From contig PBSU01000035.1 of NCBI GenBank assembly GCA_002726415.1, forward strand, positions 1 to 55,227: a DNA stretch of 55,227 nucleotides, written 5' to 3'. Within the stretch, counting starts at the first letter, position 1, and every line of letters starts with the position of its first letter. Source of the DNA: Acidiferrobacteraceae bacterium (GTDB lineage Bacteria > Pseudomonadota > Gammaproteobacteria > Arenicellales > UBA868). The notes beneath the pieces are model-generated. The model had not been told where the DNA came from. It ran no database searches and was given only the letters and a program-made list of their open reading frames with translations. This document shows, in pieces, positions 1 to 55,227 of this stretch. The translations under genes were made by a program, and so were the position numbers.

Positions 1-1
1 T

Positions 2-568
2 TTCCGCCAGCCGGACTTGACTGAACCGATGTTCGACGAAGAAGGTTATTACCGGATCGGTGACGCAGGCAAGTTAGTAGATCCGGATGATCCAGCCAAA
101 GGGGTCCTGTTTGATGGGCGCCTGGCCGAAGATTTCAAGTTGACCAGTGGTAGTTGGGTGGCGGTGGGTGCATTGCGGATCGAGGTGATTGGCGCAGCAT
201 CCCCCGTGATACAGGACGCAGTCATCACCGGCGCTGACCGCGACTGGGTCGGGCTACTAGCCTGGCCGAACCTCGCGGCTTGTCGCGACCTAGCGGGTGC
301 AGCGGAGGATCTGCCGGTGGAGGAGTTGTGTGTCAGCCCGGCGGTGAATCGGCAATTGCTTGAAGGATTGAGAACCTACAATGCCACGCATCGGGGATCC
401 AGCACCCGTGTGGCGCGGGTTATGCTGATGCGTGAGCCACCACAGATTGACGCCAACGAAGTGACTGACAAGGGGTATATCAATCAGCGTGCGGTACTCG
501 AACGCCGTAAAGCGTTGGTGGATAGACTCTATACACCGACCCCGGATTCCGAGGTATTGGTGTTGTAA
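2..568 (+). CDS. Feruloyl-CoA synthase-like AMP-dependent CoA ligase (C-terminal part, cut by window edge)
   Basis: The reading frame is open from base 2, so the gene begins outside the window and only about the last 188 residues are present. The segment GYYRIGDAGKLVDP is the hinge region of an AMP-forming acyl-CoA synthetase. The following FDGRLAEDFKLTSGSWV and the late VTDKGYINQRAVLERR are typical of the feruloyl/p-coumaroyl-CoA synthase branch rather than of benzoate-CoA ligase. Family role: ATP-dependent CoA thioesterification of hydroxycinnamates or similar aryl acids in the cytoplasm. It converges on the Lrp-type gene, with 12 bases between the stops. Beside an aromatic amino acid lyase/aminomutase it may activate the deaminated or keto product; that substrate assignment is inference. 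Confidence 0.8.
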   Translation, partial: FRQPDLTEPMFDEEGYYRIGDAGKLVDPDDPAKGVLFDGRLAEDFKLTSGSWVAVGALRIEVIGAASPVIQDAVITGADRDWVGLLAWPNLAACRDLAGAAEDLPVEELCVSPAVNRQLLEGLRTYNATHRGSSTRVARVMLMREPPQIDANEVTDKGYINQRAVLERRKALVDRLYTPTPDSEVLVL

Positions 569-580
569 GGTTGGTGTCGC

Positions 581-1045
581 TCAATCCAGCGGCAAAGCGG
601 TTGTATATTTCATTGGACGCAGCACGAATGATGTATTGACGGCACGGATGGCGGGTACTTGCAGCAACCGGGCCGTGAGAAAATCTTCGAAAGCACTCAT
701 GTCAGCTACCACGATTTTCAACATGTAGTCATAGTCACCGCTGGTCATATAACACTCGAGAATTTCCGGCCAGTCACGAATCGCATCGTCAAACTGCCCC
801 ACGGTCTCCGGGTGGTGGTTTTTCAGTGAGACATGAGCAAAAGCGCGAAGCGTAAACCCGAGCTGTTCAGTATCGAGCTGAGCTGAATAGCCGCGGATAA
901 TCCCACGTTGTTCGAGCTCTCGTAGCCGACGCCAACAGGGTGACGGCGACAAACCTACCTTCTGCGCCAGATCCCGGTTTGATATACGCCCATCTGACTG
1001 TAGTGTGGTCAGGATAGCGCGCTCATAACGGTCAAGTTTCAGCAT
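581..1045 (-). CDS. Lrp/AsnC-family transcriptional regulator
   Basis: A protein of 154 residues, the usual length for the family. The N-terminal AsnC-type winged helix covers about residues 4-60 (LDRYERAILTTLQSDGRISNRDLA, then GLSPSPCWRRLRELE), followed by an RAM/ligand-binding domain (about 65-145). A Shine-Dalgarno GAGGA at 1056-1060 supports the ATG at 1043-1045. Lrp-family proteins commonly sense amino acids and control adjacent catabolic genes. This gene is divergent from the aromatic amino acid lyase/aminomutase at 1415, so it is the likely local regulator of that gene and of the aminotransferase behind it. The effector, Phe, Tyr or a derivative, is inferred from context only. Confidence 0.9.
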   Translation of the reverse strand: MLKLDRYERAILTTLQSDGRISNRDLAQKVGLSPSPCWRRLRELEQRGIIRGYSAQLDTEQLGFTLRAFAHVSLKNHHPETVGQFDDAIRDWPEILECYMTSGDYDYMLKIVVADMSAFEDFLTARLLQVPAIRAVNTSFVLRPMKYTTALPLD

Positions 1046-1414
1046 CTTTCATAGTTCCTCTGGCTTATGGCGTTACGGCGACGGCTTGCTTTTAGGGGGC
1101 GATACGAGCGCCGCAACTTGTCCCGGGCGTATGGCCCAAGGCTGATGGGAGGGGTTCGGAGAGTGTGGGTGTTGTTCTGGGGTCTCAAAGTATCAGATGA
1201 TCAGTATAGGAAATATAATTTCATTGTGTGCCAGAAATCAAACATTAAATTCTAAAAAATCATCATATACAACAAAAAAACAAATTTAATTGCCGTACTT
1301 TCGTTGTCTAATTTCCAGTAACGCTCCCTTGGCCGGTTCTCATCTGTGCCAGGGGTATACCAGGCCGTCGCGCCGGGCAGCAGTTGCTGCCGTAGTGGAA
1401 ACAGGAGAAAAAGA
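1046..1414. promoter_or_regulatory. Divergent lrp / lyase intergenic region with AT-rich core and dyad
   Basis: This 369-base gap separates the divergent Lrp-type and lyase genes. The half near the lyase (about 1195-1320) is strikingly AT-rich compared with its surroundings. It contains a perfect dyad GAAAT-ATA-ATTTC at 1210-1222, which resembles the palindromic AT-rich sites bound by Lrp proteins. The lyase has a clear ribosome site, AGGAG at 1403-1407, ahead of ATG 1415. No convincing -35/-10 pair could be singled out. Open frames inside the gap have no recognisable protein character. Confidence 0.4.
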
Positions 1415-3064
1415 ATGACGATGAGCGGTAAGACGCTGACCCTAAATGGGCAGGACCTTTCACTGGAACAACTGGTTGAGGCCGGCCATGATCCTTCAAT
1501 CAATATCACTATCCAACCTAGCAACTGGCCCAAGATTGAGCAGTGTCGGGCGCTGGTCGAAAAGTGGGCTGATGAAGAACAGGTCATCTACGGTGTTAAT
1601 ACCAGCTGTGGTGGTCTGGTTAACTACTTGCTCCCCAAGGGCAACGACCGCGAGTTTCAACAAAACCTAATTCGCAGTGTGTCAACCAACGTGGGCACTT
1701 TTCTGCCTGACGAATTGGTCAGAACCACCATGATTGCCCGGGTCAATTCTTTGTGCCGGGGATATTCGGGTATCAAGTCAGAAAATCTCAAGATTTACCT
1801 GGAGATGATCAATCGGGGTGTCGTCCCGTGCGTACCCGAGCAGGGTTCACTCGGATCCAGCGGTGATCTGGGACCCCTTGGGTGTATCGCCTGTGTCGCG
1901 ATTGGCGAATGGAAGGCCCATTACCAGGGCAAGCTGATGGATGGGGGCGCAGCAATGGCTGCAGCGGGTATTCCCCTGATGAAACTTAACGCCAAGGAGG
2001 GCTTGTCGATGATTAACGGCACCTCCTGTATGGCCAGCATTGCCAGCAGTAACGTTTTCGAGGCCGGCCTTGCTATCAAGCAGTCAGATGCATTGGCGGC
2101 ACTATCCATCGAGACTCTGCTCGGACGCGCAAACCCATTCGACCTGCGGGTGCATCGGCAGAAATATCACCCCGGGCAATATGCCACTGCCTACAACTTG
2201 AGCAAACTGCTTGAAGGCAGTGACCTGGTACTGAACGAGCAGGAGGTTTCAGAAAATCTGCAGGGGTTGTTGAAAAAGAACAATAACATCCAGGCTGCGG
2301 ACATTCCGGTGGAAGATGCTTACTCGCTGCGTTGCACGCCGCAGCTCATTGGCCCCTGCCGTGACGGGCTACAGTTCGCAAGAGACATTGTTAACCGTGA
2401 AATCAATAGCAGTAATGACAACCCGCTCATATTTACCGAGTACGACACCTTTATCCATAATGGCCATTTTCAAGGGCAATATCTGTCACTCGCCATGGAT
2501 AACATCGCAACTGTGATGACCACCGTCAGCGTGATAAGTGATCGGCGTATCGATCGGTTTATGGACGCGAGCCACAGCGTGGGCTTACCTCCATTCCTGG
2601 TGGCCAACGATACGGGCCTGCGGATGGGCTTTATGCCGGGGCAGTTCATGACGTCGTCAGTGGTGGCGGAGAATCGTACCCTGTGTCTGCCGGCATCGGT
2701 ACAGTCGATACCTTCCACTGCAGACTTTCAGGATGTCGTCAGTTTCGGGTTGATTGCCGGTCGAAAGGCACGCAAGGTCGTTCGCAACACCAACTACGTG
2801 TTGGCGTTTGAACTGATGTGTGGTGCCCAAGCTGCCGACATTCGAGGCGCAGACCGCCTGAGTCCAGCATCACGAGCGCTGTACGAAGCGACTCGGGAAA
2901 CGGTGCCCTATCTGGACTACGATACCGTAATTATCGATTATCTTGAAGAGATCGCTCGCCGCCTGCGTCAAGGTGAATTCCTTGAGCGGGTGGAGCAGGT
3001 AGTGGGACCGCTGATGATGAACGATACATCGGGTGGCCGCGAGGAGTTGGCCAAGGCCGCCTGA
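1415..3064 (+). CDS. MIO-dependent aromatic amino acid ammonia-lyase / 2,3-aminomutase
   Basis: A 549-residue member of the histidine/phenylalanine/tyrosine ammonia-lyase superfamily. Start chosen at ATG 1415 because AGGAG lies 8-12 bases upstream; an earlier start would add a non-homologous leader. The MIO cofactor motif is GSLGSSGDLGPL, with Ser148-Ser149-Gly150 as the cyclising tripeptide. The catalytic tyrosine is Tyr59 in YGVNT. Selectivity residues (NLIRSVSTNVG), the GSLG-x-SGDLGPL context and the C-terminal pattern DIRGADRLSP resemble bacterial phenylalanine/tyrosine aminomutases of the AdmH type more than HutH. It may therefore make beta-Phe/beta-Tyr, or cinnamate/coumarate by simple elimination. 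The adjacent beta-transaminase-like gene favours the aminomutase reading. Exact substrate is not proven. Confidence 0.82.
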   Translation: MTMSGKTLTLNGQDLSLEQLVEAGHDPSINITIQPSNWPKIEQCRALVEKWADEEQVIYGVNTSCGGLVNYLLPKGNDREFQQNLIRSVSTNVGTFLPDELVRTTMIARVNSLCRGYSGIKSENLKIYLEMINRGVVPCVPEQGSLGSSGDLGPLGCIACVAIGEWKAHYQGKLMDGGAAMAAAGIPLMKLNAKEGLSMINGTSCMASIASSNVFEAGLAIKQSDALAALSIETLLGRANPFDLRVHRQKYHPGQYATAYNLSKLLEGSDLVLNEQEVSENLQGLLKKNNNIQAADIPVEDAYSLRCTPQLIGPCRDGLQFARDIVNREINSSNDNPLIFTEYDTFIHNGHFQGQYLSLAMDNIATVMTTVSVISDRRIDRFMDASHSVGLPPFLVANDTGLRMGFMPGQFMTSSVVAENRTLCLPASVQSIPSTADFQDVVSFGLIAGRKARKVVRNTNYVLAFELMCGAQAADIRGADRLSPASRALYEATRETVPYLDYDTVIIDYLEEIARRLRQGEFLERVEQVVGPLMMNDTSGGREELAKAA

Positions 3065-3136
3065 GTCAAGTTCTGTCGTCGAATGTTCCACGCCTGTTAC
3101 CCGTTTACCCCAAAGCGAAGGTCATGGTAAGACAAC

Positions 3137-4408
3137 ATGCAATGCCAGGTAATTGAAGCGCGTTACCGGGAACTTACCTCAGGTAGTGCCCGTGCTTTTA
3201 GTGAGGCCAGGCGCTGGTTGCCTGGAGGCAGTTCGCGCCAAGCGGGTTATTGGCATCCCTATCCTCTGACGTTCGTACGCGGTGAGGCATGTTATCTATG
3301 GGATCTGGATGGCCGGCGCTATATCGATCTCCTTGGCAACTACACAGCATTAGTGCACGGCCATGCCTACCCACCGATAGTGGCAGCAGCCCGGACCCGA
3401 GTTGATAGTGGTTCCTGCTGGGCGGGTAACAACGAGGAACAGGTTCAGCTTGCCAGGCTGCTGGTCAAGCGGGTCGACTCAGTGGCGCAGGTACGGTTCA
3501 CAAACTCGGGTACCGAGGCCGCCAATCTTGCCCTGATGATCGCGCGTCGTTGGACCGGGCGCGATAAGGTGTTGATGGCCAGGGGAGGCTACCATGGCTC
3601 ATTGATGGAGTTCGAAACCGGCTTCGGTGGTGCTACTGGGCCGCTGACCCGTATCGCCCAATATGGGGATTTGGGTGAATTTCAAAAGGTGCTGTCAGAG
3701 CAGGGCAACTCCATCGCTGCAGTTTTCATTGAGCCGGTCATGGGGGCGGGTGGTGTGATCCCGGGAGACGCTACTTTTATCGAGGGAGTCAGGCAGGCCG
3801 CCCACTCGGCTGGCGCGCTATTTGTTTTAGACGAAGTTTTGACTCTACGACTGGCCCTGGGTGGTCGACAGGGCCAACTTGGAGTGATACCGGACTTAAC
3901 GTTGTTTGGCAAGATGATCGGCGGCGGTTTTCCCGTGGGGGCAGTGGGGGGCAACCAGGAGTTACTGAAACTGTTCAATCCGGATCAACCGCGAATATTT
4001 CATACCGGCACCTTCAATGCCAATCCCGTCACTATGGCAGCAGGCATTGCGTCGGTGGAGGCGCTGACGGCCGATCGCATTGACCAGATGGACGTGCTCG
4101 CCGAGAAACTGAAAGCCGGACTGCTACAGGCCGCAATCAAGGCGGGGTTAGCGCTGTCGATCAATCATATCGGTTCGATAATGAATCTCTTTTTCTCTGA
4201 GTCTTCTGGCACAGCCTACGGCCGGCGTGACGATGGAGAATTAATGGCCCGGTTTCACTTGGCGGCTCTGAACCATGGTCTGTTCCTCGCCCCACGCGGA
4301 CTGATTGCTTTGTCCACGGTGATGACCGAATCAATCATTGATGAAGTGATCGAGCGCGCCACTGACGCCCTGTTGGATATTGCATCTACAGGGCCCCGAG
4401 CAGACTAA
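3137..4408 (+). CDS. Class III aminotransferase, beta-phenylalanine transaminase-like
   Basis: A 423-residue PLP-dependent fold type I enzyme of the glutamate-1-semialdehyde aminomutase/omega-transaminase group. The PLP lysine is Lys259 in LFGKMIGGGFP, and the PLP-nitrogen aspartate is Asp232 in VLDEV. The segment GGSSR (Arg34) and the late APRGL (Arg387) line up with the two substrate-carboxylate arginines that I recall for Variovorax paradoxus beta-phenylalanine aminotransferase. FTNSGTEA and HTGTFNANPVTMAAG also match that enzyme's pattern. Likely reaction: an aromatic beta-amino acid plus 2-oxoglutarate or pyruvate gives a 3-oxo-3-aryl-propionate. It follows the lyase/aminomutase by 72 bases on the same strand and converges on the AOR gene. 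GSAM-type isomerase activity is less likely because no hem genes adjoin it. Confidence 0.8.
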   Translation: MQCQVIEARYRELTSGSARAFSEARRWLPGGSSRQAGYWHPYPLTFVRGEACYLWDLDGRRYIDLLGNYTALVHGHAYPPIVAAARTRVDSGSCWAGNNEEQVQLARLLVKRVDSVAQVRFTNSGTEAANLALMIARRWTGRDKVLMARGGYHGSLMEFETGFGGATGPLTRIAQYGDLGEFQKVLSEQGNSIAAVFIEPVMGAGGVIPGDATFIEGVRQAAHSAGALFVLDEVLTLRLALGGRQGQLGVIPDLTLFGKMIGGGFPVGAVGGNQELLKLFNPDQPRIFHTGTFNANPVTMAAGIASVEALTADRIDQMDVLAEKLKAGLLQAAIKAGLALSINHIGSIMNLFFSESSGTAYGRRDDGELMARFHLAALNHGLFLAPRGLIALSTVMTESIIDEVIERATDALLDIASTGPRAD

Positions 4409-4450
4409 CCCAACTCCGGCAGATGACTGGCAGCACTGGCCGGGGTGCGT

Positions 4451-6667
4451 TCAGCCACCGCTGATGGCATTGACAAAGGAAACCCGGTCACCATCGCGTA
4501 CCGGGGTCGTCCGCTCGCCAGACAGGATAGTCTGGCCGTTGAGAACAGCCATAGACAGTTCGTTGTCGAGTCGCCCAGCAAGGGTTGGGCAGTGTCGCTC
4601 CAGCGCAATGCGGAGTTCGGCCAGGTCGGCTACCGGCTCGTCCAGCAGGACCGTTTCGGCGGGTTGTTCCGCTTCCCGGGGAAAATCAACCGTGACCGCA
4701 AAGCCGGTGGCTGCGCGCACCAATGTCTCACGCCATTGTGGCCGCGGAAGCCCCGTCTCAGTCAGTCCAGACACCTCGTAAAAACGCCCTTTAAGAGCCT
4801 CAAATGCGATGGGATCGAGTCGCTCCCCCTGATAGGGGCCGTCACTGGCGCCTTCTTGAAACCAGCGTTGTGGGACAGTATCGTCGGCCGGGCCCAGGCC
4901 AAGGCGGTGATTTAGCAGTCGCTCCAGACCATTGATATTGGCGCCGGCCGCTTCCACCGCGGTGGCCGTGATATCAATTCCGGTGAGCCGGCTCAGTTGG
5001 ACTGCGAAGTCATTGCAATCGGGCAGACTGGGTGAGTTGAACAGCCAGGTATTAAAACGACACATACCCACTGCATCGCCACTGGCATAGACACGTTCAC
5101 AGCGCGCCACGGCATGCTCCTTACCCTCATAGTCGGTAGGTTTGGCAGAGACCTCGCCACCGTACAATTCCTGTTTAAACTGGGGGTCATCATTGATACG
5201 GGCATTGATTTCAAGTGTGACCCGGTTGCGTAGATGATCCATGCCGCGAGTTGCCACTGCCAGTCCAAGCGCGAAAGCTTTGATGATGCGTGCATCATGG
5301 GGATCTGACTGGAACAACCCCTTTGATGCCATGCGGTAGTCCAGCGCCGCAGGGGGATATTTGCCGCGCGCTACCGCCTTGCCCGAGTCGGCGAGGGTAT
5401 CGCCAAAACCGCTGCGTTCGGCGATCAACAGCAACAGGTCTTCAATCAGTTTACCGTCGCCCCAATTCAACTCAAGGCCACCGGTATTCGCGGTCGTAAT
5501 CAGGCCGTGCTGGTAGAGCTCCATGGCCCAGGCAATGGCACTTCCGGTGCTGGCTGAGTCTAGCCCGAGGTCGTTGAGCATATTGTTGAAACGAATAACC
5601 TGTTCGGGCTGGTCAATACCCAGGCCCGGCCCAAACTTGCCGAGCGTGACATATTCCGGGCCATCACCATGTGACCAGTTATCCTGATTCGCCTCTTTGC
5701 CGGGAGGGCAGGGCAGGCGGTTACGTGCACGGCAGTACACCGGGCATTTGTAGCACCCGGCCATGCCGTCGCGGTAGTCGTCAAAGTGCTCTGCATCGAG
5801 CGTCTCACGCCAGCCTGTGCGCTGATGATTGCGAACACCCAGCGCCCCAAGTAGTCGGCTCGGCTTGTAGAGAAACGGAGTGCCGACTGTTTTCAATACT
5901 TTACGGGTCACACTGGTGCTGAGGATCTTGCGGCCGATCGCTTTACTTGAGGCCCGGTAGTCGTCACCCATCGGCAAAGCCGCTGGACGGCCCAGGATCA
6001 GGATTGCCTTGAGCCCCAAGGCACCCATCTTGGCACCAGCACCGCCGCGTGCCCAGATGGACTTGGGCCCAGCCATAATTCCGGCAGACAAAACGAGATT
6101 CTCACCTGCTCGAGTAATGCGGGCCATTGCCATATCCCGGCCTTCCTGGCAGGCGAAGTCCCGTTCGATCGCGGTTGTGAGTGCAATGTTGTCCAGACCC
6201 TGGTAGCAATTCCCATCCAGAAACTCGGTCGCACCCGGGTCCAGTTTGAGCAGCGTCCAGCCTGGCGATCGCCCGTAAAGCACAATATGGTCAATGCCCT
6301 GGCGGCGCATAAATGACGGGAAATAATCACCCGCGTTACTATCGAGAATAGCGTCACTGTCTGGAGCTACGCCGCTAACGTTTCCACGGGGTGCTCCGGG
6401 GATCAGTGAGGTCAGTACTCCGGCGCCAAAGATCAGCGGAACTTGTGGATCCAATGGATCCAATCCTTCCGGGAGCAGGTTATACAGCAATGCCATGTTG
6501 GCGCCTCGGCCTCCCAGGAAATGCTCAAAGATCTCTTTTGGGAGAAAAATTTGGCGAGTTTCACGGTGCTGAAGGTCGACAAACAGCGTAGCGCCCTGGG
6601 TCGCAAATTGCGGCTTATCGTGAGATCGCTCGCACAGACGCCTGACCCGCTCACGGGTATCCATCAT
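4451..6667 (-). CDS. Aldehyde:ferredoxin oxidoreductase with C-terminal MoaD/ThiS-like domain
   Basis: At 738 residues this is about 100 longer than typical tungsten AORs. The N-terminal pterin-binding part has GGRGANMALLYN and APRGN (about 52-95). [4Fe-4S] ligands are Cys305, Cys308 and Cys312 (CYKCPVYC) plus Cys536 (VGMCRF). After the usual AOR end (RFYEVSGL, about 630) residues ~655-738 form a beta-grasp MoaD-like domain: FAVTVDF, LRIALERHCPTLAG, VLNG, DGDRVSFVNAISGG. It ends exactly in the Gly-Gly tail used by sulfur-carrier proteins. Family role: oxidation of aldehydes to acids with reduction of ferredoxin. It is last in the ring-degradation operon, and its ATG overlaps the regulator stop (ATGA). 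Likely substrates are aryl aldehydes, with the electrons usable by benzoyl-CoA reductase. Confidence 0.9.
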   Translation of the reverse strand: MMDTRERVRRLCERSHDKPQFATQGATLFVDLQHRETRQIFLPKEIFEHFLGGRGANMALLYNLLPEGLDPLDPQVPLIFGAGVLTSLIPGAPRGNVSGVAPDSDAILDSNAGDYFPSFMRRQGIDHIVLYGRSPGWTLLKLDPGATEFLDGNCYQGLDNIALTTAIERDFACQEGRDMAMARITRAGENLVLSAGIMAGPKSIWARGGAGAKMGALGLKAILILGRPAALPMGDDYRASSKAIGRKILSTSVTRKVLKTVGTPFLYKPSRLLGALGVRNHQRTGWRETLDAEHFDDYRDGMAGCYKCPVYCRARNRLPCPPGKEANQDNWSHGDGPEYVTLGKFGPGLGIDQPEQVIRFNNMLNDLGLDSASTGSAIAWAMELYQHGLITTANTGGLELNWGDGKLIEDLLLLIAERSGFGDTLADSGKAVARGKYPPAALDYRMASKGLFQSDPHDARIIKAFALGLAVATRGMDHLRNRVTLEINARINDDPQFKQELYGGEVSAKPTDYEGKEHAVARCERVYASGDAVGMCRFNTWLFNSPSLPDCNDFAVQLSRLTGIDITATAVEAAGANINGLERLLNHRLGLGPADDTVPQRWFQEGASDGPYQGERLDPIAFEALKGRFYEVSGLTETGLPRPQWRETLVRAATGFAVTVDFPREAEQPAETVLLDEPVADLAELRIALERHCPTLAGRLDNELSMAVLNGQTILSGERTTPVRDGDRVSFVNAISGG

Positions 6668-7563
6668 GGCCTGTGACTCGGTTTTCCTGGCTGAAGGCGC
6701 ACAATTTCCAATAAGCGTCGGATGCAGGCTGGCTCCGATAGTTCGCTGGTATTAATGACGGCATCAGCGAGTTGGTAATAGGGTTCGCGTTCGTTCAGCA
6801 TCTCTGTCAGGTCAGCCAGGGCTTCAGGGTTGCCTTCCATCGGTCGAAAATCCTTCTGTGCCAGAACCCGCTGCATATGATCTTCCGGGCGAGCTTGAAG
6901 CCAGATTGTAACGTAGTGGGTCAGCAGATAATTGAAACTCACCGGATCATTAATAATACCGCCGCCGGCTTCAAGAATGATACCTTCGTGTTGTTGGCGG
7001 ATGCGCGCCAGGGCGCGTTGTTCCACACGTCGGTAGGCCGCCTGGCCTGACAGAGCATGAATTTCGTCGGTAGACATACCGGCATCCTTCTCTGTTTCTT
7101 CGGTCAAGCGGACAAAAAGTCGATCGGTTTTCTCAGCCAGGGCCATCCCCAGGGTGCTTTTGCCCGCCCCCCGCACACCCAGCAGAGCAAAGCCTCCCTG
7201 CTTGTGTACATGACCGTCTATGTGATGGTCGAGAAAATCGCCCACCTGACGCAACTGTGCCGAGCTAAGCGCAGCGAGTCTTTCTGACAGCAGATTGCGG
7301 TCCCGATCCTGCAGTTGCTCGGTACAGACCAACTCGGATAGTGGAACCTGCATGGCGGCTGCCAGTTGGCGCAAGCGCCGGATGGAAGGGTTGCCTTTGC
7401 CGGTTTCAATCTGCGCGAGATAACGAGTGGAAATCTCCGAGTCATCAGCTAATTGCGCGCGTGTTATTCCCATGCGCAAGCGCAGGTTGCGGATCCGCTG
7501 GCCGAGACGGGCCAGAAAAGCCTCTTCCTGCCCATTGTGGTGCGAAGAGTGGGTGAAAACCAC
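6664..7563 (-). CDS. bzdR: XRE-type regulator with shikimate-kinase-like domain (BzdR/BoxR type)
   Basis: A 299-residue two-domain protein. Residues ~17-75 form an XRE/Cro helix-turn-helix (RIRNLRLRMGITRAQLA, then STRYLAQIETGKGNPS). Residues ~120-295 resemble shikimate kinase, with Walker A GVRGAGKST at 129-137. This architecture is characteristic of BzdR and BoxR, the benzoyl-CoA-responsive repressors of anaerobic and aerobic benzoate pathways. In those proteins the kinase-like domain binds benzoyl-CoA. The gene sits inside the catabolic operon between the SDR (20-base gap) and AOR (4-base overlap), so the regulator would be made together with its targets. The start is probably GTG at 7563. 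Its operator is not obvious: the expected paired TGCA motifs were not found near had. Confidence 0.88.
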   Translation of the reverse strand: MVFTHSSHHNGQEEAFLARLGQRIRNLRLRMGITRAQLADDSEISTRYLAQIETGKGNPSIRRLRQLAAAMQVPLSELVCTEQLQDRDRNLLSERLAALSSAQLRQVGDFLDHHIDGHVHKQGGFALLGVRGAGKSTLGMALAEKTDRLFVRLTEETEKDAGMSTDEIHALSGQAAYRRVEQRALARIRQQHEGIILEAGGGIINDPVSFNYLLTHYVTIWLQARPEDHMQRVLAQKDFRPMEGNPEALADLTEMLNEREPYYQLADAVINTSELSEPACIRRLLEIVRLQPGKPSHRP

Positions 7564-7583
7564 CGGCTGGATTCCTGTTTTCG

Positions 7584-8303
7584 CTAGATGTACTGGCCGC
7601 TATCAACGCGCAGTACTTCACCGGTGATCATACGGGCTGCGTCAGAGAGTAAAAATAACACAGCATGGGCGATGTCGGCCGGCTCGGGCAGGCAATCAAG
7701 TGTGGTCTGGGAAAGTGCTCCGTCGATTATTTCCGGGGGCAGATTTCGGGACATGGGCGTCATTACCATACCTGGGGCGACAGCATTTACGGTAATCCCG
7801 TGGGGCCCGAACTCACGAGCCGCTGTTTTGGTCAAGCCCACAAGGCCGGCTTTTGCTGCACAATAGTTGCCTTGACCGAATTTGCCGCGCAGGCCGTTGA
7901 TGGAGGTGATGTTGACGATTCGGCCGCGACCGGCCGCACGTAATCGTGGTGCCAGAGCACGCATGACATTGAATGCTCCGGTCAGGTTCACAGACAGCAC
8001 ATCATGCCACTCACCGTCGCTCATTTTTGCCAGGGTGCGGTCACGGGTAATGCCCGCGTTATTGACCAGCAGGGTCGTGTTATCGGGCAGGCAGGCAACA
8101 GCGTTAGCCACCGAATCCGGATCGCGAACATCCACTTGATGCCATTTGGAATTAATCCCGACTGGAGCAGTGCTGGGTGCATAGTCAAAGATATGTACGA
8201 AACTGCCGCACTGTTGTAACTGGGCACTGATTGCCTCACCGATGCCTTGATTACCCCCGGTGACGATCGCGTGGGTACCCCCGAAATCGAACAGTGTCTT
8301 CAC
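7584..8303 (-). CDS. Short-chain dehydrogenase (BzdZ/FabG-like 3-hydroxyacyl-CoA dehydrogenase)
   Basis: A classical SDR of 239 residues, counted from GTG 8303 (VKTLFDFGG), the point where homology normally begins; a longer open frame upstream to 8411 lacks SDR character and would overlap dch. The NAD(P) motif is TGGNQGIG, with NNAG further on. The catalytic serine is in NITSING and the Tyr/Lys pair is in YCAAKAG. The Azoarcus bzd cluster carries a comparable SDR (bzdZ) beside bzdW/X/Y. A plausible job is oxidation of the 3-hydroxyacyl-CoA formed after ring opening, but acetoacetyl-CoA reductase-like activity is also possible. The gene lies 46 bases after dch in the same operon. Confidence 0.82.
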   Translation of the reverse strand: MKTLFDFGGTHAIVTGGNQGIGEAISAQLQQCGSFVHIFDYAPSTAPVGINSKWHQVDVRDPDSVANAVACLPDNTTLLVNNAGITRDRTLAKMSDGEWHDVLSVNLTGAFNVMRALAPRLRAAGRGRIVNITSINGLRGKFGQGNYCAAKAGLVGLTKTAAREFGPHGITVNAVAPGMVMTPMSRNLPPEIIDGALSQTTLDCLPEPADIAHAVLFLLSDAARMITGEVLRVDSGQYI

Positions 8304-8349
8304 AGTGGACCTTGTGTATTGCTGTGGCTGCAGGTTGGGGAATGCAAAT

Positions 8350-9120
8350 CTAGCGGTGTTGCCATCGCGGTGATCTTTTTTGCAAGAATGCCTCCAGTCC
8401 TTCGACGGCATCGTGCGTAGTCATCAGTTCATCCAGATACAGTTGCTCCACCGCAGCCAGCCGGGTTCTTACTCGACTGGCCAGATCGGCACGGGCCGCA
8501 CGGGTGGCCAGTCTCAAGCTGCTGGCACTACGCGAAGCCAGATGCTGATCAAAATAGGCCAGGGCTAACGCAGCCGGGTCATGATCCAGAGCAGTCACCA
8601 GCCCGCAGACCTTTGCATCAGCACCACTGATGGTGCGGCCGGAGAGAAGCAGATCGCTGGCTGCCGCCGGACCAATCAGTTCAGGAAGCAGGCAGGAAGC
8701 TGCCGGCGCGAACACGGCAAGTTGGATCTCAGGCTGACCCAGTGTGGCATTCGGGGCGGCGAACAACAGGCTTGCAGTACAGGCGAGTTCCAGACCTCCT
8801 CCCAGGCATTGTCCCTGGATGGCGGCCAGCACCGGTGTGGGTGAATCGAGCAAGGTCAGTACCAGTCGATGCAGGGATTTAAGCATTTGTTCGCATTCAC
8901 CCGGCAGGTGCTCTTCAACACTGGCGCCGAAACTGAAGTGGGGGCCCTCCGCCTGGAGCAAAATGGCGCGTAGGGTGGGCTCGTGGGCGTGCTGCTCAAG
9001 CGCAGTCTGTAGAGCCTCGACCATAGCCTGGTCGATGATATTGCGCTTGGGGCGAGCCAGCGTTAGTGTCAGTAAGCCAGCATCATGCCCCCATGAGACC
9101 TTGATGGGCGATGTTGTCAT
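8350..9120 (-). CDS. dch: Cyclohexa-1,5-diene-1-carbonyl-CoA hydratase
   Basis: A 256-residue crotonase-fold protein. The oxyanion-hole segment FSFGASVEEHLPG (about 62-74) and IQGQCLGGGLELA (about 102-114) fit the Dch/BzdW branch, in which the GASVEEH motif is characteristic. Reaction: addition of water to the dienoyl-CoA released by benzoyl-CoA reductase, giving 6-hydroxycyclohex-1-ene-1-carbonyl-CoA. The start codon overlaps the oah stop in an ATGA arrangement, which suggests translational coupling. Its neighbours Had and Oah catalyse the next two steps, so the assignment rests on both sequence and context. An ordinary enoyl-CoA hydratase is the only serious alternative. Confidence 0.9.
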   Translation of the reverse strand: MTTSPIKVSWGHDAGLLTLTLARPKRNIIDQAMVEALQTALEQHAHEPTLRAILLQAEGPHFSFGASVEEHLPGECEQMLKSLHRLVLTLLDSPTPVLAAIQGQCLGGGLELACTASLLFAAPNATLGQPEIQLAVFAPAASCLLPELIGPAAASDLLLSGRTISGADAKVCGLVTALDHDPAALALAYFDQHLASRSASSLRLATRAARADLASRVRTRLAAVEQLYLDELMTTHDAVEGLEAFLQKRSPRWQHR

Positions 9121-10253
9121 TTCCCTTGGCCTGGCATCAGGCTTTCGATTAATTCCACTGTCCAGGGTGTACCCTTGGCCAGTGCCTGGCGCAGCGCGAC
9201 GAAATCAATTTCCCGCCCAGTTTCCCGGTTACCCTCGTTGAAGGCGCGAAAGCCTGTCCGGGCCTCGTTCATCATGTTCAGTGCGAGCCAGGCTCTTGAG
9301 TTTTCTTTGTTGCGGTTCCATGCCTGCAGCTTGGGTTTACGTAGTTCCTCGACGCTTTTGGTCATGCACTCAGGGAAAGTGAGCAGCAGTTTGGCGCAAA
9401 GCTGTTCGACCTTTTTGTCCAGCAAGGTTAGATCCACCTGCCCTGATTTAAGTATCTGCTTGGCCTGTACGCGGCCCTCACCCTGCAGGAATTCACCGTG
9501 AATGATCTGGCCGAATCCGTCCACCATACGGTCGGTGACTACCATGGGGTTGGGTCGGAATTCTCCATCCACCTTGAGTGCCGGGACAACCTCGCAGCAT
9601 ATGCCCAGTCGGTAGGCCTTGTGCGCAGAAAATGGTTCACACAGGGTTCCGGAAACCATCGCTTGTTCGCAACCGATCATGATGGGCAGAAAGTCGGTTG
9701 AGCCGCCGATGGCAGCAGATCCATGTTTGGGGCCGGCCTGCCCGAAAAGGGCAAGATCCTGTGTTACGGAAAAGTCGCAGGCCATGCCGATCTCCTGCCC
9801 GCCACCAATGCGCATCCCGTTGACACGACAGATGACCGGCTTATCACAGCCAAGGATTGCCGAGACCATATCATTGAACAGGCGCATATATTGTCGATAT
9901 TCCTGGGGGTTGCCCGCGTAGTACTCGGCATATTCTTTGGTGTTGCCGCCGGTGCAAAAAGCCTTATCACCCGAACCGGTAAACACGACCGCATTGACGT
10001 CCCGGGAGGTGGAGGCACGGCCGAAGGCGTAGATAACACCTTTGACCATTTCAGTGGTGTACGAGTTGTATTGGGCTGGGTTGTCCAAGGTAATCCAGGC
10101 GTTGTACAGGCCCTCGACCGGGGTCCCATCCAATGTTGTTGCAGGACGCTTTTCAAAGGTCACACCAGGTGCGGCTTCTTCACTGCTCAAGGTATGATCG
10201 ACCAGGCTCTGTGGCGCTGTTTGGGCAACGATAGTTTCAATCGTCTCACTCAT
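9117..10253 (-). CDS. oah: 6-Oxocyclohex-1-ene-1-carbonyl-CoA hydrolase (ring opening)
   Basis: A 378-residue crotonase-superfamily protein, longer than normal hydratases and close to the usual length of Oah/BamA/BzdY. Recognisable segments include LDNPAQYNSYTTEMVKG, FCTGGNTKEYAEYY, RVNGMRIGGGQEIGMACDF and FGQAGPKHGSAAIGGST. The last is strongly conserved in this hydrolase and is widely used as a marker for anaerobic benzoyl-CoA degradation. Reaction: hydration and hydrolytic C-C cleavage of the cyclic oxo-acyl-CoA to 3-hydroxypimelyl-CoA. It is the second gene of the minus-strand operon, 16 bases after had. It is among the most secure functional calls in the window. Confidence 0.96.
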   Translation of the reverse strand: MSETIETIVAQTAPQSLVDHTLSSEEAAPGVTFEKRPATTLDGTPVEGLYNAWITLDNPAQYNSYTTEMVKGVIYAFGRASTSRDVNAVVFTGSGDKAFCTGGNTKEYAEYYAGNPQEYRQYMRLFNDMVSAILGCDKPVICRVNGMRIGGGQEIGMACDFSVTQDLALFGQAGPKHGSAAIGGSTDFLPIMIGCEQAMVSGTLCEPFSAHKAYRLGICCEVVPALKVDGEFRPNPMVVTDRMVDGFGQIIHGEFLQGEGRVQAKQILKSGQVDLTLLDKKVEQLCAKLLLTFPECMTKSVEELRKPKLQAWNRNKENSRAWLALNMMNEARTGFRAFNEGNRETGREIDFVALRQALAKGTPWTVELIESLMPGQGK

Positions 10254-10269
10254 TTCTATTACCTCTATA

Positions 10270-11337
10270 TTAGGGAACTAGGATTGCCCGGTGATTCAGG
10301 CGATGATCATGTGCCGCTGAAAAAATTTCATTGATCTTGTCCAGCGGGTGTTGTTCGATAAATGGGCCAAGTGCCACTTTACCGCTGAGAATGAGATCCA
10401 GGGCGGCCGGGTACAGCGATGGGGGGCAGCCCCAGTTGCCTAATGCTTTGGCATGAAAGGCCATGAGATTGGAAAGGCGGAACGCAGACTTTTCCATGGT
10501 GAATCCGACTACGGCCAGAGTTGCGCCGTGATTCACCAGACTAAAGGCGCTCTGTTGTCCGGCACCCGTGCCCGAGCACTCAAATATTTTCCATTCGGTA
10601 TCGGCGAGGTGCTGCTCACGGGCAAAGGCGCGAATCACCTTCTTCAGTTCGCGGCCCTCAACTTTGCGGGCGTCTACCGTCAGGGCTGCACCATGGGATT
10701 CAAGCAGGTCGAGCTTGGCAGTGTCGATATCGACCGCCACGACATGGGCGCCTAGCGCATTGGCAATCTGAACTGCGTAGCTGCCAATTCCACCAGCACC
10801 AATGACGATGACCAGATCGCCAGACTGGACCTGTGCCTGCATGGCGGCCAGATATGGGGTGGTTACGGCATCGGCTACAACCGCGAGATCGGGCAAGGTG
10901 AGTCCGGCCTGTTTAAGGCGGTTAAGGTCTACCTCGCACAGACCGTGTGCCGGGACCTGTATATGGCTGGCAAAGCCACCATCGATATCGTTACCTGGCA
11001 TTTGTTGAGAGCGACAGATAGTTTCTTTGCCTCGGTGGCATAGGTCGCATTGGCCGCAGGGGATCACAGCCGGCACAATAACCGCCCGCTCGAGCCAGTA
11101 TGTCGCCCCGTCACCAGCGGCGATGACGCGTCCACTGATCTCGTGGCCCAGTACGAGTGGTAACGCCCGATTCGTCTTAACCCCGTCGTAGTAGTAACCC
11201 AGATCTGTGTGACATACGCCACAGCCGGCGATTTCGACGGTGACTTGTCCCGGTGGTGGTGGGGACAGGGTCAGGGGCACACGCTGTAAGGGTTCGCCAG
11301 GGGCGGAAAAAACCCAGCGGTATGCGGCAGTGGTCAT
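10270..11337 (-). CDS. had: 6-Hydroxycyclohex-1-ene-1-carbonyl-CoA dehydrogenase
   Basis: A 355-residue zinc-type medium-chain alcohol dehydrogenase. Catalytic zinc residues are in [12 protein letters not shown] and GHEISGR; the structural zinc site is [15 protein letters not shown]. The NAD motif is [13 protein letters not shown] (about 178-190). Together with adjacent oah and dch it fits Had/BzdX, which oxidises the hydroxy-enoyl-CoA with NAD+ to the 6-oxo compound. It is the first gene of the operon. GGGAG lies upstream of the ATG at 11337, at a slightly long spacing. Generic Zn-ADH activity cannot be excluded from sequence alone, but the neighbours make the pathway role very likely. Confidence 0.93.
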
Positions 11338-11437
11338 AATTGTTGAATTCTCCCAAAGGGCAAAGAGTTAGAGCGCAGTTTTCAGAATCTGGCCGCAGTG
11401 CAGCGTTATCTGGCGTACCCAAAAACCATAGACTATA

Positions 11438-11460
11438 TACACTTAAAAAATAAAAGTGTA
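11438..11460. promoter_or_regulatory. Inverted repeat between had and korA (candidate operator of divergent operons)
   Basis: The 185-base gap between had (minus) and korA (plus) holds a perfect dyad: TACACTT at 11438-11444 and AAGTGTA at 11454-11460, separated by nine A/T bases. On the minus strand a TATAGT-like -10 hexamer adjoins the left arm. The position suits a shared operator for both operons. Only one TGCA is present (11399-11402), so this is not a recognisable paired-TGCA BzdR/BoxR site. The binding protein is unknown. Confidence 0.45.
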
Positions 11461-11522
11461 CTATATTTCATAAATTCGCTAGATGGCAAGATAGTTCCAG
11501 TAACGAGTAAACCCACCAGCCG

Positions 11523-13238
11523 ATGATTCAGGAAAGACTATCGATCACTGTGGCCGGCAGTGGCGGCGCAGGGGCGGTAACCGTCGGAAATACCCTGTTG
11601 GAGGCAGCGGGCCTGACCGGCTGGTACGCTCGTCTGACCAGATCCAGTGGGCCGCAGATTCGCGGTGGGGAGGTCGCGGCCACGGTTTGCCTGTCGTCAC
11701 ACCCGATTCAGTCAGAGCCCACCCACTGCGATCTGCTTCTGGCGCTCGACTGGAAAAACATCTCCCGCTTTGCCGATGAGATGGTGCTTAACAGACACAG
11801 CATGGTCATCAGTGATCCCGCACAGGGAGCGGTGCCAGACAGTATTCGTGATAGCGGAGCGCATTATCTGGCGATGCCCTTCAAGGCATTGGCGGCCCAG
11901 GCCGGTGGGGCACGCCCGAACATGATTGTCCTGGGCGTCGCGGCCCAGTTGGCGGGACTGAGTCGCAAATCGGTCGAGCAGACATTAGAGAAAACTTTTC
12001 ATGGTGACCGGCGGTTTGTCACCGGAATGGCGGGAGTTGATGCGGGGATTGCAGCAGCATTGCCCGTCAATGGCCTGGACTTACCTTCGGCGCCGACTCC
12101 CTCGCGGGCCGAGCGCTGGTCCATCACTGGCAATCAAGCGGCAGCACTAGGGGCATTGCGGGCGGGTGTGCGTTTCGCTGCAGGTTATCCGATCACTCCC
12201 GCTACTGAAGTGCTGGAATGGTTGGCGTTGGCCTTGCCTAAGCTCGGCGGAGAGTTCGTTCAGGCAGAGGACGAACTGGCGGCGGTAAATCAGATCATAG
12301 GTGCGTCCTTCGGTGGGGTACCGGCGATCACCGCGACATCGGGACCGGGCCTGGCACTCATGATGGAATCGATCGGCCTGGCCGTTGCCGCTGAAGTACC
12401 CATCGTTGTCATTGATGTGATGCGTGGCGGGCCCGCAACAGGTATACCCACCAAGTCTGAGCAGAGTGATCTCAATATTGCAATACACGGGTTACCCGGT
12501 GATGCGCCACACCTGGTGATGGCTCCGACCTCAGTCAACGATTGCCTTGATACCACCCATTGGGCTGTAAAACTTTCTGAGTGGCTGCAGGTTCCGGCGA
12601 TCGTATTGTCGAACCAGGCTTTGGGGCAGACCCGTATGATAGACAACAAGCCCGCGCCCCGAGAATGGGCAACGGAACGCAAGGTTCCGGACCAGGTTGA
12701 TGGCGCGTATCAACGCTACCAATTGACACCTGATAGCGTGTCACCTATGACGCTACCGGGGATGCCCGGTGGCCAGTACACAGCGGAAGGTCTGGAGCAC
12801 GATGAGTCCGGTATACCGTCGGTCCGCGCCCGCGACCACCTGCATCAGTTGGACAAGCGACGCAACAAACTGGCTGAGTTTGACTATGGTGACTACTGGG
12901 CTGATGTAGAGGGCGCAGGCTCGACTGCCATCATTACCTGGGGCGCGACGGTTGGGGCAGCACGAGAACTACTGGCACGTTCGCCGGAGTTCGACGGGGG
13001 TTTGCGGCTTATCGCATTACGGTTGTTAGCGCCGGAACAGCCCGGGCCGATGGCTAAGATGCTGCGCGGGGTAAAGCGTATTCTGGTAGTCGAGCAAAGC
13101 CATGGGGCCCAGTTCTATCGTTACCTGAAGTCGGGTTACGATCTGTCGGTGCGAATGAGATCTTTCTGTCGTCCTGGGCCTGTGCCGATTCTAGCGGTTG
13201 AAATCGCCACCCAACTACAACAGTGGGACTCATCATGA
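11523..13238 (+). CDS. korA: 2-Oxoacid:ferredoxin oxidoreductase, fused gamma-alpha subunit
   Basis: A 571-residue fusion. Residues ~1-190 are the gamma domain (ITVAGSGGAGAVTVGNTLLEAAG, SSGPQIRGGEVAATVCLS). Residues ~195-570 are the alpha/pyrimidine-binding domain (GNQAAALGALRAGVRFAAGYPITPATEVLEWL, QAEDELAAVNQIIGASFGG). This domain order is that of the two-subunit KorAB class known in denitrifying benzoate degraders, where 2-oxoglutarate oxidation supplies reduced ferredoxin to benzoyl-CoA reductase. It is translationally coupled to korB (ATGA overlap). The precise 2-oxoacid is inferred. A weak ribosome site precedes ATG 11523. Confidence 0.88.
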   Translation: MIQERLSITVAGSGGAGAVTVGNTLLEAAGLTGWYARLTRSSGPQIRGGEVAATVCLSSHPIQSEPTHCDLLLALDWKNISRFADEMVLNRHSMVISDPAQGAVPDSIRDSGAHYLAMPFKALAAQAGGARPNMIVLGVAAQLAGLSRKSVEQTLEKTFHGDRRFVTGMAGVDAGIAAALPVNGLDLPSAPTPSRAERWSITGNQAAALGALRAGVRFAAGYPITPATEVLEWLALALPKLGGEFVQAEDELAAVNQIIGASFGGVPAITATSGPGLALMMESIGLAVAAEVPIVVIDVMRGGPATGIPTKSEQSDLNIAIHGLPGDAPHLVMAPTSVNDCLDTTHWAVKLSEWLQVPAIVLSNQALGQTRMIDNKPAPREWATERKVPDQVDGAYQRYQLTPDSVSPMTLPGMPGGQYTAEGLEHDESGIPSVRARDHLHQLDKRRNKLAEFDYGDYWADVEGAGSTAIITWGATVGAARELLARSPEFDGGLRLIALRLLAPEQPGPMAKMLRGVKRILVVEQSHGAQFYRYLKSGYDLSVRMRSFCRPGPVPILAVEIATQLQQWDSS

Positions 13239-14083
13239 AGGGTAAGCCAAGCCACGCGTTTTCGACGAAATGCTACAAGTCCGATATCAAACCTATCTGG
13301 TGCCCGGGTTGTGGGGATTTCGGGGTGTTGGCCTCCATTACCCGGGCTCTGGCTATATTGCAGGTACCGCCCGAGGAGGTGGCGGTGGTTTCGGGTATCG
13401 GTTGCTCTTCTCGGATACCCGCCTACCTCAACGCCTATGGCTTTCATGGTGTTCATGGCCGTGCATTACCCCTTGCCACCGGGCTTAAACTGGCACGGCC
13501 CGAACTGACAGTATTGGTAGCTGGTGGGGACGGTGATGGCTTTGCCATAGGCGGAAATCATTTTCTGCACGCCTGTCGGCGCAACGCAGATATCACCTAC
13601 ATCGTGATGGATAATCAAGTCTATGGCATGACGAAAGGCCAAGCCTCGCCTACGACTGAGCCGGATTGGGACCTCAGCCAGTTGACACCGGGCGGCCCGG
13701 GTATGAACCCCTTTCTTCCCCTGTTGTTGGCGCTAGGCTCGGGTGCGAATTTCCTTGCTCGTGCGAGCAGTAGTGATCCGGGGGGTGCCGCTGATATCTT
13801 GGTCGAGGCGATTCGTCACCCGGGTTTCTCCTTCGTACAGATATTGAGCCCGTGTCTCACTTTCCAGCCAGAGCAGCGGAAGTGGAAAAAAATGGTGCGC
13901 CCAGCTCCGGTCAAGGCAACCACCGATCCGGTCCGGGCGGCAAAGCGACTTATGACCGACGATAACTTTTTTGTCGGGGTGCTCTATCAGGGTGAGCGAG
14001 ACCCGTACGAGGAATCCAGCGAGGAGGTGACTTGTAAACTGGACTCTCTGGAGTCAGAGTTTCAACTTCCTGGCCTCCTTTAG
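13235..14083 (+). CDS. korB: 2-Oxoacid:ferredoxin oxidoreductase, TPP-binding beta subunit
   Basis: A 282-residue thiamine-diphosphate subunit. The start is taken as ATG 13235, which overlaps the korA stop (ATGA); the in-frame GTG 12 bases earlier is less likely. Residues IWCPGCGDFGVL carry the first cluster cysteines, and GIGCSSR follows. The TPP/Mg motif is GGDGDGFAIGGNHF, then MDNQVYGMTKGQASPT. The protein should carry a [4Fe-4S] cluster and pass electrons to ferredoxin. It pairs with korA to form a Kor complex, probably for 2-oxoglutarate. No separate ferredoxin or delta subunit follows, so the electron acceptor must be encoded elsewhere. Confidence 0.9.
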   Translation: MKGKPSHAFSTKCYKSDIKPIWCPGCGDFGVLASITRALAILQVPPEEVAVVSGIGCSSRIPAYLNAYGFHGVHGRALPLATGLKLARPELTVLVAGGDGDGFAIGGNHFLHACRRNADITYIVMDNQVYGMTKGQASPTTEPDWDLSQLTPGGPGMNPFLPLLLALGSGANFLARASSSDPGGAADILVEAIRHPGFSFVQILSPCLTFQPEQRKWKKMVRPAPVKATTDPVRAAKRLMTDDNFFVGVLYQGERDPYEESSEEVTCKLDSLESEFQLPGLL

Positions 14084-14136
14084 AGTTACCTCAGAGATAA
14101 CGGCAGCCGAAAAAATAAACAGGAGAAGCGGTCCCA

Positions 14137-14565
14137 GTGAAATACACCACCCACATCACTGTCAAGTTCCAGCACGTGGATTGGGCTCGGATCGTTTTTT
14201 ATCCTCGGTATTTCGAAATGTTTAACCAAGTCGTTGAGCAATGGTTCGATGAGGGCCTGGGTTGCTCATTTCATCGCTTACACGAAGAGTGGAACAATGG
14301 GATTCCGCTTGTCGATAGTCAGTGTCGTTTCCGCCGAGCGAACCATCTGGGGGAGCAGATCACCTTTGAGCTTGAACTGCTGAAACTCGGACGCCGCTCA
14401 TTCACATTGATGGTGAAGGGTAGTCATCTAGGTGAACTGTGTGTTGACGCGCAATTGACGATGGTCTGGGTGACCTTGACCCAACCGGTCGCGGCAATCC
14501 CGATTCCACAGGATGTTCGTCAAGCCATGGAACCTTATTTAAGAGACACCAACCAACAGGAGTAG
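14137..14565 (+). CDS. Hotdog-fold acyl-CoA thioesterase (4-hydroxybenzoyl-CoA thioesterase family)
   Basis: A 142-residue single-domain hotdog protein with a GTG start at 14137, preceded by AGGAG at 14121-14125. The opening VKFQHVDWARIVFYPRYFEMFNQVVEQWF matches the 4-HBA-CoA thioesterase/YbgC family, including the conserved Asp of HVDWARIVFYPRY. Expected role: hydrolysis of aryl-CoA or acyl-CoA esters. Among benzoate-CoA ligases it could rescue trapped CoA by hydrolysing benzoyl-CoA analogues that cannot be processed further. It is followed within five bases by ridA, probably in one transcript with korAB upstream. The substrate is inferred from family and position. Confidence 0.82.
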   Translation: MKYTTHITVKFQHVDWARIVFYPRYFEMFNQVVEQWFDEGLGCSFHRLHEEWNNGIPLVDSQCRFRRANHLGEQITFELELLKLGRRSFTLMVKGSHLGELCVDAQLTMVWVTLTQPVAAIPIPQDVRQAMEPYLRDTNQQE

Positions 14566-14570
14566 AGTGT

Positions 14571-14963
14571 ATGAAGACGGTGCAGCCGCCAGGATGGCCT
14601 CGGCCAAAAGGTTACGCCAATGGCGTGTTGGCCCAGGGTCAGTTATTGTTCATTGCCGGTCAGGTAGGATGGGACGAGAGCGAGACATTCCTCAGTGAGC
14701 ATTTTAGTGATCAGGTTGAGCAGGCGCTAAAAAACGTCGTAGCAGTTCTGACAGAAGCAGGCGCCTTGCCAGAACATATTACCCGAATGACCTGGTACGT
14801 CACCGATAAGCAGGAATACCTGGCGCAATCCCAGGCCGTTGGTGAGGCCTACCGCAATGTGATCGGACCACACTATCCGGCGATGTCCTTGGTTGAGGTG
14901 GCTGGCCTGGTTGAGGAAGGGGGCAAGGTCGAGATTGAGGCGACTGCAGTCATTCCCGAATAA
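14571..14963 (+). CDS. RidA/YjgF-family protein (enamine/imine deaminase)
   Basis: A 130-residue RidA-fold protein (GYANGVLAQGQLLFIAGQVGWDE, then TRMTWYVTDKQEY). RidA proteins hydrolyse reactive enamine/imine intermediates released by PLP enzymes; several relatives instead act in aromatic compound pathways with unknown chemistry. The conserved C-terminal Arg-containing motif of canonical RidA (IEIECVA-type with a preceding Arg) is not clearly visible here: the end reads VEIEATAVIPE. A non-canonical subgroup is therefore possible. It lies between the thioesterase (5-base gap) and benzoate-CoA ligase in the same direction. Confidence 0.8.
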   Translation: MKTVQPPGWPRPKGYANGVLAQGQLLFIAGQVGWDESETFLSEHFSDQVEQALKNVVAVLTEAGALPEHITRMTWYVTDKQEYLAQSQAVGEAYRNVIGPHYPAMSLVEVAGLVEEGGKVEIEATAVIPE

Positions 14964-15022
14964 ATCTCACGATTTATGCCGAGATTCGTGGACGAGCGAA
15001 ACAGAATAATGGAGTAAGGACA

Positions 15023-16603
15023 TTGAGTAGCAGGACATTATCCCCGCTGGAATTGCCGCGCATGTACAACGCGACTACCCATTTTATCGATCGCCATCTC
15101 GACGAAGGTCGCGCCGATAAGATCGCCTTGATTGACGAACAGGGCAGTTATACCTATGCCGAGTTGGCCGAGCGGGTCAACCGTGCTGCGGGCGCGCTCT
15201 TACAGCTCGGTTTGGAACCGGAACAGCGTGTGCTCTTGTGTCTGCTGGATACTATCGATTTCCCGGCGGTATTTTGGGGAGCGATCAAAGCTGGGTTGGT
15301 ACCGGTTCCGGTCAACACGCTACTGACTGAGCAGGACTATACCTATATGTTGGATGACAGCCGGGCTCGTGCACTGGTGGTGAGTTCGGCACTGTACGAT
15401 GGGTTCGCCGGGCACCTGGTACAGCATGCCTTTCTCGAGCAGGTGATTGTGGCGGGTGGCGATAGCGGTGATCACCTGGCTCTGGACGAGCTTCTCGCCG
15501 CAGGCCCAGCGGTGACTCAGCCGGCTTCAACCACCTGCGACGACACGGCATTCTGGCTTTACACCTCCGGATCCACTGGTACGCCCAAGGGGGCCGTCCA
15601 CCAACATTCTGACCTGGTGCAAACGGCGCATCTTTATGGCAAGGGTGTACTGGGTATCCGCGAGGACGATATTGTGTTCTCGGCAGCAAAGCTGTTCTTC
15701 GCCTACGGATTGGGCAATGCGATGTCTTTTCCATTGCACGTAGGTGCTACTGCAGTGCTGTTGGCAGAAAGGCCAACACCCGATGCAGTTCTGAACCAGC
15801 TCGAGCGATGTGCCGCTACTATTTTCTACGGCGTACCCACGCTGTATGGTGCCATCCTCGCGGAGCCTAACAACGACCAGACCCGTGTATCTGATCAACT
15901 GCGCTTGTGTGTTTCGGCCGGTGAGGCCCTGCCAGAAGAGGTTAGCCGCGAGTGGGAGCGGCGTTTCCGGGTCCCGATACTCGATGGGCTGGGTAGTACT
16001 GAAATGCTGCATATTTTTCTGAGTAACCGGCCCGATGATATGCGCTATGGGAGTACTGGCAAGCCGGTGCCGGGTTATGAGTTGCGGGTTGTGGATGAGC
16101 ATGATGTTGAGGTTGCTACAGGTGAAATCGGTGAATTACTGGTGCGTGGCCCCTCAAGCGCGTCGTGTTATTGGAATCAGCGTGACAAGAGTCTGAATAC
16201 CTTTCAGGGTGAATGGACCCGCTCCGGCGACAAGTATTTTCTCGATGAGGAAGGCTACTACCGTTACTGTGGCCGCACCGATGATATGCTCAAGGTGGGC
16301 GGAATCTGGGTATCACCTTTCGAGGTTGAAAGTGCGTTGCTTGCCGAGAGTCGGGTATTAGAGGCAGCGGTAGTGGGCCAACAGGACGAACAGGGGCTGG
16401 TCAAACCCAAGGCGGTGGTCGTGTTACAACAAGGTGTCATCGCCTCTGCGGCTCTGGTTAGCGAACTACAGGCCTTCGTAAAAGAGCGCCTGGCGCCTTT
16501 CAAGTACCCACGGTGGATAGAATTTATCGAGGAATTGCCCAAGACGGCCACAGGAAAGATTCAACGTTTTAAGTTGCGCGTGCAAGATGAGGACGATGAC
16601 TGA
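15023..16603 (+). CDS. Benzoate-CoA ligase (copy 1)
   Basis: A 526-residue AMP-forming ligase of the benzoate/4-hydroxybenzoate-CoA ligase family. The start is TTG 15023, supported by GGAGTAAGGA immediately upstream. The P-loop-like motif is YTSGSTGTPKGAVH. Family signatures include LFFAYGLGNAMSFPL, DGLGSTEMLHIFLSN and the hinge YYRYCGRTDDMLKVGGIWVSP. The catalytic lysine is in LPKTATGKIQR. It converts benzoate, ATP and CoA to benzoyl-CoA in the cytoplasm, feeding the reductase pathway. The family also accepts 4-hydroxy, fluoro or amino analogues, so the substrate range is open. A second paralogue lies at 18161. Confidence 0.9.
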   Translation: MSSRTLSPLELPRMYNATTHFIDRHLDEGRADKIALIDEQGSYTYAELAERVNRAAGALLQLGLEPEQRVLLCLLDTIDFPAVFWGAIKAGLVPVPVNTLLTEQDYTYMLDDSRARALVVSSALYDGFAGHLVQHAFLEQVIVAGGDSGDHLALDELLAAGPAVTQPASTTCDDTAFWLYTSGSTGTPKGAVHQHSDLVQTAHLYGKGVLGIREDDIVFSAAKLFFAYGLGNAMSFPLHVGATAVLLAERPTPDAVLNQLERCAATIFYGVPTLYGAILAEPNNDQTRVSDQLRLCVSAGEALPEEVSREWERRFRVPILDGLGSTEMLHIFLSNRPDDMRYGSTGKPVPGYELRVVDEHDVEVATGEIGELLVRGPSSASCYWNQRDKSLNTFQGEWTRSGDKYFLDEEGYYRYCGRTDDMLKVGGIWVSPFEVESALLAESRVLEAAVVGQQDEQGLVKPKAVVVLQQGVIASAALVSELQAFVKERLAPFKYPRWIEFIEELPKTATGKIQRFKLRVQDEDDD

Positions 16604-16649
16604 CCCCGCAAGGTTGACAACCCTGCCCCCGGCCAATGTGGGTTAGTCA

Positions 16650-17858
16650 GTGATCGGCGCCTATATATGTGACGCTGTGCGCACCCCGATTGGCCGTTAC
16701 GGTGGGGCGTTGGCATCGGTACGCACAGACGATCTTGGCGCGATCCCAATCAGGGCGCTGATAGAGCGCAACCCCCAGGCTGACTGGATGACGCTTGAGG
16801 AGGTCTATTATGGTTGCACCAATCAGGCGGGGGAGGATAACCGCAATGTGGCACGAATGGCTGCGTTATTGGCCGGATTGTCAGAAAACGTAGCAGGAGT
16901 CACGTTTAATCGATTATGTGCTTCAGGATTGGAGGCGGTCGGTCAGGCTGCCCGGGCAATTCGTACCGGTGAGGCTCAATGGCTGGTCGCTGGGGGCGTA
17001 GAGTCCATGTCGCGGGCACCGCTGGTGATGCCCAAAGCCACCGCTCCCTTTAGCCGCCAGGCGCAGATTTACGATACCACCATTGGCTGGCGTTTTATCA
17101 ATCCGCAGATGGAGCGGCTTTACGGCACTGACTCTATGCCAGAGACCGCTGAGAATGTGGCCAGTGAGTACGGTATTTCGCGGGCGGATCAGGATGCTTT
17201 CGCCTGGCGTAGCCAGCAGCGGGCTGCTGCGGCAATTGAAAACGGCGTGCTGAGGGAGGAACTCGTGCCGGTCAGTGTGCCACAGCGGCGTGCTCAGCCG
17301 AGTGTGGTAGATCGCGATGAACACCCCCGTCCAGACACTACGCTTGAGGATCTTGGCGCTTTACCAACCCCGTTTCGCGATGGTGGCAGCGTTACCGCCG
17401 GTAATGCCGCAGGTATTAACGATGGCGCCTGTGCCATGATTCTGGCCTCGGAGGATGCAGCCAGGCGTCACAACCTGCAGCCTCGGGCCCGGGTGTTAGC
17501 CATGGCCAGCGCGGGGGTTGTGCCACGGTTGATGGGCATGGGCCCGGTGCCTGCGGTGAATCGAGTGCTGGCTCAGGCAGGTCTCACGCTATCACAGATG
17601 GATGTTATCGAGATCAATGAGGCGTTTGCCGCCCAGGTATTGGCAGTGATGCGCCAGTTGCAGCTGGAAGACGACACCCCGAAAGTAAATCCCAATGGCG
17701 GTGCTATTGCGCTGGGCCATCCGCTGGGCATGAGTGGCGCCCGGTTAGTGACCACAGCACTTAACCAGCTCCGGCGTGAGCAGGGGCGCTACGGTCTGTG
17801 CACTATGTGTGTGGGTGTGGGCCAGGGATTGGCACTGGTGTTTGAACGGATCGGATAG
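16650..17858 (+). CDS. Acetyl-CoA acyltransferase (thiolase)
   Basis: A 402-residue thiolase with GTG start at 16650 and a weak ribosome site. The nucleophilic cysteine is in [10 protein letters not shown]; the catalytic histidine is in [16 protein letters not shown]; the second cysteine is in [10 protein letters not shown]. The protein resembles beta-ketoadipyl-CoA/3-oxopimelyl-CoA type thiolases of aromatic pathways more than PHB thiolases. Two roles are plausible here: cleavage of 3-oxopimelyl-CoA to glutaryl-CoA and acetyl-CoA after ring opening, or thiolysis of an aroyl-acetyl-CoA to an aroyl-CoA. Context does not decide between them. It stands 46 bases after the first ligase. Confidence 0.9.
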
Positions 17859-17901
17859 AGGGGTTTTTCCGAAGCCGACCAGCGGCAGGGAGGGGATTTT
17901 T

Positions 17902-18036
17902 ATGCAGACACTTGGACCCTCGGCACATATCGACACCTTTGCGCGGGACAACTACCCTCGCTCGTTGACAGTCGTCAAAGAACTGCCCAAAACACAGACT
18001 GGCAAGATTCAGCACTCTCGGCTGCGCCAGTCCTGA
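17902..18036 (+). pseudogene. Remnant of an acyl-CoA synthetase C-terminus
   Basis: A 44-codon frame preceded by a good purine-rich ribosome site (GGGAGGGG at 17887-17894) lies in the 302-base gap between thiolase and the second ligase. It ends YPRSLTVVKELPKTQTGKIQHSRLRQS, which contains the A10 catalytic-lysine motif of AMP-forming CoA ligases. A few residues between FARDN and YPR seem to be missing compared with intact ligases. It lacks the P-loop and adenylation core. The most economical reading is a decayed or deleted third ligase. It is not a copy of either flanking ligase end, whose wording differs (TATGK). Expression as a micro-protein cannot be excluded. Confidence 0.6.
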
Positions 18037-18160
18037 GTGACCCAACCGTTTTCGAAAAGAAAATGTGTCGATCCTTGGAAAATTACAGGTTGTGCCCGTT
18101 GTTACCGTTATCTAGGCGTTACCCAGTGACGGCGCAACTCCGACCCACGGTCAGGTATTC

Positions 18161-19783
18161 GTGTCAGATAGCACCATGAGTGATCAGGGGGGTCTGTTTG
18201 CCAGAATTGATGTCGCCGCTGATCCGCCGCGGATCGAGGTGCCCCGTCTTTATAACGCGGCGCTGGAGTTCATTGATCGCAACGTAGTTGAAGGACATGG
18301 CAAGCAGATTGCGTTGATCGACGATGATGGCTGCTACACCTATCGGGAGTTATGTCAGCGTGTCAATCAGGCGGGTCATGTCTTGCGGGCAGCCGGTGCC
18401 GGGATGGAGCAGCGAGTGTTATTGTGCTTGGATGGCGGCATTGATTTTGCATCCCTTTTTTGGGGTGCGATCAAGATCGGGGCGGTACCCGTTCCGGTCA
18501 ATCCTTTGTTAACCCAGGATGATTACGCAGGCCTGATCAACGATAGTCGACCCCGGGTGTTAGTGGCCCACCCAGAGCAAATCAGTCATTTTAAGAGCAC
18601 ACTTTTCCAGCAGCCATTACCCTGTCGGCTGTTGACAGTAGATACCAGCCGGTGTGGGGCGGGTGAGCTGGCGCGGTTGATGGCAACGGCACCGGTGGAG
18701 CTTAAGGCAGCTGCAACCACGGCGGACGATACAGCGTTCTGGCTTTATACCTCGGGCTCGACTGGCAGCCCTAAAGCAGTTGTGCACCTGCATCGCAGTC
18801 TGATTCAGACCGCGGTGCTGTGTGGCCAGAACGTATTGGGAATCGGCCCATCTGATCGTGTTTTTTCTGCAGCCAAGATGTTTTTTGCCTACGGTCTGGG
18901 TAACAGCATGAGTTTTCCGTTTGCGGTTGGTGCTACCTCGATTGTGAGCGCACACCGGCCAACAGCGGAGAACGTCCTCGCCGTCATTGATGAACATCGC
19001 CCGACAGTGTTCTGTGGCGTGCCTACGCTGTACCATAATCTCCTGAACATCGTCGGGGTAGAGGAGGCCGAATTACTGGCTACACTGCGCCTGTATGTCT
19101 CGGCTGGTGAACCTCTTCCAGAGTCAATCGGACAACGCTGGCAGGCGTTATCTGGCTGTGAGGTTATCGACGGGCTGGGCACCACCGAAATGCTGCAGAC
19201 TTTTCTCAGTAATCGGCCGGGACAGGTCCGCTATGGTACGACCGGTGTTGTTGTGCCCGGGTATCAGATCAAGGTGGTGAATTCGATGGGAACAGCAGTG
19301 GCACCCGGTGAGGTAGGCGAATTAATGGTAGCCGGTCCAAGTGCTGGTGCGGGTTACTGGAACCGCCGGGCGCAAAGCATCCGGACCTTTGTTGGACCTT
19401 GGACTCGGACCGGCGATCAGTATTTTGTTGGTTCGGATCATGCCTATCGTTACTGCGGTCGCAGTGATGACATGCTTAAGGTAGGGGGTATCTGGGTCTC
19501 ACCCTATGAACTTGAATCATTGCTGATTCGACACCCTCTGGTGGCCGAATGTGCAGTGGTAGGACAGCCAGACGCAGGCGGTCTGATCAAGCCCAAGGCT
19601 TTTGTGGTGCTCAAAGACTCGGCTTTGGCAGGTGACGGTGCGGTTGAGACACTGCAGTGTTTTGCACGTGAGCACCTGGCACCCTATAAATATCCGCGCT
19701 GGGTCGAATTTCTGGATGAGTTGCCCCGCACCGCAACGGGCAAGGTCCGTCGCTACCGGTTGCGTGAGCAACTCGGCCTGTAG
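18161..19783 (+). CDS. Benzoate-CoA ligase (copy 2)
   Basis: A 540-residue paralogue of the ligase at 15023, aligned along its whole length. Motifs: YTSGSTGSPKAVVH (the usual Gly after Lys is Ala here), MFFAYGLGNSMSFPF, DGLGTTEMLQTFLSN, YRYCGRSDDMLKVGGIWVSP, and LPRTATGKVRR with the catalytic lysine. The start is GTG 18161 or ATG 18176; neither has a strong ribosome site. It probably activates benzoate or a substituted analogue, with a specificity different from copy 1. It is followed after two bases by an alpha/beta-hydrolase, so the two are coupled. Which ligase serves benzoate cannot be told from sequence. Confidence 0.88.
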   Translation: MSDSTMSDQGGLFARIDVAADPPRIEVPRLYNAALEFIDRNVVEGHGKQIALIDDDGCYTYRELCQRVNQAGHVLRAAGAGMEQRVLLCLDGGIDFASLFWGAIKIGAVPVPVNPLLTQDDYAGLINDSRPRVLVAHPEQISHFKSTLFQQPLPCRLLTVDTSRCGAGELARLMATAPVELKAAATTADDTAFWLYTSGSTGSPKAVVHLHRSLIQTAVLCGQNVLGIGPSDRVFSAAKMFFAYGLGNSMSFPFAVGATSIVSAHRPTAENVLAVIDEHRPTVFCGVPTLYHNLLNIVGVEEAELLATLRLYVSAGEPLPESIGQRWQALSGCEVIDGLGTTEMLQTFLSNRPGQVRYGTTGVVVPGYQIKVVNSMGTAVAPGEVGELMVAGPSAGAGYWNRRAQSIRTFVGPWTRTGDQYFVGSDHAYRYCGRSDDMLKVGGIWVSPYELESLLIRHPLVAECAVVGQPDAGGLIKPKAFVVLKDSALAGDGAVETLQCFAREHLAPYKYPRWVEFLDELPRTATGKVRRYRLREQLGL

Positions 19784-19785
19784 CA

Positions 19786-20583
19786 GTGTCTGAGCGGTTC
19801 GGCAAGATAGAGATCCAGGGTCGTGCTCTGGAATTCCAGTGGTTGGGTCCCCCCCCCTCAGCACAGGCGCCGACGTTGGTGTTCCTGCACGAAGGTCTGG
19901 GTTGCGTGCAGATGTGGCGGGATTTCCCACAACACCTGGCTGCGGTTACCGGCCTGGGCGCACTCAATTACAGTCGAGCCGGGTATGGCGGGTCAGATGC
20001 CGCCATTTTGCCGCGGCGTAGCGACTATATGCACGACGAAGCCCAGAAAGTGCTGCCACAGGTGCTGGATGCTTTTGGCATTGAATCGGCCATCCTGGTC
20101 GGCCACAGTGATGGTGGATCGATTGCGTTGATTCATGCTGGTAGCGAGAGAAGTGCCCGCGTCAAGGCAATGGTCCTGCTGGCACCGCATGTATTTGTCG
20201 AGTCGCTGACAGTTGCCAGTATCAGTGAGGCAGCCGAACTGTATCGCAGTACCAACTTATCTGAGCGCCTTGCGCGGTACCACGGTGATTCCGTCGATCA
20301 GACCTTTTGGGGGTGGAATGATATCTGGCTGCATGATCATTTCCTTCAGTGGAATATTGAGCAGTACCTATCCGAAATCACCGCGCCAGTGTTAATGCTT
20401 CAGGGAGAAGATGATCAATACGGAACATCGGCGCAATTACAGGCCATCGAGTCCGGGGTTGGTGGGCCCACCGAATGCCATCTGCTCGTTGACTGTGCTC
20501 ATTCGGTATTCCGTGATCAACCAGAAGCAACGCTTAGTTTCTGTAGGGACTTTCTGGCACCCTTCAACGCCAGTTCCTTGTGA
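19786..20583 (+). CDS. Alpha/beta-hydrolase
   Basis: A 265-residue alpha/beta-hydrolase starting at GTG 19786, two bases after the ligase stop. The oxyanion segment is LVFLHEGLGCVQMWRDFP; the nucleophile elbow is VGHSDGGS (Ser about 108); the acid is in LMLQGEDDQYGT and the histidine in DCAHSVFRDQP, so the triad looks complete. Hydrolases of this type accompany benzoate-CoA ligase genes in several aromatic degraders, where they may act on aryl esters or aryl-CoA thioesters. No substrate can be assigned. The coupling to ligase 2 suggests a linked function, for example release of the free acid before activation. Confidence 0.85.
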   Translation: MSERFGKIEIQGRALEFQWLGPPPSAQAPTLVFLHEGLGCVQMWRDFPQHLAAVTGLGALNYSRAGYGGSDAAILPRRSDYMHDEAQKVLPQVLDAFGIESAILVGHSDGGSIALIHAGSERSARVKAMVLLAPHVFVESLTVASISEAAELYRSTNLSERLARYHGDSVDQTFWGWNDIWLHDHFLQWNIEQYLSEITAPVLMLQGEDDQYGTSAQLQAIESGVGGPTECHLLVDCAHSVFRDQPEATLSFCRDFLAPFNASSL

Positions 20584-20608
20584 TGGTCGACTGCTGTAGA
20601 GTGGGGAG

Positions 20609-20627
20609 AACCGACCATCGGTTGGTT
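20609..20627. promoter_or_regulatory. Overlapping dyads upstream of the Liv-type operon (candidate TetR-type operator)
   Basis: Within the 230-base gap before the binding-protein gene lies AACCGACCATCGGTTGGTT. It can be read as AACCGA-CCA-TCGGTT (perfect 6-base arms) or as AACCGACC-ATC-GGTTGGTT (7 of 8 matching). The 8-mer ACCGACCA also occurs, on the opposite strand, in the dyad in front of the TetR-benzoyl-CoA reductase fusion gene at 39807-39826. This suggests, but does not prove, a shared regulator. The rest of the gap shows nothing clear apart from the ribosome site before 20814. Confidence 0.4.
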
Positions 20628-20813
20628 GAAGTACAGTTGCAGTGGCTTTGCAATGCAACTAAAGTGCTAAAACCTTGCTCGCTGCCGGGGATTTCCCGTC
20701 GGCTTCGCGAGCGTGCTCAGGGCAGTTGCTGGTGTGGCTGCGCTTATCACTGATGCTTTTCGTAATAACAAACACCGCCCTGATGTCAGGCGGATTCTCC
20801 AGGAGGGAAAGAG

Positions 20814-21998
20814 ATGAAGATTCGAATTACTTTATTGTCGGTTGTCGTTGCTCTCTTGGCGTTGCCAGCCAGCGCGGCTGACAAGGTCAAGATCGGCTTT
20901 GTTACGACACTGACCACCGGGGCGGCCGTCATCGGTAAGGATATGCAGGATGCCGTCAACCTTGCAGTTGAAGATATTGGTGGAAAGATGGGTGGGCTGG
21001 ACGTAGAAATGATCTTTGGTGATGACGGATTCAAGCCCGAGACCGGCAAGCAGGTGACGGACAAACTGGTGAAGTCCGATGATGTTGATTTTGTGGCTGG
21101 GTATATCTGGTCACATGTATTACTGGCTTCACAAAAGTCAGTCCTGGGCGCTGGCAAGTTTCTGATCAGCGCCAATGCGGGACCGTCTCAGTTGGCTGGC
21201 AAACTGTGCAACAAGAATTTCTTTTCTACTTCCTGGCAGAATGATCAGACCCCGATGGCCATGGGTGAGGTACTGAATCAGAGAGGCATCAAGAAGCTCT
21301 ACATCATGTCACCGAACTATGCAGCCGGTAAGAACATGGTAGCCGGGGTTGAGCGCACCTTTAAGGGTGAGATCGTTGGCAAGGACATGACCAAATGGGG
21401 TAAAGATGCGCAGTTGGATTTCTCGGCCGAACTGGCTAAGGCCGGCGCATCCGGTGCCGACGCGATATTTGTGTTCTACCCGGGAAAGGCCGGGGGTGCA
21501 TTTATTAAGCAATACGAGCAGGCCGGCCTGACAGATAAATTGCCGTTGTACACCGTATTCACTATCGATTCTATTGCGCTACCTAAACTGCAAAAGGCGA
21601 AAATGAAAGCGGTGCTTGGATCTTTGAATACGCAGTTCTGGGGGCCGGACCTGGATACGCCTCAGAATCATCGGTTCGTGTCCGGCTTCAAGAAGAAATA
21701 CGGCCGATATCCCTCGTTCTACGCCGCGCAGTCCTATGATTCTATCTTTCTGATCAAGAGTGCGGTTGAAGCCGTCGGCGGCAACTTGGCAGATATGGAC
21801 GGTATGCGTGCAGCGATGGAAAAAGCCGATTTCCCGTCGGTCCGCGGTGCGTTCCGCTATGGCAAGAATCATTTCCCGATCCAAAACTTCTACTTGCGCA
21901 AGGTTGTTGAGGATAGTGATGGCAACTGGACAACTTCGGTTGTCGATACCGTGTTTGAGGATCATCAGGATACCTACGCAGGTGAGTGTAAGATCTAG
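20814..21998 (+). CDS. Periplasmic substrate-binding protein, branched-chain amino acid/aromatic acid ABC family
   Basis: A 394-residue type I periplasmic binding protein. A strong ribosome site AGGAGGG (20801-20807) precedes ATG 20814. The N-terminus MKIRITLLSVVVALLALPASA is a classical signal peptide with cleavage after ASA. The mature part begins DKVKIGFVTTLTTGAAVIGKDMQDAVNLAVE, typical of LivK-like proteins. Members of this family beside benzoate genes bind aromatic acids rather than leucine. Position right after two benzoate-CoA ligases and ahead of four transporter genes supports an aromatic acid ligand, but binding of aromatic amino acids is also possible. Confidence 0.9.
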   Translation: MKIRITLLSVVVALLALPASAADKVKIGFVTTLTTGAAVIGKDMQDAVNLAVEDIGGKMGGLDVEMIFGDDGFKPETGKQVTDKLVKSDDVDFVAGYIWSHVLLASQKSVLGAGKFLISANAGPSQLAGKLCNKNFFSTSWQNDQTPMAMGEVLNQRGIKKLYIMSPNYAAGKNMVAGVERTFKGEIVGKDMTKWGKDAQLDFSAELAKAGASGADAIFVFYPGKAGGAFIKQYEQAGLTDKLPLYTVFTIDSIALPKLQKAKMKAVLGSLNTQFWGPDLDTPQNHRFVSGFKKKYGRYPSFYAAQSYDSIFLIKSAVEAVGGNLADMDGMRAAMEKADFPSVRGAFRYGKNHFPIQNFYLRKVVEDSDGNWTTSVVDTVFEDHQDTYAGECKI

Positions 21999-22203
21999 AC
22001 AGTCATCGCACTGTTAATGGCAAACAGTACCCCGGGTCAGTTAATCTGGCACCGGCCAGCCAGGGCGGCATGGGCCGCCCTGGTCTGGTTTGGTGCGTAA
22101 ACCACCGCACCTGGATATAAGGGACTGCAGGCCGTGAGCTCCAAGATTCTCTGCGTACATTTTTGGCCCAGCCCCGCCATTTCTGATCCGGCCGTTCCTG
22201 ATT

Positions 22204-23127
22204 ATGGATAGCACTCTACTCGTCATCCAGATTCTGAATGGCCTGCAACTTGGGGTATTGCTGTTTCTGCTCGCTGCCGGCCTCACGCTGGTATTTGGCA
22301 TCATGGACTTCATCAACCTGGCGCACGGTTCGTTCTATATGGTGGGCGCGTTTTTTTGTGCCACACTAACCCTGTGGTTCGATTCATTTCTGCTGGGGTT
22401 GTTGCTGGCTCTGCCACTGACGCTTGCGGTGGGGGTGGTAGTTGAACTGCTGGTGGTACGCCATCTATACCAGGAGGATCATCTGCAGCAGATTCTCGCG
22501 ACTTTCGGCCTGATTCTGGTTGCCGATACATTGGTCCATATTATTTGGGGCCCTGAAGGCCTGACTTTTGCCCTGCCTGAGGTGCTCAATGGCCAGGTAA
22601 CCGTGTTACCGGGAATCCGTTTCCCGATCTACCGTATTCTGATTATCAGTGTTGGCCTGCTGATCGCCGCGGGTCTTTACTGGGTAGTTGCGCGCACCCG
22701 GATTGGTATGTTGATTCGTGCCGGCGCCTCTAACCGGCGGATGGTCGGTGCGTTAGGTGTAGACATACGTTATCTCTTTACCCTCGTATTTGGAGCAGGC
22801 GCTGTTATGGCGGGCCTGGCAGGTTTGATGATCGCTCCGATTACTGAAGCCAGCATCGGTATGGGTAACGAGATCCTTATTGTTGCATTCGTCGTTATTG
22901 TGATCGGTGGTATCGGCTCGATTAAAGGAGCGTTTCTGGGCGCACTGCTCGTTGGTCTGATCGATACGCTGGGTCGGTCCTTTTTGGATGGTATGCTGAA
23001 ACTGGTGCTCTCCAACCAGGCGGCCGAGACTTCGGCACCGGCTATCTCCGCGATGTTGATCTATATCCTGATGGCCGCAATTTTGTACTTTCGGCCGCAG
23101 GGGTTGTTCCCGCCGAAGGGCCGATAA
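22204..23127 (+). CDS. ABC transporter permease, LivH type
   Basis: A 307-residue hydrophobic protein with about eight membrane segments. LVFGIMDFINLAHGSFYMVGAF near the N-terminus and IGGIGSIKGAFLGALLVGLIDTLGR near the C-terminus are LivH signatures. It forms the inner-membrane channel together with the LivM-type protein. A 205-base gap follows the binding-protein gene; the gap holds a G/C-rich stretch around 22055-22085 with partial self-complementarity, perhaps an attenuating hairpin. No good ribosome site precedes ATG 22204. The stop overlaps the next start (TAATG). Confidence 0.9.
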   Translation: MDSTLLVIQILNGLQLGVLLFLLAAGLTLVFGIMDFINLAHGSFYMVGAFFCATLTLWFDSFLLGLLLALPLTLAVGVVVELLVVRHLYQEDHLQQILATFGLILVADTLVHIIWGPEGLTFALPEVLNGQVTVLPGIRFPIYRILIISVGLLIAAGLYWVVARTRIGMLIRAGASNRRMVGALGVDIRYLFTLVFGAGAVMAGLAGLMIAPITEASIGMGNEILIVAFVVIVIGGIGSIKGAFLGALLVGLIDTLGRSFLDGMLKLVLSNQAAETSAPAISAMLIYILMAAILYFRPQGLFPPKGR

Positions 23128-24086
23128 TGCGGCAATTGGTGCAAAAGCCCCCTGGCCGATACTGGCTGGTGTTTGCCGCTGTGCTGGTTCTGTTGCTGGC
23201 CCCGGCAGCGATCGCCTATCTGGATCAACCGTTCTACCTTGATGTGTTGATGCGGCTGATGATTCTGGCTATTGCGGCCAGTAGCTTGAACCTGATTCTG
23301 GGCTACAGCGGCATGATTAGCCTGGGTCACTCCGTGTACATCGGCATCGGCGCGTATGCGGTAGGAATTCCAGCGTATTACGACCAGTACAACGGACTGC
23401 TGCAGCTGGCTTTGGCCCTGGGTGGGGCCGGGCTCTTTGCGTTAGTCACCGGACTGATTTGTCTTCGAACGCGAGGTGCCTATTTCATCATGATTACGCT
23501 GGCTTTCGCACAGATGATGTACTTCACTTTTGTCAGCATTGAGGAGTACGGTGGCGACGATGGACTGGTGATCTATGCCCGGAGTGATTTTGCTGGTCTG
23601 TATGATCTGGAGAATAATGTCCGCCTCTATTACCTGGTGTTGGGTTGCCTGCTGCTGACCTTGTTACTGGTGCATCGGATCGTCAATTCCCACTTTGGGA
23701 TGGTGATACGGGGAGCAAAAAGCAATGATCGACGGATGCAGGCAGTTGGGTTTCCGACCTTCCGTTACCGGTTGACCTGTTATGTCATTTCCGGAATGAT
23801 CTGTGGCTTGGCCGGTTGGCTGATGGGCAATTTCACCGGTTTTATCAGTCCCGAGATGATGGACTGGACCCGTTCTGGTGAGTTGATTGCTATGGTGATC
23901 CTGGGTGGGCCAGGCAGTTTGTTCGGGCCGGCCATCGGTGCCGCAGTATTTATCCTCATGGAGACGGTGCTCGCTGAGGTCACGATCTACTGGCACTTGT
24001 ATCTTGGATTATTGTTGATTCTGGTAGCCAAATTTGGTCGGGGTGGGCTCGGTGGCCTGTTCCAGCGAAACCGAGGCACACCATGA
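23127..24086 (+). CDS. ABC transporter permease, LivM type
   Basis: A 319-residue integral membrane protein. AASSLNLILGYSGMISLGHSVYIGIGAYA is the LivM hallmark, followed by the EAA-like MVILGGPGSLFGPAIGAAVF loop that contacts the ATPases. It starts one base within the previous stop and overlaps the following ATPase gene in an ATGA arrangement. Tight packing indicates one transcript with strict stoichiometry. Role: second half of the translocation channel for the substrate captured by the periplasmic protein at 20814, probably an aromatic acid. Confidence 0.9.
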   Translation: MRQLVQKPPGRYWLVFAAVLVLLLAPAAIAYLDQPFYLDVLMRLMILAIAASSLNLILGYSGMISLGHSVYIGIGAYAVGIPAYYDQYNGLLQLALALGGAGLFALVTGLICLRTRGAYFIMITLAFAQMMYFTFVSIEEYGGDDGLVIYARSDFAGLYDLENNVRLYYLVLGCLLLTLLLVHRIVNSHFGMVIRGAKSNDRRMQAVGFPTFRYRLTCYVISGMICGLAGWLMGNFTGFISPEMMDWTRSGELIAMVILGGPGSLFGPAIGAAVFILMETVLAEVTIYWHLYLGLLLILVAKFGRGGLGGLFQRNRGTP

Positions 24087-24844
24087 ACGCACCGCTCCTT
24101 GAAGTCTCAACATTGAGTCGCAATTTTGGTGGTATTGCTGCAGCCAGCGAGGTGAGCCTGGAGCTTGCCCGGGGCGAGGTGCATGCAATTATCGGCCCCA
24201 ACGGTGCCGGGAAAACGACTTTGGTATCCCTGCTGGCCGGAGAGTTGCGGGCGGATTCCGGCGCGATTCGCTTTCGTGGTGAGACCATCACTAACATGCC
24301 AGTACACGCACGTGCACAGCGAGGCCTCGCGCGGACTTTTCAGATCACCAGCATTTTCCCGGAGTTTTCAGCGTTGGAAAACGTAGCCATGGCGATTCAG
24401 GCACATGCTGGCCATTCTTTTCGCTTCTGGCGGCCCGTTACCCAGAATGCCATTCTTCAGCAGGGTGCACTGAACGCCCTGGAGCAGGTTGGCTTGGCGG
24501 GGATTCCCGAGCGCAATGCCGGCGAGATGTCTCACGGTGAGCATCGGCTGCTGGAGATGGCGATGGCACTGGCAACCCAGCCGGCGTTATTGCTGCTGGA
24601 TGAGCCGGCGGCGGGGCTGGGTCCGGAGGAAACCACTGCTATGGTAGCCATCCTGCGTGGCCTCAGACAGGACAAGGGCATTCTGCTGGTGGAGCACGAC
24701 ATGGACGTGGTTTTTGCGATTGCCGATCGGATTACGGTGATGGTGAGTGGGCGGACCATTGCCACAGGTAGCCCGGAGGAGATTCGCGAGGACGAAAATG
24801 TACGCAAAGCCTATCTGGGCGATGGGGTAGACGAGGGTGCTTGA
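24083..24844 (+). CDS. ABC transporter ATP-binding protein, LivG type
   Basis: A 253-residue ATPase. Walker A is GPNGAGKTT, the signature is MSHGEHRLLEMAMAL (a LivG-style variant of LSGGQ), Walker B is ALLLLDEPAAGL, and the switch histidine is in LVEHDMDVVF. The N-terminal LEVSTLSRNFGGIAAASEVSL and the mid region ARTFQITSIFPEFSALENVAMA are LivG-typical. It overlaps the LivM-type gene by four bases and the LivF-type gene by eight. It energises uptake through the permease pair on the cytoplasmic face. Confidence 0.92.
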   Translation: MNAPLLEVSTLSRNFGGIAAASEVSLELARGEVHAIIGPNGAGKTTLVSLLAGELRADSGAIRFRGETITNMPVHARAQRGLARTFQITSIFPEFSALENVAMAIQAHAGHSFRFWRPVTQNAILQQGALNALEQVGLAGIPERNAGEMSHGEHRLLEMAMALATQPALLLLDEPAAGLGPEETTAMVAILRGLRQDKGILLVEHDMDVVFAIADRITVMVSGRTIATGSPEEIREDENVRKAYLGDGVDEGA

Positions 24845-25538
24845 AGTCAAGGGACTCCAGGCCTTTTACGGGGCGAGCCAGGCGTTGTTTGGAGTCGACC
24901 TGGAAGTTGCTTCGGGTCAGGTCGTGACCCTGATGGGGCGAAACGGTATGGGCAAGACCACTACGGTTAACTGTATCATGGGGTTGTTGCCCCCCAGTGC
25001 CGGGAGTGTACGAGTCAACGGCCAGGACATGGACGGGTTGCCGAGTTTCCGGGTCGCGCAGGCCGGAGTAGGGTTGGTGCCTGAGGGTCGCCAGGTATTT
25101 CCAAACCTGACGGTTACAGAAAATCTCTTGGTGACCGCAGCCAATCGCCAGGGAGTTGCACAACCTTGGCAGATCGATCGGGTGTTACAGATGTTTCCTG
25201 CACTGGCCGAGCGGCGACACAGCCTGGGCAGCCTGTTATCTGGGGGGGAGCAACAGATGCTCGCGATTGGTCGGGCGTTGATGATTAACCCGGCTTTACT
25301 GATTCTGGATGAAGCGACTGAGGGCCTGGCGCCGTTAGTACGCCGTGAGATTTGGTCGTGCCTGGTTCGACTGAAAAGTGCAGGGCTGTCGATTCTGGTG
25401 ATTGATAAGAATGTGACGGATCTTGCCCGAATCGCCGACCGCCATTTCATCATCGAGAAAGGGCGCACGGTCTGGGTTGGTGATTCGAATGAACTGCTTT
25501 CAGGTGATACACTGAAACGTCGTTATCTTGGAATCTAA
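24837..25538 (+). CDS. ABC transporter ATP-binding protein, LivF type
   Basis: A 233-residue ATPase starting at GTG 24837 inside the end of the preceding gene. Walker A is GRNGMGKTT; the signature region is LLSGGEQQMLAIGRAL; Walker B is LLILDEATEGLAP. LGLVPEGRQVFPNLTVTENL is characteristic of LivF. The D-loop/switch segment reads ILVIDKNVTDLARIADRHFI, with Lys-Asn where many relatives have Glu-Gln or Glu-His, a variation also seen in other LivF proteins. It is the last gene of the uptake operon, convergent with iorB (64-base gap). Confidence 0.92.
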   Translation: MLEVKGLQAFYGASQALFGVDLEVASGQVVTLMGRNGMGKTTTVNCIMGLLPPSAGSVRVNGQDMDGLPSFRVAQAGVGLVPEGRQVFPNLTVTENLLVTAANRQGVAQPWQIDRVLQMFPALAERRHSLGSLLSGGEQQMLAIGRALMINPALLILDEATEGLAPLVRREIWSCLVRLKSAGLSILVIDKNVTDLARIADRHFIIEKGRTVWVGDSNELLSGDTLKRRYLGI

Positions 25539-25602
25539 CCCAGACGTTATTTCTTGGTGTTACATGCAGCGCGGGACTAAAGCAGGCAACCTAAAAGCCG
25601 TT

Positions 25603-27057
25603 TTAGAGACGAGGTTCCTGGGCTGCTTCACGCAAGCGGCGCAAGGTGTCGGCATCGGCTTTGGGAATTTTTTCAAGAATAGCCCGGAATCGGCCAGCGC
25701 TATGAAGGTGTGTTTGCCCATAGCCCTTGATCAACCCGGCACAGGCGGCCACTTCTAGCGCGAGACCATAATCGCGCCGCGCTGCCCCGAGAAGTTGCGC
25801 CAGCCAGTCTTCGATAGTCGCCTGCTCTTTGAGATAACGGGAAGACCGGGTTCGACGCGAGCGCAGGCCGGCAATGATACGCAGTGCCAAAAAGCCACTA
25901 ACTGTGGAAGTCTTGATCTTTATCGGGAAGCCGTTAACGCCAAAGCCCGTGCGAGCGCTGAATGAGCGTACCCACTTTGCGAGTTTGGGCGAAAGAATCG
26001 AGACGAATTCTTCCAAACCCGGCTTGAGGTAATCGGCTACGTGAACGACCTGATGTTCAAAGGCGCTCACCTCCTCGCGCAGCCTGATGAAACGTTGCCG
26101 CCGGGTCTTCAGGTCGGCGACCCGGATAATATCGTCATAGGTCATGAGCCGGGCCAGCCAGCGCCCAGTTTCGCGGGTCAGCGTATAGTCGCGCGACTTA
26201 CCGCCATTGGCGCGGTCAACTTCAAGTACTGTCTGCAACCGGTCCAGGTAGAGTTTGGCATAGGTGTCATCCTGATAATCAACGAGTCGTTCCATAGTCA
26301 TGCGAAGAAGATCATGGATGTCTGGGGGAAACATGTCTTCCATTGCTGCCAGGGCCTGGGCGGTCGGCTTTGACCGAGTTGATTTTGCTGCTGTGATGGC
26401 ACCAGGCAGGTCCTTCGATTCATCTGAGGCCATGGCATAGCCAAGATCAAAGCCGGCCAGGTTAGGAGCTGCCACAGTCGAACTGCGCTGGATAGTCGCA
26501 ATGAAGGCTTGGCGGGAAAAGGGTAATACGCCGGCACCTGCTACGGCCCCGAACAGCACCGCGTTGATGATACTGCCGGCGGCCGCCGCGCAGGCAGCCA
26601 TATCAAATTGCACGAGCCGCTGGCAATGGGTGGCAACGGTCTTGAGGAGGAACTCAGGGTCGATGCGTGCATCCCCCGGCGCGATCTTCTCGGCGACGGC
26701 GTAGGCGCGGTGGCTGGAAGAAATTACAGTGGTACGTGATCGGGTAATGAACCCAGCCTGTAAGGCGCGCCCCGCTTCTACTGCCTCAGTCGACAATAAC
26801 AGGTCTACATCACCGGGGCAGGGCATCAGTGCGCAGACCATCGATTGGTTGGTGTTGTGGTCAGAAAAGGCTGGCCAGGCTTCCAGATAGTAGGTGGTTG
26901 CGCCGGTGCGTTGGGCAACGCCCGGGACGTAGGTATAGCGCACTTCGAAATTCTGGCTTTCACAAAGGTCCGCCATCCACTGAGTTAACAGGCCGCCTCC
27001 TTCACCACCCATAGCGCCAATCACGATTTTTATCGGGCGTGTGTTGCGGTGGTTCAT
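25603..27057 (-). CDS. iorB: Indolepyruvate ferredoxin oxidoreductase beta-type subunit with C-terminal DUF6537-like region
   Basis: A 484-residue protein. Residues ~8-200 form the 2-oxoacid oxidoreductase gamma/beta domain (IVIGAMGGEGGGLLTQWMADLCE, VPGVAQRTGATTYYLE). The remaining ~280 residues, mostly helical and rich in Arg/Leu, match the long C-terminal extension of this family in proteobacteria. It lies two bases after iorA, so the two are co-translated. The complex decarboxylates arylpyruvates (from Phe, Tyr, Trp) to arylacetyl-CoA and reduces ferredoxin. Here it could both route aromatic amino acids and supply electrons to benzoyl-CoA reductase. Substrate preference is inferred from family. 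Confidence 0.87.
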   Translation of the reverse strand: MNHRNTRPIKIVIGAMGGEGGGLLTQWMADLCESQNFEVRYTYVPGVAQRTGATTYYLEAWPAFSDHNTNQSMVCALMPCPGDVDLLLSTEAVEAGRALQAGFITRSRTTVISSSHRAYAVAEKIAPGDARIDPEFLLKTVATHCQRLVQFDMAACAAAAGSIINAVLFGAVAGAGVLPFSRQAFIATIQRSSTVAAPNLAGFDLGYAMASDESKDLPGAITAAKSTRSKPTAQALAAMEDMFPPDIHDLLRMTMERLVDYQDDTYAKLYLDRLQTVLEVDRANGGKSRDYTLTRETGRWLARLMTYDDIIRVADLKTRRQRFIRLREEVSAFEHQVVHVADYLKPGLEEFVSILSPKLAKWVRSFSARTGFGVNGFPIKIKTSTVSGFLALRIIAGLRSRRTRSSRYLKEQATIEDWLAQLLGAARRDYGLALEVAACAGLIKGYGQTHLHSAGRFRAILEKIPKADADTLRRLREAAQEPRL

Positions 27058-27059
27058 AA

Positions 27060-29201
27060 TTATCGCCCGCGCGGTTCGCTAGCGTGTAACGTGCCGATCA
27101 CCCGCCGGCGCACATGACTGATCACTCGTTCGAGCCAACTGGGATTGTTGATGATCGTGGCCTCAAAGAAAGACGGACAAAGCCCGGCCTGGTGGGCTAT
27201 GACGCCACAGTTCCCACAGCCTACACACTGGTCATCTATTACTGTAACCGGCCCTTCAGCGAGGGGGTCGGGATTGTCTTTAACAGTAAGTGAGGGGCAA
27301 CCGGACAGTCGGATGCAGGCCCGGTCACCGGTGCAGACATCCGGGTCAATGCCCAGTCGTACCCGCTGTGCCCGTGCACCACAATCCAGGGCTTCCCGGT
27401 GCGCTCGCTTCACTCGGCGCTGGCGGGCCAGTTGGCATTCACCCTCGGATATGATGATCTTAAGCCCCGGTGGCGACTGGGTGATAGCTTCGGTCAGTGT
27501 GGTGACCATCTGTTTGACGTTGTAGCTGGGCACGGTTCTTACCCACCGGGCACCCACGCCGCGTACTGCCTTTTCGATCGTCATCTGGACAGAGCGGCCG
27601 GATCTGGCCTGGTCAGTAGAGGGAATAGCCTGGTGGCCGGTGGCAGCAGCATAGCCATTGTCGATGATGATCAGCACACCGTTGTCGCCGTTGAATACCG
27701 CATTGGCAACGCCGCTGGTCAGGCCGTTGTGCCAGAAACCCCCATCACCCATGATGCTGATCAACGGTTTGGCAAAATTAGGGGCCAGGCCAGAGGAACT
27801 GGCGAGACCCAGGCCGTAGCCGACAGTATGCTGGCCGATATTGAACGGGGGCAAGGTAGAGAACAGATGGCAACCGATGTCACCGCTGATATGGAATTCA
27901 CCCAGTTCCCGCTGTACTAATTTCAACGCACTGAACAGGGGTCGTTCCGGGCAACCGACACAGAATCCCGGCGGGCGGGCAGGCACGGGAAACCCAAGGG
28001 CTGTTTGAGAGTCTGTAATCTCCTGTGTCACCTGTTGCTGGGCGCTCTTCATCGTTGCCAGGTTGATTCCCGCTGGTGCAGCGTGATGCAAAAACTCAGT
28101 AACACCATTGAGCAGTATCCGAGCCTTGTATTCACCGGCTGCGGGCAACAGGTCCTTGCCGTGAATTCGGGTGTGAATATCGGTGCCGTGCAGGGTGGCC
28201 TTGATGCTTTGTTCGATGTAGTTCGGCTGCCCTTCCTCGATCACCAGCACAGCCTTTTTATCGATACAGAATGTCCTGATCTCTTCGGGAATCAGCGGGT
28301 AGGTGACCGTAAGGACGTAAATGGGAATTTTTGAGTTGCCAACCGCGTCCGCCAGGTCGAGCGTCTCCAGCGCGCGATTGAGGGCGTTGTAAATGCCCCC
28401 CTGGACGATAATCCCAATATCGACATAGTCACCCGGCAGACTCTGATTTAGTTTATTTTCGCTGATGAAACGAAGCGCCTCTGGCCATCGCTCGGTGATT
28501 TTTAATTGCTCCTGCTGATAGGAAGAGGGGGGCAGGACCACTTTGTTGTAATCGAACACGGCTTGTTCGAGAGGATGGTGGGCGTTGTAATGACCAGGCC
28601 GGTTATCCTTGGAGACGAAGCTACCGTAGACATGGCAGGTACGAATCCGCAGCATCAACATCACTGGAGTATTAGTCGCTTCAGATAACTCAAAGCCAGT
28701 TTCTACCGCGTCGACAATAGCGGGTAAGTCGGGGCGGGGGTCAAGCAGCCATATTTGTGATTTTGCCGCGAAGGCATGAGTTCGCTCCTGCATGATGCTG
28801 GAGCCCTCGCCGTAATCCTCACCGACAATAATCAGAACCCCGCCCCGGACGCCGGCCGAGGCGACATTGGCCAGTGCATCAGCCGCCACATTGGTCCCGA
28901 CGGTTGATTTCCAGGTGACAGCACCGCGCAGCGGGTAGTGAATCGATGCAGCCAGCATGGCGGCCGCAGCAGCTTCGCTGGCGGCGTTCTCGAAGTGCAC
29001 GCCGAGCTCACGCCGGATTTCCGCGGCATCATTAAGGACGTCCATCATGTGCGAGATCGGCGAACCCTGGTAACCGCCAATGTAGGAGACACGACTCTGT
29101 AGAAGGGCTTTAGTGACTGCCAGTACCCCCTCACCACGAAAAACCTCACCCTCACCTTTGCGAAGGCTCTGTACTTCTTTGCTGAATGATCGTTCGGCCA
29201 T
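27060..29201 (-). CDS. iorA: Indolepyruvate ferredoxin oxidoreductase alpha subunit
   Basis: A 713-residue TPP-dependent enzyme. The N-terminal pyrimidine domain contains GYQGSPISHMMDVL and ENAASEAAAAAMLAAS. The central TPP/Mg motif is SIMGDGGFWHNGLTSG. Near the C-terminus are two ferredoxin-like sets: CTGDRACIRLSGCP, and CVGCGNCGVIAHQAGLCP. In the first set the second cysteine of the usual CxxC is Asp; I recall the same change in related proteobacterial enzymes, so it is probably a subfamily trait. With iorB it forms arylpyruvate:ferredoxin oxidoreductase. A GAGGG some distance before ATG 29201 is a weak ribosome site. Confidence 0.9.
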   Translation of the reverse strand: MAERSFSKEVQSLRKGEGEVFRGEGVLAVTKALLQSRVSYIGGYQGSPISHMMDVLNDAAEIRRELGVHFENAASEAAAAAMLAASIHYPLRGAVTWKSTVGTNVAADALANVASAGVRGGVLIIVGEDYGEGSSIMQERTHAFAAKSQIWLLDPRPDLPAIVDAVETGFELSEATNTPVMLMLRIRTCHVYGSFVSKDNRPGHYNAHHPLEQAVFDYNKVVLPPSSYQQEQLKITERWPEALRFISENKLNQSLPGDYVDIGIIVQGGIYNALNRALETLDLADAVGNSKIPIYVLTVTYPLIPEEIRTFCIDKKAVLVIEEGQPNYIEQSIKATLHGTDIHTRIHGKDLLPAAGEYKARILLNGVTEFLHHAAPAGINLATMKSAQQQVTQEITDSQTALGFPVPARPPGFCVGCPERPLFSALKLVQRELGEFHISGDIGCHLFSTLPPFNIGQHTVGYGLGLASSSGLAPNFAKPLISIMGDGGFWHNGLTSGVANAVFNGDNGVLIIIDNGYAAATGHQAIPSTDQARSGRSVQMTIEKAVRGVGARWVRTVPSYNVKQMVTTLTEAITQSPPGLKIIISEGECQLARQRRVKRAHREALDCGARAQRVRLGIDPDVCTGDRACIRLSGCPSLTVKDNPDPLAEGPVTVIDDQCVGCGNCGVIAHQAGLCPSFFEATIINNPSWLERVISHVRRRVIGTLHASEPRGR

Positions 29202-29275
29202 CGTTAGTTTGCAGCCCTCAATGCAGCTGGGTTATTCACCATCTTTGGTTGCTGTTTTGCTTACTTATCGAAAAC

Positions 29276-29782
29276 TCAAAATGGCTGATGCTGTACATTC
29301 CTTAGAATCTTATGGAGCGTTGCAACAAAAGCGGCGAATTCACTTTCTTCGACCCCGTGAAAAAGGCGTCGGAAATGCCAGTAAAAGACGGGCCAGAATC
29401 TCTCGAAAACCTGGCGACCTTTCTCGGTGAGATAGACCTCAATGAAGCGGGAGTCACTTGATCGGGGTTTGCGCATGATGAAACCTTTTTTTTCCATGCT
29501 GATTAGCGCTCTGCTCATTGTCGATTGATTGGTTACCGTCAGGGTTGCCAAGTCGTTGACAGGTCGACCATCTTTGTCAGACAAAACGGCCAGGGTTCTC
29601 ATTTGCCTTGTTGTTAAACCGTATTGTCGGGCTGCCTCTAGGATGCTGGAGTTCCAGCGACTGGTGATCCTATTTAATAAGTAGGGCGCAAACTGGTCCA
29701 AGCCGATTTCAGCGAACTTCGGGATCAACTCATCCTGGTCGTTGAGAGGGATATCGGGCGGAATATGAAGATTGGATTTCAT
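29276..29782 (-). CDS. MarR-family transcriptional regulator
   Basis: A 168-residue winged-helix regulator. The recognition region is YGLTTRQMRTLAVLSDKDGRPVNDLATLTVTNQSTMSRALISMEKKGFIMRKPRSSDSRFIEVYLTEKG, given here only as its usual order: helix, recognition helix (NQSTMSRAL), and wing with the conserved Asp-Ser-Arg. MarR proteins generally repress adjacent catabolic or efflux genes until an aromatic ligand binds. It lies on the same strand after the FAD oxidoreductase at 29829 (46-base gap) and upstream of iorA, so it could serve either the FAD/cyclase/Dpp module or the ior genes. The proximity to the module favours the former. Confidence 0.88.
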   Translation of the reverse strand: MKSNLHIPPDIPLNDQDELIPKFAEIGLDQFAPYLLNRITSRWNSSILEAARQYGLTTRQMRTLAVLSDKDGRPVNDLATLTVTNQSTMSRALISMEKKGFIMRKPRSSDSRFIEVYLTEKGRQVFERFWPVFYWHFRRLFHGVEESEFAAFVATLHKILRNVQHQPF

Positions 29783-29828
29783 TAGTAACTCGCAACGCTT
29801 TGTCGGCGCCGGTGTATTGTCTGACTCT

Positions 29829-31421
29829 TCATTTGAGTGACTGGGCTAACAGGAATCCTGACCCACCCCCCAGCCCCGGACCAGGATGAGTTGAGGCGCC
29901 GATATGATGTAAGTGATTAATGCAGGTTGTGTGATTGATGCTGCTTTTCAGAGGCCGCCAAAGAAAGTACTGATCCAACCCGCAGAATCCACCGTAGGGG
30001 TCACCCCCAACGAGGTTGATGTTGATCGCTTCTAAATCGGCTGGTGAATAGACCTTTCGCTCGAGGACGCTGGTGCCAAACCCGGCAATATGAGACTCGA
30101 GTATGGATTGTGCTCGATCTGCATAGCGTTCTTTAATCTCGTTTGTCCATTGGCCATCATAGGGTGGATCAATCTCTGTGGCGGCATCACCCTTGATCTG
30201 CCGTGGTGTTTCCGGCAACTGCAACCATAGGATGGCTTTGCCCTCAGGACACCGGCTCGGGTCGAGGGCGGTGGGATGGCCAACACATAGCGTCGGAATT
30301 TCCGGTAGCATGCCACGCTCGGCTTCGTTAGTGGCTTTAGAGACACCGTCCAGTCCGGGCGTGAGGTGTAGCAGTGCTACCTGACCCAGTTCCGGTATGC
30401 TCCAGGCAGGCGGCTTATCAAGGGCGTAGTGAATCTGCATGTTGCCTTTGCCGTATCGAAAACGCTTCAGATCGTTTCTGACAGCTGAGGGAATAGATTG
30501 ATGCTTAAGTAAACGGTCATAGAGTTGGCCCGGTGTAGTACTGCAGATGACGCCATGGGCCGCCATGAATTCTTCTTGACCAGTTGTGCGTACACCCTTG
30601 GCAGTTGTTTTCTCAACAATGACTTCAGCTACATCCTGGCCGACAAAAATCTCGCCGCCGTGGTCTTCTATAATGCTACGGATTGCATGGACGAAGTGTT
30701 CTGCGCCGCCTTTGATAATTGGAGCACCGGCCTGCTCTAGGGCGAAAGCAATGATCTTCCCTATCTGGGCCGAAAAGGCCGACTCTGGCCCCAGACCTGC
30801 GTGCAAAACCCAGGGAGCCCATAGGGCTTTGATCTCATCGGAAGAGTATGCTGTTTCCAGCCAGCCTCGCGCGCTACCCAGGGCCTCGCCAAACAAGGCC
30901 AGAAGCTCTCGAGAGCCTCGACGACGTCCTTCGCGAAAGAGCAGTTTGAGCATATTCCAACTCCACAGATTACCGCCCAGAACAGAGAATAGAATATCTG
31001 CATCAGCTCCGATCTGAGCCATGTCAGCGGCATGTTGCTGGCCGTCACTTGCGCACAGTGCCTTGAATGCGCTGACGTTGTGATCTGTCGATTGATGAAA
31101 TATCAGGTGACGGCCATCAGCCAGCAGCACGCCAGTTGGGCTTGTGGAGTCGCAAAAAACAAGGCCCCTCTGGTGGAGATCTTCAGCAAGGGCCGTATAG
31201 GCCGGCGAAGTTTTGAACAACACGAATGTGGCGGCCATGACGTCATGGGTAAAACCGGGAGCTGTTATTTCCTCGCTGCGAATACAGCCGCCGATACGAT
31301 CATTGCGCTCGAGTACGGATACTGAGCGACCGCGCTTGGCCAGGATCGCCGCGCAGACAAGTGAGTTAATGCCGCTACCGACAATAACGTAGTCACTTTT
31401 TTTCACGTCGTCACGCAACAA
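29829..31421 (-). CDS. FAD-dependent oxidoreductase, phytoene desaturase/PYROXD2-like (copy 1)
   Basis: About 530 residues. The N-terminal Rossmann motif VIVGSGINSLVCAAILAKRGRSVSVLERNDRIGG binds FAD; the C-terminal GASTHPGPGLGGGSGFLLAQ closes the FAD site as in CrtI-type enzymes. No carotenoid genes are present, so a CrtI function is unlikely; the family also contains amine- and small-molecule oxidoreductases with unknown substrates. The start is uncertain: TTG 31421 or GTG 31406, the latter directly before KKSDYVIVGSG. It lies 91 bases after the cyclase gene on the same strand and is a full-length relative of the protein at 32544. Confidence 0.82.
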   Translation of the reverse strand: MLRDDVKKSDYVIVGSGINSLVCAAILAKRGRSVSVLERNDRIGGCIRSEEITAPGFTHDVMAATFVLFKTSPAYTALAEDLHQRGLVFCDSTSPTGVLLADGRHLIFHQSTDHNVSAFKALCASDGQQHAADMAQIGADADILFSVLGGNLWSWNMLKLLFREGRRRGSRELLALFGEALGSARGWLETAYSSDEIKALWAPWVLHAGLGPESAFSAQIGKIIAFALEQAGAPIIKGGAEHFVHAIRSIIEDHGGEIFVGQDVAEVIVEKTTAKGVRTTGQEEFMAAHGVICSTTPGQLYDRLLKHQSIPSAVRNDLKRFRYGKGNMQIHYALDKPPAWSIPELGQVALLHLTPGLDGVSKATNEAERGMLPEIPTLCVGHPTALDPSRCPEGKAILWLQLPETPRQIKGDAATEIDPPYDGQWTNEIKERYADRAQSILESHIAGFGTSVLERKVYSPADLEAININLVGGDPYGGFCGLDQYFLWRPLKSSINHTTCINHLHHIGASTHPGPGLGGGSGFLLAQSLK

Positions 31422-31512
31422 CTATCCTGAGAACTTGGCAGGAAATCGTCAGCATGTCCCTGAAGTAGTTGGTCATGGGACCGTTGTAAGCTAGCCCATG
31501 GCGCTGTAGCGC

Positions 31513-32304
31513 CTAGGTCGCCGAAATCAAAGCCAGTACTCGTATGGGGCTGCCGGTGCCATTGAGAATTTTTAGTGGCGGGGTAATGATGACTGATCCC
31601 GTTGCCGGCAACTGATCTAGATTGCAAAGGCTGGCGAGACCGTATCTGTTCGCTTCATGCATTAGGTGGTGGGCCGGCAGGGGGGGTTCTAGGCCGAAGC
31701 CCTGACCCGCATCAGTGCCGACCGCTTCAGAACCCCAACCCAATATATCCTTTTCAATCAGGTATTGGATGCAGTCAGTTGCGGGACCGGGTGCGTGTGA
31801 ACCGTTTTCGTCAGCGTTCAGAAAAAGTTCCTCGCTGTGGCCACGTTTGTACCAGTCGGTGCGCATCAATACCCAGGATCTGGCGGGAATATCACCGTGT
31901 TTCGTTTCCCATTCTTTGACGCGGTCTGCGGTCAGCAGGTAATCCGGGTCGGCTTTCGCCTCCACTGAACAATCAATTACGCAGGCGGGCGCTATAAAGT
32001 TTTGAGGCGGTATAGTGTCGGTTGAACCGTCGGCGTAATCACGGCCTGAGATCCAGTGAATCGGGGCGTCAAAATGAGTGCCTGAATGTTCTCCCAGTTT
32101 TAGCCAGTTCCAACTCCAGAACGGGCCGTTATCATCGTATTTCGATATCTCGTGAATTTCGACCTTTGGAGTGTTTATTGCTACCTCTGGTGGAAGTTTG
32201 ATCAATGGCGTATCCGGTCCGAGCGTTCCGCTGAGATCGACCACCTTTATCTCCTCGGAAGCAATGGCTGTTGCGAGAGCGGTTAGTGTTTGAGTTGTCG
32301 TCAT
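31513..32304 (-). CDS. Cyclase-family metal-dependent hydrolase (kynurenine formamidase-like)
   Basis: A 263-residue protein with an excellent ribosome site (AAGGAGGT) before ATG 32304. The motif HSGTHFDAPIHW (about 93-104) is the HxGTHxDxPxH metal-binding signature of the cyclase/KynB family. Members open or form amide/lactam or lactone rings, such as N-formylkynurenine, isatin or polyketide rings. No kynurenine pathway genes are nearby, so tryptophan catabolism is not supported. Placed between two FAD oxidoreductases and a peptide-type importer, it may hydrolyse an oxidised cyclic or amide intermediate of whatever substrate the transporter brings in. This is inference. Confidence 0.85.
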   Translation of the reverse strand: MTTTQTLTALATAIASEEIKVVDLSGTLGPDTPLIKLPPEVAINTPKVEIHEISKYDDNGPFWSWNWLKLGEHSGTHFDAPIHWISGRDYADGSTDTIPPQNFIAPACVIDCSVEAKADPDYLLTADRVKEWETKHGDIPARSWVLMRTDWYKRGHSEELFLNADENGSHAPGPATDCIQYLIEKDILGWGSEAVGTDAGQGFGLEPPLPAHHLMHEANRYGLASLCNLDQLPATGSVIITPPLKILNGTGSPIRVLALISAT

Positions 32305-32543
32305 CGAGTAACCTCCTTCGTTAGTTGGTATTCCAGGCCTACGCTTTGGCTGGGTTACCAGATATGCGAGTTTCGTATGCTTTTTTTGATCTGGTCAGAC
32401 GTAATATAACCAAATTATCTGATTTGTAATATGATTTTACCGATATTTAGTCCAACTACCCATGTTTCCGTGTTAGCGTGGCGAAAACAATGGTCATTGC
32501 CACCCTTCGATTACGGCTGTCCGGCGCTGGGAGATACAGGCAG
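32305..32543. promoter_or_regulatory. Divergent promoter region between cyclase and second FAD oxidoreductase
   Basis: This 239-base region is AT-rich around 32395-32450. It contains a direct repeat of GTAATAT at 32401-32407 and 32426-32432, and an imperfect dyad, TATGCGA-GTT-TCGTATG, at 32363-32379 (5 of 7 arm bases pair). These are candidate sites for the MarR-type regulator at 29276. The longer open frame beginning at 32478 adds 22 residues without homology; the likely translation start of the plus-strand gene is ATG 32544. Confidence 0.35.
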
Positions 32544-34115
32544 ATGCAATACGATGCAGTAGTAATCGGGGCTGGTCATAACGGCCTGGCAAGTGCAATT
32601 CATCTGGCCAAGGCCGGTTGGAAGGTGGCAGTAGTTGAAAGCGCCTCTCAGGCTGGTGGGGCGGTTAAAACGGTCGAAGCCACGTTACCTGGGTTTCGCC
32701 ATGACCTTGGCGCAATGAATCTCAGTTTATTCGCTGGATCGGCATTTTTCCGTGAATTTCAATCCGACCTGTTGGCGCACGGTCTGGAATTCGTACCGGC
32801 TACCCGGACCTTCAGTTCCGTATTTCCCGACGGCGGTTGGTTGGGGGTTGATCAGGACATCGATAAAACAGTGGCATCGATCAGCGTCTTCTCGGAGCCG
32901 GACGCAGCCCGGTGGCGGGAAATGGCCACCGAGTTCGGTAGTGATGCACCCCATATCTTTTCCATACTGGGGACGCCAATGCCATCTTGGGCGCTATTGA
33001 AGGTTCTGTATCAAGCGTGGCGTACAAAAGGGCGGACGTGGTGTCTTGACACACTACGATTGATCCTCTCTTCACCTCGTGAATTCCTTGACGAGCATTT
33101 TGAATCCAAAGAGGTAAAGGCTCTAATGGCTGCCTGGGGGATGCATCTGGACTTTGCACCCGATGTTGCAGGTGGCGCATTGTTTCCGTACCTTGAGTCG
33201 ATGGCCAGTCAGTCCTTTGGTATGGTCCTTGGAAAAGGTGGTGCAGCTACCATCGTCCGGTCGATGACCAGTTTCCTGGAGTCACTGGGTGGCGAGATTC
33301 ATCTGTCAGCTACAGTAATTCAGGTGAATCTGGAAGCCAACGTGGCGACCGGTGTCAAACTCGCCGATGGGCGGGTCTTTAACGCAAAGCGTGCGGTGAT
33401 CGCGAATTTGGCACCGCAGGCTCTTTTTGGACGTTTGGTGCCTAACGCAGCGGTACCTAGCGGGTTCAGCCGGCGTATTCGTTCATTCAAGTACGGCCCG
33501 GGCACCATGATGATTCATTTGGCCCTTTCAGACCTGCCCGAATGGCGGGCAAGCAGCGCCCTGAAGACTTTTGCCTACGTGCACGTGGCGCCGTATCTTT
33601 CCGATATGGCGCAAGCCTACAACGATGCAATGAACGGCTTGTTGCCGGCTAGTCCGGTGATCGTAGTGGGCCAGCCAAGTGCTATTGACCCGAGTCGGGC
33701 GCCAGACAGTCAGCATGTGCTTTGGTTACAGGTTCGTGTTCTGCCGGGGAAGATCAGAGGAGACGCTGGGGGCACAATTTCGGCCATGGACTGGGCTGGG
33801 GCTAAAGAGGCGTATGCCGACCGGGTGATCGAGAAACTGACCAGCTATGCTCCCAATTTGCCAGGGACGATTTTGGACCGCGCGATCTACTCACCAACCG
33901 ATCTGGAGCAGGACAATCCCAATCTGGTTGGTGGCGATAACCTCGCTGGAAGCCATCATCTACGTCAGAATTTCCTGTTCCGGCCAGTTTTGGGCTGGTC
34001 GCGATACCGCATGCCGATTGAGCATCTATATATGGTGGGGGCTTCAACTTGGCCGGGTGCAGGGACCGGTGCCGGATCGGGCCAGTTACTGGGGAAAATG
34101 CTCTCCCAAAAGTGA
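32544..34115 (+). CDS. FAD-dependent oxidoreductase, phytoene desaturase/PYROXD2-like (copy 2)
   Basis: A 523-residue protein counted from ATG 32544, chosen because the FAD motif begins at once (MQYDAVVIGAGHNGLASAIHLAKAGWKVAVVE) and a purine stretch GGGAGA lies about ten bases upstream. The C-terminal VGASTWPGAGTGAGSGQLLG completes the FAD site. It aligns along its full length with the protein at 29829, including VGGDNLAGSHHLRQNFLFRP versus VGGDPYGGFCGLDQYFLWRP. The two copies are divergent around the cyclase promoter and may act on related substrates or form a pair. Substrate unknown. Confidence 0.83.
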   Translation: MQYDAVVIGAGHNGLASAIHLAKAGWKVAVVESASQAGGAVKTVEATLPGFRHDLGAMNLSLFAGSAFFREFQSDLLAHGLEFVPATRTFSSVFPDGGWLGVDQDIDKTVASISVFSEPDAARWREMATEFGSDAPHIFSILGTPMPSWALLKVLYQAWRTKGRTWCLDTLRLILSSPREFLDEHFESKEVKALMAAWGMHLDFAPDVAGGALFPYLESMASQSFGMVLGKGGAATIVRSMTSFLESLGGEIHLSATVIQVNLEANVATGVKLADGRVFNAKRAVIANLAPQALFGRLVPNAAVPSGFSRRIRSFKYGPGTMMIHLALSDLPEWRASSALKTFAYVHVAPYLSDMAQAYNDAMNGLLPASPVIVVGQPSAIDPSRAPDSQHVLWLQVRVLPGKIRGDAGGTISAMDWAGAKEAYADRVIEKLTSYAPNLPGTILDRAIYSPTDLEQDNPNLVGGDNLAGSHHLRQNFLFRPVLGWSRYRMPIEHLYMVGASTWPGAGTGAGSGQLLGKMLSQK

Positions 34116-34168
34116 ATATTTGCAATGAGGGTTGTTTTTCCGTGATCTTCCGTAGTTTTCCTAATGGA

Positions 34169-34198
34169 TTTACATATTGATATGACTTTGCATATACT
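34169..34198 (+). promoter_or_regulatory. Candidate sigma-70 promoter of the Dpp/Opp-type operon
   Basis: In the 222-base gap before the binding-protein gene, TTTACA (34169-34174) and TATACT (34193-34198) form a good -35/-10 pair with an 18-base spacer. Between them lies a dyad CATAT-TG-ATATG at 34173-34184, which could be an operator. About 120 bases of leader follow before a strong ribosome site (AAAGGAGGG, 34322-34330). Confidence 0.5.
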
Positions 34199-34337
34199 GA
34201 GCCCCAAGCAATACCGACTGCGATTTTGTGAGAGCCGGGTAACACAGGAGTGACGGGCAATTTGGATCGAATTTGTTCGAAGGGTACAAATTGAGGGCTC
34301 CAAGACGTAACAAACCAAAACAAAGGAGGGTATTTGG

Positions 34338-35879
34338 ATGGAAATCATAGCAACCAAGGGGCTGAAAAAATGCCTCGTCGCGACCGTGGCAGTGGCTGCG
34401 ACCTATTTAACCGCGCCCAGTGGAGTAATCGCGGGAGACAAGGACAGCCTGACGATCGCATATCACGTGAGCGTTCCCGCGTGGGACCCGACAACGGGTC
34501 TATCGTCGGTCAACCCCCAATTGCAGTCGATCTACAAATCTGTTTTTGATCAATATATCGACCAGAATCCCGATTTGTCCTTTAAGCCTGGCCTGTTGAC
34601 GGATTGGGGCTGGAACGAGGATCGAACCAAGGTGCACATGACGGTCCGTTCTGGCGCTAAGTGGCAGGATGGCAAGACAATCACCGCACAGGACGTAGTC
34701 TGGAATCTCAACCGCGCCTCTGACCCAGCTTCCGGTAACCCAGTTGCCGGCTTCATCTGGGCGAGCGTGGGGGATTTCGAGGTTAATGGCAACAAGATTA
34801 CTGGAACGGTAAAAAGTTACACTGCTGACTATTTTAAGTGGATGGCTTTCCTCACGGGTTATCTGATTCCCCCGCATTATTATGAGGAGGTTGGTAAGGA
34901 AGGATTTGAAAAGAAACCGATGGGATCCGGCCCCTATATGGTCGATAAATTTGAACGTGGCTCTTACGTTCGGCTGAAGGCCAATCCTTATTATTGGGGC
35001 GGTAAACCGGCGATCGAGAATGTAGTCTTCAAATTTGTGACGAACCCGGCCAGCCGGATTGCCGAGATCGAAAGTGGCTCATCGGATCTGACGCTTAATA
35101 TTCCATTTGAGGAGTACGATCGCCTGAAAGATAAGAGTGGCTTGGCTGGAGTAACTACACCGGTCTCTGATATTGCCATGATCTTTTTTAACGATGTTGA
35201 GCCCTTTCTTGACGCCAATGTGCGCAAGGCTGCGGTTCACGCAGTCGATCGCAATGCATTGGTTGATCGTTTGCTTAAAGGTTATGGGGTTCCATTACAT
35301 ACCTTGGAGGCCCCGGAGTACACGGCATACGATCCTTCGATCAAAGTCGCCTATGATCCTGAATTGGCCAAGAAGTTGCTGGCTAAATCTGGCTTCTCAC
35401 CGAGTAATCCGGTAGAACTGACAATCCAGACGACCCGTGGTTATCTCCCCAAAGACTACGAGATTATCCAGGCTATCGTAGGCATGTGGCGCAAGGTTGG
35501 GATTGAGGCCAAGATAGATGTCTACGAGGTTGCCAAGCATTATGAGCTTCGCGCCCAAGACACGCTTGCGCCCGCCGCGTTTTATAACTGGGGTAATTCA
35601 GTAGGTGATCCTCAGGACTCGACCGGTCATGCCATGTTTGGCCCCTCTCCCCATTCGGTTTGGGATACCGACGATCTGGATGGAATGATAGGGCCACTCT
35701 GGGGTGAGCGGGATGAAAGCAGGCGTATCGCCGGCTGGAAAAAGGTGTCGCGGTATATTGCTGATAACGCTTATGTATTACCTCTGTATCAGCAGGTTCA
35801 GCCTGTGATTCATCGTTCTGGCCTGGCATTTACACCGTATGTGTCCAACTTCATTTTGCCGCATACGATGGGATGGTAA
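34338..35879 (+). CDS. Periplasmic binding protein, family 5 (peptide/nickel/opine type)
   Basis: A 513-residue solute-binding protein of the DppA/OppA family. An AAAGGAGGG ribosome site precedes ATG 34338. The first ~34 residues (KKCLVATVAVAATYL, then PSGVIAG) form a signal peptide. The mature part shows VPAWDPTTGLSSVNPQLQSIYKSVF, then LRSGAKW-like TVRSGAKWQDGKTITAQDVVWNL and MGSGPYMVDKFERGSYVRLKANPYYWGG, all family-typical. Such proteins bind di/oligopeptides, nickel, opines or aromatic conjugates. It heads a five-gene import operon. The ligand is probably the precursor used by the flanking FAD/cyclase enzymes. Confidence 0.9.
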   Translation: MEIIATKGLKKCLVATVAVAATYLTAPSGVIAGDKDSLTIAYHVSVPAWDPTTGLSSVNPQLQSIYKSVFDQYIDQNPDLSFKPGLLTDWGWNEDRTKVHMTVRSGAKWQDGKTITAQDVVWNLNRASDPASGNPVAGFIWASVGDFEVNGNKITGTVKSYTADYFKWMAFLTGYLIPPHYYEEVGKEGFEKKPMGSGPYMVDKFERGSYVRLKANPYYWGGKPAIENVVFKFVTNPASRIAEIESGSSDLTLNIPFEEYDRLKDKSGLAGVTTPVSDIAMIFFNDVEPFLDANVRKAAVHAVDRNALVDRLLKGYGVPLHTLEAPEYTAYDPSIKVAYDPELAKKLLAKSGFSPSNPVELTIQTTRGYLPKDYEIIQAIVGMWRKVGIEAKIDVYEVAKHYELRAQDTLAPAAFYNWGNSVGDPQDSTGHAMFGPSPHSVWDTDDLDGMIGPLWGERDESRRIAGWKKVSRYIADNAYVLPLYQQVQPVIHRSGLAFTPYVSNFILPHTMGW

Positions 35880-35920
35880 GACCTGACTCCGTGAAATAAG
35901 GGAATGCGGTATCAGCAACG

Positions 35921-36928
35921 ATGACGGCGGCGTCCCTTCTGCGCCGCCTGCTGCTATCGGTACCCACCCTTTTCGGAGTACTGATAATAAATTTTGTACT
36001 CTTGCGGGTAGTACCCGGTGACCCGATCGCAATGATGATCGGCCCGGGCGCTACCCCGGAGGACATACAGAATCTGCGCCAAATTTACGGCCTCGATAAG
36101 TCGATTTATCAGCAGTTCCTGTTGTACCTTGGCGACTTTCTGAGCGGTGATCTGGGAACCTCAATCAGTATGCGTCAGGATGTGGTCGAGTTGATAGTGG
36201 GCCGGCTGCCGGTCACCTTGGAATTGGCTTTGGTCGCTATCGCAATATCGCTCGTTGGTATCGTTGGTCTGGGCATCACAGCGAGCATATGGAAAGGGCG
36301 CTGGCCGGAAGTGCTGATCGATGTATTTTCTGGTTTTGTTCAAGCTGTTCCAGACTTTCTCTGGGCTTTATTGTTCATTCTTATTTTCGGGGTTCTGTGG
36401 GCCTCCATGCCAATTTTCGGCCGCATGGATCTGGCGGTCGAGTTCGATCCACTGACCCAGTTCTACCTATTTGAGAGTTTGTTTCGTGGAGATTTGGTAG
36501 TTTTCAGATCGATATTAATGCACATACTTTTGCCGGCACTCTCTCTGGCGCTTCCTTTGATTGCCATTGGTGCTCGGCTACTGAAATCATCAATCAATGA
36601 ATCTATGGCCCAGGATTACGTGCAACTGGCGCGGGTCAAAGGATTCAGTCATTTTCGCATTGTTGTCTCACAGGCTTTTCCCAACGCCCTGATTCCCACT
36701 GTTACCTTGACCGGGGTACAAATGACCTTCCTGATTGGCGGCACAGTGTTGGTCGAGCGGATTTTCGGCTATCCCGGGCTTGGAAATATGGCTATTGACG
36801 CGGTGATTAATCGCGATTTGCCGTTGATCCAGGGTATCGTCCTGACCTTTGCCGTGATGTTTATCGTGCTGAATATATTGATCGATATGACGTATGCTTT
36901 CTTGAACCCCCGACTACGACATGACTGA
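35921..36928 (+). CDS. ABC transporter permease, DppB type
   Basis: A 335-residue membrane protein with about six transmembrane segments. LLLSVPTLFGVLIINFVLLRVVPGDP is the DppB/OppB N-terminus, and QAFPNALIPTVTLTGVQMTFLIGGTVLVERIFGYPGLG contains the EAA-loop and closing signature. It follows the binding protein by 41 bases and overlaps the next permease gene by eight bases. It forms one half of the translocation channel for the substrate of this operon. Confidence 0.92.
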   Translation: MTAASLLRRLLLSVPTLFGVLIINFVLLRVVPGDPIAMMIGPGATPEDIQNLRQIYGLDKSIYQQFLLYLGDFLSGDLGTSISMRQDVVELIVGRLPVTLELALVAIAISLVGIVGLGITASIWKGRWPEVLIDVFSGFVQAVPDFLWALLFILIFGVLWASMPIFGRMDLAVEFDPLTQFYLFESLFRGDLVVFRSILMHILLPALSLALPLIAIGARLLKSSINESMAQDYVQLARVKGFSHFRIVVSQAFPNALIPTVTLTGVQMTFLIGGTVLVERIFGYPGLGNMAIDAVINRDLPLIQGIVLTFAVMFIVLNILIDMTYAFLNPRLRHD

Positions 36929-37793
36929 CCACATTCGGTCCAGGTCCTTGCCAACCAGCCGCGTGTTAGCTTCAAGCCCACGGACCATGCTGGGTCTGGG
37001 AGTTTTTCTCCTCATGGCTCTCACTGCGATGACGGGGTCGTGGCTGGCGCCGCATGATCCACTTGAGCAAGACCTGCTTAACTCCTTTCTTCCACCATTT
37101 TGGGTGGCGGGGGCTGACCCGGCTTTTCTGCTTGGAACCGATAATCTAGGCCGTGACGTGCTCTCCCGCCTAATCTATGGGACCCGCGTCGCACTTATGG
37201 TTGCGGTGATTGCCGCTACGTTAACCGGGATGCTCGGCACCACGGTCGGCCTCTTGGCCGGGTTTTTTGGGGGCTGGGTAGACACCCTGGTATCGCGAAT
37301 GGTCGATATCTGGATGGCATTCCCTGCTGTGCTTTTATCGATTGTGCTGGTTGCCGTTATCGGCGCCGGTTTACATGCGGTCATCATCGCCATTATTGTT
37401 ATCGACTGGACGCGTTTCTGCCGGGTAGTGAGGGCTGAGACTATGGTTCAGTGCCAGCAGGACTATGTGGCCTCGGCAGTGACAATAGGATTATCCAGGC
37501 GGCGCAGGTTATTTGTGGAAATTCTTCCTAACATCCTGCCGCTGCTGATTTCTCTTTTGACTTTGGAGATGGGAATCGCGGTAGTGGTCGAGGCAATTCT
37601 TAGTTATGTCGGTCTTAGTGTTGCCAGTGACGCGGCGACCTGGGGCGGGCTCATTCAGGAGGGGCGCTTATATGTTAACCAGGCGCCCTGGCTTATGGTA
37701 TTTCCGATTGCCTGTATTATTGTTGCTGTGCTGGGATTCAATGCCCTCGGGGATGGACTGCGTTCGGCTTTTGATCCAGTGTTGCGTCGATGA
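36921..37793 (+). CDS. ABC transporter permease, DppC type
   Basis: A 290-residue membrane protein. The periplasmic start APHDPLEQDL and LLGTDNLGRDVLSRLIYGTRVAL are DppC/OppC signatures; the EAA-like loop is VTIGLSRRRRLFVEILPNILP. It overlaps the DppB-type gene (8 bases) and the following ATPase gene (ATGA, 4 bases). It is the second half of the channel. Confidence 0.92.
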   Translation: MTDHIRSRSLPTSRVLASSPRTMLGLGVFLLMALTAMTGSWLAPHDPLEQDLLNSFLPPFWVAGADPAFLLGTDNLGRDVLSRLIYGTRVALMVAVIAATLTGMLGTTVGLLAGFFGGWVDTLVSRMVDIWMAFPAVLLSIVLVAVIGAGLHAVIIAIIVIDWTRFCRVVRAETMVQCQQDYVASAVTIGLSRRRRLFVEILPNILPLLISLLTLEMGIAVVVEAILSYVGLSVASDAATWGGLIQEGRLYVNQAPWLMVFPIACIIVAVLGFNALGDGLRSAFDPVLRR

Positions 37794-38686
37794 CTCCACT
37801 TCTCAATATTCGCAATCTTCACGTTAAGATACGCGAGGGTGCTGCATCGGTGCCAATTTTGCGTGGGGTTTCGCTTTCACTCGCGCCGGGCGAGGTGCTC
37901 GGGCTAGTTGGCGAATCGAGCGCCGGTAAAACCATGATTGGGAAGGCAACCCTGGGCATCTTGCCCCCCCAGGCGGTTATTACCGATGGCGAGATTTTTT
38001 TCGATGGCGAAAACATTACGCATATCTCCGTTAAGGCACGACGTCGCCTGTTGGGTACAGATATCGCGATGATTCCTCAGGATCCGATGACCTCGTTGAA
38101 CCCGGTCTTTCGGATAGGTCCACAGATTGCCGATGTTCTGCGGTTACATCTGGGCTTTAGAGCCAAGGAGGCCAATCAACGGGTGTTGGAACTCTTAGAT
38201 GATGTTCACATCAACCAGCCAGAACGAGTGGTGAAGCTATATCCCCACGAGTTGTCCGGTGGTATGCGTCAGCGCGTTCTTATTGCCATTGCTTTTGCTT
38301 GTCGCCCGAGACTGATCATTGCTGATGAGCCGACTACGGCGCTGGATGTAACAGTGCAACGTCAGGTGTTGCGGCTAATTAAGGAATTACAAAGTGCTCT
38401 GGGTACAGCCATACTTTTTGTCACACACGATCTTGGGGTGGTGGCAAAAATCTGCAACCGTGTTGGCGTGATTCATGCAGGGCGAATTCTTGAACTCTCG
38501 AGCGCGCAAAATCTGTTCAAGGCCCCGGCACATCCCTATACCCAGGCGCTGATGGCCGCCACACCTCGTTATGATCGTCCGAATAACGCACTGCATCCGG
38601 TTCCCGAGGCTTTAGTAAAGCACTTGTGGGACGATGTGCGCAGATATGACCGTGGTGATTTTGCCAAGGACAAGAGTCATGCTTGA
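37790..38686 (+). CDS. ABC transporter ATP-binding protein, DppD type
   Basis: A 298-residue ATPase. Walker A is GESSAGKTM, a variant of the usual GESGSGKS that keeps the Lys-Thr pair. The signature is LSGGMRQRVLIAIAFA, Walker B is LIIADEPTTALD, and the switch histidine is in FVTHDLGVVA. The C-terminal PAHPYTQALMAATPR is the oligopeptide-ATPase C-terminal motif. This family often carries a C-terminal Fe-S cluster with cysteines near the end; no such cysteine set is visible here. It overlaps the next gene by eight bases. Confidence 0.92.
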   Translation: MTPLLNIRNLHVKIREGAASVPILRGVSLSLAPGEVLGLVGESSAGKTMIGKATLGILPPQAVITDGEIFFDGENITHISVKARRRLLGTDIAMIPQDPMTSLNPVFRIGPQIADVLRLHLGFRAKEANQRVLELLDDVHINQPERVVKLYPHELSGGMRQRVLIAIAFACRPRLIIADEPTTALDVTVQRQVLRLIKELQSALGTAILFVTHDLGVVAKICNRVGVIHAGRILELSSAQNLFKAPAHPYTQALMAATPRYDRPNNALHPVPEALVKHLWDDVRRYDRGDFAKDKSHA

Positions 38687-39515
38687 GGTCACAGGGCTAG
38701 AGCTTGCTTTACCTGACTTGAGCGCCAAGCGGGGATTTGCCAGGGCACCTTTAGTATCAATTCTAAGAAATCTTTCTTTTTGTGTGAACCAGGGTGAATC
38801 TGTCGGTGTGGTAGGCCAGTCCGGTTCAGGGAAAACCTCGTTGGGCCGAACTCTAATGCGGTTGAACGAACCGACCAGTGGACGGATCGTGTTCGATGGG
38901 GTGGATATCAGCCATCTACAGGAGGCAGAACTTCGACCTTTGCGGCGGCGTTTCCAGATGATCTTCCAGGATCCCCAGTCATCCCTCAATCCGCGTCGGA
39001 GGATTGGACAGAGTATCATCCAGCCGTTAATGGCTTACGGGATGCTCACGAACCCGCAACAAGGCTGGCAGCGATCTGAAGAATTGCTGGAGCGTGTTGG
39101 CCTGGAACCGATGCTTTCACGGCGCTATCCACACGAATTGTCTGGCGGACAGCGCCAGCGCGTTGGAATAGCGCGGGCGATCTCATTGGAACCAGAATTC
39201 GTTGTGGCCGATGAAATTGTCTCTGGCCTTGATGTTTCGAGCCAAGCGCAGATTCTGCGATTGTTGCGTCGCCTGCAATCGGAGCTTGGCCTAACGCTTG
39301 TCTTTATCAGCCACGATTTGTCCGTGGTCCGCGCCGTTTGCGATCGAGTCATTGTGATGAGTCACGGCGAGATCGTGGAAAGTGGATCATGTGCTGAAGT
39401 TTTTTCGCACGCAAACCATTGGTATACCCGAGAGTTGATCTCGGCCATCCCCTTGCCCGATGTCGACGAAAAGTGGCTCAACGATATAGACGCTCAAGAT
39501 AATAAGGTGGGCTGA
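38679..39515 (+). CDS. ABC transporter ATP-binding protein, DppF type
   Basis: A 278-residue ATPase from ATG 38679, which overlaps the previous stop; an earlier in-frame start at 38634 would add a leader inside the preceding gene and is less likely. Walker A is GQSGSGKTS, the signature is LSGGQRQRVGIARAIS, Walker B is FVVADEIVSGLD (usual Pro replaced by Ile), and the switch is FISHDLSVVR. FQDPQSSLNPRRRIGQSI is family-typical. Last gene of the import operon. Confidence 0.92.
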   Translation: MLEVTGLELALPDLSAKRGFARAPLVSILRNLSFCVNQGESVGVVGQSGSGKTSLGRTLMRLNEPTSGRIVFDGVDISHLQEAELRPLRRRFQMIFQDPQSSLNPRRRIGQSIIQPLMAYGMLTNPQQGWQRSEELLERVGLEPMLSRRYPHELSGGQRQRVGIARAISLEPEFVVADEIVSGLDVSSQAQILRLLRRLQSELGLTLVFISHDLSVVRAVCDRVIVMSHGEIVESGSCAEVFSHANHWYTRELISAIPLPDVDEKWLNDIDAQDNKVG

Positions 39516-39771
39516 AAGAGCTCGAGTTGTGAAGCTCAAGGCCAGGCGAAAGATCCGTTTGAGTCAATGAGGGCCTCACCATGCCGCTGGAGTGAAGTAA
39601 GAATCTAGGATCCTGACGAAGCTAAAAATATTTCTATAAGTATCTGAATAATTGGGTTTAAATATACGGGAGCCAGATCGGCGTTTTGGCCAGGCGCCCT
39701 GCATCAGAGCCTAACCATCAAGCCAAAATAGGCAGGATCAGGCCTGGGTTCGATCTGGTGCGTAAAAACAT

Positions 39772-39799
39772 TTGACAAAATAACGTTATTTAATTTAAT
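39772..39799 (+). promoter_or_regulatory. Strong-looking sigma-70 promoter of the benzoyl-CoA reductase operon
   Basis: TTGACA (39772-39777) and TTTAAT (39794-39799) form a nearly consensus -35/-10 pair with a 16-base spacer. The spacer contains a perfect 12-base palindrome, AATAACGTTATT (39779-39790). Predicted transcription start is near 39806. The remaining upstream part of the 319-base gap (39516-39771) holds no recognisable gene; a weak GAGCT/AGCTC stem after the DppF-type gene lacks a T-run. Confidence 0.6.
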
Positions 39800-39806
39800 G
39801 TATTAG

Positions 39807-39826
39807 CATACTGACTGGTCGGTATG
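39807..39826. promoter_or_regulatory. TetR-type operator candidate ahead of the TetR-BcrC fusion gene
   Basis: CATACTGACTGGTCGGTATG is a 20-base dyad in which 16 positions agree with its own reverse complement. It begins at the predicted transcription start and ends eight bases before ATG 39835, overlapping the first base of the ribosome site GGGAG. Length and layout fit the sites of TetR-family repressors. The obvious candidate binder is the regulator domain encoded by the gene itself, which would give autoregulation of the whole reductase operon. Confidence 0.6.
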
Positions 39827-39834
39827 GGAGAAAA

Positions 39835-41685
39835 ATGACTATAGCGCACATGACACAAACGCCCGCTGCGGTGGAGCGGATCCTGGCCGTGGCCGAGCCG
39901 CTGTTTCTGGCCGCCAGCTACGCTGACGTGACGATGGACCAGATTGCCCGCAAGGCTGGATTGACGAAAGGTGGCCTGTACCACCATTTCGTCAGTAAGG
40001 AAGGTCTGTACCTGGAAATGATGCAGGCCGACCTTGCGGAGAAACAGGCATTGTTTACCGTGGCGGCCCGCCCCCCGGGTGATTGTCGGGCCCGGCTTCG
40101 CAAACTGACCCATGCGTACTTCGAAATGCCCGATCACAAGCGTCAATTGATCAGCCTGATCCGGCGCAACAGTAACGTCCTGGGCGAAGCTGCGCGCACG
40201 CGCTTGATCAGCGCCTACCAGCGAGCGCTTCCCAACCAGATCCTATCCATCATTAAAGATGGAATACGCGCAGGGGAGATTCAGACCGGCGACCCCCGTC
40301 TGCTGGCCTGGTCATTCGTCGCACTGGTGGAAACTGCGATCAGTGCGCATGGTGACCGGGTGTTAGAAGATCCTTCAGAAAAACTTGATTTTGTTCTGGA
40401 CCTTTTTTTCCGAGGGGCTCAATTCCCAGCGGATAGTCAAGGTGGCACGGTGCTGAAGAACAGTGCCTTGACAGCATCGGGAAGGCCGCTGGCAGTAACC
40501 GCTCCGACCGGTTATTCCGGAAGCGACGTTTTTCCTGAGTGGCAGGGCCAGAATTTAGACGACATGCTGCTGGCTTGTCGTGATCTGGTCGAGGATGGCG
40601 ACTTTCCGACGGTGCAACGTTGGCGGGATGGCGGTGGCCGGGTTCTGGGCCATTTTCAAGTGTATTTTCCTGAGGAAATCGCGCATGCCGCGGGGATGCT
40701 ACCCTTCAAATTGCGCGGTGCTCCCGTTGAGCCCGATCATGCAGATTCTCGCTTTGGTTCGTACCTGTGTTCTATCCTAAAGACGTCGCTGGAGCTTGTG
40801 CTGAGTGACCGGGTAGAACTGGATATGTTTGTTACCCATCCGATCTGTGATGCGGCCCGAAATCTGGCCGCAGTTTGGGAACGTAACAGCGAACATCCCT
40901 GCCAGATCTTATACCTGCCGCAGAATGCAAACTCCGCTGATAGCGCGCGTTATTTGCGTAACGAGTACGCGCGGCTGATGGAAGTCGTCCAGCAGGTTTC
41001 CGGCACTACGATCACCGAAGATGACCTTCGAAACTCAATTGAGTTGTTCAATCGCAATCGAGCCTTGATCAGGGAGTTATACGACATTAAGCGTGAAACA
41101 CCCTGGCTGTTAAGCGCCGAGGATGCCTATTGCCTGGTATCGGTAGGCGGGATGGTGCCACGCGAGGAGCACAATGCCTTGCTTGAGAAAGTGTTGCCGA
41201 TGATCCGGGATCGGGCCGACTCTAACCAGGAGGACCGGGTCCGGGTGGTATTTGAGGGCGGCTTCTGCGAACAGCCACCGTTAGATTTGATTCGTATGGT
41301 CGGCCGCTCGTGTTACGTCGTGGATGACGACTTTTTAATTGGTCTGCGTTGGATTCTTGAAGACGTGCCGAACACGGGTGATCCATTGCACCAGTTGGCC
41401 GAAGCTTATCTGGAAAAATCATCTTACAGCCCAGTGCAGCACGACCTGCGCAAGCCCAAGGAGAAGATGCTCAAAGAACGAATCAGCAGTGCCAGAGCAG
41501 ATGCCGCCATCATTACCGCGGCCAAGATGTGTGAGCCGGGGTTGGAGGAGCAGGTCTGCTATACCCGCTCTTTGGATGAGGACAATATCGGGTACTTCGT
41601 CAGTGAGTTCGAAGAAAACATGACGAGCTTTGACCATCTGGGTCTGCAGATCGAAACTTTTATGGAAAACCTGATGTACCAGTGA
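39835..41685 (+). CDS. bcrC: TetR-family regulator fused to benzoyl-CoA reductase catalytic subunit (BcrC/BzdN type)
   Basis: A single uninterrupted frame of 616 residues. Residues ~10-60 are a TetR helix-turn-helix (VTMDQIARKAGLTKGGLYHHF), and ~65-195 a TetR-like helical ligand domain. A linker (~196-240) follows, then residues ~241-616 are a complete BcrC/BzdN subunit: YFPEEIAHAAGMLPF, SYLCSILKTSLEL, HPICDAARNL, FEGGFCEQPPLDLIRM and MCEPG. Cys312, Cys338 and Cys566 are the likely [4Fe-4S] ligands, so the enzyme half looks active. Standalone BcrC proteins are about 375-385 residues. GGGAG precedes ATG 39835. An internal ATG at 40564 (residue 244) could yield free BcrC but has no clear ribosome site. 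It heads the reductase operon. Confidence 0.9.
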   Translation: MTIAHMTQTPAAVERILAVAEPLFLAASYADVTMDQIARKAGLTKGGLYHHFVSKEGLYLEMMQADLAEKQALFTVAARPPGDCRARLRKLTHAYFEMPDHKRQLISLIRRNSNVLGEAARTRLISAYQRALPNQILSIIKDGIRAGEIQTGDPRLLAWSFVALVETAISAHGDRVLEDPSEKLDFVLDLFFRGAQFPADSQGGTVLKNSALTASGRPLAVTAPTGYSGSDVFPEWQGQNLDDMLLACRDLVEDGDFPTVQRWRDGGGRVLGHFQVYFPEEIAHAAGMLPFKLRGAPVEPDHADSRFGSYLCSILKTSLELVLSDRVELDMFVTHPICDAARNLAAVWERNSEHPCQILYLPQNANSADSARYLRNEYARLMEVVQQVSGTTITEDDLRNSIELFNRNRALIRELYDIKRETPWLLSAEDAYCLVSVGGMVPREEHNALLEKVLPMIRDRADSNQEDRVRVVFEGGFCEQPPLDLIRMVGRSCYVVDDDFLIGLRWILEDVPNTGDPLHQLAEAYLEKSSYSPVQHDLRKPKEKMLKERISSARADAAIITAAKMCEPGLEEQVCYTRSLDEDNIGYFVSEFEENMTSFDHLGLQIETFMENLMYQ

Positions 41686-41719
41686 GCCTGGCAGATCGCC
41701 AGAGCGAGGAGAGATAGCG

Positions 41720-43012
41720 ATGGGACAGGATAGTCAAAGTGGTATCGTGGGGCGGGGCGCCCGGGATGGAGCCGAACTTTTCAGGCAGTGGTTTTCTTCG
41801 CTGGGTGATACCGCCGAACAGGGAGCACAGAGCGCCTATGTGTTTGTGATGGGCAGCATGAATGAAATCCTGAAGTCTTTTGATCTGCCGGTGGTGTTTC
41901 CCGAGATCAACTCGCTCCAGACTGCAGTACGACGGGTGGCCCACGAGTATCTCAACGAAGCTGAGGATTACGGCTATTCGCCCGATATCTGCGGCTACGT
42001 CAAAGCTGACGTGGCAGTACAGTTGCGCAACGGCGAGCACCCGATGGGCAGGATTCCTAAGCCTTCCCTGGCTGTTTATACCAATGCCTGTAATACCTAC
42101 ATCAAGTGGGCGGAGATCTGGGAGCGCATGTACCAGATTCCGATTTTCACACTGGACGTTCCGGGCAGTCGCGAGGGTGGGGTGCACACCGGCCCAGGCG
42201 ACCGGTCGTTCGAGAACGACCGCAGTTATGTCGAGGCCCAGGTCCGTGAATTGATTACCCTGTGCGAGGAAGTTACCGGGCGCAAGTTCGACATTGACAA
42301 GCTGCGCGAAGTATTGGGTTATGCCAACGACGTGGCCAGCAGTTGGCAGCGGGTGTTGGAGCTGAACGCCAGCCAGCCTTCGGTATTCAATGCCGTCACC
42401 GAGGGAACGGTATACCTGGGTGTTGCAAACGGCTTTCGTGGTACTGAAACCGGCAGTCGATACTTTAAGGAACTGGTCGAAGAGATGGAATACAAGTCGG
42501 CCAATGGTATCGGCACCCTGACGGAAGAGAAATACCGACTGATTTTTGTGGGTGTTCCCTGTTACCCGATTTTCCGGCGATTTAACGAAATGTTCTCTGA
42601 CTGGGGCGGCACTTTCGTTAATTCAACCTACCTGTGGTTCGCCTCTGGCGGTACCAACAGGGGCTTCCAGTACGATCTTCAGCGCCCGGTGGAGAGCCTG
42701 GCTGAGGGTGTATTGCTCAGCGTTCGTGATGCCATGGATAGCATGTTCCATCAGAGTTACATGGTTGAGGACATGATTGACGATATGCATGTGGACGGCG
42801 TGGTTTATCACCCGATCAAGAGCTGTCGCACAGTTTCTACCGGACTGGCGGATAGTCGACGCTACCTGATGGAGAAGTGTGATGTGCCGTCGCTGTTTCT
42901 GGAATCGGACATGATGGATAAGCGGGTTGTTTCTGAGGCCCAGATGAAGAATCGGATAGATGCGTTCTTTGAGGGTCTTGCATCGCGTCGCAGCCAGCAG
43001 GCGGCGGCCTGA
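41720..43012 (+). CDS. bcrB: Benzoyl-CoA reductase catalytic subunit B (BcrB/BzdO type)
   Basis: A 430-residue member of the HgdB/BcrB family. Recognisable parts are [68 protein letters not shown] and [22 protein letters not shown]. Cys91, Cys124 and Cys369 are the likely [4Fe-4S] ligands. With the BcrC-type half of the preceding protein it forms the dearomatising centre that reduces benzoyl-CoA by two electrons. It follows the fusion gene by 34 bases, with GAGGAGAGAT upstream of the start. Length is normal for the family. Confidence 0.93.
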
Positions 43013-43032
43013 ATCAGTCGAGGGATCAAGAT

Positions 43033-43848
43033 ATGGCGTATGCAGCAGGCGTAGATGTGGGGTCGACCCAGAGTAAGGCCGCGATTGTTGACGAGGAGGG
43101 TAACTTAGTGGCAACCGCTCTTGATGATACCGGGGCGAATGTCGTGCAGGCAGCCGAGAAGGTATACCAACAGGCTTTGCAGGCCGCTAAATTGCGTGAA
43201 GAAGAGGTCGACTATGTGATCGGGACGGGTTACGGGCGCTACAAAGTGACTTTTGGTAACGCCCAGGTTACCGAGATCAGTTGTCACGGACGAGGTGCGG
43301 TAAAGATGTTCCCCGAAACCCGCACGGTAATCGACATGGGTGGCCAGGATACCAAGGCGATCAGTGTCAGCCCAGCCGGGGAAATCAACGATTTCTGCAT
43401 GAATGATAAGTGTGCCGCGGGAACTGGCCGTTTTCTGGGAGCTGCCGCGATGGCGCTGGATCTGTCTTTGGACGATCTGGGCCCCACGGCCTTAAAGTCA
43501 GACAAACCTGTACGGATCAGCACCACCTGTACGGTCTTCGCCGAGTCAGAGGTGCTGTCCTGGCTGGGCAAAGGAAAGAAACTGCCGGACATTCTCTGGG
43601 GGGTACACCAGTCGATCGCCACCCGGACCATCGGCTTGGTGCGCCGGGTGGGGCTGGAAGAGAAGATTACATTTACTGGCGGGGTGACCCGTAACGTGGC
43701 CATGGTTAAGGCGCTGGAAGATCGCCTGGGCATTCGCTTAAATGTGAATGAACAGGCTCACTACATGGGTGCGCTGGGCGCGGCACTTTTTGCTCTTGAC
43801 CATATTCTAGATAGCCGCAAACCTGCGGCCAACTCAGAGGTGGCGTAA
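43033..43848 (+). CDS. Benzoyl-CoA reductase ATP-hydrolysing activase subunit 1 (BadF/BadG/BcrA/BcrD family)
   Basis: A 271-residue ASKHA-fold ATPase. [15 protein letters not shown] is the phosphate-1 motif and [11 protein letters not shown] the phosphate-2 motif. Cys127 in NDKCAAGTG and Cys166 in [10 protein letters not shown] are the predicted ligands of the cluster shared between the two activase subunits. The ATPase half of class I benzoyl-CoA reductase couples two ATP to electron transfer. At 271 residues it fits the compact Azoarcus (BzdP/BzdQ) arrangement rather than Thauera BcrA (about 430). GTGYGRYKV and ISCHGRGA look BzdQ-like, but the P/Q labels are not certain. The stop overlaps the next ATG (TAATG). 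Confidence 0.9.
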
Positions 43849-44678
43849 TGGACTGTACAGTCGGTATAGACGTAGGCTCGACCTACACCAAATGTGTCAT
43901 CCTTTCGGCTGACGGAAAGATCGTTAGCCGAAAGTTGGCACAGACTGGGTTTAAATTGGGAGAAGTCTCGGCGCGATTATTGAACGAGACTCTGGCGGAA
44001 AGCGGGCTGGAACGCAGCGACATTGGCTATGTGATCGCTACCGGCTTTGGTCGTCACCAAGTTGAAGACAAGGACGCGGCGGTGACTGATCTCACCGCTG
44101 CGGCTCGTGGCACGGCGTTCTTTTTTCCCGATACCCGCACCGTGCTCGATATCGGTGGCCAGACTATGAAGGCAAGCCGGATTGACGAGAACTGCAAAGT
44201 GGATTCGTTTCGTCTGAACGATAAGTGCGCAGCGGGGACCGGCGCGTTTTTAGAAAAGACGGCGCATTATATGGGCTTCAAAACAGAGGATGTCGGACCG
44301 TTATTGACGACCTCACGTGAGTCTGTCTCCATATCCGGGGTATGTGCTGTGTTTGCCGAGTCTGAAGTGATCAATCACCTGTCGCAAGGCACCGCACCGG
44401 CGGATATTATGCAAGGTGCGATCTCATCGTTGATTAAGCGATCAGTCCAGTTAATGAAACGGGTTCGTGCCGAACCCGGGTATACCCTGGTTGGCGGCCT
44501 GTTACGGTTTCGCACGATGGTCGATGAGGTGCAAGACAAACTGGGTCAAAAAGTCAATGTGCCCGAAGGGGATCTGGTTCAGTTCGCGGCCGCTATGGGC
44601 GCTGCCGTGCTGGGACACCGGCGGATGCAGCAGTTGGGTATGGGCACCGGCCTTACAGTGGGTTCGGGTGCTGCCTAA
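43848..44678 (+). CDS. Benzoyl-CoA reductase ATP-hydrolysing activase subunit 2 (BadF/BadG/BcrA/BcrD family)
   Basis: A 276-residue paralogue of the preceding protein. Motifs are [48 protein letters not shown] and SGVCAVFAESEVINHL. The predicted cluster cysteines again fall at residues 127 and 166. Together the two subunits would make the heterodimeric activase. Having two compact subunits of nearly equal length marks an Azoarcus-type enzyme. The start overlaps the previous stop by one base, so synthesis is coupled. Its end overlaps a small downstream frame at 44668. Confidence 0.9.
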   Translation: MDCTVGIDVGSTYTKCVILSADGKIVSRKLAQTGFKLGEVSARLLNETLAESGLERSDIGYVIATGFGRHQVEDKDAAVTDLTAAARGTAFFFPDTRTVLDIGGQTMKASRIDENCKVDSFRLNDKCAAGTGAFLEKTAHYMGFKTEDVGPLLTTSRESVSISGVCAVFAESEVINHLSQGTAPADIMQGAISSLIKRSVQLMKRVRAEPGYTLVGGLLRFRTMVDEVQDKLGQKVNVPEGDLVQFAAAMGAAVLGHRRMQQLGMGTGLTVGSGAA

Positions 44679-44961
44679 GCCGTCGGTATCAGGTGGCTGT
44701 CGCAGTTCAGCGAGGACTGGCGCTGATGACACGGCTGATTCCAGTGCGGTCTCAGCCGACCCCACTCTTACCGCAGACGGCTGGGTAAAGCGTTATCTGG
44801 CCGATCCCGCCCGATCTGATGAAGCACGGGAACTGTACGCTTCGATGGGTTATGACGTGTACGAGCAAAAACTCGATCCTGCTGATTTCCCATCCAGTTG
44901 TGGTGAGTGCCCCTCAGTGGTCTGCCAGGGTTATGTCATGATCTATACCCGTCGGCGTTGA
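44668..44961 (+). CDS. Small Cys-containing protein coupled to the benzoyl-CoA reductase operon
   Basis: A 97-residue frame from GTG 44668, which overlaps the end of the activase gene; no later start codon exists in this frame before the conserved-looking part. The first ~35 residues are Ser/Ala/Asp-rich and low complexity. The rest looks like real protein: DGWVKRYLADPARSDEARELYASMGYDVYEQKL, then SSCGECPSVVCQGYVMIYTRRR, with Cys78, Cys81 and Cys86 (CxxCxxxxC). It is not a ferredoxin, since it lacks the CxxCxxCxxxCP sets. I do not recognise the family. Position suggests an accessory or metal-binding role in reductase assembly or electron delivery, which is inference. Confidence 0.6.
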   Translation: MLPKPSVSGGCRSSARTGADDTADSSAVSADPTLTADGWVKRYLADPARSDEARELYASMGYDVYEQKLDPADFPSSCGECPSVVCQGYVMIYTRRR

Positions 44962-44991
44962 CCCCAACGGGAGACTGGGTAGATCAAAAAT

Positions 44992-45852
44992 TTACTTGCT
45001 CCAGCAATAAAATCCTTGGCCGCTTTTCTTCCCCAGTAGGCCATTCTGGACCATATCCTCAAGCAGTTGAGGGGGTCGAAACTGGGGTTCACCCAAGGTC
45101 TGGTGCAGGTATCGCGTAATGGCCAGCCGTATATCGAGCCCAACCATGTCCGTGAGGCGTAGCGGGCCTACTGGATGACGGTAACCATGGACCATTGCGG
45201 CATCAATGTCAGCCGGGGAAGCTACGCCTTGCTCGACCATACGGATCGCTTCCATCCCCAGGGCAATGCCCAGGCGGCTGCTGGCAAAGCCCGGAGAATC
45301 ATTGATGACAACGACCTCCCGGCCCATTTGCCTGCCAATCTGGCTTACCCGCCCAATAACTGCTTCTACACTGCAGTCACCGCGGATCACTTCGAGGAGT
45401 TTGACGATATGTGGGGGATTAAAAAAATGCATACCGACTACGCGCTCGGGATTTGGCACATCTGAGGCGATCTGAGAAATACTCAGTGAAGAGGTGTTAC
45501 TGGCAAGGATGGTTTCTTGTGGCGTAACAGCGGCGATTCGGATAAAGAGATCTTTCTTGAGAGAAAGATCCTCCGGGATCGCCTCGATAACCAGGTCAGC
45601 ATCGGTTACCGCCTGTTCTACGGTGGCAACACCTGTCAGATGTTCAAGAGTCTTAGCCTTTTCCGCATCACTTATCTTGCCCAGTTGGATTCCTTTTTCC
45701 AGAGTTTGCTCGATACCTGACAGGGCTTCCTTAAGAGTCGCGCGATCCGGGTCAAACAGGCGGGTATCGAATCCACTCAGCGCGCTGACATAGGCAATGC
45801 CCCGACCCATCTGTCCCGCACCTATCACGCCAATCTGAGCTGGGCGACTCAT
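44992..45852 (-). CDS. 3-Hydroxyacyl-CoA dehydrogenase (3-hydroxybutyryl-CoA dehydrogenase type)
   Basis: A 286-residue HBD/FadB-like protein. The NAD motif is IGVIGAGQMGRGIAYV; SNTSSLSISQIA and VGMHFFNPPHIVKLLEVI carry the catalytic Ser and His; the C-terminal domain has NDSPGFASSRLG and GLLGKKSGQGFYCW. It oxidises a (3S)-hydroxyacyl-CoA with NAD+. Beside the reductase operon it could process 3-hydroxypimelyl-CoA or later beta-oxidation intermediates. It is coupled to the upstream enoyl-CoA hydratase (4-base overlap) and converges on the small Cys protein gene. Confidence 0.92.
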   Translation of the reverse strand: MSRPAQIGVIGAGQMGRGIAYVSALSGFDTRLFDPDRATLKEALSGIEQTLEKGIQLGKISDAEKAKTLEHLTGVATVEQAVTDADLVIEAIPEDLSLKKDLFIRIAAVTPQETILASNTSSLSISQIASDVPNPERVVGMHFFNPPHIVKLLEVIRGDCSVEAVIGRVSQIGRQMGREVVVINDSPGFASSRLGIALGMEAIRMVEQGVASPADIDAAMVHGYRHPVGPLRLTDMVGLDIRLAITRYLHQTLGEPQFRPPQLLEDMVQNGLLGKKSGQGFYCWSK

Positions 45853-46628
45853 TGGGAGTGTGTCTGTCGTTTTCGTTTTTCAAGGAAGTCGGTCATACGT
45901 TGATATTTATCTGGGTGCTCAAACAATATAGCCTGACTCTGCGCTTCAAGTTCCATGGTGGCCTTTCGATCAAAAGACCGACCCTCGTTAATCAATTTTT
46001 TTGCATGTCGTACCGCAATCGCGCTGTTGCCCATGATTGTTGTCGCTAACCCCGTTGCGGTGGCAATAACCGCGGCATCTTCTACCAGCTGATTTGCCCA
46101 GCCAATACGCATTGCCTCGGCGGCATCCAGAATCATGCCTGTATAGATCATTTCCCGCGCCTTTCCGATGCCTACCAGTTCAGGCAGTCGAAAACAGCCC
46201 CCGGCACCGGGAATAATGCCCAGGCTTACCTCGGGTTGGCCTATGCGGGCAGATTTACCGAGCACACGAAGATCGCAGGCCATTGCAAGTTCACACCCCC
46301 CTCCCAATGCCCAACCCTGTATTGCCGCAATGGTGGGTGATGGGAAGGTTTCAATTTCATAAAAGAGTCCAGCGTTAATTTTCTCCAAGGCATCCGCTTT
46401 ACGGCGCTGGCGAAGTTCAAAGATGTCAGCGCCACTGACAAAGCTTTTATCATTGCCGGCAAAAATGATCGTTGGGGCTGGGTCCTGCGAGGCGAGTGTC
46501 TCAAGGAGTGCGCGAATCTCGTTGGTCATGGTTCGATTAAGCGCATTGCGTTTTTCTGGTCGGTTAATCCGACACAACACCGGACCTTCGGGCAGGGTTT
46601 CAACCAGTAAGGTAGCGTACTCAATCAT
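45849..46628 (-). CDS. Enoyl-CoA hydratase/isomerase family protein
   Basis: A 259-residue crotonase. RPEKRNALNRTM, FVSGADIFELRQRR and AIQGWALGGGCELAMACDLRV hold the oxyanion-hole elements; GQPEVSLGIIPGAGGCFRLPELVG follows. The conserved Glu of canonical hydratases would be in the CELAMA segment, and a second acidic residue near PEVSLGIIPG is replaced in part, so isomerase activity cannot be excluded. Likely step: hydration of the glutaconyl/crotonyl or pimelenoyl-CoA series. Its stop overlaps the start of the dehydrogenase gene (ATGA). Confidence 0.9.
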   Translation of the reverse strand: MIEYATLLVETLPEGPVLCRINRPEKRNALNRTMTNEIRALLETLASQDPAPTIIFAGNDKSFVSGADIFELRQRRKADALEKINAGLFYEIETFPSPTIAAIQGWALGGGCELAMACDLRVLGKSARIGQPEVSLGIIPGAGGCFRLPELVGIGKAREMIYTGMILDAAEAMRIGWANQLVEDAAVIATATGLATTIMGNSAIAVRHAKKLINEGRSFDRKATMELEAQSQAILFEHPDKYQRMTDFLEKRKRQTHSQ

Positions 46629-46939
46629 GTCGGAAGTATATCTGAGGTCTATTTTGGTCAGACCCGTTGGGTTGACGACGAAATAGAATACCGCCGGATA
46701 GCCTGACAGATAGCTGAGACGCTATAAAGTGCCGCGGCAGCGGTCGCGCCCGGCCCGGGAAAGCACTGCCTCGTGGCTGGCAGTAGTGGTAACTTTGCCT
46801 ACCAGAGTGGGATTCCCCTGACCCGTCAGAGGTCGTGTCTATCAGAACAATAGAAGGCTGTGTGATAACATCGCCCAGGCAGAAAGAATGGGGTTAGCGT
46901 GTTATTTCTTTAATTTAAACTAGTAAAGGATGCGTACTG
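46629..46939. other. Intergenic region between divergent ECH and fnr genes
   Basis: The 311 bases contain no recognisable gene, tRNA or mobile element. A G/C-rich block with local self-complementarity lies at about 46728-46770. An A/T-rich stretch precedes fnr at 46895-46924, with AAAGGA at 46925-46930 as ribosome site. No TTGAT-N4-ATCAA box was found. Confidence 0.5.
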
Positions 46940-47686
46940 GTGAACGAGGTTATTGATCTTCCCCGAGTCCGACTGTCATGTCGGGACTGCACTTTGGCAG
47001 AACTTTGTTTGCCGCGGGGATTGGATGCTCAGGATATGGAGCGCTTTGAGGCCGTTGTAGGTCAGCGAGCGCCTCTTAAGCGCGGTGAGAGCGCCTATCG
47101 GGCGGGTGATCAGTTTAATGCCCTCTTTGCCGTTAAGTCAGGATCGCTCAAGATCGTGATGTCGCCGCCTGACGGCGAGGAGCAGATCATCGGGTTCTCG
47201 ATGCCGGGTGAACTGTTCGGTTTTGATGGGATTCAGGAGGGGCACACCTGCACCGCCGTGGCCCTGGAACGGACCAGCCTCTGTGAATTGCCGCTTGATG
47301 GTATCAGCGAAGTAGCCAGTCAAATTCCCAGCTTAAATCGAGAACTCTATAAGGTCATGGCCAACGAGATCAGTATTGATCAGTCAATGTTGCTTTTGCT
47401 GGCCAGACGCAGCGCCGAAGATCGTCTCGCCGCATTCTTGCTGAGTCTGTCGCGACGGTTTGCGAGTCGGGGTTTCTCCGAAACCGATTTCACCTTGTCG
47501 ATGTCGCGACACGACATTGCCAATTACCTAGGGCTCGCTGCAGAAACCGTCAGCCGTCTGTTCAGTCGACTGGATGACGCGGGTCTGCTGACGGTTAATG
47601 GCCGGAAAATCCAGATTCACGATATCCCAGACCTGCGCCAGCGGGTTGGGGATTGCGCAAAAGCCGAATCAACTGCCGTTAACTGA
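46940..47686 (+). CDS. fnr: Fnr/Anr-type oxygen-sensing transcriptional regulator
   Basis: A 248-residue CRP/FNR protein with GTG start at 46940 (AAAGGA upstream). Cys14, Cys17 and Cys23 (SCRDCTLAELC) plus Cys104 (GHTCTAV) match the four ligands of the oxygen-labile [4Fe-4S] cluster. The cyclic-nucleotide-like barrel covers ~30-150. The recognition helix is MSRHDIANYLGLAAETVSRLFSRL; E-T-V-S-R fits the FNR half-site TTGAT. It is expected to activate anaerobic genes, including the neighbouring hemN and perhaps the aromatic pathway. No clear FNR box was seen before the pathway operons, so a direct link is unproven. Confidence 0.93.
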   Translation: MNEVIDLPRVRLSCRDCTLAELCLPRGLDAQDMERFEAVVGQRAPLKRGESAYRAGDQFNALFAVKSGSLKIVMSPPDGEEQIIGFSMPGELFGFDGIQEGHTCTAVALERTSLCELPLDGISEVASQIPSLNRELYKVMANEISIDQSMLLLLARRSAEDRLAAFLLSLSRRFASRGFSETDFTLSMSRHDIANYLGLAAETVSRLFSRLDDAGLLTVNGRKIQIHDIPDLRQRVGDCAKAESTAVN

Positions 47687-47748
47687 GCCCATTTTTTCGA
47701 AATGAAGTAGGGCGGACAACACGCCCCGATCCGGCACGAGCCTTCGCA

Positions 47749-49221
47749 TTAGATGACCCGCGAGTGCCGAGAGACCTCTGTGTGTGACTCTAAGTAGTGA
47801 TCGAAAATCATACAGATGTTGCGTAGCAGGTAGCGCCCGGCCGGACTGACTCGAATAAGCCCCCGGCCTGACACCGTGACGAGCTTATCCTGGGCGAGAG
47901 GCTCAAGACGCCTGAGTTCCGCCTGAAAATAGTCCGCGTAGGCAATATGGTGGCGCGCCAGCGCGTCAGGCAGGTTTACTTCGCCCTGGCACATCAGTTT
48001 TTCGATTACATCCCGACGTACTTCGTCGTCACGGCTTAATTCTACGCCACGAGTGATCGGCAGTTGGTTATCCTCGATCATTTCCTGGTAACTAAAGAGG
48101 TCTTTGCTGTTCTGGCTATAGCTTTTCCCGATCTGACTGATGGCGCTCACTCCCACGCCAATCAGCTCACAGCGGGCATGGGTCGAATACCCTTGAAAAT
48201 TGCGGTGTAATGATCCTTCCTGAGCGGCCGTTACCATGGGATCGTCTGGTCTGGCGAAATGATCCATGCCAATATGTATGTAGCCTGCCTTGGTTAGTTG
48301 CTCAATGCAGGCTCCCAGTATCTGCAGTTTCTCCTCACTGTCGGGTAGGTCAGCCTCTTGGATTCGTTGTTGCGGTGCAAACCGGTGGGGCAGGTGGGCG
48401 TAGTTGAATATGCTGAGCCGGTCGGGCATGACCTCCAGCAGTTGATCCAGGGTTCGACTGAAGCTTGTGACACTTTGAAAGGGGAGTCCGTAAATGAGAT
48501 CAACGTTGGTTGAGCGAAAACCCTGGGACCGCGTGTAGCGTAGCAGGTCCAGGGTTTCTTTAGGCGACTGAATCCGGTGTACTGCAGCCTGCACTTTGGA
48601 GTCGAAGTCTTGTATGCCCATGCTGACCCGGTTGAACCCGATTTGCTGCAGCCGGTCGAGAGTCTGATGCGACACGGTTCGTGGATCAATCTCGATGGAA
48701 TAATCCCGTTGGATGTCGTCAGTGAGCCTGAAATAGGAACCGATATGTGTAATCAGGTTCTCAAGCTGATCGGGTTGCAAAAACGTGGGGGTGCCTCCAC
48801 CGAGGTGCAGTTGTACAACCCGCCGGTCATCGTCGAATAGCCTACCGTACATTGCCACTTCACGGTAGAGGTAGTCCAGATAAGTGACTGCCTTTTGGGT
48901 ATTTCGGGTAACGATCTTGTTGCAGGCGCAGTAAAAACACAAAGTCGCGCAGAAGGGTATGTGTATATATAGCGATAGCGGTCGGGGCACCGGCTCCTCA
49001 TTACTGTGGTGGGCGAGTTGGCGTACTTGGTGTGCTGTGAGCGTGGAGCTGAACTGCACCGCGGTGGGATAAGAGGTATAGCGGGGCCCTGCCCGGTCGT
49101 ATCGCCGGATCAGGTCCGGATTAAATTCAGGTCTGGGTTGCAGGGTATCGTCGGTGAGGGGTACAGAATGGCGCAATTCAGATTCATCATGTGGTGAATA
49201 CCTTAAGAATGTATCCTCCAA
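47749..49221 (-). CDS. hemN: Oxygen-independent coproporphyrinogen III oxidase
   Basis: A radical-SAM protein of up to 490 residues. The cluster motif is FCATLCFYCACNK (CxxxCxxC), preceded by YIHIPF, and PRYTSYPTAVQF is the HemN N-terminal hallmark. FNRVSMGIQDFDSKVQ is typical of the SAM-binding region. It decarboxylates coproporphyrinogen III without oxygen, so haem can be made anaerobically. Location next to fnr fits the usual Fnr control. The start is uncertain: TTG 49221 lies inside a dyad at 49220-49242, so the true start may be a few codons further in; E. coli HemN is about 457 residues. Confidence 0.93.
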   Translation of the reverse strand: MEDTFLRYSPHDESELRHSVPLTDDTLQPRPEFNPDLIRRYDRAGPRYTSYPTAVQFSSTLTAHQVRQLAHHSNEEPVPRPLSLYIHIPFCATLCFYCACNKIVTRNTQKAVTYLDYLYREVAMYGRLFDDDRRVVQLHLGGGTPTFLQPDQLENLITHIGSYFRLTDDIQRDYSIEIDPRTVSHQTLDRLQQIGFNRVSMGIQDFDSKVQAAVHRIQSPKETLDLLRYTRSQGFRSTNVDLIYGLPFQSVTSFSRTLDQLLEVMPDRLSIFNYAHLPHRFAPQQRIQEADLPDSEEKLQILGACIEQLTKAGYIHIGMDHFARPDDPMVTAAQEGSLHRNFQGYSTHARCELIGVGVSAISQIGKSYSQNSKDLFSYQEMIEDNQLPITRGVELSRDDEVRRDVIEKLMCQGEVNLPDALARHHIAYADYFQAELRRLEPLAQDKLVTVSGRGLIRVSPAGRYLLRNICMIFDHYLESHTEVSRHSRVI

Positions 49222-49242
49222 ATCGGCATCAGATGCTGATTT
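49220..49242. promoter_or_regulatory. Dyad upstream of hemN
   Basis: AAATCGGCATC (49220-49230) and GATGCTGATTT (49232-49242) form an inverted repeat around a single base, with 10 of 11 arm positions complementary. It overlaps the most upstream possible hemN start. It does not match the FNR consensus. The rest of the gap to the RND genes (to 49487) shows nothing clear except AGAGGAG at 49472-49478 before the next gene. Confidence 0.45.
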
Positions 49243-49487
49243 GTGTCACAGGTGGTGCCGACATCGCCCTCGACCAGGTCGCTACCTTATAATTATGGGT
49301 TAACCTCGATTTTCTCGCGGTCGGGTAATGGTCAGGCCGCTAGCGGTGCCTGTCGCCTGGGGTATGCGCCAGTGTCAGTTGGCCAGTCACTGGAACCTCA
49401 GGCGGGATTCCAATGGCAGCCCTGCGATTTTGTTGAGCCTTGATCGACCGCAAGCGGGCTCAAGGGCTATTAGAGGAGTCCCTGGTA

Positions 49488-50573
49488 ATGAAAAAGTCTG
49501 TTCTCCTGTCGTTGGCGTTATTGCTGGTCGTTGCAGCCTGGATTGGTTCCGGCTTGTTGCGAAGTGGAGAGTCTGTGCCAACGGCTTCCGATGCTTCACC
49601 TGCTACCACCATTATTGATGCTTTGCCCGCTCAGCCACCGGCTGTTCAGGTGCGTACCTTGGCGGCATCGTCGGTTCCGCAAATGCTCGATCTGATGGGC
49701 GTGACCGCACCTAAGCGCGCCGTGCAGGTACCGGCACAGACGGCCGGTGCTGTTATCAGCTTAGATGCGGCTAAAGGGGAGATTGCGCGCGCGGGAGCTC
49801 TGCTGGCTCGCATTGACGGAGCCGATCGTAACGCCCGCCTGCGCCAGGCCCGGGCAGTGCTGAAGCAACGCCAGGCTGAGTATCAGGCCGCCTCAAAACT
49901 TTCGAAGAAGAATTTGCAGTCGCAAACTGCGTTGACCGAAGTCCAGGCGCTGCTCGATGCTGCCCGAGCTTCTTTGAAAGCCATTGAGCTTGACATAAGT
50001 CATACCCGCGTCGTGGCACCTTTTGCCGGGGTTGTCGAGCAGCGTTTCGTGGAGATGGGTGATTATGTTGAGGTTGGCCAGCGTGTCGCCTATCTTTTGG
50101 ACCTTTCCGAGGTGAAGATCCGAGGCCAGGTGTCTGAGCGGGATATTGGACGGGTCCGTGTCGGCATGCCAGCAGACCTTTCTTTCGTCGACGGCCAACG
50201 CCTTTCTGGCAAAGTAACCTTTGTCGCACGCTCAAGTGATAGCACAACCCGCACGTTCCAGATCGAGGTCACAGCGCTCAACCCAAAGTTCTCCATTGCC
50301 AGTGGAATGACGGCAAGGATCAGCCTGAACCTGGGGGATAGACAGGCCCATCGTCTCAGTCCGGCGGTACTCACTCTGGATGATGAAGGTCGCGTCGGTG
50401 TCAAGATTATTGATGACAGTAGCCAAGTGCGCTTCCTGCCGGTCGAACTGATCTCTGATACCCCTGAAGGTATGTGGCTCGGTGGGTTACCCGAGCGTAT
50501 TGAACTGATTACGGTTGGCCACGAGTTTGTTTCGACGGGTCAGTTGGTCACAGTCAGTCGAAGCGTGCAATAG
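49488..50573 (+). CDS. RND efflux membrane-fusion (periplasmic adaptor) protein
   Basis: A 361-residue adaptor. Start chosen at ATG 49488 because AGAGGAG lies about ten bases upstream and the hydrophobic anchor KKSVLLSLALLLVVAAWIGSG follows at once. The lipoyl/barrel domain has LMGVTAPKRAVQVPAQTAGAVISL; an alpha-hairpin (ARLRQARAVLKQRQAEYQA region) follows, then THTR-like SHTRVVAPFAGVVEQRFVEMGDYV. It links the inner-membrane pump at 50589 to an outer-membrane channel, which is not encoded here. No regulator adjoins it. Substrates unknown; toxic aromatic acids are possible. Confidence 0.9.
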   Translation: MKKSVLLSLALLLVVAAWIGSGLLRSGESVPTASDASPATTIIDALPAQPPAVQVRTLAASSVPQMLDLMGVTAPKRAVQVPAQTAGAVISLDAAKGEIARAGALLARIDGADRNARLRQARAVLKQRQAEYQAASKLSKKNLQSQTALTEVQALLDAARASLKAIELDISHTRVVAPFAGVVEQRFVEMGDYVEVGQRVAYLLDLSEVKIRGQVSERDIGRVRVGMPADLSFVDGQRLSGKVTFVARSSDSTTRTFQIEVTALNPKFSIASGMTARISLNLGDRQAHRLSPAVLTLDDEGRVGVKIIDDSSQVRFLPVELISDTPEGMWLGGLPERIELITVGHEFVSTGQLVTVSRSVQ

Positions 50574-50588
50574 GGTAGGGCACCGATT

Positions 50589-53500
50589 ATGTCCCTGATC
50601 GGTATTGCGTTCGGTTATTCACGCACGGTGCTTTCTGTGTTGCTGTTTGTTCTGGTCGCGGGTTCCCTTGCTTATCGGGATATCCCCAAAGAATCCGAGC
50701 CCGATATCGATATCCCGATCATCTACGTAACCATCAGTCATGATGGGATTTCTCCTGAAGATGCGGAGCGCCTGCTGATTCGACCGATAGAGCAGGAACT
50801 TAAGACTATTGAAGGGATAAAGGAGATGCGTTCGACTGGTTACGAAGGGGGCGCTAATGTCTTGTTGGAGTTTGAGGCAGGCTTTGATGCTGATGCCGCG
50901 CTTCGGGATGTCAGAGAAGGGGTTGATCTGGCAAAAACCAATTTACCCGGAGCAACAGATGATCCTGAAGTGCACGAAGTGAACTTCAGTTTGTTCCCGG
51001 TTCTGGTCGTAATTCTCTCCGGTGACGCTCCCGATCGTGCCCTCTATCGTCTGGCTCGTGATCTCAAAGACGCCATCGAGGGTGTAGGCGAGGTGCTTGA
51101 AGTCAACCTTGCGGGTAACCGTGATGAAGTCGTGGAGGTCATTGTTGATCCCTTGCAATTGGAGAGCTATGGGCTGGATCCGGCTCTCGCTGCTGCAACG
51201 GTCAGTGGTTCCAATATGCTGGTGGCTGCAGGTGTACAGGATACCGGCCAGGGTCGTTTCTCTATCAAGGTGCCCGGGCTGTTTGAAAGTGTTCGGGATA
51301 TTGTCGGTTTACCGGTTCTTGTGGACGGCGATTCGGTCGTGAGTGTCGGTGATATTGCGCAGGTGCGCCGCACTTTTCGTGACCCCGCCACTTATGCCCG
51401 GGTCAACGGGAAAACAGCGGTAGCACTGGAGGTCTCAAAACGCTCGGGTGAGAATGTCATAGCGACGATCGAAAAGGTCCGAACCATAGTCGAAGACCAG
51501 CAGTCGAAGTGGCCGGAAACCTTACGCGATTCGGTTAAGGTCAGTTACTCACAAGACAGGTCTGATCAAATTCGCACTATGTTGAGCGATCTTCAGAACA
51601 GCGTAATCAGTGCTGTTATCCTGGTGATGGTTGTGGTGATTGCTGCACTGGGGTCGCGCAGCGGGGCATTGGTGGGCATTGCCATTCCCGGCTCTTTTCT
51701 TACAGCACTGCTGGTGCTCTACCTGCTCGAGGTCTCTCTCAATATCGTCGTGTTATTCAGTCTGATTCTGGCTGTAGGGATGCTGGTCGATGGTGCGATC
51801 GTAGTGACTGAGTTTGCTGATCGCAAACTGAGTGAAGGGGTTCCTCGTCGCCAGGCCTATCTTCAAGCATCGCAACGCATGGCCTCCCCGATCATTGCCT
51901 CGACGGCGACCACATTGGCCGCTTTTCTGCCCCTCGTTTTTTGGCCCGGGGTGGTGGGTGAGTTCATGAAATACTTGCCCATGACGGTTTTAATCACACT
52001 GATGGCATCCTTGCTGATGGCGCTAATTTTTGTACCCACCGTGGGTGCGTTAATTGGGAAACCTGCAGAACTTAGTCAGCAGGCATTGCGCGCCATCAAT
52101 GCCGGTGAAAGCGGGGAACTCTCGAGTATCGGCGGATTTACCGGTTGGTACCTGTCTTTACTGAGTCGGGCAGTAAAGCGTCCCATTCAGGTGATGATGT
52201 CAGCTATTGCGCTGCTTATCGGCGTGTTGTTTCTCTATGGCTGGATCGGTCTTGGGGTTGAGTTTTTCCCGGAGGTCGAGCCGGAAAACGCCCAAATTCA
52301 AGTGCGCGCTCGCGGTAACCTTGCAGTGCAGGAGCAGGATCAGTTCATGCGAGATGTGGAACAGCGCGTCCTGGATGTGGGTGGAATTCGGACTTTTTAT
52401 ACACGGGTAGGAGCCGATGCGAATAGTGAGGAGGCAGAGGATATCGTAGGTTCGATCTCTCTAGAATTTGCTGATTGGCGACAGCGCCCAAAAGTCAGTC
52501 AGATCTTTGAGACCCTGCGCGAACGCCTCGCTGGTATCTCGGGCGTGATCATTGATCTGCGCAAAGAAGAAGGAGGTCCACCCGTGGGGAAGCCGTTGCA
52601 ACTGCAGCTTTCCTCCTACTATCCGGAGTTGCTGGCGCCTGCTGCCGCCCAGGTTCGAGCCGAGTTTGACCGCATGAAGGGGCTCAATAGTATCGAAGAC
52701 TCGCGTCCGCTACCCGGGATTGACTGGGCCCTGCAGGTTGACCGTGTGCAGGCCGCCAAATATGGCGTCGATATCGGGAAAATTGGCAACATGATACAGA
52801 TGACCACCGGCGGTTATCAGATTGGAGAGTATCGCCCGGATGACAGTGAGGAGGAGATCGAAATCCGGGTACGTTTCCCAAAAGTAGACCGGACTGTGAC
52901 TGGCCTCAGCCAGGTGCGGGTCAACACTGAGTCGGGCGCGGTGCCTGTTTCCAATTTCGTCCTGCGCCAGGCCCGGCAGAAGACCGGTATGCTTAAGCGG
53001 GTCGATGGGCTGCGCGTGATCACGGTCAAGGCGGATGTGAACGAGGGTATTTTGGCCGATGCCAAAATGCGTGAACTCGAAGACTGGCTGACCCGTGCTC
53101 CACTCGACCCGAGAGTCCAGGTGAGTTTCAAAGGCGAAGACGAAGAACAGGCCAAGGCCCAGGCATTCCTCAGCAAGGCTTTTATGGTAGCGCTTTTTGT
53201 CATGGCGTTGATATTGGTGACCCAATTCAACAGTTTTTACCAGGCTGCACTGATACTTTTTGCGGTGGTTATGTCCACAGTAGGCGTCTTGATCGGTCTG
53301 ATTGCGACGGCATCACCTTTTGGCATCGTAATGAACGGTATTGGCGTGATTGCCTTGGCGGGGATTGTGGTTAATAACAACATCGTTCTGATCGATACCT
53401 ACGCCCGGTTGCGTCAGACCATTTCCGATCCGGTAGAAGCAGTATTGCGGACTGGGGTTCAACGATTGCGTCCTGTGATGTTGACCACGATGACCACGAT

Positions 53501-53732
53501 GCTGGGATTGGCCCCGATGATGCTGGGCATCAATATTGATTTCCTGTCTCGGGAGGTAACCCAGGGCGCGCCATCGACCCAGTGGTGGACCCAGTTATCC
53601 ACCTCGATCGTGTTCGGGTTGGGTTTTGCTACTGTGCTGACACTAGTGGTCACACCCAGTGCTTTGGTTTTGCAAGCCCGATGCGCATCCTGGTGGGCCG
53701 CCCGTCGAGCCAGACCGATGTCAGCAGCCTGA
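50589..53732 (+). CDS. RND-family efflux transporter permease
   Basis: A 1047-residue inner-membrane pump of AcrB type, normal length. The first transmembrane segment and FVLVAGSLAYRDIPKESEPDIDIP match the family; the proton-relay helix contains LAVGMLVDGAIVVTEFADRKL, with the conserved Asp of TM4. The two large periplasmic loops and two sets of six helices are evident (e.g. GVIALAGIVVNNNIVLIDTYARLR for TM10). It follows the adaptor by 15 bases. The shorter N-terminal part and PESEPDIDIP-like wording resemble the MMPL/AcrB subgroup used for organic acids or bile-type compounds, but the substrate is unknown. Converges on glnS. Confidence 0.93.
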   Translation: MSLIGIAFGYSRTVLSVLLFVLVAGSLAYRDIPKESEPDIDIPIIYVTISHDGISPEDAERLLIRPIEQELKTIEGIKEMRSTGYEGGANVLLEFEAGFDADAALRDVREGVDLAKTNLPGATDDPEVHEVNFSLFPVLVVILSGDAPDRALYRLARDLKDAIEGVGEVLEVNLAGNRDEVVEVIVDPLQLESYGLDPALAAATVSGSNMLVAAGVQDTGQGRFSIKVPGLFESVRDIVGLPVLVDGDSVVSVGDIAQVRRTFRDPATYARVNGKTAVALEVSKRSGENVIATIEKVRTIVEDQQSKWPETLRDSVKVSYSQDRSDQIRTMLSDLQNSVISAVILVMVVVIAALGSRSGALVGIAIPGSFLTALLVLYLLEVSLNIVVLFSLILAVGMLVDGAIVVTEFADRKLSEGVPRRQAYLQASQRMASPIIASTATTLAAFLPLVFWPGVVGEFMKYLPMTVLITLMASLLMALIFVPTVGALIGKPAELSQQALRAINAGESGELSSIGGFTGWYLSLLSRAVKRPIQVMMSAIALLIGVLFLYGWIGLGVEFFPEVEPENAQIQVRARGNLAVQEQDQFMRDVEQRVLDVGGIRTFYTRVGADANSEEAEDIVGSISLEFADWRQRPKVSQIFETLRERLAGISGVIIDLRKEEGGPPVGKPLQLQLSSYYPELLAPAAAQVRAEFDRMKGLNSIEDSRPLPGIDWALQVDRVQAAKYGVDIGKIGNMIQMTTGGYQIGEYRPDDSEEEIEIRVRFPKVDRTVTGLSQVRVNTESGAVPVSNFVLRQARQKTGMLKRVDGLRVITVKADVNEGILADAKMRELEDWLTRAPLDPRVQVSFKGEDEEQAKAQAFLSKAFMVALFVMALILVTQFNSFYQAALILFAVVMSTVGVLIGLIATASPFGIVMNGIGVIALAGIVVNNNIVLIDTYARLRQTISDPVEAVLRTGVQRLRPVMLTTMTTMLGLAPMMLGINIDFLSREVTQGAPSTQWWTQLSTSIVFGLGFATVLTLVVTPSALVLQARCASWWAARRARPMSAA

Positions 53733-53754
53733 GCCGATTAAACAGATCTACCCG

Positions 53755-55227
53755 TCAGCGGGTTTTAACTCGTGCCCAGGTATCCCGTAAGGCAACGGTT
53801 CGGTTGAAAACCAGTTGTCCGGGCTTACTGTCTCGATCGACACAGAAATACCCCAGTCGCTCGAACTGGAAACTGTCACCCGGTGTGGCGCGAGTCAAAC
53901 TCGGTTCGATCTGGGCATCACTTATCTGGGTTATGGAGTCCTTATTCAAGCTGTTGTGAAGATCTACTTCAGAAGTAAAGTGGGGCTCGGAATCTTTGAA
54001 TAATGGTTGATACAGCCGCACCTGGGCTTTTTCGCTGTGACGGGACGAGACCCAATGGATAGTGCCTTTGACCTTTCTTCCATCAGGCGCATTTCCTCCA
54101 CGGGTTTGCGGATCATAGGTGCAACGCACTTCAGCGATGTTGCCCTGGGCATCATGCGTAACCCCGGTACAGGTCACCAGATAGGCGTATCGCAGCCGTA
54201 CTTCACGCCCCGGTGCCAGGCGGAAAAACTTACCTGGCGGATCCTCCATGAAGTCGTCATGCTCGATATATAGTTCGCGGCAAAAGCGCAACGGTCGTGT
54301 TCCTTGCGCCGGATCAGCAGGATGGTTAGCGGCATCAAAGTCTTCTTCCTGATCATCGGGATAATTCTCGATGATCAGTTTCAGTGGGCGAATCACGGCA
54401 AACGCCCGGGTGGCGTTTTGATCCAGATCCTCGCGGATACAGTTTTCCAGCACGCTGAGTTCGACGTTCTGTTGATTGCGGGTGACGCCAATGCGTTGGC
54501 AAAAATCCACCAATGCGGCGGGTGAATAACCCCGCCGACGCATCCCCGAGAGAGTGGGCATTCGAGCGTCATCCCATCCATCAACCACATGCTCTTTGAC
54601 CAGAATCGTTAACAATCGCTTGCTGACTACCGTGTATTCCAGCGACAAGCGAGAGAACTCGGTCTGATAGGGGCGAGTGGGCACTGAGACATGCTCCAGG
54701 ACCCAGTCATACAATGCCCGGTTATCTTCGAACTCAAGCGTACACAGCGAGTGTGTCACACCTTCGATAGCATCCGATAGCGGATGTGTGAAGTCGTACA
54801 TCGGGTAGAGGCACCAATCATCACCCGTGTTATGGTGCGACTGATATCGGATTCGGTACAGGGTGGGGTCGCGCAGGTGCAGGTTGGGTGAGGCCATGTC
54901 TATTCGCGCTCGCAACACGCGGGCACCTTCTGGAAACGCCCCGTCGCGCATTTGTGTCAGAAGCGTGAGATTCTCTGCGATACTGCGTTCACGATAGGGG
55001 CTGTTGGTTCCCGGCGATGTCAGTGTGCCGCGGGTCGCTCGAATCTCTTCGGCGTTGAGGTCACAGACATAGGCATGGCCGGTTTCAACCAGTTCTACTG
55101 CCCATTGGTATAACTGTTCAAAGTAGTCAGAGGCATGCCGTAGTCGATCACCCCAGTTGAAGCCCAGCCAGCGGACATCCTGCTTGATGGCTTCGACGAA
55201 TTCGGGGCTTTCCCGGTCAGGATTGGT
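53755..55227 (-). CDS. glnS: Glutaminyl-tRNA synthetase (5' part missing at window edge)
   Basis: The frame is open to the right edge, so only about the last 490 of roughly 560 residues are present. GTNSPYRERSIAENLTLL, IDMASPNLHLRDPTLYRIRYQSHH, CLYPMYDFTHPLSDAIEGVTHSLCTLEF and LEYTVVSKRLL (the KMSKS-type loop) are GlnRS signatures. The C-terminal anticodon-binding beta-barrels follow (about 54700 to 53755). It charges tRNA-Gln directly, a trait common in beta- and gammaproteobacteria, which helps place the organism. It ends 22 bases after the convergent RND gene, with a small CCCG/CGGG stem and TTTT at 53751-53766 that might serve as a weak terminator. Confidence 0.96.
   Translation of the reverse strand, partial: TNPDRESPEFVEAIKQDVRWLGFNWGDRLRHASDYFEQLYQWAVELVETGHAYVCDLNAEEIRATRGTLTSPGTNSPYRERSIAENLTLLTQMRDGAFPEGARVLRARIDMASPNLHLRDPTLYRIRYQSHHNTGDDWCLYPMYDFTHPLSDAIEGVTHSLCTLEFEDNRALYDWVLEHVSVPTRPYQTEFSRLSLEYTVVSKRLLTILVKEHVVDGWDDARMPTLSGMRRRGYSPAALVDFCQRIGVTRNQQNVELSVLENCIREDLDQNATRAFAVIRPLKLIIENYPDDQEEDFDAANHPADPAQGTRPLRFCRELYIEHDDFMEDPPGKFFRLAPGREVRLRYAYLVTCTGVTHDAQGNIAEVRCTYDPQTRGGNAPDGRKVKGTIHWVSSRHSEKAQVRLYQPLFKDSEPHFTSEVDLHNSLNKDSITQISDAQIEPSLTRATPGDSFQFERLGYFCVDRDSKPGQLVFNRTVALRDTWARVKTR

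Follow-up and report, generated by a model that had tools for sequence, protein, structure and literature searches.

The window, by which we mean the whole 55,227-nt stretch of DNA analysed, carries a row of four reductase genes, the first of which fuses a TetR repressor to a reductase subunit (Table 1). Domain profiles assign TetR_N to residues 16–62 of the fusion protein, TetR_C_24 to 82–165 and HGD-D to 275–613. Both the helix-turn-helix (HTH) of TetR_N and the ligand domain score above their thresholds (PF00440, 51.3 bits, cut-off 24; PF17932, 27.9 bits, cut-off 26.4). The model of the TetR half has a pLDDT of 89.8, and PDB TetR structures match it at Z up to 19.6. Linker residues 197–226 fall below a pLDDT of 50, and the MbdN-like half carries the cysteine motifs CDAARNLA, GGFCEQPP and KMCEPG in its consensus.

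With two HGD-D and two BcrAD_BadFG subunits in one gene row, the operon has the composition of a class I benzoyl-CoA reductase. Since the NCBIfam equivalog cut-offs are missed (TIGR02263, 244.8 of 421.15; TIGR02260, 217.3 of 486.55), the enzyme is not of the bcr or bzd type. Its nearest relative is MbdONQP (PDB 9g87, 9gai), the best match of all four subunits, which differs in that subunit N here bears an N-terminal TetR repressor. The operon is best read as encoding a predicted ATP-dependent aryl-CoA reductase of the 3-methylbenzoyl-CoA reductase type. No HGD-D genes other than these two turned up in its own genome, which is 80% complete. After the last reductase subunit lies a short Cys-containing open frame (window about 44700–44961, +) in its own frame; it forms the end of ORF 44467–44961 and could represent a small gene.

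Elsewhere in the window are genes for the ring-opening enzyme Oah (665 bits with TIGR03200, against a cut-off of 464) and for a BzdR-type regulator at 6664–7563 (–), which scores 327 bits, against a cut-off of 204, with PRK08154 (anaerobic benzoate catabolism transcriptional regulator). Together they make anaerobic benzoyl-CoA degradation the likely setting. Given the BzdR-type gene, two regulators of aryl-CoA metabolism share one window. The aromatic-degradation region is headed by an aromatic amino acid lyase/aminomutase family protein (1346–3064), whose best profile, TIGR04475 (phenylalanine aminomutase), reaches 675 bits, under its cut-off of 800.

Table 1. Positions of the promoter elements, the fusion gene and the reductase genes in the window. 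L001–L004 are the other loci that carry the fusion.
Feature	Position	Strand	Basis or remark
-35 hexamer TTGACA	39772..39777	+	Identical in L001–L004, at the equivalent position upstream of the operator
Perfect palindrome AAATAACGTTATTT, 14/14	39778..39791	.	In the promoter spacer; probably no operator
TTTAAT, first -10 candidate, spacer 16	39794..39799	+	Not conserved in homologous promoters
TAATGT, preferred -10, spacer 18	39796..39801	+	5 nt before the operator
TetR operator (predicted)	39807..39826	.	Core ATAC-N10-GTAT at 39808–39825
Shine-Dalgarno GGGAG, probable	39826..39830	+	Read from the sequence; 4 nt before ATG
Start codon ATG of the fusion gene	39835	+	
Fusion gene, 616 aa, TetR repressor + MbdN/BcrC-type reductase subunit	39835..41685	+	Domain profiles
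TetR half, residues 1–196, complete TetR fold	39835..40422	+	Model
Linker, residues about 197–231, variable, predicted disordered	40423..40527	+	Model and alignment
Reductase subunit C / MbdN-like half, residues 232–616	40528..41682	+	9g87_B MbdN, E 1.5e-155
Reductase subunit B / MbdO-like	41720..43012	+	9g87_A MbdO, E 8e-167
ATPase/activase subunit A / MbdQ-like	43033..43848	+	9gai_D MbdQ, E 4.7e-121
ATPase/activase subunit D / MbdP-like	43848..44678	+	9gai_C MbdP, E 7.7e-89

Promoter and dyad upstream of the fusion gene

The initial annotation placed a near-consensus promoter, TTGACA-N16-TTTAAT, before the fusion gene. Both hexamers and the spacer are present as it described, and by count 11/12 positions agree with the consensus, but position 2 of TTTAAT is not the A of the consensus; a sigma-70 scan requiring this A did not list the promoter at 39772–39799. 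Comparison with homologous promoters points to a different -10 element. TTGAC(A/C/G) occupies the corresponding position ahead of the operator in L045, L025, L018, L069 and L063. The window and L001–L004 read TAATGT, TAGGGT, TAATGT, TAATGT and TAGTGT, each 5 nt before the operator, which gives TA(A/G)(T/G)GT as the conserved -10 hexamer of fused-gene promoters. T 39796, A 39797 and T 39801, bases 1, 2 and 6 of TAATGT, are invariant in six aligned promoters (the window, L001–L004 and the unfused L045). TAATGT overlaps TTTAAT and matches the -10 consensus at just 3/6 positions in the window. The true -10 is probably TAATGT rather than TTTAAT, and the first assignment would then be off by 2 nt.

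By the usual rules of -10-to-start spacing, TAATGT predicts a transcription start near 39808, inside the left edge of the operator, and either -10 predicts one at 39806–39810, inside it or at its edge. The operator thus covers or touches the predicted start under both assignments.

The dyad itself, CATACTGACTGGTCGGTATG, is self-complementary at 16 of its 20 positions, as first described, and its core, ATAC TGACTGGTCG GTAT, is an exact fit to ATACN10GTAT. In dinucleotide-preserving shuffles (3000 for each region), a 20-mer with at least 16/20 symmetry arose by chance in 12% of cases for the 319-nt intergenic region and in 5.9% for the 70-nt promoter stretch; the whole window holds 23 such 20-mers and 19 perfect 12-mers. 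At these chance levels symmetry alone is no proof of an operator, and it is conservation across genomes that makes the case. With the strong support of this comparison, set out below, the dyad is very probably an operator.

The fusion and its unfused relatives

The fusion is limited to a single lineage and occurs in five genomes (the window's and those of L001–L004), from its own family and one other family of the order. As five assemblies share it, the fusion is real, and we rejected an assembly artefact; L002 and L003 are near-identical, which leaves four distinct fused sequences. Among the best 80 of 202 relatives, 15 other loci have a separate tetR directly upstream of bcrC. In twelve of the 15 the two genes share an RTGA overlap; a gap of 20 nt separates them in two loci and a gap of 151 nt in one. 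The overlapping genes of relatives likely represent the ancestral state, from which the fusion would be one small step. Unfused tetR-bcrC and tetR-boxC pairs share the operator type before tetR and the position of tetR directly before the enzyme gene; they differ in yielding two proteins, often from overlapping genes, where the fusion yields one chain. In the tree, the fused TetRs group with TetRs preceding boxC (joint-group support 99/97) and on this evidence may be of single origin. A literature search, including the accessible portion of PMC4746011, found no TetR-reductase-subunit fusion; PMC11971306, in its accessible portion, concerns BzdNO.

The TetR halves of the other fused proteins are 56–87% identical to that of the window (28 TetR sequences compared), and the fusion is the one TetR of this subfamily in its own genome (80% complete).

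The overall regulatory arrangement is reminiscent of that of MbdR, the TetR repressor of the 3-methylbenzoyl-CoA reductase genes in Azoarcus sp. CIB. According to the accessible part of PMC4424350, the MbdR operator ATACN10GTAT spans the start at two promoters, MbdR also represses its own gene, and its inducer is 3-methylbenzoyl-CoA, with no response to benzoyl-CoA. Both systems combine a TetR repressor, ATACN10GTAT and a 3-methylbenzoyl-CoA-type reductase, and autorepression through an operator over or touching the start site is predicted here too. However, the MbdR system has several operators and the present one a single operator, whose centre is conserved as GACYRGTC, unlike in the MbdR system, and only here is the TetR fused to a reductase subunit. 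Moreover, the TetR half belongs to a different TetR subfamily from MbdR. The structure 4uds matched over the HTH only, ranking below many other TetRs, and its fold match (Z 17.6) was one among many. MbdR orthology, suggested by the operator and the enzyme match, was rejected on sequence, as the HTH alone aligns.

Distribution of the predicted operator across genomes

The initial annotation had called for a motif scan in relatives bearing the fusion, and there the site is conserved, in line with an operator for the TetR encoded downstream. In 33 family genomes a site with at most one mismatch occurs in ten, exactly those with a TetR of the subfamily (E <= 1e-40), and in 0/23 others; the reversed control pattern occurs in 0/33. 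The chance of this co-occurrence is 1/C(33,10) = 1.1e-8, a figure that ignores the relatedness of the genomes. All 11 sites in the family genomes adjoin a tetR of the subfamily, which covers 11/13 of its TetR genes; the two exceptions are G006:C77, whose site agrees at 18 of 20 positions, and G021:C88, which is preceded by another dyad. Within the window's own genome, which is 80% complete, so that further sites may be absent from the data, no second site was found with two or fewer mismatches to ATACYGACYRGTCRGTAT. At three mismatches it holds 5 sites, where the reversed control pattern gives 3, and we rejected a larger regulon in this genome.

We also counted ATACN10GTAT in the tetR-linked loci found at E < 1e-30, the window among them; of these 21, 20 were used, L073 lacking upstream DNA. 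It is exact in 9/20 upstream regions (0.05 expected) and present with at most one mismatch in 11/20 (0.96 expected). By contrast, it is exact in 0/59 upstream regions of bcrC without tetR (at least 150 nt each), where matches with at most one mismatch number 3/59 against 2.8 expected. The nine tetR-linked regions that fail even at one mismatch are all labelled Actinomycetota; their dyads, of which ACCGACCGGTCAGTCGGTCGGT is an example, are related and in most cases wider. This wider dyad, with overlapping half-sites, stands upstream of tetR in L029, L035, L050, L051, L062, L074 and L079 and may hold two dimers. Among the 18 operators compared, several of those before boxC-linked tetR genes in the genus lie against the start codon or extend into it.

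One genome carries, beside its fusion, an unfused second tetR-bcrC pair, 46% and 63% identical (G021:C88; L120, L123). L123 lies outside the 20 tetR-linked regions and carries another dyad. With different dyads, CATACCATTTGGTATG and CATACCCGTAAGTATG, before the tetR of G021:C88, a divergence of operator specificity seems to have taken place there; an in-frame TGA was reported within the bcrC match, and the stretch has many ambiguous bases.

Unfused TetRs of the family genomes that do not precede bcrC stand before boxC, with the same operator, in 7/7 readable cases (L122, where the contig ends and the next gene is unreadable, is left out). The boxC genes, cut by the locus end, score 698–713 bits with TIGR03222 (cut-off 712.3). 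Since box and reductase operons carry the same operator and the metabolite common to them is benzoyl-CoA, the inducer would most likely be an aryl-CoA, either benzoyl-CoA or a close analogue. The inducer of MbdR is not transferable, because the TetR half is no close relative and MbdR ignores benzoyl-CoA. The TetR model resembles many TetRs, including the acyl-CoA-responsive FadR and AibR, with QacR ranking first, and the fold therefore singles out no one ligand.

The window's own genome has a boxC as well (G000:C75:8394-10031, 848 bits), which has no subfamily TetR or operator directly upstream, unlike several genus mates. It is preceded by a long ORF, taken for an aldehyde dehydrogenase by eye. 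Control of this boxC operon by the same repressor was rejected, the best site in the locus reaching at most 14/20.

Proposed regulation by a fused repressor

The suggestion that the dyad is an autoregulatory operator, bound by the TetR domain of the gene that follows it, is supported by the co-occurrence of site and tetR, the uniqueness of the site and the precedent of MbdR. We consider it likely, with good confidence, that this is the autorepressed promoter of an aryl-CoA reductase operon, at which the fused TetR half binds CATACTGACTGGTCGGTATG until an aryl-CoA relieves repression. Sigma-70 RNA polymerase would use TTGACA and the -10 just upstream of the operator, and transcription would start inside the left edge of the operator. 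A dimer of the TetR half, assigned to the site because site and TetR subfamily co-occur, would bind there and block initiation. Binding of an aromatic acyl-CoA to the TetR half would free the DNA and switch the operon on; the likeliest such ligand is benzoyl-CoA or a closely related compound. As repressor and enzyme subunit are one chain, every new subunit would also be a new repressor, and the amount of inducer would set the limit on expression.

What sets this system apart is that repressor and enzyme subunit are covalently joined. The union could couple their control physically, or it could be no more than a fusion of genes whose product has a cleavable linker. Cleavage of the linker or an internal start would give a separate repressor and enzyme in the cell, as in unfused relatives, a reading that would leave the operator part of the favoured explanation intact. 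We regard it as possible, if on the unlikely side: the linker is variable and predicted to be disordered over its roughly 35 residues, and unfused pairs commonly overlap by RTGA, but the linkers of the five fused genes show no start codon with a Shine-Dalgarno sequence at a conserved place.

More doubtful is physically coupled control of a self-sensing kind. Trigger enzymes are enzymes that double as regulators, and the fusion resembles them in that one chain carries both an enzyme and a regulator of the gene encoding it, although here a dedicated repressor domain is attached. The repressor might then be active within the assembled reductase, the state of substrate or electron carrier would also set DNA binding, and enzyme and repressor dosage would be locked 1:1.

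It is quite improbable that the operator is bound in trans by another, unfused TetR and that the fused TetR half is a functionless relic. Related unfused TetRs with the same operator do occur in family genomes, and with both kinds present in G006 and G026, cross-talk is possible in these two. However, the window's own genome matches the TetR subfamily only once, as noted above, and the intact HTH and fold and the identity among fused TetR halves are unlike a decaying relic.

We consider it highly improbable that the spacer palindrome is the site of a second regulator, as the initial annotation had hinted. The palindrome is indeed perfect, over 14 bp rather than the 12 bp first given, and in shuffles a perfect 14-mer arose by chance in 1.9% of cases (319-nt region) or 1.1% (70-nt stretch), against 7% and 3.6% for a perfect 12-mer. 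A chance of 1–2% is nevertheless weak, since several features were inspected. As AAATAACGTTATTT is missing from the homologous spacer in all of L001–L004 and has no further copy within one mismatch in its own genome, a second operator was rejected, and the palindrome appears to be without a conserved role in the promoter.

A role of the dyad as RNA, a hairpin at the transcript start that protects the mRNA or tunes translation, is extremely improbable and was rejected: 39807–39826 does fold, with 8 bp in the stem and 4 nt in the loop (-8.4 kcal/mol, z -3.5), as expected of any such dyad, but the hairpin is weaker in L004 (-5.5) and replaced in L045 where ATAC...GTAT is kept or nearly kept, the site meets the start codon in the boxC-linked genes mentioned above, and it is strictly tied to the presence of the TetR.

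On the favoured reading, that of an autorepressed aryl-CoA reductase promoter, the operator is now defined and testable, its regulator can be named and the candidate inducers are few. Control of aryl-CoA reductases through ATACN10GTAT would extend to a second TetR subfamily, one that occurs in several phyla, and one operator would link the reductase with the aerobic boxC operons of benzoyl-CoA metabolism. The repressor is covalently part of the enzyme under its predicted control, and the overlapping genes from which this union likely arose are still visible in relatives.

Follow-up and report, generated by a model that had tools for sequence, protein, structure and literature searches.

The window, the whole 55,227-nt stretch of DNA analysed here, comes from contig PBSU01000035.1 of an Acidiferrobacteraceae bacterium (order Arenicellales; assembly GCA_002726415.1) and contains on its forward strand a single open frame of 616 amino acids (39835..41685) in which a TetR-type regulator is fused to a class I benzoyl-CoA reductase subunit. 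Such a frame had been proposed in the first-pass annotation and was borne out, as no interruption was present and Pfam domains of both halves were detected. The TetR half occupies residues 10-195 (39862..40419), with a helix-turn-helix matching TetR_N (PF00440, residues 16-62, E 9.8e-14, 51.3 bits against a cut-off of 24) and a ligand and dimerisation domain of residues ~82-195 matching TetR_C_24 (PF17932, residues 82-165, E 3.1e-6, 27.9 bits against a cut-off of 26.4). A linker (residues 196-231; 40420..40527), disordered, fast-evolving and always in frame, leads into an MbdN/BcrC/BzdN-type subunit (residues 232-616; 40528..41682) assigned by homology and Foldseek, in which the HGD-D profile was matched end to end (residues 275-613, E 9.1e-61). 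The limits originally given for the TetR half (~10-195) stood, while homology to the reductase begins at residue ~232 and not at 241. An AlphaFold2 model built from a 54-row alignment exhibited two well-folded halves (mean pLDDT 84.5), with helices in the TetR half up to residue 195 and a disordered stretch in the linker (residues 198-228, pLDDT below 50). A model of the TetR half folded alone without an alignment was poor (pLDDT 46) and was set aside. Foldseek comparisons indicated that the TetR half resembles several TetR structures, among them AibR (5k7z, solved with isovaleryl-CoA).

The type of reductase subunit was examined by alignment and by structural comparison. Residues 232-615 aligned to MbdN, the gamma subunit of 3-methylbenzoyl-CoA reductase (9g87_B, E 6.4e-155), which was also the best Foldseek match (9gai_B/9g87_B, 57% identity), and the half was closer to MbdN than to Thauera BcrC or BzdN. 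Assignment to the Thauera-type BcrC family (TIGR02263) failed, with 244.8 bits against a curated cut-off of 421.15. The predicted cluster cysteines Cys312, Cys338 and Cys566 were indeed present, were invariant in all 36 aligned reductase rows and occur in MbdN as well. By sequence alignment, read with the published BzdNO structure (PMC11971306), they correspond to BzdN Cys73, Cys100 and Cys327; the six-cysteine set of the BzdN double-cubane cluster (36/73/100/263/293/327) is incomplete in this alignment, with equivalents of residues 36, 263 and 293 absent both here and in MbdN. In the solved BzdNO complex, BzdN carries the electron-transferring double-cubane cluster while BzdO binds benzoyl-CoA and holds the catalytic cluster (PMC11971306). 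By analogy, the fusion contains the MbdN-type subunit that relays electrons and not the one that binds benzoyl-CoA. The earlier designation as the catalytic subunit was, hence, right as to a BcrC/BzdN-type subunit but not as to catalysis, since the substrate and the catalytic cluster belong, by comparison with BzdNO, to the partner.

A candidate for this partner follows directly on the same strand, an MbdO-like subunit (41720..43012; 9g87_A, E 8e-167) that by homology would be the benzoyl-CoA-binding catalytic subunit, a role taken from BzdO (PMC11971306). Next come two ATP-dependent activator subunits of the BcrA/BcrD family, also on the forward strand, at 43033..43848 (subunit 1; PF01869, E 1.3e-63, TIGR00241) and 43848..44678 (subunit 2; PF01869, E 3e-51, TIGR00241). 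The class I MBR-type set is complete in one operon, with an MbdN-type and MbdO-type pair and two activators, and the fused subunit, its MbdO-like partner and the activators are predicted to form an MBR-like class I benzoyl-CoA reductase. Directly after the activators lies a gene for a small cysteine-containing protein of ~97 amino acids with the motif CGECPSVVC (44668..44961, forward strand). This product matched no Pfam family, and tblastn detected homologues in many phyla, at over 40 reductase loci; it is possibly an overlooked small component of MBR-like reductases.

Upstream of the frame, a putative promoter (TTGACA-N16-TTTAAT; 39772..39799, forward strand) was read from the sequence just before a predicted operator, and TTGACA occurs at a similar position in the fused relatives L002 to L005. 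A strict consensus scan gave this promoter no score because it demands an A at position 2 of the second hexamer. The predicted operator, CATACTGACTGGTCGGTATG (20 nt; 39807..39826, forward strand), is near-palindromic, matching at 8 of 10 positions, and positions 39808-39825 read ATAC-TGACTGGTCG-GTAT, fitting the ATACN10GTAT motif. This motif is the operator of MbdR, a repressor of Aromatoleum (Azoarcus) sp. CIB that is released by 3-methylbenzoyl-CoA (PMC4424350). CATACTGACTGGTCGGTATG was kept exactly in the fused loci L002 to L004, and a perfect palindrome, CATACCGACCGGTCGGTATG, precedes the unfused tetR gene in L019 and L026; the box-linked locus L095 also has a perfect palindrome. Most other tetR loci were preceded by related sites, single or overlapping, and at most loci none of 200 shuffled upstream regions gave an equal match. 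When up to 3 mismatches were allowed, CATACTGACTGGTCGGTATG was the sole site in the window's own genome assembly (~80% complete). The site noted at 39807-39826 in the first-pass annotation thus exists and is conserved before fused and unfused relatives as a true operator would be. In L005, from the most distant fused genome (G076), the operator is degraded (5 of 18 mismatches) and a scan of this genome detected no operator match at up to 2 mismatches; DNA binding is, therefore, less sure there. The recognition-helix stretch TKGGLYHHF was near-invariant in 23 relatives. Six loci of Acidimicrobiia (L030, L036, L051, L052, L075 and L080) have an overlapping tandem operator, ACCGACCGGTCAGTCGGTCGGT, upstream of tetR, which suggests two TetR dimers per site.

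Among 109 genomes searched from the window's order, four further assemblies (public loci L002 to L005) carried the fusion as one stop-free frame, with identities to the fusion in the window of 90% (G087), 88% (G107), 88% (G088) and 66% (G076). The carriers are thus a small set of marine gammaproteobacteria, all uncultured. As a stop-free fusion recurs in these four assemblies, it is not an assembly join. Ka/Ks values were computed among the window, L002 and L003. Values were 0.01 to 0.08 for the helix-turn-helix, about 0.1 for the TetR C-terminal domain (where Ks was measurable) and 0.02 to 0.06 for the reductase half, while the linker exhibited values of 0.5 to 0.67, so that the halves are under strong purifying selection and the linker is not. 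Synonymous divergence was near saturation, yet the length of the linker changed only in frame. These results indicated that both halves are in use and that the frame itself is kept. The proposal that both halves are intact was upheld, and the fusion is conserved by selection.

The five fused genes formed one clade on the reductase tree (SH-aLRT 97), beside a clade with an adjacent separate tetR. A separate tetR, 45 to 55% identical, lies directly 5' of the reductase gene at 15 loci from Acidimicrobiia, Planctomycetota, Gammaproteobacteria and others, and a 4-nt overlap of the two genes (ATGA or GTGA) is possible in 12 of these loci, or in 13 of 16 when locus L123 is included. Such overlaps are the usual mark of translational coupling. 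A sample of 395 genomes around Acidimicrobiia included 32 that bear the reductase, none of them with a fusion, and no fusion beyond the window's own was present in 369 sampled genomes of the window's class, indicating that the fusion is a derived state so far confined to this order. The best explanation, and one that we consider likely as a whole, is that a tetR-reductase gene pair coupled in translation became fused within Arenicellales. Several long frames were rejected as further fusions. The 615-aa frame of L026, a candidate sixth fusion, has TetR and reductase in different frames and a spurious long N-terminal extension; the long N-terminal extensions of L010, L055, L072, L078 and L080 contain no TetR in that frame; and the 654-aa frame of G169 (L107) encodes a BcrC-type subunit whose Met is preceded by spurious low-complexity sequence. 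Genome G087 holds, in addition to the fusion, the unfused pair L123 (G087:C88), with an ATGA overlap; this pair adjoins genes that look like xanthine dehydrogenase and extradiol dioxygenase types, and its upstream palindrome, CCATACTTACGGGTATG, looks unlike the fused operator. The tetR-reductase pair of L064, from a record titled Armatimonadetes, grouped with Acidimicrobiia in both trees, due either to a mis-binned contig or to gene transfer. No relevant description of a TetR-reductase or TetR-enzyme fusion was found in the open-access literature, which agrees with the initial view that no regulator-reductase fusion of this kind had been described.

Full-length homology of the TetR half to MbdR (4uds) failed, with only residues 8-72, the helix-turn-helix, matching; as the match is so limited, we infer the ligand from context. 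The closest TetR paralogues (52 to 57% identity), found in sister genomes of the same genus and family, are encoded immediately 5' of boxC behind the same operator, and on the TetR tree these box-linked regulators grouped with the fused ones (99/97). The paralogues of L092 to L097 and L124 have the ATACYGACYRGTCRGTAT operator directly before boxC. Benzoyl-CoA is the intermediate common to the oxygen-using box route and the reductase route. The position of these sister regulators before boxC, behind a shared operator, makes benzoyl-CoA the probable effector and the TetR half its probable sensor. An apparent benzoyl-CoA regulon spans both routes, aerobic (box) and anaerobic (reductase). The window's genome also carries a box operon, before which there is neither such an operator nor a TetR of this group. 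In G088, where the fusion is present and boxC gave no match, a box-type TetR near a contig start (L125; G088:C48:227-783) is split over two frames, due to a frameshift or a pseudogene.

Other genes of aromatic degradation are present in the window, including dch, oah and had (8350-11337), two benzoate-CoA ligases (15023-16603 and 18161-19783) and a 2-oxoacid oxidoreductase. A BzdR-like regulator (6664-7563, reverse strand) and a tungsten aldehyde-oxidoreductase-like gene (AFOR; 4451-6667, reverse strand) lie beside dch/oah/had. The AFOR gene was rejected as a class II reductase replacing the fused enzyme, as the match to 1aor (E 1e-51) exceeded that to BamB (4z3w, E 4e-24, with the best stretch N-terminal only); in L097, a gene of this AFOR type lies ahead of the TetR-boxC operon. 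The ~80% complete assembly of the window's genome contained no further pair of HGD-D genes. Across the five fused genomes, oah was present in all and the fused pair provided the only HGD-D genes in four, so that the fused protein is probably part of a working benzoyl-CoA reductase.

We consider it likely that the frame specifies an autorepressor covalently tethered to a reductase subunit of its own operon. The TetR half would dimerise and bind the 39807-39826 palindrome between promoter and start codon, repressing its own four-subunit reductase operon, until an aroyl-CoA, most likely benzoyl-CoA, entered the TetR ligand domain and caused release from the DNA. The reductase half would meanwhile serve as the MbdN-type electron-relay subunit with the MbdO-like partner and the two activators. 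Selection has retained the fusion, which forces repressor and enzyme to a 1:1 ratio; with this ratio and one site in the genome assembly, induction would occur only while substrate exceeds enzyme and would be followed by rapid shut-off, the presumed benefit being a tight, self-limiting induction by substrate. As the halves are intact, the fusion selected and the operator conserved, a single polypeptide most likely combines binding of its own promoter with a role in dearomatisation, as the first-pass annotation had suggested.

We regard as unlikely the possibility that the chain is cut within the linker, or that the reductase half has an internal start, releasing a free repressor and a free subunit. 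A long, disordered and fast-evolving linker would suit such a separation, and the unfused arrangement functions in relatives. However, neither an internal start codon nor a ribosome site is conserved in the linker, the frame stays open with only in-frame indels although synonymous sites are near saturation, and a stop codon would suffice if separate proteins were favoured.

Another improbable reading is that the reductase acts as its own repressor, with assembly, cluster state or substrate flux setting operator occupancy, such that the enzyme would count its working copies. In its strict form as a trigger enzyme, in which cluster state, subunit assembly or substrate within the reductase complex governs DNA binding by the TetR half, we view this as about equally improbable; the first-pass annotation had raised it by comparison with PutA and BirA. 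The halves are covalently linked at 1:1 stoichiometry and MBR-type enzymes are permanent heterotetramers (PMC11971306), so that dimerisation of TetR, or its binding to DNA, could face competition from assembly of the enzyme. The TetR half retains its own C-terminal ligand domain, however, and its unfused relatives act as free repressors without a reductase half; furthermore, a flexible, unconserved linker would provide poor conformational coupling, the substrate site is on the other subunit and the known analogue MbdR is released by aroyl-CoA itself (PMC4424350). The best-supported mechanism, instead, involves covalent attachment of an enzyme subunit to a repressor that has an effector pocket of its own.

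It is very unlikely that the TetR half has lost its regulatory function and instead helps the reductase to dimerise or acts as its scaffold; degradation of the operator in L005/G076 would be consistent with such a change, but the low Ka/Ks of the helix-turn-helix, the near identity of the recognition helix to that of unfused relatives and the exact operator in the window and L002 to L004 argue against it. An assembly or frameshift artefact, for which one could cite only that all genomes used were metagenome-assembled, has a negligible probability given a stop-free fusion in five assemblies differing by 10 to 34% in protein sequence and a frame kept despite near-saturated synonymous divergence.

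The fusion is a naturally conserved one, joining a TetR repressor to one subunit of an iron-sulfur enzyme complex for aromatic degradation. The path to it is visible in living lineages, from separate genes with a shared operator through a 4-nt overlap to fusion, providing a clear-cut setting in which to ask how a regulator benefits from attachment to its enzyme. These findings also suggest a set of TetR proteins that share a defined operator, likely sense benzoyl-CoA and serve both the oxygen-free reductase route and the oxygen-using box route.

The nearest known system is MbdR/MbdONPQ of Aromatoleum sp. CIB and Thauera chlorobenzoica, which shares with the fusion a TetR repressor, the ATACN10GTAT motif, MbdN- and MbdO-type subunits and an expected aroyl-CoA substrate. 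MbdR is, however, a separate protein, alike in the helix-turn-helix only, whereas here TetR is fused to the MbdN-type subunit and, unlike MbdR, would control its own operon directly through one site in the window's genome assembly. The unfused tetR-reductase pairs of Acidimicrobiia, Planctomycetota and others have orthologous halves and share gene order and operator class, but consist of two genes, mostly with the 4-nt overlap. AibR resembles the TetR half in its fold and in having an acyl-CoA effector (5k7z), but is unfused and has a different ligand. BzdR/BoxR, like the fusion, are regulators of benzoyl-CoA degradation in which a helix-turn-helix is joined to an enzyme-derived (shikimate-kinase-like) domain. 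That enzyme-like domain acts as a sensor, whereas the fused enzyme half retains its cluster cysteines and is under strong selection. PutA and BirA also combine DNA binding, enzyme function and autoregulation in one polypeptide. In those proteins switching depends on the redox state or substrate of the enzymatic portion, while the fused TetR has its own effector domain and is linked to the enzyme by a floppy tether.
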